DNA of 64,000 nt. It comes from Phoenix dactylifera. Taxonomy: Eukaryota > Streptophyta > Magnoliopsida > Arecales > Arecaceae. The stretch spans positions 39,723,668-39,787,667 of the forward strand of contig NC_052392.1 in the NCBI RefSeq assembly GCF_009389715.1. The letters run 5' to 3'. A program made the translations under genes and the position numbers. This document shows, in pieces, positions 1 through 64,000 of the stretch (positions are counted from its first letter, which is position 1; the number at the start of each line of letters is the position of its first letter). The notes beneath the pieces were generated by a model. The model saw nothing but the letters and a program-made list of their open reading frames with translations. It searched no databases and had not been told where the DNA came from.

Positions 1-123
1 ATCTTGCAGGGCTGGGATTTTGTGCCTTTTACTTTTTGCAAATTCATTCTTGTTGTAATTTTAAATATAACTTGTGTAATGAAGACGACATGTTCTGATC
101 TTATCTTCCTTGTACTTTTGTAG

Positions 124-3100
124 GTCACAGCCTCTGACAGAATTTACAATTCGTAAGTTCTATGCTATTGAGTAGTATTTTAATTTTTTTGTGCAGTTGA
201 GAAATTTGTGTCAAGGTCGGAGGAACCAGTACCGAGCATCGTATTGGTTTTCCGGCGGCCGGGGCTGTACTGACGAGGGCACGGTATTGTGAGAGAGAGG
301 AAAAGAGAGAGAGAAGGGGGAGAAAGGGAGAGAGGTTGGTAGACGCCGGCGGAGGGGCAGCGGAGGTTGCGGCAAGCAAGGCCACGGCCGGTTCTCCTGT
401 TTTGAACGAAACAGGGGTCCAGCCGCAGCTTAAAATTTTGTTTCGATTTGCCGACTTCACTTTAAAATTGCAAAATTTTTTAATTTTAGAATTTAAGTGA
501 AGTCAACAAGCGATTCGCCAACTTCACTTAAAAATTTTGAAATTTTTTGAGGCATGGTCGGACTCTATTTCGTTCGAAACAGGAAAACTCGGCCTCGGCC
601 TTGCCTGCCGCGGCCTCCCCCCCCGCGGCCCTCCACGGCCCTCCCTCTCACTCCCTCCCTCCCCCGCTTGCTCTCTCTTTCCTTCTCCTTTTCTAGCTCC
701 GGCAACGAGTCTCGTTTCCATTGCCAGAACCGTACTAGTGAGCCACCAGAAAGCCTCGGGACGGCCGGAACCATCCGGTTCGCGACGGTTCCGCTGACCT
801 TGATTTGTATTATGTGACCATGCTACATCTATGATATCATTATATGTTTCGAATCTCTATTCTTCTCAATTACTATGGAAAGAAGGGTGGGTTAGGGACA
901 AATAAAATCCATTTTATTCATGTATAATTTATTGTATAACAAAGTTGCTCCCAATTGCTGTTTGTTTGAAGATAACTAAAGGAATAAAGTTCAGGAAATT
1001 GATGAGTGGCAGCAACATGTTGATTTATAGTCTTTGTGAAGGGCAAAAATTCATGTGTGATCTATCGCACTGTACCTCCATCCGTGTGACATGAACAAGA
1101 ACTGCTAGTCTGTTAGTCTCTTCTTCAGACTACTTATGAATATTCATTTCAAATTTCAAATGATATTTGTACTCATAGCTAGCAAAAAGATTTGAATATG
1201 AATACAAATATCCACTCTTGCATGTCTACGAGGAATCATTCTATGAATTGAATTCTTTAACTGAATTGAACATTGCTGGATTCTCCTTTCATGCTTGTCA
1301 GAAACTCCTAGACTGATTAAGAGTTGTTCAAATTTACTGGACCGCAATATTTCCCTCACCTTGGACCAGATCCCCATTGGTTTAAGCAGGTTTCCTAGTC
1401 AAAGTCGGAATCATTGGAGTTGTCAAATAAACAGATAAGGAGACCCTGCCTCTTTATCCCTTATTCCTTTACCCTTTTTCCCTTTCTTTCTTTTTCTTTC
1501 ATCTGGCTTAATGTTATTCTCTTTTGCACTAGCAAGACAAGTAAACAACAAAAAATGTAGCCAATTGTGTGGTGTTCATCATATTGACATGTTCCAACTT
1601 CCAAGTTTGACAGTAGGTTTTTTTTTTCTAAAAGTTCTTCTGAATTGCTTGAATGTATCAAGACTTCCACAAAATTATTAAAAAAAAACTTATCCGCCAT
1701 TGGATTTGGTCGACAAATGAATGGGAACATTTTGGTCCTCACAACCAGAAAAATACAGTCTGCTGCTGAGTAGTTGCAAAGAATTAGACTTGTAACAAGG
1801 AGCTGAGGGCAGGTGTCATATGACCTGGAACCTAGTAGGATGAGGATGACACTTCAAGTTCACCTAAAGGGAAAAAGAAATCGTAATGTTCTGATCTCTA
1901 AATTATGGAATAGCATCTTAGAAATATAAGTCAATTTGAAACAATTGATCTAATAAAAATAATCTTTTTTTCAGAAAAACAGATGCACAAAAGGAAACAA
2001 GGGGAAAAATCTTCTTTAATGTCCCACACTCCTATTCCATCTTGTGCTCGGACATTGATATTATTTTTATGATCTTAAAAACTAAGTCAGAAGTTCCATT
2101 TTGATTTTTGTGGGGCTTGAAATGGGTGATCTCATACCTTAGATAATATGTGCATCTAAAAATAAGCAGCAGAATTAGGAGACATGAACTTTGCAATTTT
2201 CTTGGTATTCTATGTAGAAAAAATTGTCTCTTTCTTAATGTCCTGGTGGAACTAAAATATATTCAGAGAAGATAACTCCATCTAAATGTACATTGTAACA
2301 CTGAAGATCATTATATTGTTGCTCATGATTAAGAAAGTTTTAGTATCTTGAAACTCTGGATTTAAGACTCTACTGTAAACCTTTTATAACAGATGGTCTC
2401 TGGCCAAATTACAATGATGGAAGCTGGCCAGCATGCTGCAGTCACACTGATTTTGATATAAAAAAGGTGCAGAAATCACTGTTTCCTCAGAATATATTTA
2501 TATAGACATACACATGCATATATATCTTAATATCTTTTCCCTTGGCGACAAATTAAATCAAATAAATTTCTTTCTGACACTTTGGTGAGTATATCTGCAT
2601 GCAGGTTTCATCTTTAGTACCAGAACTTGAGAAGTACTGGCCATCCTTGTACTGCAGCACTCCCTCTCTTTGCTTTGGTGGAAGAGGACTGTTTTGGGCA
2701 CATGAGGTAGCAACAATTTCCTAATTACTTCCAAATATATTCACTCCGGTACATATAACTTACAAACTTTTGTTGTTTTAATGCATGTGTTGATTGGTTT
2801 GGACCTGGACAGTGGGGTAACTTGTCCTCTTAACCTTCCTTATGCGGTGGAGTAGAATACTGACCTTTAAAATAAATTTTGCATTATTTTCTTTAGAAGA
2901 AATCAATAAAGTTCTGTGAATATTTTGCCATTTATAAGTTCATGAAAATATAACTAAATTCAGAGGGTTTTGATATCCTTTCCTATTTCTTAGAAGGTTT
3001 CAAATGCTGGCCTCACGTATCATGCCGAGACAGTGCTGACACCTAGCATGAGTCAGCATGGCTCCAATTTATTCATTAATCAAAAAGAGTACTGTATTCT

Positions 3101-6100
3101 TTTTAATTATTTTTTTAGTTCAGCATGGTGTGGCAAATCTGCCAGATGTCACAATATGTGCAGGGTGGCTATCATATCCTCCAGCACTGGCACTTAAGTC
3201 CTTGATTTCTTATCCACCAGAAAATATAAAATTGTAATTACTGAACATACAATTAACTACTCATTGAAAAAAGAAAAGAAAGGAAATGATGTGCAAAAAA
3301 GAAATCTACACTTAGCTGGTACATATTGAAACAATGGTTTATCCATCCAGGTTTTAAATACTAATATTCACAAGGCACACATATAAAATAGAAAAGCCAT
3401 GATGCAGAGTTCCTTCTCAGGCATCTCCAAGCTGTGATTTACAGCTGTTCGCCATTGCCTGTCTTTTTAAAAAAGTAAGAGTCATGTTTTAAACCTGTAG
3501 TAAGGATTAGCTAAAAGGAAGAAGAAACTGAAACCTACAGTTCATTTTCAAAAATTATAGATGTCGCCAGTTTTGATTACCAGAACAAGGAATGTTTGAT
3601 GCATAGATATGGACAGAAAAACACCAGAAAGAAAAAAGGAAAGAAAAAACCAGGAAATACATGGAACATGTTTTGGGTTTCCATTGGACTTCTGATCCTA
3701 AATCTAGTAAATATTCCTTTTCCAATTAATATTTAAAAGTTAGAGCTGTATGACGGGGATCAATTGTTAGTTGTTATGGTTGCTCTCTTCTATTATATAT
3801 GCAGCATTCATTCTTCACTGTGTTTGATGCTTGCAGAAAAGCATGGGACATGTTCCTACCCAGTAATACAGGATGAGTATGATTACTTCTCCACGGTCCT
3901 TGATCTGTACTCCAAATACAATGTTACGGTTAGTGTTGGGGCTTTGGCACATTATATCTACTTCAATAGATCTCCTTATGTTTCCTTTATATTTCTACTA
4001 CTGCCTTGCTCAGTCTAAGTCTATGATCATGTTAGTCACCTTTTCCTCAATTTCAGATTTTTCTACAGTTCAAAATGATGAAACTCAACTTCTTGTTTAA
4101 CAAGTAAATATACAGGTCATATGTTATCATCTGATAGTTGAAAGCTATTGCAGTCAACTCTCTTCAAGAAATTAATTATGCGGTATTCATTTGACTGTTA
4201 TGTGTTCTAATATTTATGAAACTTTTCCTATTCTGGCCAGATCTTTTCCAGATAGCTTGAGCTAGGAAATCTAAATTTTTATGTCCAGCGAAAGCTGAAC
4301 TGTTGAATGTTGGAAACCTGATCTTGTACTGACAAGCAGTATTCCATGGAAGAAAATATTGAATACAAGATGATTTGAAATGCATTTATCATTACAATTC
4401 AACAAATCATACCATTCACCAGGTTTTAATCTTTCTGCAGTGTTCTTTGTGCATTAGAAATCACAGGAAATAGTAGAACAAGCAGTTTGCTATAGTAATG
4501 ATAGCAATATTATGCAACCACATAGGTAGAAGCAAATCTTACTGGCCAAATAAGGTGCATCTTAGAACTAAGTAGAAGCAAACCTTATAATTAATAATTT
4601 AACTACACTGTCCTTTGATGCATCCATTTCAGAGTATTATCAAGGTACTCTGCATGGTATCTGCAAACTTGAGTTATCATGCTTCCATTTTGCTTAACAG
4701 TTTGTTGTGGTTGCAGAGAATTTTGAGCAGTGCAGGTATCTTAGCTAGTAATGGTGACAGATATCCATTGGGAGATGTTATTTCCACCATTAAGAATGCC
4801 TTTGGGGCGTCACCCTTAGTGGTTTGCAGTCATGGTTCTGTGGAGGAACTTAGGTTGTGCTTCTACAAGGATTTTAAGGTCAGCCATAACTTTCCACCCA
4901 CAATTTCCTTCCAGTTGCCTTACTATGCGGGAATATCTTGTTTATACAACTCACCCATGACACACACATTTATCTGTCTACAGGCACATGGTTGGGTTAT
5001 TCACTTATTGATTGTGATTCAAGAATTTAGCTTGCTAGTCAGGGTCAGCTGTCTGCCATATCATTGTTTTAGTTTAAGAAATTCCACATAGCATACTCAG
5101 AAATTTGCATAGACGGAAACTACATTCATATTCCTGTAAAGTTGAAGGTAAACAGGAAAGCTGTAAATCTAGAGACTCAGGTCATTTCTAATTGCAACTT
5201 GCAAAGCACTGTCACAAGTCACAACTGATTAGTATTTTAGCATATATCATAAAAATCCAATGTTACAATCAGGATAAACATCAACCACTCTTTTGATCAT
5301 AGACGGACCAGATCAAACAACCGTAGTAGGTGGATAAGCGGTTGTTCCTAGTTGATAGGGGCAGGTACCTATTAAAGGTATTAGTATTTTAGTAATGTAA
5401 TTCAAAAGCATGCCCTAATCTTCAATTTTTGTCCATCTAGATCCTGTCGCCATCATAATGACCACAATCCTCTCCTCCCCTATCTCTATCCATCCTCCAT
5501 CTCTCTCTGGTGTCAGCTTCAGCTACCATCACTACCTTCTTAGTTGCTCTTCCCCCCTAACGACACCCAGCTTTGTTATTGTTGTTCTTACTGTTGGGTT
5601 GTGGCTGGCAGTAGGACCTTCATCTGCTCCATTGGTGGTCACTTTTCCCTCTTCTCCACCTCTCTTTACCTTCAATGTTTCTTAGCTGCCACTTGACTCC
5701 ACCCCGCTATTGCAGTTGGTCTGCTTTCGATCTCCCAACTAATATCCTTTGCATCTTTGGCCTTATTGTTCTGTGGCACTGTTTCTCTTAAGATTGTGGC
5801 TTGCTGCTGCTTCTTAGATTGTGGCTTGCCTTATTGTTCCATATGCCATTTGCCTTCTTAGCCTGGCAACTGAGGTTCCCACCTTTTTGTTGGAAAGGTG
5901 ATTGTCTAAGAAGTCATTTTTTTGTGTTATTTTCTCCGTACAAAATCATTTTTTGTCTTATTTTTTTGGTACAGAATCTTTTTTTTTTCTTTAACAAATT
6001 TATTGATGTCTTATTGGGTTGTTTAAGTCAGATGTGCAATCTTCAGACATAAAATTACTTTAGAGGCTACTACCTTTAGGTTTTTGATATGAGCTTTTGA

Positions 6101-6551
6101 GATCAGCAAGGGTTCCAGCTAATTAGGTGTTTGGGATTGCATTGTCCAAATCATATATATTATAGAGTTTGCTCATTTGTTATGATGCTGCAGGTGTACA
6201 AGGCCTTAACTTAATTGCATTGTGTCTGCCTTTTTTCAGCCTCGCGATTGCATAATGGGATCTGACATCATAGATGATGCATCATACTTACGAAGCTCTT
6301 GTCCTAGATATATCAGTTTACCTACATACGCTCCACTCGGTGAGTTTTTCAATTTATACATCGTTGAATCAGTTTAGAGGAAGGAGTTGCTCCTCCCAAT
6401 CATGCTTACTGAGGACACTCAGGTTACTTTCTTGTCACTATAGCGCTAAATTTACAGCTCGTACTCACTCTGTGCTCTTTTTTTGTTTTTTTGTGCAATG
6501 TCAGTTCTTGGTGATGCCAGTGGAGCAATGTCTTGGTCAACTGACCACTAA
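124..6551 (+). CDS. S-like RNase T2 (RNS2-type), 3' part of gene, 8 exons
   Basis: This is an endoribonuclease of the T2 family, probably secreted or vacuolar like plant RNS2; it cleaves RNA through 2',3'-cyclic phosphates. Exons I assembled: 124-152, 2393-2466, 2605-2706, 2813-2816, 3837-3928, 4717-4878, 6240-6339, 6505-6551 (TAA stop). Reading phase is kept at every junction. The first two exons together spell the catalytic motif CAS I (FTIHGLWP). Exons three to five spell CAS II (HEWEKHGTC), which needs the 4-nt exon. Catalytic His of both motifs, the Glu and the Lys are present. Conserved Cys pairs (WPACC, LYCS, FGG, VVC, LCFYKDF, RDC) follow in family order. The C-terminus is a short tail ending STDH. 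The signal peptide and the CCRG-type N-terminal exon must lie left of base 1. A simpler end at TAG 6375-6377 by intron read-through is possible, but a perfect donor (GTGAGT) follows 6339. Confidence 0.9.
211..803. repeat. Foldback/MITE-like element in RNase T2 intron
   Basis: The ends are inverted copies (TCAAGGTC..GGAACC at 211 and GGTTCC..GACCTTGA ending 803). Internal arms also pair: the CCTGTTTTGAACGAAACAGG stretch near 396 matches its complement near 572, and two inverted AAGTGAAGTC-type stretches lie near 455-530. GC-rich arms flank the AT-rich centre. TTTGT lies beside both ends and may be a target-site duplication. No transposase is encoded, so it is probably non-autonomous. The GGAACC/GGTACC-rich ends recur elsewhere in the window. 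Confidence 0.65.
804..2392. other. Intron of RNase T2, no recognised content
   Basis: AT-rich intron sequence following the foldback element. Short open frames on the minus strand (1156-1377, 1461-1742) have no recognisable family signature and are crossed by homopolymer tracts. Confidence 0.6.
2813..2816 (+). other. 4-nt microexon (TGGG) in the RNase T2 gene
   Basis: The exon before ends at CAT GAG (2706) in phase 0, and the exon after (3837) begins AA AAG CAT in a phase that needs one preceding base. At 2811-2818 the sequence reads AG|TGGG|GT, giving TGG G|AA, that is Trp-Glu, which completes HEWEKHGTC, the second catalytic motif of RNase T2. The flanking introns are 106 nt and 1020 nt. 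Without it the frame breaks and the conserved WE is lost. This is seen in sequence plus family knowledge; transcript data were not available. Confidence 0.8.
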
Positions 6552-8185
6552 GACCCCGAGGCCTCCCTAGTGTTTTAGGGATAATCATGCCGCAAGATCC
6601 TTGTACGAAATTGAAGCTGAGCAAGACATCATGATAGGAGTGAAACATTGTCAACCAAATTACTTGGCCATCCAAGAATTTAATATGGGCTGGTTATCTT
6701 CATCGGTGTAGAATGCAAACATGTCATTCAAATATGCGAATGTAATATATCCATACATGGTCCTGAACCTTTCAGGTTATCTTCCTTTCCAGTTTTAGCT
6801 GTTTTAGAGGCCGATTGTGATAATTGATCATCCATCCTTGCCGACTGGCTTCTGAACTAAGATTCTTATGAATAATTTGTTAGTTGTATTGTTTTAAAAT
6901 CCTTCTTAGTTGGGAATTGGTAAAATGCATGTAAAATACAAAAAGGTTCAGGAATGGAAGCTCAGGCAAAAGTTCTCGAGGATGCCTTGAAGCTGAGGTA
7001 AAGGAATGGAAACCCTGCAGTTTTGCAGAGTGCAAGATGGTTATCCACATGTTATCTGGCCAAAAGATGTTAAAAATCAAATGATAATGCTTTCGACATA
7101 ATTTTCAAGATAATGCGACATATATGAAAGATGATTAAAGTGGAAAAACATAATGGAAGTTACATGGATGGGGAAGCAAGCTGATTTCCCCATCCCCAGA
7201 ATGAAGGATCGTGGAAATCAACTATGAGATAGGGGTTGGATGCTGACTAGTGCCTCTCCATCTCCAACTTTTCCCTCCATTCCCCACCTGAAAAGTTCAA
7301 AAGCTAGAACATACACAGACCTTAGACCGTAATTAGGCTGTCCCAACAGGCCAAACAGTACCTAGCTGCAGCATTCAGTTCATGTTACCTACGATTTTAG
7401 CAGTCAACAAGAAAATTATGGACAAGTTTAGACATTTATAAGCATGAAATGGACAATTTGGTTGCAATGTTTGATATTCAGAAGCCTGTGTATTATTTCA
7501 CCAAACTCCTCACTGTACAATCTGAGCGAACAAGCATAATTGTTTTAAGAGATTTTTTTTTAAAAAAAAAAACATCTTGAAAATGCACACAGTAGCTTGC
7601 AATGCATGAACGTTGCTTTCCATCTGAAAGCATGCCAAATTCAGTTATTTGTGATACAGTCAAATAATTGTTCAGCCCTTAATCTTATCGATGGACTGGC
7701 TGATGAGACCGCATCTGTGATTGTCATGCAATCTAAGTCCATACGGTTGACTGCCTCTTAATATGCATACCTCCTGTATGACAAGTTTCTTGACCACCTT
7801 ATGGCATGAAATCTTTATTTCGACACATGGATGTAGGATCAGTTGATGACAGATTCTCGACATGTTTCTCCTGCATGATAAGTTTGAGTGCATCGAAAGC
7901 TGGTTCCCTTCTATTAATGGAGGTCTCATGATAGCTGTACAGCCCTGTGATCAAATTGAACGTGGGAACATGACAATTATATCATTCTGTGGTGCTTATC
8001 ACAAAGAAATGGAGAAATGAATAAATATAGAAACACGCACATATGAACTCGTGCATAAGTACATGCGTGTTTCATCCTCTGAAACAACCGAGTTGCGGCA
8101 AGCCGCCTGTTTTTCTAAGATGAATAGATCTTGCCCAACTTCTGTGCAATCTTGATAAGCAAGAATTACCTGAATCACGAACAAA
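6552..8185. other. Convergent intergenic region, RNase T2 / MRL7-like
   Basis: This holds the 3' UTRs and polyadenylation regions of the two convergent genes. I see no further gene. Open frames at 6880-7080 and 7672-7929 (minus) lack any recognisable pattern. Confidence 0.5.
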
Positions 8186-10728
8186 TCAAAATGGAGGAGC
8201 AACTTCTGCAGGATCAATCCATGATGGTCTCTTTGCGTTATAGTAGAAATGTGCAATCATTTGCACCAATTCATCTGCCGTTCTGAGTTCTGCAAGTCCA
8301 AAAGCCAGGCAATGGATAAGGGTCACAACATTTTTTTAGCTAAGATGGTTTCCAATAACATGTTCACACCTTTCTCCCTGTACAAAATCCTGTTTCCCTT
8401 TACGAATAATAGTTGTGGGCATTCTTTGACTTTAAGAGCATAAGCTAAGTCTGTCTCGATATTAATATCAATCTTGACCGTCTGTAGCACATAACCCAAG
8501 ACATCATGATTTAACAAAATTAAACATGATAATGTCAGGAAAGCATACAGTCAATTCAAATTTCAGAAATAGAAGGATTGTGTAGAAGCACATCCCGGAA
8601 ACTCCGACAAAAATAAAGGACACGTGAGGAATAATAGGATTAACATTTCAGCAACTTTAAAGGAAAAGGTGGCATACTCTAGGAGGCAGTCGATCTTTAG
8701 CATTCCAGTATACCTTGGCCGCCTTCTCCAGCTCCTTCAAGAGCTTCCAGTTATCAGCTGCCCTATGATGGAGCAGAAAAATTAACAAGAAAGTGGAATT
8801 CATTTAGCTAGTTCTGCAAGTAATTAAATAGCAAACTTAAGGCAAATATCCTCAATGTTGTTTCCCATGCCTAGCATTAATCACTTAAAATTTCACATAG
8901 ATGGCAGCTTGGGACTCGAAAAAGTATGAAGTGAGTGTGGAGGTCAATTTACCTATATGGTCAGCTAGGCTGGTTATTTATTCGTAGTTTTTAAATGACA
9001 TATTTCTGGAAGCATCTTTGCTTTTTGTTGTTCTTACACATATCCTTGACACGTAATCTTGTACAACTTGAAATCATTGCCAATATTGTTCTACTTGGAA
9101 CTCCATTCTTATGTTTCGTAAAGTTGTACCAACATTGCCAAGCTATTAGATTTCAGAAGTAGGTAGATATATCAATTAGACCACTAATGATTAAAACATC
9201 CAGTGCTTCATTTCCAATTAAAACTCATTGTACTATAACGCATAAGAACTTGGCAATCAGAAGGTAAGAAATGGATCCGACCATCTTTGAGGTTTGGATC
9301 ACCCTGTTTGTGGTTTCCACATTAATTCTTGGACGACATCTTTTTACATTCTTTTTTTTCCCACAAACCCCTCCTAGGATTCTGCTTAATATTTGATAAT
9401 AAGTTCTTATAATTTTGACTTTTTGCATGCATAAACTAATAGTTGCATTAACCAAAAAAGAAAAAACACTAAAAAGGAATTTATGATTCTAACAATACCC
9501 ACAGTTCAAAAAGATCCTCCACTTACCAAGGGCTTAGATCTTCACCAAACATGGCCAATACACATCAGTTTATTCTGTCCCAATTGACCACATTAGTGCA
9601 AGACCTACTTATTCCAGACACCTCAACAACCTGATGCATATACAATCAAAGACCTTATGTTCTCTCATAGACATTTCACTGCCATCTCAACAGATTGGGA
9701 TTATCACACACACCATAAAGGTAGGCTTGCACCTCATCCACCCTCTTTCCAATTATATTTTGCTTATTTATATTCTGATCATAACTTTGTAACATGTCAC
9801 CGTGCCCTCATCATAATGTTTCCTTCTTCCACATCCTAACATTTATCCAATAATTTGTAAAAGTCTCTTATCGATCCCAATTATAATTGTACTCTAATGA
9901 TATAACAGTCCATTAGTGAAGCGACTTAAAACTCACATAAAGAACAAATGCACGGATCCAATACCTTCGGTAGCGCTCGAAGACTAGAACCACGAGAGGG
10001 CTCGGATGGAAGGCAAAGGTCTCCCACTCCAAGCAGTTGATCTCTTTCACCCACCCCTCATCCATCTCTCTCTCCCAATCGATTTCCACCCCATCGACGA
10101 CCACATTCTTGATCGGATGCTTCTCAAAATATTCCGACGCCCGGATCCCCCACCCGATATCGGCATCCAAAGGCCAGTCTGGATCCTCCTCTTCCACCAC
10201 CTCCTTCCCCCCGCCCTCCGAGCTCTCCTCCTCATCCTCTTCCATAGTTCTCTGCTTTAAGACCTCCTCTTTCCCCTCCAAGACCCCGGCGTCCTGCTCC
10301 CGGATCGAGGCGAAGGTCCGGTCGAGCCGGTCCCGGACGAAGTCCTCCACCGCCGCCGCCTCGCTCCGCCGGCCGCGCCTCGGCTTCTGTGGGATCGTCG
10401 ACGGGAAGGCGTCGCCGGAGGCCGCGGTGGCGGTTCCTCCCGCCGGGGTCTTGGGCTTCGAACGCCGACCTTTTGGCTTCGTCGGGTTAGGGCTAGGTCT
10501 GGGGTCGGGATCGGAGTTCGAGTTAGGGCTCGGGTCGGGTGTGGCTGATGCTTTTAACGGGACGAAGGGTTTTGCGCGGCGGCGAGGGTTTCTTCGAGAG
10601 AAGGAGCGGGTAAAAGAGGAAGAGTCAGGGTTTGGGTAGTGGACGAAGAGAGGGAAGGAGGAGGGGCTGGCGGCGAAGAACTGGAAGAAGGGTTTGGGGA
10701 AGAGTGTTCGGATTTGGAGCGATGACAT
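8186..10728 (-). CDS. MRL7/SVR4-like plastid thioredoxin-fold protein
   Basis: This is a 354-aa protein of the MRL7/MRL7L (SVR4) type, which in Arabidopsis is a thioredoxin-fold chloroplast protein needed for chloroplast development and plastid transcription. Exons on the minus strand: 10728-9965, 8762-8678, 8481-8370, 8289-8186 (TGA). The first ~70 residues are rich in Ser, Arg and Pro with few acidic residues, as in a transit peptide. Residues ~70-130 form a Pro/Lys-rich low-complexity stretch, followed by an acidic run (EEDEEESSE). The conserved part begins [18 protein letters not shown] and runs through [25 protein letters not shown] to [20 protein letters not shown]. There is no CxxC redox pair at the thioredoxin site, as expected for this family. 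ATG at 10728 opens a good transit peptide; a longer frame upstream crosses a TA repeat and is not favoured. The family name comes from memory of its motifs. Confidence 0.85.
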
Positions 10729-13700
10729 TTTCCCCCTCTCCCCGTCCCGTAGGAAGAAGACGGTGCACTTTGTACGAGTGGATAAGAAGGTATTCAAATA
10801 AACTTGGTGTATGTATATATATATATATATATAATCTTCAGCCTTTTTGCATGCCAATTACAAGGAATAAGATATTCGTAGCTCAATTGCATGACTTCGT
10901 TACAACTGACACATGGAGGTGGAGTTTATATTACACAAACTCTCGTCCCTACACTATTCCCTCCCATCAAACAAGATAAAAATGGCCTTTTCAATTCATC
11001 GAGAAAACCAAAAAGTAAAAAAAGGAAAGTTCTCTTGCTATTAATGATGTACTGCATACACCAACATTGCATTTTTTTTTTTTTTTGCTCAATTGGAGCA
11101 GCATGCAACCCTACTTGCTGCTAAGATTTTCTAGCTGATGATGCCTTGGACGGAATATCTAAAGGTGTTAACCGCATTAGCTATATACAAAGTTCCAAAT
11201 ATTTGCATCTGTTGAACATTCTATCAATCTTACATCCCAACCATATTGTAAGAGGTGGTGAAAATAGCATAATAAACACAGCACGTACCGCACGAATATA
11301 AAAATTGACCATATGTGCAACTCCCAAGTCATTATGAATTCTGGAGAATATTTGTTAAAAATTTTATTTAATCACTACAGCAGCAGGACATATGAATCAT
11401 AATGAAAACAATAATAATCTATCAACTAATTCAATTACATCCCTTGAAAACACACGGATCATATTTGAAATGCACCATGTATATAGGTCTGGCCATAAAA
11501 AATAACCAAATTTCCCACGCGTCTTGTGACATCCTGTTCTCTCTTCACACAAAAGCAACCCCTGAAGCATAAGAGAGGTGCAACAAATAACTCATGCATG
11601 AGTGCGAGGAGTTCTTGAGTCCTTCAAAAGAACAAGTTTGAGTAGCTCGGCAATCTAGCACGACTTGAAATCTTTCCTGAAGCAATGGCTTCCATCTGGA
11701 GTTTTCTCCCCATCCCGGAACATGAACCAAAAGCAATTACATTAGAAAATGAATAACCAGCTATTTGTTTAGTATGAGCTCTAATTCATACAAGTTATTA
11801 GCAGCATAAAAACACACACTAGCTTACATAGAATTATATAAGACCACTGGTTTAACAAACCAACCATGAATTTCAGAGGTGCAATACAGGTAACATGAGT
11901 GGCACAATAACACAAGGTACAACCAGGTTACATGTTAAAGGCTCTGAACTAATAAGCAGGCACAAGCACAGGAGACTGCATTGATAGCATTACTAGGTGG
12001 TGCAATCAGCAGTGTCCCTAGTTGACTTTGCTCTAAAAACTTTAAATCCTCCGGTAAAGTTGGTGGGTAACAAGTCAGTAGATTTACCATGGATAAAATT
12101 GGCCAGCAAACACCATCTCCATGAAGATAAAACTGAGATAGGCTGTTTTGATGGATATTTCCCAAGGCATGAAAAAAACTGTTGCCAGGAAAAACTGTCT
12201 TATTATTGCATCCTACAAATACTTCACGGTGATTCCACCAAAGTTAAAAATTTGGAAATAGACAGCAACAAGCATACACAAGTTAGCTCCACTGGTCAGC
12301 GAGATTAAATATTCATGCTGGCCGTGTATTAGAGAAACATGTCCCGTTATGGTGCCAGTCGAGGGGACATGCTCCAAGAAAAAAGTATTCACCAGGTGCA
12401 TATTTGTGATCATTTTGCCCTGTATTCAAACCAACTATCTCCGAATACCTCCCAAACTTGTCACATTCCCTCCACCTCTCACCATCCCGTCCTTGACCTC
12501 CACAACCTCTGGCATCCTCTGGCAAAACTGCCACATTCAGAAGGCTGATAAAAACTTCTGCCATCCATGGGACTGCCCTAGCAACTCTTCACACGTGGTG
12601 CCATTCTCAGTCTTGATATCCTCAGTGACTTTGCACCATTCTCCAACCAATTGGCCCATCCTTCAACACCACTCAATCCACTTCTGATGATCCGGGCACC
12701 CAACATCCAGCAGCTCCAACAGCCAATAAGCTCTTCCTCCACAACCTGTATCTTAACCATCTCTTCGCAAACTTACAAGAATCAGGTAGGTTTCTCTATG
12801 TTAAGCTACTTATAACAAAAAGCACTTCTTTGCCTGTATATATTGTCAAAATAATGGAGGAGTTGATTTCTGACAGAGGTGGGGTTGCTGCTCCTAAGAT
12901 CAATTATGAACATAACTACGACATTAAAGGAACGAGTATCATATAACCATTTGATACTATGTTGACTATATCTTGGGAGGTGGCCATTGAAGGACTTTGT
13001 GAACATATTCAGTAACAGTCATGTATATCACCTCTACATCGATTTCTCTCATTTTGAGTATCTAATTGGTATGATATATGTCTTACATGAAGATTACATG
13101 CTTGGTCTAACCACATAGTTTTTGTGCTGATGATGCCTTTTATGACTAAACATTAATGATAATGCTCTAACGAGTAAATAAAAACGTCATAATCACTTCA
13201 ATTGAAAATGATATATTGTTTGAAACTCAGAAGCATATTTTTCTCTTATGCTTATGAGTTATGAAAATGATAAAGGTCCAAAAAATCATTATAATATGAA
13301 AAAGTAGAGTGTTGTTTCACCAATGAATTCTGTCTACAAAAAAGACTGTTATTACAAGATTAAAAAGACAATAAATAGGTGAAGTTTGACGAATTGGGTA
13401 AAAAAAATCCAGTTGCTAGCAGACCAGCAAAAGGGCATACCATGACCTTGTATATGAAATTAAAAAAGCATGTTATGCTTACATATGAAAATGCAATGTA
13501 CTCATCTTGCTAACAAGGGAGCAATAACTCCATAAGCCACCGATAGCCTAATGTCTAGAAAAGCTGGAAGCCATGCCAATCTCTAACTTAACTTTTGTGA
13601 TCAGAAAAAGTATTTAGAGTAGCATGTCATTATTTTATGAAGCTGAGATTGGGAGCATTTATGCGCAAACCTTGCAGAAAGGCATGATGCTAACTGAGGT

Positions 13701-14330
13701 TTCCATAACGCTGCAGAAAGACAGGTGCAAAGAGACAAGCGGATCACAATGGATATGTTTTATTTGACACAACTTGCAAATGATTATGCAAGACCATTTG
13801 CACCTTTTGTCACCGTCAATCATCACAAAAAAAACTATAATCTTTGGTTCAGAATTGTTTTTTAATGAACCTGTCGTATTCAAGTGATTGTCTGTACACA
13901 AGATGAATAGAAAGCAACCAAGGATTAACTTGACCAATAAATATGCAGCAACAGGTAATGCTATAGCCATTGTGTGTCCTGGAACTAGTCTGCTTTTCCC
14001 TGTGTGACTTATAAAGGGCCATTTAAAACAAAAAAGTCATGTTACTCTAGGTGTATAATCATTTGACCCGATTCCGTAAATATGAGGATGAGAAAGAATT
14101 CATTTTGGCATGGTAAAAGGTGGTGGAAGATCATTATCTCATGGGCAATGTTTAGTAGCCCAAGGATTATAGCTTGTGATATTCACAATGATAAAAAGGT
14201 GCAAAAGAAATCTTCCATTGCCATTTGTTTTGTAAGCTATGTTGATAAACACTACATGCCCAAAATGTGATTAGAAAAGGAAAGATATTTTATTTATTGT
14301 TAAAAAAAAAACTTACCATAAGTGAACGTT
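10729..14330. other. Intergenic region upstream of MRL7-like, downstream of HAD gene
   Basis: It includes the MRL7-like promoter, with a TA dinucleotide run (about 10811-10834), and the 3' flank of the HAD gene. A C-rich stretch at 12300-12800 has coding-like composition on the minus strand (open frames 12313-12564 and 12578-12760), but these carry no known motif and do not join cleanly. They may be remains of an old gene or transposon. I see nothing else. Confidence 0.5.
10811..10834. repeat. TA microsatellite
   Basis: TA dinucleotide run in the upstream region of the MRL7-like gene, ~85 bp from its start. Confidence 0.9.
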
Positions 14331-17300
14331 CTACCATGTAAAAGCTGGCAAAGCATAAGATGGATGGGCATCATATTTACAAGCCAGAGACTGAACTGCA
14401 TCAGTGCCTGCAACTTCCCCAAAGCCACTAAGTCCAAGTTCCGTAGCATGAATCCCCCCAGTAATAAATGCAGATGCAATTCCAGCTGCATTTGCACCCT
14501 TTACGTCATGGTGGAGAGAGTCTCCCACAGCGATACAGTCACAAGCATTTACACCAGCCATGGCCATAGCTGATGTATAGATCACCTGACAAAAGTTTGA
14601 TATATTACACTCCTGAACCACAAACAAATTAAAATATGTTCTCCTAAAAAGAGAAAAGAAGGAAAAAGTATTTCTTTTGCTTTATACAAATTTTTTTTAA
14701 AAATACAGAGACGAACAACAAACATGGAACACCAAACCAAACATTAAAAACAATGCTAAGAGATATTATTGAAAAGTCTAAGTCGACTAGTAAAATATAA
14801 TCCAAACATTATACACTTGAATGTTAACACATACAAATCCAATTAAAAAATCAAAACTAGAAAAGAGGCCTGGTTGATTACTAGCCTGCTCAACTGCAGA
14901 TACCCACATGTTCACCCACACGAAGGATAAACTCACATTTGTTAAATCCTTCATAGTAGAGTTAATGGAGCAATCAAATTGACAACCATTCAAACAAAAG
15001 ATCTATATTGTTGATCATTATCTACAACTATTAAAAATTCTTCGAATCCAAAATTATACGTTTTGAGGTCTCCTTATGCATCAAGTGAATGCTAAATGGG
15101 CAATATTAATAGTCTAATTTTGAAGCACAACCAGACACTATGATTCTTAGGAAATTAAATATATTGTTCATCCTTGCAGTACCAGCATGGCCCAAGCTAC
15201 TTAGGATGTAACCACAATTAACATAACTACGGTCGGGCTATCGAACACGGAGTCAGAAGTGAATTACGAGTCGGACCAATTTGCGAAGCGAGCTCGTCTT
15301 CAGTGCTCTCCGAACCATGTGGGAAGGTTTCCCATCACACAGCTCACCAACTTGATCTTCCGCATTCGGAGCTATTAGAGCGGGATCCACTTTTTGGGGA
15401 ATATGAGTCGGACCAATAACAAGAATATTTCTAGTGGAACATCTTTCACAATCCCTGGAGAGATAGTTTTCTAATAGACCAAGAGATAAGTAATTCGTTT
15501 CAAATGAGAAGACTTATTCACAACTCTTCCATTCTTCACATAAAATGCATTAAGACTATACCAGGCAGGTTCAAATTCAGAATCATCACATGATAGTTTT
15601 GGAATGTTTTCTGTGAAAATGAAGTGTCAAGTTGTATACCAAACTCATGATTGATCTACATAAACCATAAACAAAATACAAGAAACTAAACCATTTTTTA
15701 AAATTCATTCACTAAAAAGGAAGGTTGAAAAAGAGTTAAATGTAGTAAACTAATTTTTGGAAAATCAATTCGTAAAACTAAAGCATAGAATGGGGCAGGC
15801 GCCCATAGAAGAGCCTTAATAAGCACAGTCCTAACCAAGCGACCGGGGGCTTGGGCACCGACTATCCGAACCTTTGAATGTGATCTGCTATCTCTAATTA
15901 GCTTTCAAAAAATCATGACACTTGGAGATCCCTAACATATGCATTGCCTAACAAAGATGGATAATTTAAAAAACATGAAACAATACATATTTTTTCATCA
16001 TTGAATGCATATGCTAGGTATCTCGAATTCAAATGAATTATTCCTAGCAAGCAGATTAGAGATAGTAGATCACATCAAATAGCTCAGATCATTGGTGTCA
16101 AGCCCCTAGTCATTCGGTTAGGACCAACCTTATTAGGACTCGTGTGGGTGCCCACATATTAGCACTATTCTAGAACCAGCCTTAGCAGTAAATATCTAAA
16201 TAAGAGGAGGTGTATTGGGAACATGAAATACAAGAAGAGTAGAAACAACTTGCATTTTAGGGATTCCCCCATTGAAATAGCAAGAATGAAGAAGATATAA
16301 AGATCATAAAAGAACAGGAAAAAAATAAATAGCCTGGGCTGTTAAGAAATATTGATCTTCCTCATATTCTTATCTTATTAGTGATTTTTCTTTTTTGCTG
16401 GATTATTTTCTCCATATATTCCTCCAGCACTACTATTCTTCTTCTTCCAACACACTCAAAAAGAGGACTTAGAAATAGGTGGGATGCATGGAATATGAGG
16501 TGCTAATCTGCAAGGAGCTCAAATTAACCGTTGTCTGGTAAGCAGCAGGGAATCTATTCATATAATCATCAACCATGCATACAGGTATTAATGACCATGA
16601 TTAGTCAAAAAATTTCATGCAGTTTAGTCAAAAAAGCAAACCCACATCCATATGTGAAATCCACAAAGCGACTGTATAACAAATTACAGGGATAGCCTAT
16701 AAGTGACTATCCATATTCATCAACTTCTGCTATATCCCGGGAAGGCCCCAAATTCAGGGGGTTGTCAGCAGCTTTTGTCTAGTAATCTGACTAGTTCAGA
16801 ACTAAAAAACCTAATATTATGATTTTAATGGGAACCTATGGAAATTCCTATATATCTGCATAAAAGTTTCCTGACTGAAAAATAAAGTATGATTGAAGGA
16901 GAAATTTTATCATTGCGAGATAGAGAGCAGTTTGAAATGCCGTAACAACCACTAAAACAAAAATTAACCCATTACCTTATCAGGTTTACCCATCCATTTG
17001 ACTTCACCACCAAGTTTTTCATATTTAGCTCCCAGTGTACCTAGAAGGAAGAGGAAAAAAATTAATGACCCACTAAACACAAGTATGTAATTTCATTTTT
17101 CAAACTGAATGATTGTACATGATGGAAAATAAGGAAAATTCTTTCAGGATTAAAGACTAAAAGCACATTTCCTATTCAAACTACTCGAAGCAAAAGTTGT
17201 TTTCTCCCCTGCCCCCTCTACATGACATTTACTACAATAATTAAAGTCTCTGTTATAAAGTTCAAGTTATGTGAATCATACGTAAATCAAGATCAATGAG

Positions 17301-20300
17301 ACATATGACCAACCATACCAGGCATAACACTCAAAGCTCGAGCTTCAACTGTCACATAATCGGGATTTGCTACCACCATAGGAATTTTTTTCTCGGCACA
17401 TAGCTCCAAGCTTTGTTCAAGAACCTCGAGATCCACAGGGACTACATCACCAGAAGGAAGACCAAGTGCTTCAGTGCCATGAGCCAGTATGAATTCTGCA
17501 ACATCCACACTGCTCACAACTTGCAAGCCTAAGCCCTAAAAAGTTACAGATATTGAGATGAGTTAATTGTCTGCTTAAAAATGTGTAAATTTATTAGAAA
17601 AGAATAATGAAACAGGTAAATCACTGTTTCTGCTGTCGATCCATCTAAGTATTTAAAAGGACCGATTATCAATGGTCATTTAAGCTCAGCAATTTGAATT
17701 AAAAAAATCACATTTTTGGTTTCCTGAGTGAAAGGTCAATATCTTTATTTTTTGGCCTCAGTTTCCTGTGCTTTTTTGCACTTCTCACATTATCCTCAGG
17801 TCCTAGCCACCTTCCTCGATGTTGTTAGATAAATTTCAATAAAACAAACCCTTTAGGTTAAGGTGACAACGCAACCATGGTTCAGCAAAAATAAAACATT
17901 TGGCAGAATATATAATATACATAGTCCAATTCTGATCCTTTAAACGAAACCAAAAGGAATTACAGAAAAAGGGAAGTTCATGATAAGCTTAGATTCACAA
18001 ACCATAGAAGATCATAAACTCAAGCTCATCTACGAGCCTAATTTTGATAGAAGTAAATCCATCAACTGCAAATACTGGAAATTGGCATTGTAAAGCCCTT
18101 GAGTAAAATATCTGCTTAAGACAATTCGTGTAGCGATTATCCCAAATTACTCGAAATTCAAAAGTCTCGAGTATGTCGTTTCAAAATTATGCTTATAACT
18201 AGACACTAAATTCATGCAAATATCGGTAGGGAAGACCAAAGAAAATTAAAGATGTGAACATACCTCGAGAGATATTGCACCACGATCACTCCAGGTCATG
18301 TGAATGCAAGATCTTCCTAGTGCCGCAAACCATGAATCATCCCTCCTATTTTAATCACATCATAAGTAACAGTCAACATCATTTCGTGGGAATGCAAGAT
18401 CTTCCTAGTGTCTAATTCATAAAAAGCCGCTTCAACAGCCACTAAATGTTTATTGCAGTGTTCTGATCAGTCTTCTTACCATTTATATGCATATTCAGAT
18501 TCTCAAATTGACATATTATCTACTAAACTTCTGGATAATGACTTGGGGGTTGATTGAAAATTTATGGTCTTCCATCCTTGATATAATAACTGAAAGTGAT
18601 ATCTAATAGATTATTAAACATCTTCTAAACTATGAGCTTTTTTAATTTTTCTTGATATTAATTCCTTTTACCAAAAGTTTATTACAAGAAAATGAAAAAC
18701 CATAAGGTTTAATTTATCCCTTGGCATGGAAAAACCAGGCGAGAAGATGAGAAGATGTGATTCTGGTAATAAGATACTTTTGCAGGCAGGCAAATGTATT
18801 ATTTAGAAAATCTCCATGGAGCATGATTTGTAACGACAAATAACGAAGACACTTTATGTTTGCCAACTTGAGGTCTAGCCTTAAAATGAAAAGCAAAAAG
18901 ACAAAGCAAGAGAAAGGTTAATGGCATAAAGTGACTCATGACGAAAACCCTCAAAAACGCTAAATGAAGCAGCTCAACGGGCAAATAACTGGCAATTAGG
19001 TATAATAGCAATTGAGGTACAAAAAAGCAACTTGATATTCCAGTCAAATGACGTCAAACTTTGCAAACAAATGATCATAGTGAGATGTACCATTTATTGA
19101 TATTGTATAGCATAGGAAAAGGTAGCTAATTTTCACAACAATATCTCAACTTGCTAAAGTGGATAGATTAGATAAGGCACAAGAGTGATATATTTCATGT
19201 GAAAACTCAAGACTCAAAAACTGAGGATCACATGGTAGTGAAAACAAGAGGAGGTCAACTACCTAGTGCATATGATGAAAGGAAAAATGGCAACAATTAA
19301 CATCAAACAAGTTTATTGGGAGTGTGAAGCAAAGTCAACCTGAGTACAAATATCAAGTATGAAGAACCAAAGAGCAATGAGTGACAAAAAAGGGTGTCAG
19401 ATGGCATGGGAAAAGTGACTAATTCGTGTGTCCAGCCAATAAGCTGAACAAAAGGTTATAAAGGATGATGACAAACAATGACTGTGGCTTCATACGGAGT
19501 GCAAAAATATATATAAATGCAAGCATGCAAAATGTTCCATATCATCCTTTAAAAGAAACTTGGAATATCACCAAGATGCAGTGTGTCAGGACTTGAAAAC
19601 AGATGATAGGGAAAAAGCAACAAAAAACAAGCTACTAAAAATAAAAGTGGTACATGACTCAAGAAATTAGACAAACAATGGTCCGGTGGTTGACAAGCCA
19701 CTGATCGGAGGCGACTGGACTGGAGTGCTTTCATCAAATGATGCATGTGGGCTGAGCCATTCCCATCTGGCCAATATAATGCATCTAATAGCAGTACAAA
19801 TGATGCAAACAGAATGACATTTCAAGTATCAGTCCAAATAAGTTGAAGGATCGGTCATTCCCAAAACAGACCTTGATAGTAAGGAGACACCTAAGGAGTA
19901 CAAGCAAAACCTCAATCCAAATAAACAGGACATGAAGCCAACAGGAATCTTAAGGCCAGATAAAAGCGAGGGAAGGAAAATATCTAATCAAGAAATGCGA
20001 GGAAAAGTCAAAAGACCTTAAAAAAATTAAAGCTGAATATTTTTGAAGGAATTAGCATTTTTGTTTTAAGAGAGAGAGAAGGAGAGAGACCCACCTCCAT
20101 TATATTATCCACATCCCAATTTTTGGGAACTCACTATAAAAGAATTGAACTAAAACCTCTATTTGCAATGCAAAGGGGTGTCACCACTAGGGCAAACCCC
20201 AAGTCACACCAATTAGCAAAGAATTAACAGCATAGCTTGCCTTAAGGCTAAAATATCAAACATGTAGTTAAAGAATGTGTCAATTTCCCCTAAAGGACAT

Positions 20301-23300
20301 AATAAAGAAAGATAACAGCTAAGGCTAGTATCAACTAGGCAACATACTGAGCTAGTATAGAGAACAAACATGTACCAGATCAAACAATTCTGACTTCAAG
20401 GACCAAGAGTATAGAAGCAATTGTTATATAAGAAAGAAAGAAGACCAAATGGATTTAGCAAATAGAAGATAACATAAAGGAAAGCATTGAAGGTCTGAAG
20501 GTTATTAGAGAACAACTAGCATCAAGGGTTATTACCAGGAAGAAGGATAATTTAGAGAATCAAACAGTTCCCGATAGTCAAAAATCACCATGACCCCCCT
20601 CACCCCCCGCACCCCCCCCCCCCCCCCCCGACAAAAAAAAAAGAAGAAAAACTTTAAGATGTTAAGGAGATCCCAAACTGAATTCATTTTACTTTGTTCA
20701 GATGGTTGGTGATTAGTAAAGATGGGAACAATCCAAAATTATACTTCAGGTATTCCAACCAGGTCCATGAAAACTTTTGAAACTAAGTAATTTAAGCGAA
20801 TTTTTCCAAAAATTTTTGCTGAGATTATTGGAAGCAGTATTCGTATGTATATGTTTACTTCATGTACGACTCCTAGGATACTTATCACACAATTTTAAGA
20901 AATTTAAGACTATGTAGCAAAGTTAGGATCTGCATAGCTCTTAAACTAGAGTCAAAAATATGAAGCATATCTTGAACATATTCTAATTAAGAAATGACTG
21001 ACCTTTCAAGGCTTCTATGTGTTAATTCTCCACTAGTGATTGCCCCGAGAAAAACAGAAGGATCAAAGCCAAGGCTCTTTAGCTTATTTATGGTTGTAGA
21101 CGCTCGCCTAGAAGAATTACTTATGATTACCATCTTCGCGCCATGATATGCTAGCTTTTCTACTATTATAACATAATGACTGATTAATAAGTACAATGGT
21201 ATCAGGTGGTGAATAAACAATCACTGTCAAATTAAGAAAAAAGAAATCAAATCAAACAAATAAACATACATGTTGAAATGGCACCAGGATATGGTTTTTT
21301 CCCATCATGAAGAACTCCAAACTGATCCAAGAACCATGCCTGTCATGTAGAGCTATATAATAGTGAGAAAAGAGCAAGCATCAAAAATAACAATTTAGTA
21401 TCTATGAGCCAAAACAACATAGATATTTAGCCATCCAAAGTCTTAACTAGATCTTGTAGCAATTTTGATAAAGGGGGAAAATAGCAAATATTAATAAATC
21501 TGCAATATTTTACAGGGCAATATTTGGATGCTGAAGCAAACTGGATGTGAGAATGTAAGAATGAAGAAGTCCCTAATCAGCATAAAAACTTCAAACCTTC
21601 ATTTGAGGATGAGTGAGTAGAAAGGGGATTTCAAGATCAAAGAAAATTGAATTTTCCCTTAAAAGAAAATGACCCACGAGGCTCCTGCCACTGCAGGGTC
21701 AAGGAAGGCTCAAATGTCCACGGCTTACCCTATGCGTGGAGAGGCTGTTTCCATATTTCAAACCCATGAGACCTAGATCACAATAGAGCAATCTTACTAT
21801 TGTACCAAGGCACGACCTCAAAAAATGATGGTTTATCTGTTGCGAATTATTTCAGATTCTGAAAATCAGAAAAAGATGGTTTATCTGTTGTTGGATACAT
21901 GAAAGAAAAAAAGATTCTTGCCAATTGATGCATACTTGAACGAAACAAGGTGCCTTCAGAGATGCTAACAGCAAAGAATGTTTAGAGAAAAACAAAAACT
22001 CCTAAAATTAGTAAGAAGAAAAGGAGACACAGGTTGATAAATATTGAAAATGATAAACAGATGAATGAAATCATTTACAGACAAGCAGAAAGAAAAAAAA
22101 AAACTGATTCTACTACTCCAGGTTTAACTCCTCCTTTGCAAACTCTTGGTATATTCCCAAGTGAGTATGGACAGCCATCTTAGAGAGGTATACAAAGTTG
22201 TACACCCAACATGACACTATCTCTCTCTATCGCACCAAACAAGCTAAATTACCAGCTTATTGTAGAAATGCTTCTCTGCTTTCCTTTACGGTAGGAAAAG
22301 ATCTCCTTAATTCAGAAAACAAATGAGCCAACAGTCCAAGAGCAATGTCTGACTAGTGGAGGCACTAGTTCAGTCGAAAACTGGAAATCCCTATGTTTTA
22401 ATTACTTTACGCCATAAAATGACTTCTATCAGAAGTTCAGTAGGATAATGGAGGAGTATGACTGTATGAGGGACAAGAACAAGTCAAAGGCAAATGTGTT
22501 CATGAACATGAACTTTATAACTGACTTCATTGGCTATAAAATTCCTGCTAAATTGTCATCGAATAAAGCCTGCATGTTTTTCTACTCTGTTAACTCCATG
22601 TCAACTCGACGATGATGGATGGCTTAGCTTTCAGTTGTTAAATGAGTCAGGACATTGAATTTTAACAGCATAATGCAGTTTTGGAGTGACACGTTGCTCA
22701 GTACCATTTGTAGCGTATTACCCCAAGGTGCATAAATTTTCGCGATACTGTTCTATAAACATTTCAAAACATAACTATTTGACCGTTCCTGCCTTATTCT
22801 TGATTTGCTTAAAGAAAGAAAAGGGAAAAAAAAGGGCACGAAAGCACGCATTACGATGCTATCCAGATGATGCTAATATCACGCACGCACACAAAAGAAA
22901 GAAAGATAGAAAGAAAGAAAAATTTGGAATCGCGGAACCTTAAAACGACCACTTTCTGCAAGGGTTCGGATCCCATCCAAGCACGGGAAAGTCCATTCCT
23001 GCCTCATTCTTGATTTGCTCAAAGAAAGAAAAAGGAAAAAGAGCCACGAAAGCATGCATTACGATGCTATCCAGCCGATATCTCACACACACACAGACAC
23101 AAGAAAGAAAGAAAGAAAGAAGAAAAAGAAAAGAAAAAATGGAATCGTGGAACCTTAAAACGACCACTTTCTGCAAGGGTTCGGATCCCATCCAAGCACG
23201 GGAAAGTCCATTCCTGCCTCATTCTTGATTTGCTCAAAGAAAGAAAAAGGAAAAAGAGCCACGAAAGCATGCATTACGATGCTATCCAGCCGATATCTCA

Positions 23301-23482
23301 CACACACACAGACACAAGAAAGAAAGAAAGAAAGAAGAAAAAGAAAAGAAAAATTGGAATCGTGGAACCTTAAAACGACCACTTTCTGCAAGGGTTCGGA
23401 TCCCATCCAAGCACTGGAAGGGCCGCGACATCTCAGCACTGCCGCGTCCTTGGCACGAAGAAATCGAACATCTGACCGCCAT
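14331..23482 (-). CDS. HAD-superfamily subfamily IIA hydrolase, 7 exons
   Basis: This is a 320-aa HAD-type phosphatase-like protein of the IIA 'hyp4' group; the substrate is unknown. Exons on minus: 23482-23369, 21339-21270, 21162-21003, 18345-18264, 17535-17319, 17040-16976, 14585-14331 (TAG). Phases close throughout and all introns are GT-AG. Motif I reads [11 protein letters not shown] (~residues 41-51): the nucleophile Asp is present but the usual Asp at +2 is Phe, so plain phosphatase chemistry is doubtful. Motif II is VIISNSSRR, motif III probably lies near KYEKLGG, and motif IV is [13 protein letters not shown]. The cap domain lies between, as in class IIA. The start ATG at 23482 is the first in the open frame; I see no strong targeting peptide. 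Introns are long (up to 2.4 kb) and carry SINE, MITE and simple repeats. The exon 1 end and its donor are duplicated twice inside intron 1. Confidence 0.88.
15200..15430. repeat. Possible LTR fragment
   Basis: A GC-richer island in the AT-rich intron contains two copies of GAGTCGGACCAAT (near 15270 and 15404) about 134 bp apart and GCGGGATCC-type motifs. Composition suggests a fragment of a retroelement. I could not find paired ends. Confidence 0.25.
15795..16158. repeat. Foldback MITE in HAD gene intron 6
   Basis: Two arms of roughly 110-130 nt are imperfect reverse complements. The left arm runs from GGCGCCCATAG, through CTAACCAAGCGACC and GGGGCTTGGGCACC, to GATCTGCTATCTCTAAT. The right arm mirrors it from AGATTAGAGATAGTAGATC, through GTGTCAAGCCCC and GGTTAGGACCAACC, to GTGGGTGCCCAC. 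An AT-rich loop separates them. No coding capacity is seen. Confidence 0.75.
20593..20650. repeat. Poly-C / poly-A simple tract
   Basis: An interrupted C run containing 18 or more uninterrupted C, followed by an A-rich stretch, in a HAD gene intron (G-run on the transcribed sense strand). A G-run of this kind could form a G-quadruplex in the pre-mRNA; that is inference. Confidence 0.8.
21671..21820 (-). mobile_element. SINE of the Au type, intronic
   Basis: Read on the minus strand, this begins with a tRNA-like promoter part (GAGGTCGTGCCTTGGTACAA, then ATGGGTTTGAAATATGG as box B region) and ends with a GACCCTGCAGTGGCAGGAGCC-like part and CTCGTGGGTC. This order and wording match the Au SINE family of plants. 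It is diverged, so not recent. It lies in intron 1 to 2 territory of the HAD gene in the same orientation as the gene. Confidence 0.75.
22939..22998 (-). other. Potential duplicated cassette exon (left copy), 60 nt
   Basis: On minus, GGCAG|GAATGG...TTTTAAG|GTTCC gives a 60-nt open segment of 20 codons in phase 0, encoding [20 protein letters not shown]. It repeats the end of true exon 1 ([15 protein letters not shown]). A pyrimidine-rich run from the microsatellite lies just upstream of the acceptor. Use in mRNA is inference. Confidence 0.5.
23154..23213 (-). other. Potential duplicated cassette exon (right copy), 60 nt
   Basis: Same as the copy at 22939-22998: acceptor GGCAG, 60 nt open in phase 0 and the same 20 residues, then donor GTTCC. 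Inclusion of one or both copies would insert 20 or 40 residues just before HAD motif I without a frameshift. Confidence 0.5.
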
Positions 23483-23915
23483 CTTCTTCCCCTCGAACGC
23501 GCGGCAGATATCTCCTGAAGATCGACCGAAAAAGTGAGCAGAAACAAAAAGGGTCTCTTAGTTTTTTAGGTCGGCATGGAAAGCTCCAAGTTTTCGAAGT
23601 GGATCGGAGAGGAGAGGAAGTAACCGTAGGGTTGGATTCGTCGTGTTCTTGGATTGAAAGAAGCATAGGAGTTCAGCGAAGAGGGGACCGATCTCATCAT
23701 TGCCGCGGGGCTGGGGCCGCCAAGGTAAAAAGAAAAGCCCGCAAATTAACCTGGAAAGGAGCTGACTCGACCATATTAACGGAGGGGGGGAAAGTGATCC
23801 ATCCCTATTCCCATTTTATAATTTGTACGTAGATGTCTACGTATAAAAGTTTAGAATTTCAAGTAATGTGATCTGCTAACTGCCCGCCATCACCCAGCCA
23901 CCTAGTCTTGGGTGA
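23483..23915. promoter_or_regulatory. Upstream region of HAD gene
   Basis: A GC-richer block directly upstream of the HAD start, with no convincing coding frame; it probably holds the 5' UTR and core promoter. I cannot point to a definite TATA box. Confidence 0.4.
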
Positions 23916-23919
23916 CGTG

Positions 23920-24595
23920 GTGGGTTTAAAGTATAATTTGAGGATTTAATTGCCTCCTTTTCTTACCCCAAAATAATAATAAAAAAGAGGTAGATCTAAA
24001 GATAGGCACATCTTTTCTTTCTTTCTTTTGACCACTCCAATTATGCTCTATTATTAATCTTCTATGATTTATAATGATCAATTGATAATCTTCATTTTTT
24101 TAATGGCTTATATGTGTTTTTCGAAACTTATTTACCAAAATTGAATATGAAAGTGTAATTTGAGAGTTTAATTGTCTTCTTTTCTTATCCAACAAAATAA
24201 AATAAAAAAAGGCAGGTCTAAAGATAAGCTTATTTTTTTCTTACTTTCTCTCGACTACTCTAGTTGCACTTTATGATTAATCTTCTATGATTTATGATGA
24301 TAAATTGGTAATCTTCATCTTCTTTATAGCTTATATGTGTTTTTCGAACCTTATTTACTAAAATTAAATGTTAAAGTGTAATTCAAGAGTTTAATTGTCT
24401 TCTTTTTTTAATCCAAAATAATAATAATAAAAAAGGCAAGTCTTAAGATAAGCATATTTTTTCTTACTTTCTTTCGACTACTCCAGTTACACTCTATGAT
24501 TAATCATCTATGATTTATGATAATAAATTGGTAATCCCCATTTCTTTACTGCTTCTATGTGTTTTTCAAACCTTATTCACCAAAATTGAAAAATA
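23920..24595. repeat. AT-rich tandem repeat, ~223 bp unit, 3 copies
   Basis: The phrase GT(G)TAATTTGAG.GTTTAATTG begins near 23930, 24153 and 24376. Each copy then has CTTATCC-AAAATAAT, an AAGATAAGC stretch, TTTCTTTCGACTACTC, ATGATTAATCTTCTATGATTTATGATGA and TATGTGTTTTTCGAACCTTATT in the same order. Copies differ at many bases, so it is an old minisatellite-like array. There is no coding capacity. Confidence 0.85.
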
Positions 24596-26343
24596 ATCCT
24601 CTCATTTTGGATGGCTAATTTGTTACCGACAGGTAAACCATCAAAAAGCAAAAAATGTTACATATTAAGTACAAGGAGCTACTACTTGATATATCCCAAA
24701 GATATAAGGAATATCTAAAAATTGCCCCGAGCTAACTTGTACATCGATGCAAAGCTCGAAAATTATTGCAGTGATTGAAAGTATTGTGAGTTGGGTAGGC
24801 TTGATTGAAGTCATTGAACTGTGGCCTGACCAAATCCACACCAATTGCACCACAATTTTTTGGCACCACACCATATTTTTGGCACCACAATTTTTTATGT
24901 ATGTATGTATGTATAAGTACGTACGTACAACTATATATGTGCTTGGAAACCAGAAACTGTGAGAAAAGGAATTCTAATATCCCAAAGATCTCCAGATTTC
25001 CAAGCCGTTCTCTACCACTTCCTGCATTCCTCTGCTTCTTTTGCTCAGCAGATTCCCCCTCGCAGATTTGGTAACCAGGCATCGACGCAGACTTAATGTT
25101 GGCGAGATTGTAGCATTCCATGCAACATCAGATGGAGCTAATATATCACAGAAAATTTAGGTAAACACACGATTTACGTACTTGGTTCAAAAACTCAATG
25201 CTCACTCAACATCCAAAAGTATCGAGAAGTTTATTCACATTTACATACACGACATATTACAAAAGAATGAGAGGTGACAACAGACTGAAGGCTATCTTGC
25301 CCAACCACTGCTGCAATTGAAACCAATGTAGGTGAGACAAGGCTTGTTTGTTAAGGTTCATATTAAAATTCAGTGCTGCATTTGTTACTGAATAACAGAT
25401 CCAATGAAGCGAGAGCATAATTTATCTCTCCATCAAATGTAATTTAAACGCATATAATTACAAGGGGTCAGGGCTTGACAAAGGTGTGCTTCCCACGAAG
25501 AACAAAATAAAACAATTAGGTAGATATATACAGAACTTCAACCTGTAACTTTTGATGTAGCTGTTGCAACTGGACATGATAAATTCCAATTAATTGAGTG
25601 CTTATGAGCACCACATTCTCTTGAGTTAGACATAAGGTTATAAAGATACAGAAGAGACTCTGTGGTCTAGAAGCACTTCTTCTGTCCTAGAGTATTGATG
25701 GTCCTCAGTACACATATCTAGATGACTTCCTACAAGTCCCACTTCGAAGATAAGCCTCCAAACCTGCCATACAAATAAATGTTTCAGGATCAAAACATAA
25801 GTTTCGTATAGCCTTATAAACTATATTTAAGCAAATAACCATGTGATAATTAAGTTTCAAACAAGATATCCTATAATTCTTTCCCTAATAATACAGAATC
25901 AGGTGCCAATGAAAAGAAAAAAAAAAAAGAGCAGCCCAGTGCATGAGGTTTGCACGAGGCTTCTGCTATTGCAGAGTCTGGGAATGGTCAAATGTAAGTA
26001 GCTTTACCCCACATTTAAGGAGGCTACTTCCATGTTTCAAACCCACGACTTCCAGGTTACAAAAGAGCAACCTTACTGCTGTGCCAAGGCTCATCCTCAA
26101 GCCGCATACATCAATCTCGTATATAAATCCAAGGATGAAAAAAAGAATATCACAGAAATTATACAGCTGCGTAACATATAAGAAAAAGCTCTATATATTT
26201 CAATAAAAGCAGCTGTATACTTGTCAGAGTAAATGAATTGAATGAAAAATCAAAGCAAGGTTATGTGGGCATGCCTGAGGTGGAAACTTTGATAACCCCT
26301 AGCTTACCCAGTCCCTGAGGTGGAAACTTTGATAACCCTTAGC
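24596..26343. other. 3' flank of FRS gene
   Basis: Contains the probable 3' UTR of the FRS gene, a short TATG microsatellite (about 24896-24914) and a SINE. On minus, an acceptor-like GGCAG|GTTTGGAGG near 25765 suggests an intron within the 3' UTR. An open minus frame at 24732-25121 is not recognised. Confidence 0.4.
25931..26100 (-). mobile_element. SINE of the Au type
   Basis: Same family as 21671-21820. Read on minus it starts GAGGATGAGCCTTGGCACAG, has GTAACCTGGAAGTCGTGGGTTTGAA as the box B region, CATGGAAGTAGCC and CTTTACATTTGACC-like middle parts, and ends CTCGTGCAAACCTCATGCACTGGGC. It lies 3' of the FRS stop, in the same orientation. Confidence 0.8.
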
Positions 26344-26355
26344 TTACCCAGTCCT
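26276..26355. repeat. 40-bp tandem duplication at the FRS stop codon
   Basis: TGAGGTGGAAACTTTGATAA begins at 26276 and again at 26316, followed both times by CCC.TAGCTTACCCAGTCC. The second copy contains the FRS stop codon (TTA of GGGTAA on minus, 26344-26346); the first repeats the same context 40 bp downstream in the 3' UTR. Confidence 0.9.
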
Positions 26356-29300
26356 TCGGCCAAAAGGTGCATGATCCTCCTGCATCAGTTACAAAAATTG
26401 GATTACTGTAAATGGATATCCACAACATCAGGAATTGATATTGCTTCTACAATCCGCATGGTTAAATGAAAAATCAGACAATAATACTGATAAATAGAAA
26501 CCTGTAGCATTTGTTGATATATCCACTGCATCCCTGATGAATTTCCAACTGTTTGTTGGCCAAATTGACTCTGTAAAAGTGTTTGTTGTTCAATAAGAGA
26601 TTGGAATGTAAAGCTCTTCATATTAATTAATTTTTTTCTTTTGTGAAAAAAAAAAGAGCATTTAGCTTAGCCAGCACTTCATTTCAACGGTGTACCAGAC
26701 CACCAGTTACCTATAACATGAACTCTTTCATTTGTATCCTTAGAAGTCCATGAATAGCGACAAGAGATGGAAGAAAGAAAAACACATCTTTCAATGGTTA
26801 TTTTCCAAACCTGTAACAAATTGGCAGACTGCAACTGGTTGCCAAGATGATGTTGGTGGTTAGCTTGTAGTCCAAAATGGTTACCAAATGACAGGTCATT
26901 TGGATTAACTTCCTCCTATCGACATCATGATGGAAGAAAAGAATAAGCATCTACTAGGTAGTTTGTGCAGCTAAAGTTGATGTGAATCTATGAGAATGTG
27001 AAAGTAGTTTCATGAAAGCATAAGATGTATAAGATGTTTGAGAAAATAGGAGACCATTAGATCAACGCCACCATGTGTCCTAATATGACTGCCAAGGTGT
27101 GAAGCAGTAGAGGCAGCTTGAAACACATTACTCTGACCCCCATCTGATGATGCCCTCAAAGAGTCCTGCCCAGATAATGAAGATGTGGTCACAATCTAAT
27201 AAACAAACAATTGAAAACTAAAAGATGAATGACCTTAAACTACTCAAGTACCTTTTGATTACTTGGACTAGATATCATCTCTGTATTAGACTCTTCTTTC
27301 CTTTTCTTGGGTGGACGGCCTCTGCGCTTTACTGGCAAGGAGTTAGGGATTTTGTTACCCTCAGTGATGCCCAGCTGAGATGCCGCATGATTTTCGTCAC
27401 TTGCATTTGACCTAGTTTCAAATGGCAGAAGCCTACGTTGCAAGTCTCGGCATGTGTTATCATCTAGAAGAGATTTTTCCACTTCCCTCAATAGCTTCAG
27501 TGCAAGCTGGTACTTCTCTTCGGATATCATACCAACCTCAACAAGTTGAAGGCAACGCATAGATAGATAATCATACCGCTCCATTTGATTATTACCTACG
27601 ACATCTTTTGAGTAACGATCCAAAGCGAACAGCTGCTTGAAGTCCTTTGTCCAGCGTTGGAGAATGTACTGAGCTGGAATTTCATACATTTGTTGCAACT
27701 TAAACACAGATAATGCATGTCTGCATAGGATCCCTCTAAACTCAAAAGAGCCACAGATACAGTGAACATCAAACTCATCTACATTGTAGAAAACTTCATA
27801 ATGCCTATCTTGTGCATTTTCACCACCTTCCATAAAAGCACATTCTTTGACTTCAAAGGTAGAGATAGGGCCATCAACCTTAACAAGCGAAACCTGACAA
27901 TGAACAATGGCCTTCAACTCATCCTGAAATTTTTTGAACATGTTAAGCGTATATAATTTGGACAGATGCTCTTCCATATGTAATTTTGTTACAAAGACTC
28001 GGCCCTTATGAAATGAATCCAAATCAGCCTGGGCTTCCATTTCATATTTAGTTTTTAAAACCATCTCATAATTACTTAAAAAACACTTTAAAGAAGTTTC
28101 TGGATATACACACCCTTCAAAAAAGGTAGTTATACTCTCCTTTTGTCTAGCAATGGACATTCCTGCCCAGAATGTGTTTTTCAGGAAAACTGGAGCCCAT
28201 AATTGTCGATTTTCATATAAGAAATTAAGCCATTCACTACCTTCGAGGCCATATCTCTTAATCAGATCCCTCCAGCATTCTTCAAATTCATCAATTCTCA
28301 ACGAATCATATACTACTTTCTTCAAATCCTTCTTAAGTGTTTTGTATTCTTCAAAATCTCTCAATTTCTGTTGAACATTCTTCATTATATGCCATAAGCA
28401 AATACGATGACGGGCTTCTGGAAAAACCTCAGCGACTGCACCTTGAATTGCCTCACATTCATCAGTAATTATGGCATTTGGAGGGCATCCTCGCATACAT
28501 GTTAACCATGCTTTAAATAACCATAAGTAATTTTCGGTGGTTTCATCTGAAACCAAACCACAACCCAACAACACCAACTGACCATGATGGTTCACTCCAA
28601 CAAATAAAGCAAGAGGGATATCATATTTATTTTTTAAGCAGGTTGTATCAAAATAAACAACATCACTGAAATATTGATATGCTGCTCTAGACCTAGAATC
28701 AGCCCAAAACACATTCCTCAGATGACCTTCCACATCCAAATCCAGCAAGTAAAAGAAATTTGGGTTCTTAGTCTGCATCCGTGCAAAAAACTGGTGGATG
28801 GCTTCATCATCACCCTCTCCAAGCTTCAACCTTCCTCCTTCAATGGAGTTTACACAATCCTTATCACCAAATAGCAAGTCTTCATGTCCAGCTGCTCGCA
28901 CAGCAAGATCTTTAGTCATTCCACTAGACATTTTTTTATAGCATCTCAAAAAACGGGCAGTTGATGGACTAACTGCATGATTGTGTTCAAGATTAGCTTC
29001 CACCAAATGCAGCAACCCATCACCCCATAATTTCACTATGATCATAGCTTGACAATTTGTCTTTGCAGTAGGTCTTGACTGGTAGCATGCACTTGCCCGT
29101 CCCTTTCCCCCCTTAGTGCATACAAGCACTAACCGGCGACAGAGACCATAAGTTGTAAATGAAGATTTTTTTACAGCTACACCAAATCCTACACGCAGAG
29201 CATACCGCTTGTAAAAGTTAACAACTTCTTCATAAGATTTGAATACCATTCCCACCTGAGGAGTTCTATCATCTAGTCCAGTGACCTTACGGCCCTCCTC

Positions 29301-29709
29301 TAGTTCAGCCTTGTCACCATCATCATCGTCATTCTCAGGAGCAGCTGCTGCTTTTCCTCCATCCATTGGCTCTTGATTGATAGAATCAGCTAGCATATTC
29401 TGAGAGAATGAAAAAGAAACCCCTAATTTATAGGGAAAAAAAAAAGAACAACAGAAACCTCATAACATGTATATACTGATCATATTTCCTACAAAAGCTA
29501 GAGAGAAGATTATGGGGTACTAATTCATTACCGACCTGAGAGATTTCATCATCTTCTGTGGTTGTTCTGCCATTCACCCCATCCTCGTCATAGTTTTTAT
29601 CTAAATAAGCATCACCATTCATCAGCATTATTTCTTTCTCCTGATTATATCTGCCTTCCATGAGAGAAGGATTAGAATTCCCCAGAAAGAAGCTTTCCGA
29701 ATGGACCAT
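26344..29709 (-). CDS. FAR1-RELATED SEQUENCE (FRS/FHY3-FAR1 family) protein, 6 exons
   Basis: This is an ~890-aa nuclear transcription regulator derived from a Mutator-like transposase. Exons on minus: 29709-29536, 29399-27252, 27195-27055, 26915-26811, 26570-26502, 26379-26344 (TAA). Domains: an acidic N-terminus; an FAR1 DNA-binding zinc finger (about residues 109-205, CRRLVLVC..C..LEHNHAV); an MULE transposase-like domain (about 280-400, YFDTTCLKNKYDIPLALFVG, then ITDECEAI, then RHRICLWHIMKN); and a SWIM zinc finger (CICGSFEFRGILCRHAL, near 610). A basic AT-hook-like tail RRGRPPKKRK closes the large exon. Four small exons add a Ser/Gln/His-rich tail (QANHQHHLGNQLQ, QWIYQQMLQ), typical of some FRS members. 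Upstream, a GC-rich block at 31440-31740 with a 15-G run probably holds the 5' UTR. Family is certain; the exact orthologue is not. Confidence 0.93.
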
Positions 29710-29921
29710 CTATGATATCAAAAACATAAATCACTATTATCAAAGAAATAAAGAAAGGAAGGAAGGAAGAAATAAATAAATAAATATTACATAACCTACC
29801 GCTCATAAGAAATAAGTGCTCAGTGGCAAGGAATGTTCTCCAAATAGTTTTGGTTACCTACATATAAAAGTCCCTCTTTTCATTCAAACAAAAAAGGGTT
29901 TCTTCAATAGTGATCACTGAT

Positions 29922-30319
29922 CAAGGTTCTTAAAACCTAATATCTTGGTCACATTGGTGGGTGGCTGATACTAAGATGAAACCAAGATCTCAGATTATCT
30001 CAGCCAAGGTGGTTAGCTTGGGAGACTCTGGAAAGAACTCTGAAACTCTAAAATCTCAGCTGATAATATCAGAATCAAGACACTGAAATATTGGCCAGTT
30101 TAGAAAAGATGAAATTAATTGTTGTTTAAAGGCCTTGATTTTAATATGTCATCAATAAAATCCATTAATATTGCAAGTAAAAAAGTAAAAAAACTACACT
30201 GATATATCAATATAGATCAGTCTGTATTGGTGGGATAATAAGTGATAAGGTTTTATATATACCATGGTGGTTAGTGGTTGATACCGATAAACCCCTAGCT
30301 CAGCAAGGATGGAAACCTT
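29922..30319. repeat. MITE-like element, CAAGGTT family
   Basis: Begins CAAGGTTCTTAAAACC and ends GGATGGAAACCTTG, so CAAGGTT/AACCTTG form short terminal inverted repeats. The inside has TCTCAG, GATATCAG and TTGGCC stretches shared with a second copy at 44283-44717. No coding capacity. Confidence 0.6.
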
Positions 30320-30704
30320 GCCATCCAGAAATCGATACTACGACAAATAAAAGAAAAAACAAAGGGAAAAAAATGAGATCGTAATGGCTGTCTGGTTGTC
30401 TTTGAGGTTTATCAAAGCAGATAATCATAAAGCCTTATTTTCGTAAAACGGGGAGAATTGTTCTTTTCACAAAACTAGTTTTTCTGGTTTTATTACTGCT
30501 TTTTACAAAATTTTCGTGGAAAGAATTCATAAATTCATTTCAAGGCTTTATATATAACTGTTTCAGTAAAAACCTGATAGAAGAATAACATGAACAGGTA
30601 ACTAGGTTGAAACTGGTGATGAGTATCAAACAACCTAAGTTTAATCTTTAAAAAAAATGATAGATGTATATAGGTAATGGGCTAGAAAACAGGATTTACC
30701 CTTT

Positions 30705-30955
30705 TTCAGATACCTGGAACCCTGCCAAACCCAGGTCTCGGCGAGACAACCGAGAAACTTCACCAGCTTGGGAAGGTGCCTTAATTTGGTCAAAGAGGTA
30801 CGCACGCAATGAGCTCCATAATGAGAGCTAACCCACTTCCAAATCATGGAACCCCCAAATCTCAATGAAGGCAGGATTTGAACCTAGGTCTCCGGCACAA
30901 CTACTCAGACACTTTAGCAGCTTGGCAAGCGCCAAGTCAGCGCAACTTCAGCCCT
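30705..30955 (-). mobile_element. Possible tRNA-derived SINE or related repeat
   Basis: On minus the stretch CCTAGGTTCAAATCCTGCC (near 30872-30890) is a good Pol III box B. The element carries two related halves (CCAGGTCTCGG.. and CCTAGGTCTCCGG.., each followed by AGCTTGG). There is no complete tRNA cloverleaf, and the family is not recognised. Confidence 0.3.
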
Positions 30956-31800
30956 TTTTAATGATTAGAACAACACTAGGAACAGGAAGATAACCGGAAT
31001 AAGAAGAGAATCTAAGCTAACAGACATAAGAAGAGAATCTAAGCCATGTGGCAGAATTGGTGCAAGAAAAAGTGGCCCCATTTATCAACACAATTATGAC
31101 AGTAAATTTCATGGTGAAATCACATTCAGGTGACATGAATTTCAAGAAAATACTATATTTTCTCTCCAGAGTAACAAATTTTAGATTATTAACATAATCA
31201 AAGAACACCAAAACCATGGTATCCCGATTATCCAAGCCATGGCACTTAACATCAATATAACCTTCAATCACGGCATCTAGGGTCGCGAAGAACAGAAAAG
31301 AAAAGATATTCCTATCAAATTATCGAACCAATGAAAGAACCAAATCAATAAGAAAAGCTTGCAAATTTTTATACGTGATTCATTCAATCAAGAACCAGAA
31401 TTTGAAACAGCCAACAGCAAGACCCCAACTGGACGGGAAATTACCACATCGAAATAGGGAAACGGCACGAGAAGCAAACCGTCGATTCCGCAATCCTCTT
31501 CATTTTTTCATCCTTTTGCTTGAGTCGAAGAGCGGAAGCCGGAGAGAGAGAGAGAGGGGGGGGGGGGGGGTGAGGAGGGGTTTTAGGGTTTGATCGCAGT
31601 AGAGAAGAGGGAAGGCGGAGAGGAGAACGAGAGAAGAAGGGCTGCACCGGAGTCTCGGCACCCGCTTTGGCCACCCACTCAGACGGGCGGGCTTTGGGTG
31701 CGCCATCGGGTGCCCCTAGCTGGATCGTGAACCGCACGTCACCAATGCGGTGAGCCCAGCCTGCACTCTAGCTTGGCCCGGTATGGAAATGGAAAAATTT

Positions 31801-32216
31801 GGTAGGCTTGAAGATTTCCGGGTGCTCTTCCATGCTTTAGTACCGAGATATTAAAATCCTAACCAATATAGCCGATCGAAGATGAGCAACTATATAAGAC
31901 ACTAATTTTGAAATTATTCAATTAAAAACTTATTTAACAAAGTAAAAATGCGATTGAAAAATGTTGGCTGATATTTGAGGGTTTATCGGGTTGTATCGAC
32001 TGAAAGGTTATGGACCGAAATTTCTTATACATTGTATCCTAAGATGTGTGATGCCGATGCAAACGAAAATCTCAACTACGATGGAAACCATAAAATTCAT
32101 TCCATACATATATTTTTGCCGTTCAATATAGAGGTACGTAAAAAAAAATCAAGCACTCCACAAGTACATCTTTTCAATATTAATGCAAGTACATCTTTTC
32201 AATATTAATGTATTTA

Positions 32217-32277
<61 letters not shown>

Positions 32278-34092
32278 GTCTTTATGTAAAAGTATATCTG
32301 ATCTAAGCATAGAAACTTTGAATGTACTATTGGTTAGGTATAAAAAACTTTTGAAAGCCATAGTAGTGGGCCAATTTTGGCAAATTAGAAGATACTTTAT
32401 CTCTGGACAAAAGCAAGCCTTGCATTTAAGATAGTAGGCTGGACATAACTAGATGTTAGTTCATGTGATACAAATGGAAGTAAATACAACTACAATCCAT
32501 CTTCCAAATTAAAAATGTTTTATTAATTAATAAGAACACTCTGAAATTTGGAAGATGCATTTCTCCTTTATATTCTATAGATGGCAGGAGTAAAGGGAAT
32601 GCCTGCATATTTTTTTTCCATGCAATTGTAATCCCCCTTTTCTTAATAATTAGTACATAAACTTGAGTCGAATACGAGATACTTATCTATTGACTCCACT
32701 AGCAATAAACAAAGTCTACTATAATATTGTTGAATTTATCTTTTTTTATATTATTTTTGAGATTAGGAGGAGCTGCTCTTCTTATTTCTATCATATATAT
32801 TAACTCCACCTCTCGAGGGCTAACTAATCCACCGACTACAAATGTGAGATACTAATAATAAACAAAATCCGCTGCAACATTGTTGACTTTATCTTATTTT
32901 ACTGTTGAGATTGGGAGAGGTTGGTTCCCTTCTTTCTATAACATACCAACTCCACACCTTAAGAGCCAGACTTTAATCAGAATTGAACCCTTTGCTCAAG
33001 TAGCAAGCAGCAATACTTACCCAAACAAGCACTTTACGATCCATAATGTTTAAAATAAATTTTATAATCTTCAGAGATTGATCAATATACATTGAAATAA
33101 TTTCATGATTGCCATTTTTCAGGGGGCGAGCAGTTCGAAAATGATGTTTACTACTGATGATCACATACCCAGAACTTGCAACATATTAGATTGTCCTAAA
33201 TTATATTTCTTTCCAGCATATTTAAAATCTCTTATAAGTCACGCAACGCAATGACTGAAAAAAGGTGTTATCATATATGCTATCCAAATCACTTCAGGCA
33301 TCAGGAAATGGCAAAGTAGACGATCCATTCTTAGAGCTGACAACAGAATCTACCAAACCCCTCATGGGACCTCTCAATTTGGTTGTGCTAGATAGCCCAA
33401 TCAATCCATTTCACTAAAAGGCTAAGAAGGATAACATAATGATTCGAAGTAAACAATCATACAGGTGGGTAAAAACCAACTGCATTCCGGAGGCACAAGC
33501 TGTGTATGTTTGTAGAACTACAACTTTCGCCTTCAGACTGTTATCCGTTGCTTTTGCAGAGTGATGATGTCTTCCTTCACTTGAACCTCCAACTTTTCAT
33601 ATTCCAGAAGTGAGAACGCTGATGCCCGAGCAGTTAATCGCCACAAATGTTCAAAAGATAAGATCTAAAGATGCAGCTCCAAACCCAACAAATGGCCACA
33701 GCAACACATATGCCTTGATGACCAGTGAATGCTGAGACAGCAATACAGAAGATGCTTGGAATTGAAGCAGGCACTCCCATGGATCAGCAAAAGCATGTGT
33801 GCCACAAGGCCCCAGCACCACCAATACTTTACAAGGAATATGGTCCTATTTGTATTAAGATATCAAAGATTAGAAATGCCTGAATAGATACCTGTCAACT
33901 TTAAACATCAGTAAGAACTCGAAGAAATGAATTGCCTAATTTACATGCTTTCCTAACTCCTTAATTTGAGCATCCAAAAAAAAAAGAAACAACGGCAGAG
34001 AATCATCCACACAAATATGCAATGCTTCCACTCAAATGATAATCAATAGGCTATTTGAGACATTTACTCAGTACAGCAGCTCATTAATTGAA
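31801..34092. other. AT-rich intergenic region with TA microsatellite
   Basis: Holds a TA run of about 55 bp (32219-32274) preceded by a duplicated AAGTACATCTTTTCAATATTAATG. At 33480-33830 composition rises and short open stretches appear on both strands, but no exon set could be built. Confidence 0.5.
32219..32274. repeat. TA microsatellite
   Basis: About 27 AT units in a row in intergenic DNA, able to form a cruciform. Confidence 0.95.
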
Positions 34093-36147
34093 TCAGTTCC
34101 AGGTTTCTGAAATTATGGCTTGTATGATCTTCACATAAGACAATTCTTCATTTGTATTGAAGCTATAGTACGCCAGGGATTTCCTCTTGATGTCAGGCGG
34201 AATTATCCTGCTGAAATCAAAATTGACCTTGTATAACACGTACTCGAATTAAACATCAGGTTGGATTTGTTTTAGATCATCAACAACCTTCTATTACCCA
34301 AACTTGCATCAGACATATCAATAGTTATGTTTAGTAATTACTGCAGTATAGCTACGTTTAGTAATTAATGTAGTATAACAATATCATCATTTATAAAGTA
34401 AATACATGGTTTAGATGAAGAGTAGTATTGTGAGTTACAGTTCTAACTCTAATTTTATTTTCATTATATTTTAGTAAAATAAGGCATTAACAGTTTATTT
34501 GGTCAAGGTACAAGAATCAAACAAACAAAAAAAATCTATAACCACAGATGTATTTCAACTTTTATAAGAATCAAAGTATTCATGTTTCAAATCAACTAAC
34601 TGATTTTGTTCGAATAGAAAGAACATCCTAATATATGAATTAAGTGCTACCAATGCATTGTCAGTGATCACTGGATGCAATCTGGACCACCCCTTGCTTC
34701 GGATTTCAATGATGTACCTCCTAGTGAATGCTTCACGAAGAAGTGCTGTTGGAGAAAGAGACTGCTTACTCCTGAGGAAATCCTACGACTTCCAGCTACA
34801 CCATTCCCTTAGAGAACCTCTAATGTGCAAAATACTATCCATCTCACCCTAACCGCATCCTACTGTTCCAAACAAATCACTAGAACTCACAAAAACATTC
34901 CATAATGTGACCTCAGGACACTAGATCTCTGTATCAACTATCAACACGAAGCATAGCCTGCACCTTTACAACTGAACTTAACCCTATACCTGAAACATTA
35001 TCCCCCGCCTCTGACCAAAAAAAAAAAAAAAAAACATGATGTAAATCAATTTTCTCCTTCTTATATTAAGGCCTACCATGAAAGTTGCTAAGCACAGTGC
35101 CATCTCGAGTTCCTTTCTCAGTGGCTCTTTGCATGGGTAGTTATTTGCATATACAAAAATCCACTCCTAAAATGTACCTTGTTTTTTTTTATATATATAA
35201 GTGATCTGTCCACGAGAACCAGGTATTTATTCCTCCAAGCAAAAGTAAAAGAAATTTAAAATCTATTGAATATTTGGGTTGATTACACATGACCTTACAC
35301 TGCACACCTTTTGGTTATATCTATACATAAATTCCATGATATGAATGCATCTCTAAGAAACCGTACAAAGTTCTTAGCTTTTAAAGTGATTGATTAATGT
35401 TTGTAGTTTGCATTATTTCCGCTTTTCTACTTAATAGTACATGAGATAAACGAATTTCTGTTCTGAACCACTGAGTACTGCTACCATATTAGCTGTGCAG
35501 TAGTGACATTCCTCACATTTATACATTTATATAATTACATGGAAACCTGGCGACACAAGTATTTCCCTAGAGATTGTTTGGCCAACAATTCTCACACAAT
35601 TCTAAAAGATAGACCCAACATTAGCATCTCAACTCTCCAATTTTTAAAAGAATTGAACATGCAATATTATCATATAATTTAAAAGAAAAGGCAAGTTACC
35701 ATACAAGTATTCACTTAGTACAAAAGGTAAAAAAGGAGATGGAAATGAAATTCTCCATAGGAATTACTAACCTTCAAATTTCATTTAGTACAGGTTTGTA
35801 TAAAAATTGGCGAGCAGATAATGCCAGTATTTGTGAACTCCAAGAGGCATGTTGAATTTGACCTGTAAAATAAGAGAAGACGGAAGATTTAACATGATAC
35901 AAGTTCTGTTGATATTTCTTGCAAACCTTGAGGTAAACTAGAGCAGAGGAGACAAAAAGCAAACAATCAGGCAGGTAAGCAAGGCACATGCACTCATGCT
36001 GTCGTGCATGTACAACAGAGAGGGAGAGAGAGAGAGAAAGAGAGTTGGCTGAAACCTAGAGGTGTGGCCATACTGCTGGTTAGGCAATAACTGATTCCAA
36101 ATTTTTGGAGTCATAACCGCCACTTGGAGCAAACCCACTTCATCCAT
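34093..36147 (-). CDS. Candidate small protein, two exons, unrecognised
   Basis: Exon one runs 36147-36056 from ATG (MDEVGLLQVAVMTPKIW...) to a donor AG|GTTTCAG in phase 2. Exon two runs 34207-34093 from acceptor TTTCAGCAG to TGA. Phases fit (AG|G gives Arg), making a 68-aa protein whose second half reads IIPPDIKRKSLAYYSFNTNE and ends IISETWN. Both pieces have even amino-acid composition without low complexity, unlike random AT-rich frames. There is an acceptor-like TTTTAG just before the ATG, so exon one could instead be internal to a longer gene. I do not recognise the family. An alternative middle exon near 35863 would end the frame early. Confidence 0.35.
34666..34812 (+). other. Isolated coding-like segment, plus strand
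   Basis: From an acceptor-like TCAG (34661-34664) a frame of 48 codons runs to TAG: DHWMQSGPPLASDF..., later CCWRKRLLTPEEILRLP. Composition is protein-like (balanced charge, Pro, Cys). It lies within the putative intron of the minus-strand small gene. It could be a captured gene fragment or the last exon of an unseen gene. No family recognised. Confidence 0.2.
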
Positions 36148-37312
36148 GTTCTAAAACAGTGCGCAGAAAGATGCTCAGGTATATCCACCTGCATTAAATC
36201 CAATGAAAACAATCAAAGCATGAAAGAAAGTGAAAAAAAATTGACAAGCAATTCATAGATATTATACCATTATCATTTCTATGAAGGTTATGGAATTAAT
36301 TTTTTATAAGACAACAGAAGAAATAATCACCAGCATCCATTTGACCCAATTTGAGAATTCAAATATCTATTTTAGGCACTCAAATTAACATGACTTTACT
36401 ACCACTGCATTGCATAAGCATCACTTCACCTGGCAAATGTCAACCATTGGGTATACGTTATCATGACATATTTTATCATCCAAAAGCTACACAACTGGTC
36501 AGGCAATGGTTTATTTTGTTAATTTACAAGGTAAATAACCAAATGGCAAGTATAGATTGACCAGGAATCTAGGTGGCTGGTATCATGATGCAATAGATCA
36601 GTGGATTATGGTGTTGTAACTTTTGTATAAAGATACCAGACCGAGTTGATAATCATAACCTTTATTTAGAAATTGAAGATCCAAGATGCTCAACATTAAT
36701 GGAGTGTTAATGCTCCCTAGATATACATTTCAAATCCAATCTAATCAGCTTGGAGATTAGAGTGGATGAGTTCAATGCCTCAAATTTTCAAAATTTCCAA
36801 TGAAGCCTCCAGAAAACTCATTTCCAGCTTGTCTTAAGCACCCATCCAAAGAAGGGCAAGAGTGGATGAATTATACTAAAAACCCTCAAGCTTTTCGGCT
36901 TACAATGGTCCAATCCCAATGACATGTATTGAGGGTGAGTCATCAAAGCAACAAACGCCTAAAATATCTATACGGTTGTGCCCTCCCAAAAGCTACATAG
37001 TTTTCAAGAAAAGATTGCTCAATGAGGCATTGCCACACAACCTATCAATATATATTATACAAGCCGACCAAGGATGGCTGAACCTTGCTGCTAGTTCGAG
37101 GCATATCGAACCAGACCAATTGGGAACTAGTATGGTTCACCTTATATATTCGAGACAGTTCGATTCCCCCTCCCCTAGCCTGCTTGTATTGTTCGAGAAC
37201 CCCACCCCCACGGCTCCAATCACGATGTTCGAGTCCTTCCTCCACCGCACCCCCCGAGCAGCCACTCGCGATGATCCAAGAGCGCCCCCCACCCCCCCCC
37301 CACCCGCATAAG

Positions 37313-37360
<48 letters not shown>

Positions 37361-38000
37361 CATTCAAAGCTTTCCTCCACCTCCCCTTCTCCTTTTCGAT
37401 CCCTCCTCATGGGGATCCTTTCCGATCCCAAATCTATCCAAATCATCGCTGTGAAGCAGCGCGGCATCAACATCCTCCTCAACAATGAATCTCAATGAGA
37501 GACCTCCGTCATGGTTTCCCTCGGCCCTCCCCATACCTCCCTCCCTCCCTCCCTCTCCTTTCTTTCTCTCTCTTCCTCTCTCCTTTTCTCCCTCCCCCTC
37601 ACTCTCCCTCCCCACTCCCTCTCCAGCTCTCCCTGTGCTAGCATGCCTCCGATGGTGAACCTTGAACCTGACCCATGCCTCCCAACTTCGTATTTAACCA
37701 TCACAAATATCACTTACTCCTCCAAACCCCACTCCATGAGGAGGAAGACCATCCTAACATGTGGCCTATTACAGAAGAAATGCTCTTTACAAAATCTAGC
37801 TGATAGAAATCACTTATGAATACCTTTACCTCCCATTTGATTTGCCAGGCTATATAGCACTTGCCATAAGCGTCGTGCTAATCTTGTTCAAAGAACTGAT
37901 GAGACATCACTGTATTTGTTAATTAGAAGCATTATGTCAAAGTGATGGAATTTATTTATAACAAATTCCATAAATGTTATCCCCATAGGAAGTGGCAGAC
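36148..38000. other. Intergenic region with CT microsatellite and C-rich block
   Basis: The CT run at about 37317-37358 and the CCCTCC-type run at 37540-37620 create long open frames on both strands that I do not take as genes. The block 37380-37500 (plus) looks mildly coding-like but has no clear start, end or homology. Confidence 0.5.
37317..37358. repeat. CT microsatellite
   Basis: About 20 CT units in a row; produces Ser-Leu or Arg-Glu repeats in spurious frames. Confidence 0.95.
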
Positions 38001-38875
38001 TGTGGAGGCACAAACTTTTTTTTTTGAGTGTAAAGGGATGAAAATGCCCACCCAATTTATAAAAGGATAAATATTTCAAGAGGAAGAAGAGGAGAGAGAG
38101 GCAGAAGAAGAAGAAGAAGAAGAAACTAAACGTCACCAAGATTAAAGTCCACAACAAGTTCTGCACTAGCTGAACTTTGTCATTTTCTAAACAGCTCCAA
38201 TCCCTGAATAAGCGCAAGGCTTGAATCAAAATGGCTTGTGCAGGCTTCTCTTTCTTTAGAAAGTCCTATTCTTTCTTTCTTTCCACAGAGTCCAGCAAAT
38301 GGCAAGAACTAGCCTGTCCCAAGGAGGTCTAAGTTTATTTGCTATTCTCTTACTTATTTAAACAGTCCCGATGGAGAGTAAGGAAGGAGGATTACCCCTG
38401 TAATTGATTCTTTCTTTGAAAGTTCTCCCAACCTGTGCAGCCAAAGAGCAATATAACAGTATATGGTTTATAGTCTCCTCATTATTGTCACAAAAACAGC
38501 ATCACGTATTATTGTCACAAGCCATTCCTCATTATTTTTGGGTTTGATCAGAAGGTTGTTCAGACAAGCCACCATTCCTCATTATTGTCACAAAAACAGC
38601 ATCACGTATTAATATTCCAACCTTTTTTCCTAGTACATCCACCATCTAAAGCCTATTTTTGATTGCCAGCCACATAAATATTCTTACTTTCTCCAGAGCT
38701 GCGGTAGTCCATAAGGAATGGTGAATAGGGGATTTGATTCCACCCATGTTTAGGGAAGGTATAGAATAGCTTAACAGTGAAAACTTGTTCAGAGTTGAGC
38801 TTCCAAACAGGAGCATCAGGTCCTCTTCAAAGTCTGATCAAGCACAACAAGGTACTTAATTCCTCCCATCCTTTA

Positions 38876-39045
38876 GATCATGGTTCGCCGTACCGGTCCA
38901 AAGGTACAGGGCATACCGTACCAATACATATATGGAAGGCGTACCGACACTCAGTATGCCTAAGAGACCCATACTGTACTGCCAACACAGTGCTAGTGTA
39001 GCACCAGTATAAGGTTCGGTACCAAGACATCGAATCTTGCTTTAG
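38876..39045. repeat. GGTACC-rich repeat, MITE-like
   Basis: Dense in GGTACC, GTACCG and CGTACC, starting ATGGTTCGCCGTACCGG and ending GGTTCGGTACCAAG, which is roughly inverted. It is inserted in the LINE, related by motif to elements at 211-803, 40955-41200 and 58021-58207. Confidence 0.5.
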
Positions 39046-40954
39046 ATTCTTCAGTACTCAAAGGTCTTATGATCACCACATTCCAGTATTTGATCCTCTG
39101 TTCCAGATTTATCAGACTGCCTTATTTTGTTTGAAGGAAGCTTGATATAAGTTGGGAGGTAGGATAATGGGTGCCATACTTTCTAACCAACAATCTTCCC
39201 TAAACCTTGTACTCTTTCCTTGTCCAAGGATAAATGATAGACAACAACACCAAAAGGCTATAAAACCTTGCATATATCTTTCCATAAAGGAAACAAAGCT
39301 CTAGAATTTTACCTCTGATACCAAACCTTTGTGCCTCTAATACGTTTTATAGATGAAACACAGACAGATTCTTTTAAATGTGAAATTTCCATCCCCATTT
39401 TGCTAGCAGTGAACTATTGAATTCCTTTAGAGTTTATAGTTTAGAGTTTTGACTCCTAATCTTCCTTCAATTTTAGCTTTAAAAACATTGCCCCAATTGA
39501 CTAAACAAGAGAATGCACTTACAAGAGAGATACCTTTCCATAAAAAGGCCTTCCTCATGCAATCAATCTGCTTTGTCACCCAAGTAGGCATTTTGAAGAT
39601 GGCCATGTAGTGCAGTGGCAGTTTGATAAGTACTGCATTAAGGAGTGTTAACCTTCCAGCTATCAATAAAAGTTCACCCTTCCAGCTAGAGAGCCTCTTA
39701 TCAAACCTTTCAACAAGATGAACCCAATCCTATTTAGAAAGTCGTTGTTATTGAAGGGAAGGCCCAGGTATTTTATAGGAAGCTTCTCTGTTTTACAATT
39801 TGACATCTTTGCAAGTTTCAGAGCCTGCCCTTCATTCTCTCCAAACTCTTATGAAAATTAATACTTAAACCTGAGCAGTATTCAAGATTATATAAAATCA
39901 TCTTTAGTGTGAGCATCCGTCCACAATCAGCTTCAAAGAACCCACATAGTGAAGTCTGTTGATAACCATCTATATTGCCAAGAGGGTCTAAGCATTTTAA
40001 AAGACCTTGATTCCTTGCTCTAGTGAATAAAACAGTTAGAATATCTAAGGAGAGAATAAACTGGAATGGAGATAGAGGGTCTCCCTGTCTAATCTAGTTC
40101 CCAGGCTGCCCATTGACTAAAACAGCCATCTCATTTGTGGTAATTCTAGAGTTGACCCAGAATCCACCGTGAAGGAAAACCCCTCTTCTCCAAAACTTTA
40201 TGGATGAACTGCCAATTTAACTGTCAAAAGCCTTCTCACAATCAAGTTTGCAAAGAATATCTTCCAGCCTATTTCTTTTGACATGATATAAAACTTCATG
40301 AACACAGAGAAAGTTATCCATAATAGTTCTTCCTTTTATAAATACAGTTTTCTTTCCACTGCTTGAAGTAATTGTTACGACCACAAAGAAACGACGAATC
40401 CCAACTACGGATATATAAGAGCCGAAACTGCTCAGAGCATTCCATCCGGCGTAAGCATCTGGATAATCTAGAATGCGATGTGGCATAGTGTTGCCTTTTT
40501 ATTTGTCAAGTTGTGGTAGCAATCTAGTAGCCAGCACTTTTGAAATGATCTTGATCAGGCTGTGAATTAAGCTAATTGGTTTGTAGTTGGATGCACCGAT
40601 AGCTTTTTTTAAAAAACATTTTGGTGACTAATGCAAGGTAAGGAACATTAAACTACTCACATCAAAGTTTCCTACAAAGAAATTGTTAGAGAGATGCAAG
40701 AAATCTTCCTCCAAGAACTCCCAATATTTTTGAAAGAATAGCATGGGAAACCCATCCTGCCCCGGTGACTTGTCCCCTCCTAAAGTAAAGATCACAGTTT
40801 TAAATTCATCTGAGCAAAAAGGTTCCGCTAGAGCACTAAAATAAATCTGAGCTGACTCTGGATATAACAATCCCAGTCCAATTCAATTCCAATAGCAACA
40901 TTCTCAAAAAGATCCTCTTATTCAGTTTTGCCATCAGCGACAGAGTAAATGTGA

Positions 40955-41200
40955 TTTCTACCAAGGTTCGTCGAACCGGTACCAAGATTCGTACTGGTCG
41001 GCGACTGGTACAGTTCGGTACCAGTTCGAACCGGATGGAACTGTCCGGTTCCATCAATTTTTGGTTGGTTCCGGCCACATCCAATCAGGTTCCGGCCCCC
41101 TAGACCATTTTCCATTGGAGAACCGACCCGGTCAGAGACCGGGTCGGCTCGGTTCAGGCTAAACCGGCCGGGTCGGTTTGGTTCGGCAATCATTGATTTC
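40955..41200. repeat. GGTACC/CCGGTT-rich repeat, MITE-like
   Basis: Starts ACCAAGGTTCGTCGAACCGG and ends GGTTTGGTTCGGCAATC, with alternating GGTTCCGGCC, GAACCGG and GGGTCGG tracts that can fold. It splits the LINE between its endonuclease and reverse transcriptase parts, so it inserted later. Confidence 0.5.
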
Positions 41201-42020
41201 TACTCTTATAATTAATTGTTGTTATGTAAAAAAATACGAAGTATTTCTTTACCTTCAATTAGTCAACGAACTTCTGGTCATTGTTGCCAATGCCTTAAAC
41301 TAAATTACTGATTTTAATTCCCTTGTTCCAATTAGAGATTCCCTGCTTCTTCCAGTACATCAATAGTTTCCATTTTTAAAAAAATGATTTTCTTCTCCTC
41401 ACACGGCATTCTCCTAAAGTTCCTGCCCCAGCCTTTGAAGATTTCTGAAAGTTTCTGAATAAGTGATCCAAGCTACTGCAATATTAGATTCAGATTCCAC
41501 TTTTTCCAATCTGCAAAGACAATAAAGTCTAACTCAGCTTCTTGTACCCACCACTTCTCAAATCCAAAAATGAGAGTTCTTCTAAAAAGATGCAGTCCAA
41601 TAGGGGAATGATCTGAAAATTTCTAACAGAAAATAGGCATCCCAAGCAAGATAAAAAAGAAACCTGTCCAATTCTGCCATATGTCATAACTGGATTTTCT
41701 CTCATATTACTCCAAGTGTATTTTCTTCCTTTTGAATCAGTTTTCAAAAGATTATGCCTCCTATAAAAGCAGAAAAACAATTGTAACGGCCAGGGTTGTG
41801 CATTTTCATTTCTGTCATCCACATGCCTTGTGACATTGAAATCGCCTCCTATAACCCAGGGTTCAGTAAAAATCTGTCTAATGTTATCAATTTAATCCCA
41901 GAATTCATTCTTGTGGCCGCACTGACTAGGTAATCACCAGAACCCTTGGCTATAACTAGCATATACTTTTGTGTACAGATTCCAATCCCACAATAATGAA
42001 TCCCCAAATTGTGTTTATTG

Positions 42021-42985
42021 GGCAAAAACCTTTATTGGGGTCACGAGGTATCCACTTTGGATGATTTTCAAGTGAAATGTCTTATGACATTCTCGATTTG
42101 TTGTTACTAGATCTATCTGTCTAATGTTTCTTTGTACTCGTTCATCAATTAGCATGAACTTAACCAATCAAAACAACAACAGTCCGTTAATCTTGGTTCA
42201 CGAATTAAATGTTTCTAGAGAGTCTGCACTATTTTGTGTAGCTTCTCTCAGCGTGTTCATGCATTTTGATGGGCTTGCATCTCATGCTGCATTATATGTT
42301 CACATATCAGGACTCTAACAAAAAGGACTACTAATATTCCTACAATTCCACCACCTTGAAAGTTCTCACTTTCATAACTAAAGAGTTAAAAATAAATATA
42401 ATGAACTCATGCACAGAGAGCTATAAAATCAATTCAAAACACAAGTACAATGACTTAAAAACAACATAAACCAACCTAGGCCCAAACTAGGAGCTGTAGA
42501 CAATAATTCTACTCAAAATATGACTCCAATATTCACTAGAAAGATGGCCTCAAAACCGAGTACAAGAAATGTAAGAAAATAAAAATAAAACTTCCACTAT
42601 TGAAGTCTTCAAAAATTCCAATCATATCATAAATGACATACAATCTACAGTACTTTGACGAGTTTGTGGCAAGAAGTATTTTCAGTTCCTTAGGGTTGTG
42701 ATCAAACCACCAATTTGACCAGAACCTCGAATAAGTTCATTTGTACTAGCATGTATTCAAACAACTGAATAAGAAATTCAAATGATGCTGATGACTAATG
42801 ATACAAGAAAAATATAGTACATAACAGACCCAAGGTACTTGAGTAGTGTGGCCCAATATATCACAAAAAGCATAGAAAAGCATAATGTTGGAAAGTAGGA
42901 GAAGAAGATAGAAACCATACCATGTTCCATACACAAGAAAAGCCATCTGTTGAAAGCAACCAACGTCTCCCACCTAAATGCAAGC
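42021..42985. other. 3' flank of the unnamed minus-strand gene
   Basis: AT-rich sequence including the probable 3' UTR of the gene ending at 42986. I see no gene or repeat in it. Confidence 0.4.
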
Positions 42986-45900
42986 CTAGCCATCCATTTG
43001 ACGGTTCAAATTCCACCAGCTCATCAAGAATGCTCTCATCCTTCCCATATTTTTTCCTCTTTTCTTTCTTTCTCTCCTTCTCTTCTTATGACCACCTCTA
43101 GATGAATCCATATCACCACCATCTGAATCAAATCCTTCCGAAAATTCACCAGATCGTAGCAATGAATAATCATCAGCCTTGCGGAAAGTTATTCCATTCC
43201 TAATAAACAACAACTCCCATGCCTGTGGAGTTTTGCATTCTTTTGACAAACAATAATACAAAACCCATGACTGAAGACCAATCCATTTTACTGCCGCCAG
43301 CTGCTTCATCTGTATGCATTCTTTCATGAGGGCCCAATGATCAGCATCACTAAAAGCTGAGGCAGCTTGCAAAAGCTCTTCCATTTTTCCCCTTTCATCC
43401 CCATGCTCTTCATCACCCATGAGGCGTAGAAGCTGTCTGCCTCGAACAATAACAGCATTTAATAGGAGAATCTCATCAAGAGATATGTTACTGTCGCATG
43501 CCGACAAAAGATTCTCAAGCCAACAAGAAGGGTATGCAAAATCCTTGCACTGCATATTTTGACAAACATATTTACTGAGGGACTTCAAGAAAGTAAGGAG
43601 CATGCACTCATCAAGCTGAATAAGGAGATGTTGAGAAAGATATGAGAATTGCTCCTCCATTAAAAATTCTTCAATGACTGCCCATATATCTTCACAATTC
43701 TCCCGATACATCATTTGTACAAATTGATCCACAAAATATTTTTTATCAATCTGAAGAATTTCACCATCTTTGACTGATTCAACAAGCTCATCAGATGACC
43801 AAAAGTCAGGTACATATTCAAGAAAATTTTCCACAGTCTGCAGAACATCAAGATCCTGGAAGTAATGAGGCTTTGTGGCAACAACTGCCGGTGATTGCCC
43901 ATGCTTCCCCTTCCACTCGAGCTCCTCCCAGCAAATGTCCCGGTTCACAAAAGCAAACTGAGATATTGCCCTAGCTCCTTTTGTATGTCCTGATTCACTA
44001 GCACCAGCAAAATTATCAAACCATTGCAATACGTGTCTTGGGTTTCCTGCAATTCGCAAAAGCAGAAAAAAATGAGCAATCTGTTATTAAGTCATATGTA
44101 AGATTGTCAAAACTTTTGCAATTATTGATAAGTGCATGCAAAAGCAAGACCAACAATAGAAAGAAAGATATTGAACAGAAACAAAATTTACAACCCTGAC
44201 AAGGCATTCAGACACTCAACCGGACGAGGCACGAGCGTCAAGGTTTTAGGCATAAGCCTCATTAGTTTTACCATTATGTCTAGATCAAGGGTTTTGAAAA
44301 AAAAAAAAACAGAGAGAGAGAAATCAGTCAACATGGTGGCTGATGAATATCAAGATGAACAGAGATCTTGGTTTCTCTCAGTCAAGATGGAAGGTGGGGG
44401 AATACAGAAAGATTTGAGATTTTCTGAAATCTCAACTGATATTTTAGAGCTAAAATATCAAAATCTAGGCCAACATGATAAATCCAAGATTATCAATAAT
44501 TTTAAGGCATCAATTTAAATATTTTTATCAATCAGATCATAAATAACAAGCATTGTTGGAAGATATTGGCCAATATGTCGATAATATATTGGTGTATATC
44601 TAGGATTTTGTCGATTTATATTGGACAAGATAACAGAGACCAAGGATTTCTATGCATCATATCATGGGAGTGTCCAATACTAAGACAAACGAAGATGTTG
44701 GCCGAGATAAAAACCTCGGCACAGATATATAAGAAAAATAATATGAAACAGCTATAGAAGAGGATGTGGCCATGTGGGTGTGGGCTTTACTATGTAGTTT
44801 GATATGGATCACATGTTCCATATGCCAAATGTGCACAAATATTAACAGTTGGTGTACAATAACATATGTTACATGCTACTGTCTGGAATTTGAGTATGTA
44901 TACAACATTGTGCAACTATATGAAACATGACCCATTAATTCCGTTCTGTTTTGTTGTGTGAATACTCAAATCTTAACTTGTATGCTTGCCACAAAAGGCA
45001 TTACTTGAAGGTACATGCGAATTCACATGAATCTTTTAATACAACATCTATTACTGTATGCCCTCAAAATGAGCTGAAAAGCAATTTTCGGTTGTCCCAC
45101 CTTGAGATGTGAGGCAAGGAAAACCTCTAAACAGCTTTTTTCAAACAATCAACCCACAAGCCATTTATAATTATACTTAATAAAAAACGAAGATAGACGA
45201 AGGTGCATTGGTACCTCTCTAGAATATTTTTATTAACTGAAATGATCTCTAGAACGACAAGCTGATTCATTGAAAAGCTCCTCCACATGCAAAATATTGT
45301 TGTCAAAAACTACAAATGCTATGTCTGTACTTATTCTTCAAGTACTAAAAGACATCTTATCTTGTAGTGTAAAAGCATTAATGGATATATGGAGACAAAA
45401 ACCAACAGAAACTGGGTATTTACATTACCAGTAAGAAGAAAAGAAAAACATATTTCTTGGATAAAAAGCATGTCGATGTGTAATAAAAAATCCAATGTGC
45501 ACTTTCATGAGGTATCTTCAAAAATCTGCCTTTGTTCTGTATTATGTTCATTATGTCCATAATCCATATAATGCAGATCCTAAAAGTATTAAAACTTCGT
45601 AATAGGTAAAGAAATATGCACTTTCATAAAAGGTCTAAAATCTGCACTTTCATAATAGGTAAAGAAACAAGTAAAATTTGATTAAAAGAGACAAGAAATT
45701 GCCTTCAAAAAATTTCTCAAGCATGTAGCATTTCTTTGCAATGACATGCCCAGCCTTTTCTGGTCTCTTCTCAAAAATCATTTGAAGGAGTTGAGCAGCT
45801 ACATCATGCTTTGACAAGCTAGACCTCAACAGGTCCATAAAGAGATCATGCTGATCTTGAGGAGTAATAGTATGGATGCATGAGATGGTGTTGCAAAGCC

Positions 45901-46045
45901 ATAGGCGAGCCTCATATCGGCCTTCAGAGGTTAGTACTGACCAGATAATTGATTCAAGTTTCTGTAGAAGAGATAACCTCTCCTTCACAGCAGTTTTATC
46001 CCCACCTTCATCCAATGCCAGTTTCTGTAAAAACAACTGCACCAT
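42986..46045 (-). CDS. Conserved-looking plant protein of unknown function, GC-AG intron
   Basis: Exons on minus: 46045-45703 and 44046-42986 (TAG), 467 aa. The reading phase fits only if the intron uses a GC donor (TTTTTTGAAG|GCAATT) with acceptor ATTGCAG|G, joining LEKFFEG to NPRHVLQWF. The protein is mostly helical with Leu/Glu-rich stretches (VKERLSLLQKLESIIW, LDECMLLTFLKSLSKYV), like an ARM/HEAT-type fold. It ends with an acidic patch (FDSDGGDMDSS) and a strong basic stretch (KKRRRERKKRGK), probably a nuclear signal, then SWWNLNRQMDG. An upstream frame at 46489-46387 (MSPNPRKENLSMGSF... to a GT donor after RTWLH) may be a first exon joined to GAG ATG at 46048, which would lengthen the N-terminus. 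I cannot name the family. Low-complexity is absent and codon use is gene-like. Confidence 0.75.
44283..44717. repeat. MITE-like element, CAAGGTT family (second copy)
   Basis: Begins GATCAAGGGTTTTGAAAA and ends GATAAAAACCTCGGC. Inside are TCAACATGGTGGCTGATGAAT, GATCTTGGTTTCTCTCAG and TTGGCCAATATGTCGA stretches that parallel the element at 29922-30319. It lies in the intron of the unnamed gene. Confidence 0.5.
45701..45702 (-). other. GC splice donor in the unnamed gene
   Basis: On minus the donor bases are GC at 45702-45701 after GAAG. No nearby GT donor keeps frame with the acceptor at 44047. Confidence 0.7.
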
Positions 46046-46489
46046 CTCCTCTTCAAGAACTTCAATTTACATCAACCCTAATAATCTAGAACAACAAAAG
46101 CATAGAAAAACGATCAAGAAAATAGAAATGAATAAAGAACAAGATAATATAAGACTAGCAGTCATGGAAAGCAATGAAGTAGTAATACTGAAAGCAAGAA
46201 TATCAGCGTTGCTACGAAAGGAAGAAAGACATCATAAGCATCCAAAAAAGACGAACAGCAATTTTTTATTAAAAAGAAAACCTTAACTTAAACGAACAAC
46301 CCTATTTAACATGCTTACGGTCTTAACAAAGGTTTGGTATCGGAAGAAATAATTCACTAATTTTCTTTCTTTATTTGTAACAGGTACATGTAGCCATGTC
46401 CTACGGATGGCAAACTCTCCCCTTTCTTGAATTATTGATTCTGTAAAGCTTCCCATTGACAAATTTTCTTTTCTAGGGTTTGGGGACAA

Positions 46490-49400
46490 TCATCAGATCA
46501 AATTACATCCAATTTCATAGATTAACAACACATAAAGCATAATAAGTCTTCCAGGTGGAGGGATGGAAACATACAAAGAAAACTTCTTTGCAAATCCCAC
46601 CAATTCCCACTGAAACATAACAAAAGGAACAGGTAATGATACCTATCAGCAAAAAATCGATCTTTTTTTAAAATTTCCTGAAAAGGAAAAAGGAAGGAGA
46701 GGTGGCAGATTTTTCTTGAGTGTATATAACTGGAACTGCAGCCGTAACTAAGGATCTTGAGCGCAGGAAAGGGAAAAATCGCCGATGACTTTCGGCCTCT
46801 TGAAGGGGCTTTATATCAGAAAGAAAGAATTAAGAACAAGGAGAAGGGTGGCGTGGCGGTGGAAGATCCGACCCGATTCGGACCCGGCTCAGGGAGTCAA
46901 AGGCTCGAGGCTGGGCGTGGATACAAAAACTAGACCGGAGTTCAAACCAAATCAAATTAACTTCGGCCGTCCGATCCGGCTGCGCTTTGAAGGAAGCAGT
47001 TCGGCGGTGATCCTAGGTTAAAGTGGGATAAAGCGGATCGCCCATTTTCAGACCATTTATAAACAAAAATGTTAAAATTCTTTCCTAAAGGGATATTGTT
47101 GCTGCTAGAATCCAAGATGAATGATAAGGTCGGTAGATATACCGGTGAGGTCGACTTCACTCCAAGCTGGAATATTTTGGGGATGAATAGGAAATTGGAT
47201 GCCAGTAAAGGGGATATTGGTGATGCAATTGATCGGTCTCCCACTATATTGAACCGACCTAAAAGAAAAATTCTAAAACTTTTCTGATGGAGGATCCTCC
47301 GATGCTAAAGCTGGTTAAACTCTAAAAAAAAATAGAGAGAGAGAGAGAGTTGAGTAAAAAGAATGATTTACTTTAGAGTCCTCCAATTCCCTCTAATATA
47401 AAGAATGGAATCAGTGTTCGTTACTGAAATTAAAGGGACGTGCAATAATTACGTGGTAATGGCTCCCCATGATATACAACAACTGCACAGTAACAACTTT
47501 CTATGTCATGCACATGCTAATAACCATTTTAATCATGCAATTATGACTGTACTGGCACTGTCGTCAAAATTGTGATACCCAATACAGAGCCTGATATATT
47601 TGACCAACCCAGTTGAATTTGGGCCAATAAAAAAAAAAGAATGCACATACAGGGAAGGAGGAAGAGACTCTTGATAGGAGTCTTCTTCCTCTCCGAGATA
47701 GTCAAATAAAATCCGACTCTAAGCTAGATTTTGGTCACGACCAAGCCTATTTAAAGATCCTCCTCGGCTCCTCTCTCACCTCCACTGGTGATCCAACCCA
47801 AGTTGAGCTCACCACCAGTGTTCTCTTCATTTTTTCCTCTCCAAACTCCATCACCATTCACACCATCGCCAAATCTAATCACCGCCAGAAATCGTGTAAG
47901 GAATCTAGCTATTTTCTATTTACTTTTCTTCTCTTCCGATTGGACCTTTTGAAACTTCAATTCCGGTCGATAATCGCTAAAATTTGGCCGAGAAGGGCAA
48001 CGCCCTGTTTTCTTATATTTTCGGAAACCGACATTGTTTTTTTCTGATTCTAGCTGATTTCGTCACTGATGCTTGTCGCCGGAGGTTTTCCTTGAGCCCC
48101 TGCAGTGCTTGGAAGTTGTAGCTAAAGCTTAGCTCCTGGAATGCGTTGGATCCATGACTTAAGGAGTCGAAACCATTTTTTTTGGTGAATTTTGGCACTA
48201 CTGACGGCCAACCGCCACCGGCCACTAGCCGTCTATTGGCTGATCGTGTGTCCACTGGACCCAAGCACCACCAAAGCCACTCTTTCTCTCTTCTTTCTTC
48301 TTCTTTTTTTTTTTTTTTTTGGCTAGAAAGAGAGACTGTCCTTTCTCTCTCTCAGCACCACCACTGCAGTTTTAGTATATTTTTAGTCTTTTTGGTAAGA
48401 ACTAACCCTGTTTGGTAATATGTGCATTCTACATTCTCTGGTGATCAAATATTTTATGCCTGGTTCTTAATTTTGATAGTCATTTTATATGAAATTCCTA
48501 ATCCATATGCAAGAGTAAGATACATAAATGTACACGAACAAATCTAATTGAATGTAAGAAACGTATCTATCTGGTGGAATTAAACATAAAATATTGTATA
48601 GATTTGTAGAGAAACAAATATGACTAATTAAGCGGGTTTTTTTTGGCAGCCCACAATTTCCTCGAGGAGAAAACAATTTTTTTAAAAAGTTGCCAGCCCC
48701 TCTTTTTCCCACCCCATTCCATCAATCCAAAATAATGCACCGCATAAGTAACTCTGAGTTAAGCCATTCAGTCTGGAGCCAAATTATCCAGTAACTAAGT
48801 AAGGAATTGAAGTTTAACCCAAAGTTTTTGAAAATAATCTGGCCATTATTTTTACAAATTATTCCATTACTTTACAAATCAAAATACTTGTTAGTTACTC
48901 AGAGAATATTACTCAGAAAGCCACTCACCTAGTTTTTTATGCTTTTATGGTTGAAATCATCACTTGTCTCAAAAGCTTAAATTAATAGGATGAAGTAAAT
49001 TTATTATATATTTTATATTTTTTTTACACTCTTTCTGGCCAGATATTTTTTTAATGAACGAATCCAACATATGAAATTATTAATAATAGGATTAAAGAGT
49101 GCGGAGATAGGGTTCGAACTCACCATATGTGCTCTCATACCATGTTGAATCACTATTTATTCTAAAAATTTAAGTCGGTAGAATGAGGTATATTATTTAT
49201 TTTTTTTGTATTTATAGATTTTTCGTGGTTGATGCATGAAGCCTGTCAGTGAATGTGGCTAATAAAATTAGGAAATAATAGCCCATCAAAAAGCTTCGAT
49301 AACCTTGATTTTTTCATGCGAAGCTCTCGAGCGATGGGCAACAAACAAAAAAAAAAAAAAAACGCAATTCAGTCAGATCAAAAGCGATACCCTTCTCGGT

Positions 49401-50530
49401 AGCGCTGAGTTCGGTACTAACAGCAATCATGTCGACTCCGGCCGCCGCAAGTCTGGTCCATGATCTCTGATGATGAAGCCCACACGACCACACGTCGCCT
49501 ACAGAGAGGAGCTCTCGGTTCCTCCTCCTCCTCCCTCTTCGTCGGCGGTGCCCTTCCGTCGCCCCGGGCCTTAGGCGGTCGGCCACGCTTCCGGTTTTCG
49601 ATGCCTCCTCCTCGTCTTCGGTCAGGGACGATGGGCGGGCAGAGCGAGAGGAGCGGGACTGCGAAGTCCACCTCAGTTGCTCCAATTGCCGCTTTTTCTC
49701 TGCCCCCCTCGTTCTCCCAGTGGGGAAAGATGGCCTCCTCGTTCTCCAGCGGTGATGGGGGCGGCGGCCCTTCTCTGATCGGGCACAGGGTACGCACACA
49801 TTCAGAAGCTTGTCTTCTTCACAGTCCATTTATCGAGATCTAGGGTTCGGGCAAAACCCTGACAGTCGCCCTTTTCTCTATCGGAGAGGATTAGGCGGGG
49901 GGGTTGTTCTGTGGGTGTGAAGGGACTCTGTTGGCGAGACGAGAAAGCGAGTGACCCGCCGCCGCCGCTGCCATGTCCATCGACCGCGAGCACATTACCC
50001 CCCTCACCACCGCCTCAGCCGACGTCTCCATGAAGAACTCGAACGCCGCCTCCTTCCGCTTCGGAGAGCGCCACCGCCATCCACCGTCGAAGGGGAAGCA
50101 AACGGAACGCTCCCTCCTCTTTTTTTTCTCCTTATGCTGATGTGGCTAGGTTATCCAAGTGGTAAAAAATAATTGGCCGACGTGGTGCACCTGGTGTAGG
50201 GTGTAATTTTCTCCCACAGGCGGTCCGTGAGAGCGATATATCTGGTTGTAAATCTCGCGGGAAAGAACGAGAGGCCGGGGCTCGGCCTCGACGGGCCACA
50301 TGACTTCATCGCCGGATCACCCCGATCTCCCGCGTCGCTCTCCGACCATTCGATTGGATAGCTCTCCTCAGGGACACAAATTAAGCAAGTCCATGGCCCC
50401 CTTCTTCGACTCTTCCAAGCCACAGAGGTCGAATCCCGGACATCCGTTCGAGGAAATGCCCTAAAGGAGCAGGCTTTGGCCTTGGTCTCACAGATCGAGG
50501 AGTTCTTTTGTGCAGAAGATGTTAATTTGA
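46490..50530. other. Intergenic region with GC-rich block and possible LTR piece
   Basis: The stretch 47570-48460 begins TGTGATACCCAATAC and has a TATTTAAAG box at 47749 followed by a C/T-rich leader, which looks like an LTR or an orphan promoter; paired LTRs were not found. At 49440-50160 GC and CpG content rises and frames stay open on both strands (for example MSIDREHITPLTTASADVSM on plus at 49973), but none carries a recognised domain. It may be the 5' flank of the rhodanese gene or an old gene fragment. Confidence 0.4.
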
Positions 50531-53500
50531 ATGCCAAGCTTGATGACGATGCTGCCAGTCTGCTCCGCCGTACCGAGCTGTTGTTCTAATTCCCAGGTGA
50601 CATCTTTGATTTAATGCTAATTTTGATCTGCAATTATTTACTTTATTTCGAGTTAAGCCTCTAGTTTTTATTGCTTAAAATGGTCTGTTTTCTTGTTCCA
50701 TTGATCTGTCTTGGAATTTAATATTAGCAAGCGGGGAGCTCTTCCGCACAGCTGAATTCTCAATCTTTTATTGTCATACACTAATAATTCTTGTATGTGG
50801 AATTGTCGATATTCCTTTTTGATGGAGGTAATGATCCATTTGCCCATAATTAGACATTAAGCGCCAAAATCATTGCTTGCATGTTGGAAGAACTTGTCTG
50901 AGAATTTTGTCAGTCATGATTGGGTTCTCTGAACCATTCTCGTGTTTTACCGATGACTTCTTAGAAGCTAAGTACATTTGTTATTTGATAGCACTTCTGG
51001 CATCATGGTTCCAGTGGCAATTCGATAGGAATGCCTGTCTATGGGGTATTTCGCAGAACATGCTCTTTGCGTTCTTGAATGGATGAGAGCCATCTTATCA
51101 GAAAATTTGGCCACTCTAAACTTGAATATGCATGCATAAGAGTTTAAATATGATAATATGGTCCAATATTACAGAAGGTTGATGGCCAGTCATAAGATGG
51201 TCTGAAAGATTGATGGATCATACTTTGATTCTTAAAAATGACCCTATATAAGTGGGTCAAGGCTTATCAGTTGGTTGGCATATGTGATGAATATCTATAT
51301 GTTGCCAAGTAGTTATAAGGATGTTTTAGTTGTTACCATGTTGTAGCAACAGTTGTTAATGTTATTCGGAGAATGTGTCTGCAGATATCTCTGTGTGTAG
51401 GCAACAGGGCTTTTTACCCACTGCAGAAAGTTCTAGAGGGTGTTGCTCGAGATATATCCTTCAGAAGACATGCTTCTAAATGTGTACATTCACTAGTTGT
51501 AGAAAAGCCTTGTCAGTCGGGCTCCTTGGATTCCTCCATATTCTCTCCCTACCCAAATGAATTTGATGATATAGTACGGGGATTTTCAAAAGAATATTTT
51601 GAAAGTGAGTCCGAGAACTGGTGTTACTCAACAAGAGAGATAAGTGGATTATATCTGACTGCTGAGGACCTAAAAGATGTTGAGATTTCAAAATTATCAG
51701 GGCCCTCTGTGCTGCCTGATGAACTTGGCAATGATGTTGCAGATGAGGTAAGCAGTGACAGTGTTCCAGCAGAAACAATGGTATCACCAGATATAGAACA
51801 ACCACAAGATATAGCCCAAAATGCTATGACAAGTACTATTACTGACAGTCCAGCACCAGTTTCCAACACATTCAAGGTGGCTAATGAGGGATTCCTGAAT
51901 CTGAAGGAAAGTATTGATAATTTTATATCTGGAATTACTGAATCTATAAACACATCAATAGGTGAAGTGGAAGGTGCTGCAAAAAACTCATATGGTGCTT
52001 TTACTTTATCGGTTTCAGATACAATCAAAAGCGTGACAAAATCATTTGACAGTATGGCCACTGGCTTATTTTCTTCAGTTGCTAACTCCAAAGAACAGGC
52101 TAGTAGTGAATTGACAGGCTACTCAAGTGCACTTAAGGAAAATGTGTATAGAACAGGCACTTTGGCTGTTGACATATTGAGACGGACGATTATAACTTCG
52201 GAGGATACTTTAGCAAATGCAGCAACATTTGTTGTTTATTCTTATGCATCAGCAAAGTCATTACTTCCGCCAGATGTTAGGGATGTACTAGAATTATCTG
52301 AGGAGAAAGCTGTACAGATTCTGAGTCCTGTTGGTGCTGCTTTCCAAAAGGTATCTTCACAGATTTGTGGACCATCCTGGTTAAACTTTTTGAGTATTGC
52401 ATGTGATTTTCCAGTAGCATCTTCACCACGTATGCTGTGATGCAGGTATACATCATTGTTGAAGGATTTGAAAAAAATATTGGTCTGGATCTCAATGATC
52501 CCATAGTGCCATTCATACTTTTACTTGGAACTTCAGCCACAATAGGGTAATGACATCTCCTTCCATTTCCCCTTTTGTAATTTCTTCTATTAGTTCTTAA
52601 GTAAATGATCATTTGAATGTTTCACCTTATATTTTTTTTTTCTTCACAGAATATCTTACTGGTTATTAAAGTATGGTGGGTACTCTGGTGATTTGGCTCC
52701 TGAAATAACTTTGGAGATGCTGAAAAAGGAAGAGAATGTTGTACTTATTGATGTCCGGCCCGAGGCAAGAGACTGTAAATTTCACCAGCCTCTTCTTTTG
52801 CAATATTATTTCTGTACAAGACATTTGATATTTGTGGCTCCCATAACAGTTTCTGCACAGCTCTTAACAATCTCTTTTGCTATTTTTCCTTCTTGTTTCT
52901 GGTGATGAGGATGTCCTTTATATTCCTATCAATTTTCTTTGTGCATCATAATATTCACCTAATAGCCCTCTAAGATATTTCTTTCTTGACTGTAACATAG
53001 TTCATGTAGTTTTTCTATTCTTGGTATCAACTAGACCAATTTCACATGTAAAGGCTTATCTTTCAGAGCAATGAATAAATGTTCATATTTTGTCAATAAA
53101 TATGGAGTTATCTAAGATATAAAACTTGTTGATTGCCTCTCCTGATGTTCATGTATTCTTGTGTAGGATCTCAGGGAGAGAGATGGTGTTCCTGATCTTC
53201 GACGGACAGCCAGGGCTAAATATGCAAGCGTGACCCTCCCTGAGGTTTGTTACTCTCTCTTTTTTAAAGCTTTGACAGTTCTTAGTTATGTTGTTGCACT
53301 GCATAATATTACTAGATTTTTTACTAAATCTAATGTCCTTCCAGTAAATCATTCTTGATATCTATTTATACAGCTACATTTGCTGAATTTGCTAAAGAGA
53401 TGATTGTATTTATGGATTTCCTTGGGATATTTTACTATGAACATTGAGAAATACAGTTCTTAGATCACTGAGTGCTGGTGGGCAATTCTAGAATGTGTTC

Positions 53501-56500
53501 CCTCTGTCTAGACCATTCAAAAGAAAAGCACATTTAAGACAAAAGGTTAAACTCATTAAGAGTCTGCCTCTTTGAACTGGGAGAGCTTAAGAACCTCTTA
53601 TACTTCTTTTTTGGTAAGAGTCTGCCTCTTTGAACCGGGAGAGCTTAAGAACCTTTTATACTTCTTTCTTGGTATCTCATGATGTTTATCATTTCTATTA
53701 TTTTATATTTCAACTTATTATTTCTGCAAATACTGATTTATTTTGTTATAATCCTGATGTATGGTTTCCTTCTTTCACCTTCTCAGCTTAAAAAATTTAT
53801 TATCACTATCATGGTACACTGTTGTTGACATTCTCAGATTGATGGTTCAATAAAGAAACTGCTAAAGGCGGGCAGAGGGATTGATGATGCCTTGACTGCA
53901 GTTGTCATCTGCAACTTGAAAATTGTTAAAGTATGAGGAGCATTTTATGGTGCAAATTCATATATTACTCTAAATGAATTCTGGATGTTGCCAAAGTTTA
54001 ATGGTTCTAGCTCTTAATTTTCTCCCTTATGTAGGATCAGTCAAAGGTCATCATTATGGATGCTAATGGTGGTCGGTCTAAAGCCATTGCAAGATCCTTG
54101 AGAACACTTGGGGTGAAGGCAAGTATTAAGCTGATTATTTCTGACATGTATTCAAATATTCTGGTGTTTATATGTTAGCGCTACTTAATTGTTGGGCATT
54201 ACACATATGGATGACAGAAACCTTACATGGTTCAAGGTGGCTTCCAATCATGGATGAAGAAGGGTCTCCGTATTAAAGAGCTCAAATCTGAGACCCCACT
54301 GACTGTATTAAATGAGGTATTGCAAAATCATCAGAACCTAAAATTTTAATGATATTGGCCTTGTATTAGAACATTCATGCCTGTAAGATGCAAATCCATG
54401 CCAAAGGGACATTGGACTTTGATAGTATGCGTTGCTGTCATGTTTTTCAAAATTTCCTGTTTCCTTAATCATGCCTACAGGTGTGCAAACACATAGACAA
54501 ATTAAATGATAAGTATGCTTTATCTCTGGAAATTTCCAGGAGCTAGGTAATACAGAATCAATAGAAAAACTATAGCACTTGTATTCTGTGGAGATAGTTT
54601 AACTATGAACTATCAGTAGTGCTGATTCATGAAAATAGTTACACCGACATGCTAGCAGATTAACAAGGTTCATTTGGAATCATATGCAGGAAGCTGAGGC
54701 AATCCTTGAGGATATTAAACCTACATCGACACTTGTAGTTGGTTATGGTCTGGTAGGTTGATTTCCACCCTTTTATTTTGAGTCCAGTGTCATTCCAGAA
54801 TATCTTCCGGGCATTTATTCTATCATAGATTTTGCCCTCTTGTCATATTATTGATATTTTCCTTGACGGACTGTTAAGTGATTCATTCAAGATTAGGTAG
54901 ATAAGCAATCCATGTTTTGAAGTGGATAAATGTTTATCCGTGGTTTTATCATTCCTAGATTCTTCAATTTTTCTCCATTCAAGTACACTACTGATTTTGG
55001 TTGTTTATGGACAGGGAATTTCTGTGGCTATCTATGCTTTACTAGGTGAGCAGTTAGAATAAGCATGATACTGACAAATGCCGGCACATATCTTGCTCAA
55101 TAAGAAGGTTATGAGAAATAATCTGGTCAACATCAAATTGACAAAACTCTGAACTTTATATGGAACTATAAAACACAACATCTCTCAACAATTTTGCTAC
55201 ATGTTAATATGACCTTTCCAACTTAGGTATATCATTATGTTCCAAGCACAATGCTATGAAGCACTTCATTATCATGACATAAAGTTCGAAATTTGATTGT
55301 TGTCAGGTAGCTCTATATTTATTCGCATTATGATTATGGTAGCTTTGCATGTTTTATCAGATCATTTTTCTGATACTTAAGAGCACTTCAAGAATGAATT
55401 GCATTGCAAAATTACATAATGTGGGAATTCCTCTTTTGCTTTTCTTTTGCATATAATTGGCATCATTAATAGGAGAAATCTATTGAGCCTAGTAACAATA
55501 TTGTCTGTGAACCATTTTAGTCATTATAGGCAAGAAAAGAGTTTACCTATGGCCAACTATCAGCCATTTGAAAAGGTTTGGAAAGAATTAGTAAGACCAG
55601 TGACTTTGAAACTTTGGCCAAAATTTCCTTGGAAATATTAGCTAGAGTCCAGTCCTTTTCCAATATTAGATAGAAAGATAATAGAAGTTTTATATTATCC
55701 AGAAAAAAACTAAATAAATGTATCTAGACCTTTTTATTATTGATTCTTGATTTTGACCTTCTCTAACTAAACTGATAATTTTGCTGTAGAATGGGAGAAG
55801 ACACTGCAGATCATTGGTCTTATTGGCCTTGGACAGGTATGCAATTCTTCATCTATGGGGTTTTGGCCTTAATTGGAATCATCCGTCATTCTTTTACGTG
55901 TACAATGAATGAAAACATAAAAAGTTATCTCTTAATTATAACCATCTTCTGTCTCACAATTTTGTAATGCTTTTTCCTAATACTCTTTTGTATGTCTCCA
56001 TCACTCAAGTACACAATAAAGAAATATATGCAAATATACATACATACATACATAGGACTTCTTTTGCTGATGAATCATAAATGGTGTCTTTACTTACAAT
56101 TAACAAGAAATTTATTGATAGTTGAATGATTTTTTGTTTTCCATGAGATGAGGGTTTGCTTGTTGAATATCATGCCAATGTCTCTCAACGCAATAGCATA
56201 CCTGTATTGTCTAGAATAGATATGTTTAATAATGAAGGAAAAGATGCAAAGACAGCCAAAATCACTTGGTTTGCTTGGGTACGCAATGCAACTGCCCTTT
56301 TCATTCCCTTTCACAAGTTAGCTGCCATCATTGAAACATTTAACCAACATGTTGATATCAACTTGACCAATACTATGTTGAGTTATGATTCAGATTTCAT
56401 GGTGGTTCACATAAACATAAAAATGTCTACAATAACTAGAGACAGGAATTTCAGATCAAGAATATTTAGGAGGGCAGGTCTTGATCAAAAATATTCTTAA

Positions 56501-59203
56501 AAGCTTGTATTGTAAAAGCATAGTTGGTTCCTTTTTCTTTTCCTTTTTTCCCCTTCTTTCCAGATGAGTAAATATACAAAACTTGGCACAATTTGCCAGA
56601 TACTTAAGAGTACCAACAAGAGAGAAAGTCAACCATCAGCAGCAAGCTTTATTGCAATTATATAGGGCAAGGTTTGTCTGTCTTTAGGCCCTCATTTCTA
56701 CTAAGGGCTACTTTTCCTGTCAATGCAAGCATTCTCAGATATTTTGATACAACATTCATCAAGTTTATGCTGGGTCTTCTCATTTTTCCTGACTTTTGGA
56801 CACAAATCAGATACCCTCTACTTGTGCCTCCAGATATTTTTATTGCATTCTCACACCAAATAAGTTGTTTCTCTAACATATAACCTTAAGTTTAGCAGAA
56901 GCTAAATTCATTGAAGTTCGTGTAGTCATAATGCTTGTGATCTTGTTTTAATTATCAGTACACCATGTTCTTATTTGTTTGCTTTATTCTGCTTGGACCC
57001 ATTTTATTGCCTAGAATTTGATATGGTCAACACATGACTACTACCTCTGAGATTTCCTTTGAGAGGGGAAGGGATGCGGTCATAACAGCACTTTATTAAG
57101 CCATCTATAATTCCACCATATTTCTTACTGTGAAAAAAAGAGAGTTTTTTTGGTGATATATAAAATACTGAATCATTGAGTAGAAACGAAAAGCCTGGTA
57201 ATATTTATGGATCACTAAAAGTCACTTACAATAGTGTGGTTGTAATACATAAGGGGAGATCAGGGATTGCTTTCAAACTGCATCATTCTCTTCTTAGATT
57301 TCCTACCTTATGCAAGGTTGTTAACTCACCCTGCTTACATGTTGTCCAGTATTTTTTTGGATATGGACTTCTAGGAACTGGAGAATATGCACCCCAAAAT
57401 TTCACCCAAAACTCCTAAAAGTTAGTGCCCTCTAAGATGCTCTGTTTCTGCATTTTATGACTTAAGTAAAGCTACAGTCTGATGAAAGTGTCATTTTTTA
57501 ATCTCATTTTATTCTTTTCACCTCATGCCTGAAGGCATGCCTCTTCAATGCCTTCAGTCTCTGTGGCAAGGCTTTACAGTGTGAACTATATCACATTACA
57601 TTAAGAGATCCATGTAAGTAGTGCCTTACATGGAGGCATACAACTTATCATGTTGTTTGTGCATTTAGATGACAATCCTAGATGTGTTAAGGTGTTACCA
57701 TTTACTAACCATTAAGGTTTGCGCATGCTGCTTGTGTGGAACATGTGACAGATTCCAAATTTCATAGTCAGTCGAAACACCAATGTTGCTTGCTTTCACA
57801 TTATTTTGTTGACATTTCTAAACCATTTAGGAAACTCGACATGGTTTGTCTTTGAATCTTGAGGCTTATGCCTTGCCCAATTGAGAATTTGAAAATCATG
57901 CTTTATGCATCTGCCTCTTAAGCATTTAGTAGGCTGTTCTATCACCAACACTTGTCTGAACTTTAAAATTAGCATGTATGACTATTCTATTTATCAGAGT
58001 CAAATAAATATGTGGTGAGACCAAGGTTTTCAAATACTGCCAGAACGGGACAGCACAAATGGTATCATACTGTTTTGGCAGGTTTCTGGTACCGGTACAT
58101 TGTGTATAGGTACCAGTGCAGGCCTGTACCATGTGTTGGTACCCGATACAGTATTGTTCGGGCAAAAAACTGGTATGAGGTCTAGTACGGATATTTGAAA
58201 TGTTGGGGTAAGACTATTTGGTCCTTGAGAGTTGTATCTGAATTTTAGTTACCTTACATCATTGTATAACTCTAGGCATCAAATCTGCTAGTATATTGCC
58301 AACCGATGGAGGTGCAACATCCATACCTATTGACATCATGTCTCTTATCAAAATAATTTAGTGATCATTTCCTTTTACTTCTTGTCATTTATTAAGATGT
58401 ATCTTTTCTACTTATTTTTCCAGTCTCTTTATCGACGGGTGGCTTCATATAAGGATTCTGAGGATTTAAAGCAGGATGCGAGGTAGTTTTCCTCTCTCTT
58501 CCTTTCCCTATTGTCCTGATGTTTCTTGGAAGCGCATGATATCTGCTAATTTACATTGAGGCTTTCTTTTGTAGTTAAACTCAGGGAACCAGATGCTTGC
58601 AGGTATACTGGATTAGTAAACCTAATTGGAATTGGTTCCTATATACCATTTTAGGATTCCTTGCCAAAACAATATTTGGTGGAAGAGTACTCACTCTACT
58701 GTGAATAGGGTGATTTTAACCAGTCATGTAAGTTAGCTTGATGATTTGTCAAGCTTGAATACCAAACTTTCCAGAGGGGCGGGCCTTCCAAAATTACCAG
58801 GCTTATTGATTACTTCTGTAGTTTATGAGGAATGTCCAATGTCCATCAGTAGTTGAGGCAATGCACATGACCTACATTTTTAGTTATACCTCTGCATCAG
58901 ATATTTTTCTTATATTGATCATGCTCAAAGTCCATTGTGCTCTAAGCAAAAATTTTTCTCCATTTCAGGTTGCTTCTATCTCCAGTGAGACTGGGAGCTC
59001 AAGCATTTTCTTGGGCTGCTAGAAAATTGGAACCAAACAAGATTGGTCTGCCAACATCACCCTCCTCAACAGCTGTTCATGATCGTGTACTACAAGCAGC
59101 TGCAAAACATGAATCTCATCCATCTGATGCTGAGGAAGCCCTAGGGCTGCCACGAGAATCACCCGGTCAGACGAACAAGAATTTGGACCTCCCGGAAGCA
59201 TGA
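50531..59203 (+). CDS. Plastid rhodanese-like, CAS-related membrane protein, 13 exons
   Basis: This is a 678-aa protein resembling Arabidopsis At3g59780, a relative of the thylakoid calcium sensor CAS with a rhodanese-like domain. Exons: 50531-50596, 51385-52350, 52446-52546, 52650-52764, 53167-53244, 53838-53930, 54035-54118, 54218-54316, 54690-54752, 55015-55045, 55790-55836, 58424-58482, 58969-59203 (TGA). All phases close. Introns after exons 4 and 7 use GC donors. The N-terminus (MPSLMTMLPVCSAVPSCCS) is Ser/Cys-rich and non-acidic, like a transit peptide. A long CAS-like region follows, then a membrane segment (VPFILLLGTSATIGISYWLL), the rhodanese domain (LIDVRPEDLRERDGVPDLRR ... MVQGGFQSWMKKGL), a second membrane segment (VVGYGLGISVAIYALL) and a soluble tail. 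The active-site loop reads MDANGGRSKAIA, without the catalytic Cys, so no sulfurtransferase activity is expected. The start at 50531 is the first ATG after an in-frame stop (TGA). Confidence 0.9.
52765..53166 (+). other. GC-AG intron (rhodanese gene, intron 4)
   Basis: Donor CCCGAG|GCAAGA, acceptor TGTGTAG|GATCTC. The join RPE-DLRERDG keeps frame and reads like the family. The nearest GT downstream (52773) breaks frame. Confidence 0.8.
53558..53674. repeat. 58-bp tandem duplication in rhodanese intron 5
   Basis: AAGAGTCTGCCTCTTTGAAC.GGGAGAGC starts at 53558 and at 53616 and continues through TTAAGAACCT.TTATACTTCTTT in both. Confidence 0.9.
54119..54217 (+). other. GC-AG intron (rhodanese gene, intron 7)
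   Basis: Donor GTGAAG|GCAAGT matches the GC-intron consensus exactly; acceptor ATGACAG|AAACC. The join GVK-KPYMVQGG keeps the rhodanese fold intact. The intron is 99 nt. Confidence 0.85.
55837..58423. other. Long intron 11 of rhodanese gene
   Basis: A 2.6-kb AT-rich intron with a CATA microsatellite (about 56039-56055) and a MITE-like element at 58021-58207. An open 114-codon frame at 56156-56500 has no family signature. Confidence 0.6.
58021..58207. repeat. GGTACC-rich MITE with terminal inverted repeats
   Basis: The start CCAAGGTTTTCAAATA and the end TATTTGAAATGTTGG are inverted copies. The inside is rich in GGTACC and TACCGGTAC. It is about 190 bp with no coding capacity, inside intron 11 of the rhodanese gene. 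Confidence 0.7.
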
Positions 59204-61240
59204 CACATGGTATTGTAAGGCAGTGCCTAGGTATCAACTAAAGCTGTCCAAAGCTCTCTTTTTTTTTTGTGGAGCTTCTCATGTTTTGTTATGCAAGTTC
59301 GAAGTTTTATAGCTGATACCATGGGCTGGACTAAGTGACTGCCTGCCAGATTTGGGTCTTATATCTGTTTTGAGAGCACTCTAGTGATGATCAAAAGGTT
59401 TAGAGGTCTTGAAAGTCAAATGATCTTATATTGTCTCTGCATCCTTCCACCTTCCTCCACCAGATAGATCCATCAGTCACAACAGACTTGCCTGCTCTGC
59501 TGCAGGGAAGTAAGCTGATAACTTGTTCAGATACGTCACTCTTAACTGGATTTCATGCCATTTTTCCTCATGTTACAAGAAACATGGGCATTTCGATTAA
59601 GATAGGTAATATCAATCTCTATAGCTTTGGTCATCTCAGGTGGTTCATTGATAATAATCACTGATTCATATGTATGTTGGTGTTAATCCATCCTATTTTT
59701 AGTGTCTCCCTCATGACTCTAGCCATGTGCCTGTCTCTTCATCAGTGAAACCTTATGATGTTGACGAAGATTCGTTTAGTGGTAATTGTTGATCATTGCT
59801 ATCGAGCCATTTGTCACCAAAGAACTGTGGGTGCGTGCGTGTATAAGCTTCAAATAATTGCAAGTTATTGGGCATTTTGCAACCATATTCAGATCGGAGG
59901 GAAGGAAACCAAATTGATTTCTGCAATTTTTTGGTTGAGGGTTGAAGACTTGGGAGTTATTTAGCGATTTGATGGTTCCCAACAATCTAATATTATATTA
60001 TTTATTTTGTAGCTAATACTATATTATATATTCTTTCTTTTAGGAGTGAAAGATAATGCTTCATTCCCATAAGCAACCCATATTAGACCTGCACCTACCC
60101 AAGCCAAAGCAGAGGTTTAGAATCTCTTCACCTTCCTAGCAAAAAGAAATGACTGGAACCCAAACAATGCAACGCAACCAATAAATTTTAGAGCTGGCCA
60201 AGAGTAAAGGATCGTTCCAGATCCAAATCCTCAGCCAGGAAGCAATTTGATCGAACACATCCATTGAAAATTGCTGGCTTTTGCATGCCTCAAATGTTCT
60301 ACGGGAATTGAAAATTCACCTTCCCATGCAATTCTGGTGGAGATTGTTACGCTGCAGGAAATGAATTGCCCACCTACCATGACTAATATGAACATCAGCT
60401 GCGACATGCAATCCACCTTCTAGGGAGCATGTACACTACGTCATATAGAACAATATATGCTCGTGGATATGAAATTAAATTCATGAAATGTGAGATCTTT
60501 TTAGCCAAAACTAAGAGGATTGGCGAGTGGCGACACACTGAAAAAATTTATGGCCGAACAAACACTACATTTCCTTCTCAATTAGTATCTTACAGGAAAT
60601 AACCTCATCCAGCTAGCTTAAAAATTTTTCAAATTCAGCAAAGATGGGAACCAAGTCACCAACAGCCATTAAAATGCTCACCAGTCGAAGAAACAAATCA
60701 AGGGAACTGTGCATCAGAAGTAGATCCAGACAGAGGAAACAAATGCACTAAACTGGAAAATTGAATTTGACATTTTCTTTGTTTTGGAGAAAAAATTATT
60801 ATATTCATTTTCACCTTCCCCACAAACTGTGACAGACCTTTACAGCATTTCAAGGATCTGTAAACTCTATCCTGCCAATTTACATGGCATGCCCAATCTC
60901 GTTTTCAGCATACAGATTCTTTTGTACAAAAATGAAAAAAGTAAGTGCCTGTTCACGGATATTCGATTGATGCACACAATCAAGCAGCTATGTTTTTACC
61001 GCTTTGGGTGCAAGAATTACCGCTTTAGCCATGAGCCCACTCAACCTGCACAATATGTACATGCATTTTGCGCACTGTAATTCATCTGCTGATATGAAAG
61101 TTACCTTCAGCAGCAAACTGAATCGTGAATTACTCGAGAGATCTGCATAAATTCTTTAGTCGTCATGCTTCTACTTCTGGATTCCTTTCTCTCCACTTTA
61201 ATAAGTCACTCTTATTCATGAGGCATTAAACAAAATCATC
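59204..61240. other. Convergent intergenic region, rhodanese / channel gene
   Basis: The 3' UTRs of two convergent genes. A T-run at 59262 and AT-rich stretches near 59990-60040 are probable transcript ends. I see no gene. Confidence 0.5.
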
Positions 61241-63698
61241 TCATTCCTTCTCAGCAATGACAACAAAAACATCCTTGCAAGACCATTTACGCTGTACGCT
61301 TTTGTCTGGCGGATTGATAATGGCTTGCTCAGCATTTGCAAGACGGTAGCCGATTACAATTTCTTTCCTCTGTCTGGCACGCACCATTATTTCATAAAAA
61401 TTCATCTCTTCCTCCTCATGAAGGTAAAGATCAGCCGGTCGTATCTGCAATTCATTTCCCTGTTCCAAAGGTGTTCAGGTGCATACATTATGATTGAGAA
61501 TCATGAAAGAGAATATCAATAAAAAATGTGAACTAATTAGTGTTTAGCTATGGTGACTTAACAATCATAAGAAAGGCTGGCCTGGATGTTTTATTTTCTT
61601 TTCTTCGCAGGAAGTTGTGCTTGTTTTGTATGTTGGAACAAATAATGTGATTGATATACTGAGATTCCAAATTTTCTTTCTTTAACATGGTATTATAAAT
61701 TAATTCCCAGTGTAAGCAACAAATGGGATTACTCGGCATAAGAATAATATATCAGAAATTGTTTCTGCATTGCAAATTGACACAAAACTTCATTAGCATT
61801 TTTGGAGGGATGCTAGTCTAATTGCTCGAAATTTATCAATCAAATGCCTTCACATGCTTTGGGTGGTTGTTCTCCTAGAGGTGTCATATCCTCCTTCCCA
61901 TTTTTGAACTCCTAGAACATTTGGCTTTGTTAGCTTTGTCCGGCTGTCTGCTTTACCAGTCCAAAACATGACAAGTTAGATGCAAGGCCTAGAAACATCA
62001 ATATTCTTTGGGATCCTGTGCAATAATATTTTATTGATGTTATTTTCCTTGAACTCTAACAATTTGTTTGTGTCAACATTACTATTATTTATATCTTTCA
62101 CCCTTTGTTTTCTTCAGGCATGCAATTGGGGTTAGACTTCTTGATATCTAGTTAGCGGATTCAAGTTCTAATTCTTTGCCTACTCTTCTCTGTATCATAT
62201 TTGATTCTTCATTATACTTTTCATGGAACAAGTTAGAAATTCTCGTTAAACATTTTTGTGACAATGGAAATCAGGGTACTTATACAAGCTTAAACTCATG
62301 TATCCAAGAAGGTTGGTCTTCCTTGCAGCCAACAAATCTTCGAGGTTCATGGCAAGCCCCTCATCTTAAAGTGCCTTGGCAGACTTATAAGATGCCTGGT
62401 TAAGCAATCTTCACAACTATGTCATACTTCAAGTAGTTAGTTAGGGTTCCATGACTCCTTAAGAGCCTTCCTTAGGGGGCACTCGGTATATAGAAGAAAT
62501 GTAGCCCAAAAGGAGAAAAAAAAAAAGCTTTGAAGGGTAATAGTTGGATCTTAAAGCTAAATCCAAAGGTGAGATAGCCCTGATCCTTTACAGCATTCAT
62601 TCTTGATAAAACATCATCTAACACTTCTATATGTCATTTTAGCTTCTCTGCATACATTTCATTTAGTGTAGCCTGATTCTCAAGGTTAGCACCTCTTAGA
62701 AAGAAAGAAAAAGAAAGATCCAAAAGCATTAAAGCCTATTAAGTTAGAACTTGTGATTGATGTTCTTATTTGACTACTATATTGGTAAATAAAGCAAAAT
62801 AAAGTGTATTATCATTGCAAAACTCTTAAATTGGCGCAAATCTCACATAAGTAGGCATTTAAACCACGGCACAAAACGAAGCTAGTAATCAAGAATGCAA
62901 CCCATGTTGCATCCAAGAGCTAGAGAGTATGAAGATTAGGTACTTCTAGGAAATACATAAACATTTTCATTTATGAAAACCCTTTCATGAACTTTGTCAT
63001 TTTAAAGGTCTTCCAATGTCTATATGATCTAGCATCTACCGAACATTTAGTTATACAGTTCCTTAACAAATACTGGGAAAATCTTCAGTGTCATGTAAAG
63101 CATCATCAAAGAACATGATTGTCAACTAAGCATGTGTGTTTGTTTGAGCCTGCATATGCATCTATTATAGATATCATTTAGACACAAAAGTTAAGTCCGA
63201 GTTACTGTAACTGGACCAGCAAATGTTTCAGTTTCATGCATCATGATGTTATATTGAGCTAGTCTTCTGGACATCAAAGTCATATTCATTTGAACTTTGA
63301 GAATGACAGCAACAAGAATAGATGTTTTCACAATATCAGCAAGTAACTTTTTGCTAATATATTGAAATTATCTATTTAAAGAAAACTAAGCAATCTAGTT
63401 TTATCATAATATCATCCGAAAATGATTGTACCTCTTCAGCGAAAAGCTCTTCCAACACATCATTTATTTGCCGGTCTTCTGCAACCATTGCTAATGCCAT
63501 GCTCACCAATTCATTTGATAAGACATAATCACTAATTTTTGACATGGACAATAAATTCTTCGTCCTAGGATCCAGAATTTCACTGATTATGACGGATTTA
63601 TCAGATGCTTGCCGCATTTCTCCGATCCAAGAACCTTGGGAGAAACTTCCTCGGTGAACATGGGAGACCATAGCTTCCTTATAAGGAAGTCGTTTTGC
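61241..63698 (-). CDS. CASTOR/POLLUX-type ion channel, 3' end (last two exons)
   Basis: C-terminal part of a nuclear-envelope cation channel of the CASTOR/POLLUX (DMI1) family, needed in symbiotic calcium spiking. Exons on minus: 63698-63432 (phase 0 at both ends) and 61459-61241 (TGA), 161 codons with the stop. The first encodes a regulatory region with SKISDYVLSNELVSMALAMV and EDRQINDVLEELFAEE. The second encodes GNELQIRPADLYLHEEEE, RARQRKEIVIGYRLANAE and the end KDVFVVIAEKE. The intron is 1.97 kb. The pore and most of the protein lie right of the window. The wording around NELQIRPADLYL and the end VFVVIAEKE look closer to CASTOR than POLLUX, but that is from memory. All junctions are GT-AG. 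Confidence 0.92.
61460..63431. other. Intron of channel gene
   Basis: AT-rich, with no recognised element. The 75-codon plus-strand frame at 62176-62403 has no family signature. Confidence 0.5.
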
Positions 63699-64000
63699 CT
63701 ATAACAAAATTTTCAAAGTATGTTTTTGTTGAAATTCAAGATTTAGATATCTAACTGCAGAATAATATCTGAGAAATTCTAGAGCTTTTTCCACAAAAAA
63801 ACTAATGATATTAATGTACAGCTGCACACTTGCACTGGCAATCAAACTCTAAGCCAGACAAACTTTTGACAAAAATTCTATTTCTGAAATTCATCCACAA
63901 ATATTCACAAACAACCGGTTCTATTTTATTGTAACCTCTTATACAACAAATACTATCAATACAATTGACTGCAATTATCTTTTTTTCTATTTCTTGTCTT
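63699..64000. other. Intron of channel gene, right edge
   Basis: Intron sequence running out of the window. No exon seen. Confidence 0.5.

Follow-up and report, generated by a model that had tools for sequence, protein, structure and literature searches.

The window, a 64-kb stretch (64,000 nucleotides) of Phoenix dactylifera DNA, contains all but the first exon of a gene that, judged from its sequence, is a class II RNase T2 gene of the RNS2 type. The spliced product matched the RNase T2 family in Pfam (PF00445) with 142.9 bits and has both active-site motifs, FTIHGLWP (CAS I) and HEWEKHGTC (CAS II). Among the listed homologs its best match was coconut ribonuclease 2 (P0001), to which the 266-residue product aligned without gaps, with 222 of 239 residues identical (93%). 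The top matches of the protein search were, where named, ribonuclease 2 or ribonuclease 2-like, and the class was judged from them without a tree. The RNS2 assignment proposed in the sequence-only reading is thus borne out by the Pfam score and the coconut match. RNS2-type enzymes are vacuolar housekeeping enzymes that recycle rRNA. Extending over about 8 kb, the palm gene has nine exons and eight introns once a 4-nt exon, TGGG, is counted; the intron phases are, in order, 2, 1, 0, 0, 1, 0, 0 and 1.

L009:6449-6639 (window -1551 to -1361), plus strand: exon 1, upstream of the window, ending 1.36 kb before it
124..152, plus strand: exon 2 (frame, GT-AG ends, coconut protein match)
2393..2466, plus strand: exon 3, remainder of CAS I (frame, GT-AG ends, coconut protein match)
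2605..2706, plus strand: exon 4, ending in ..FWAHE, the first half of CAS II (frame, splice sites)
2707..2812, plus strand: upstream flanking intron, 106 nt, phase 0, gtagca..gacag (frame, splice sites)
2813..2816, plus strand: exon 5, the 4-nt microexon TGGG, Trp and the first base of Glu (enumeration, comparative support)
2817..3836, plus strand: downstream flanking intron, 1,020 nt, phase 1, gtaact..ttgcag (frame, splice sites)
3837..3928, plus strand: exon 6, starting with (E)KHGTC, the second half of CAS II (frame, splice sites)
4717..4878, plus strand: exon 7 (frame, coconut protein match)
6240..6339, plus strand: exon 8 (frame, coconut protein match)
6505..6551, plus strand: exon 9, coding part, ending in ..STDH and the TAA stop (frame, coconut protein match)

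The intron between 152 and 2393 interrupts CAS I within its His codon (FTI-H-GLWP), so that both active-site motifs are interrupted. Elsewhere in the window, the minus strand carries a match to the group II intron family RF00029 at 15247-15347 (42.4 bits, gathering threshold 40), perhaps an insertion of organelle DNA into this nuclear contig, and an uninterrupted 718-residue frame at 27240-29396 with FAR1, MULE and SWIM domains, a FAR1/FRS-like gene.

The exon-intron structure is that of class II genes. Ramanauskas & Igic 2017 (PMC5598434) reported that each of the 46 class II genes they analysed has eight introns; these lie at positions 3, 4, 5, 6, 7, 8, 10 and 11, and their phases are invariant. 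Phase 0 is stated for positions 5, 8 and 10, and phase 2 is implied for position 3. When the palm introns are numbered in order, their phases agree at positions 3, 5, 8 and 10. With the class II genes (Arabidopsis RNS2, tomato RNase LER, Nicotiana NGR2) the palm gene shares the sequence family and the eight introns, and no differing feature was found. This numbering would place the microexon between introns 6 and 7; the accessible part of that article's text gives no size for the exon between these positions. A search of the palm genome, in which only the best candidates were scored, matched the exons in the window and loci on contigs C15, C6, C3, C9 and C10. Class II genes usually occur as one copy per genome; among the listed best candidates, with the loci on C15, C6 and C3 inspected, there was no second class II copy, and hence no paralog to serve as an independent test from the same genome. 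The loci on C15, C6 and C3 (L001, L002 and L003) carry an uninterrupted coding frame for HEWEKHGTC. This is what class I genes should show, since PMC5598434 describes them as lacking these introns.

At the end of exon 4 the DNA reads ..CAT GAG/gtagca, the microexon is bordered as cag/TGGG/gtaact (that is, AG/TGGG/GT), and at 3837 gcag is followed by an exon opening with AAAAGCATGGGACATGT. Joining the three pieces gives CAT GAG TGG GAA AAG CAT GGG ACA TGT, which translates to HEWEKHGTC. TGGG therefore has the properties of an internal coding exon within the 1-15 nt range, with canonical splice sites. We enumerated all GT/GC-AG solutions with a first donor at 2680-2740, an inserted exon of 1-45 nt, a last acceptor from 3790 onward and introns of at least 30 nt. 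Within these bounds no one-intron solution produced HExxKHG[TS]C, and the one-intron reading of the motif was ruled out. Twelve two-intron solutions did so, and TGGG alone supplied the Trp; at its place the other 11 had H (2), F (1), G (1), K (1) or V (6). Sequence, frame and enumeration hence bear out the original proposal that a 4-nt exon completes HEWEKHGTC. Its further claim that the motif can be read only in this way is correct for the exact motif HEWEKHGTC and too strong for rescue of the frame, which the 11 other solutions also achieve.

The bare pattern carries less weight. AGTGGGGT occurs in the 64-kb window once on the plus strand (at 2811) and twice on the minus strand, and it appeared in 214 of 20,000 dinucleotide-preserving shuffles of 2707-3836 (about 0.011). 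AG/TGGG/GT is in itself a chance event of roughly 1 in 100, and the strong evidence is comparative. By eye, neither donor (gtagca, gtaact) is strong, since position +5 is not G in either, and neither resembles a U12-type donor, so U12-type introns were rejected. RNA structure that would bring the splice sites together was likewise rejected: no pairing of splice sites stood out in the fold of 2690-2850 (z +1.68), and 195 of 200 shuffles folded at least as well.

The sequence-only reading had also held that automatic annotation would likely lose catalytic-motif residues here. We take the catalytic residues of tomato RNase LE within HEWEKHGTC to be the first His, the first Glu, Lys and the second His; the motif in that enzyme (1dix) is identical to that of the palm product. 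Placed on the palm gene, these residues fall in exons 4 and 6, so that the main role of the microexon would be continuity of frame and motif. By these positions it would contribute Trp, one base of Glu and the frame, and none of the catalytic His, Glu or Lys residues. The microexon does complete the motif, as claimed, but catalytic residues are lost through the frameshift and not with the exon's own codons. When TGGG is skipped, the frame shifts and the tenth codon past the join is a stop. With the upstream intron kept, the product reads HEVATIS and then stops; with the downstream intron kept, it reads HEWGNLSS and then stops.

We compared the palm protein with plant homologs, 172 distinct ones listed of the 525 and 523 found in two protein searches. 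These were grouped by the longest contig holding each: 34 on contigs of 0.9-4.1 kb, 129 (genome-anchored) on ones of at least 27.8 kb and nine without a contig. Because the palm gene is itself about 8 kb long, contigs of 0.9-4.1 kb were read as cDNA assemblies, and from their size we infer that they are transcripts. The motif HE[WY]x[KRT]HGTC, widened after HEYEKHGTC, HEWETHGTC and HEWGRHGTC had been met, was present in 34/34 transcript-like, 85/129 genome-anchored and 5/9 contig-less proteins among the 172 listed. It was absent from 44 of the 129 genome-anchored proteins versus none of the 34 transcript-like ones (Fisher p 6.2e-6, kinship ignored). Under the stricter HEW[EG]KHGTC, applied to the first 120 proteins, 1/30 short-contig, 18/85 long-contig and 1/5 contig-less proteins were not intact (p 0.023), and the single short-contig exception reads HEYEKHGTC. 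The 34 transcript-like proteins comprise 30 with HEWEKHGTC, two with HEWGKHGTC, one with HEYEKHGTC and one with HEWGRHGTC; the Trp of the microexon is thus present in coconut and in 33 of these 34, the remaining one having Tyr. HEYEKHGTC was seen in P0093 (Dioscorea) and P0047; of these two, one comes from a short contig and the other is genome-anchored. Some plants may have Tyr in place of the microexon's Trp, as TA[CT]G would give.

The breaks concentrate at the microexon. Relative to the palm protein, gaps at the microexon junction occurred in 35/129 genome-anchored, 0/34 transcript-like and 3/9 other proteins. At intron positions 4, 5, 8 and 10, by comparison, 3, 1, 6 and 0 of the 129 genome-anchored proteins were gapped and none of the transcript-like ones, one of which does not cover positions 3, 4, 5 and 11. 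Positions 3 and 11 were gapped in 94 and 51 of the 129 genome-anchored proteins and also in 18 and 10 of the 34 transcript-like ones; we read these gaps as natural indels. Automatic annotation had been predicted to stumble over so small an exon, and this is what the other plants display: motifs are missing from genome-anchored proteins and from none of the transcript-like ones, and gaps are frequent at the microexon junction and rare at four other junctions in conserved sequence.

Several of the broken models retain traces of the exon borders. In six models WEKHGTC does not directly follow HE, and in four of these it is preceded by Q (Castanea P0098, Shorea P0126, Prosopis P0131 and Solanum P0171), as expected of CAG/TGGG. 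The other two have no such trace, with V (Ulmus P0132) or F (Rubus P0147) before WEKHGTC. In P0131, from Prosopis cineraria, 36 residues beginning with V and ending with Q separate HE from WEKHGTC, as expected of a retained upstream intron of 108 nt; the palm intron has 106 nt. Three models (Ensete P0004, Ananas P0008 and Prunus dulcis P0141) run from HEWGK or HEWGN into foreign residues, as expected of read-through from TGGG/GTAA, for which the palm equivalent is HEWGN. Among the 48 homologs lacking the motif, ..W.HE was recognisable in 38, and the next residue was V in 19 of these 38, as expected of reading into GT (V = GTN). The sequence-only reading had pointed to RNS2 genes of other plants as the place to look for the same exon; at the protein level, border traces were found in seven species, while P0132 and P0147 are without the Q. 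As amino acids leave codons open, these traces are strong hints rather than proof in DNA, and they suggest that the position of the microexon is conserved across monocots and eudicots.

The homologs without the motif could instead be true losses in those plants. Their number (44 of 129) would fit this, and PMC5598434 has three class II members in which the canonical His is missing. However, no transcript-like homolog lacks the motif, many of the broken models run into intron-like sequence (the V after HE), and the other junctions are seldom gapped, which makes true loss an improbable account. Of the genome-anchored class II RNase T2 proteins listed, about a third (44/129) are without an intact motif, most likely through annotation error at this single site, and surveys that judge plant RNase activity from predicted proteins would reach wrong conclusions.

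Overall, we consider it very probable that the palm gene belongs to class II of RNase T2 and has a constitutively spliced 4-nt coding microexon, TGGG, whose flanking introns are removed consecutively. A 4-nt exon can hardly hold the 3' and 5' splice-site complexes simultaneously. The two GT-AG introns (106 and 1,020 nt) would be excised one after the other, the microexon first being joined to one neighbour and from then on forming the end of an exon of ordinary size. Inclusion of TGGG would restore the frame and keep CAS II (HEWEKHGTC) intact, and presumably yield an active enzyme; omission would lead to an early stop and an inactive fragment, and nonsense-mediated decay would probably degrade the transcript. 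Yu et al. 2022 (PMC8831610) reported that plant microexons probably lose their flanking introns in succession, with detention more frequent for the upstream intron; the Prosopis model P0131, which retains the upstream intron but not the downstream one, fits such an order.

Alternatively, the microexon could be real and alternatively spliced, its skipping serving as a regulated off-switch of RNS2 activity. Because it sits inside an active-site motif and its length is not a multiple of three, skipping truncates the product, and its inclusion rate could in principle set the amount of active RNS2 and hence rRNA recycling in a tissue; raised retention of introns beside plant microexons (PMC8831610) points the same way. 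Yet the residues are absent from none of the 34 transcript-like homologs, in a search that favours full-length proteins and tends to miss truncated ones, and class II genes are often constitutively expressed (PMC5598434). We regard an off-switch as unlikely, and the proposed control of rRNA recycling by inclusion rate as equally doubtful. Least probable of all is that TGGG is a chance match produced by looking for the motif, the real transcript using another small exon or the gene decaying: the recurrence of AGTGGGGT in shuffles and the 11 further solutions that hold the frame but replace the Trp allow for it, but only TGGG would give the palm product the Trp seen in coconut and in nearly all transcript-like relatives, the rest of the gene is intact, and traces of AG/TGGG/GT occur in other plants.

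A constitutive microexon in this gene would be of a known kind. Yu et al. 2022 (PMC8831610) described 45 clusters of conserved plant microexons, 1-15 nt in size, and the RNase T2 exon is quite possibly already listed, as a survey of this kind should have caught an exon of a housekeeping gene that occurs across flowering plants. Since the clusters cited as examples there are numbered by increasing size, cluster 3 or 4 would fit; cluster 4 is confined to flowering plants, and class II genes are said to have arisen with angiosperms (PMC9250077). The terms RNase T2, "ribonuclease", "RNase" and "RNS2" do not occur in the main texts of PMC8831610 and PMC12409088; the supplement of PMC8831610 may list the exon. 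The accessible portions of PMC9250077, PMC7994793, PMC9762611 and PMC7793952 do not mention a TGGG exon. We found no literature linking RNS2 or RNase T2 with a microexon, and a 4-nt exon together with a ribonuclease led to just a paper on MPC1 (PMC9929638). Animal MPC1 also has a 4-bp exon, reported there to be constitutively included, but the gene and the lineage are unrelated to the palm RNase. For the question of how the spliceosome recognises a 4-nt exon, TGGG offers a clean case in a housekeeping gene. Like the microexons described in PMC8831610 and in MEPDB (PMC12409088), it is coding, at most 15 nt long, not a multiple of three and prone to misannotation; it shares its size with the named 4-nt cluster, RECQ3 (cluster 5), and differs from it in phase, 0 in the palm gene and 2 in RECQ3 (PMC8831610).
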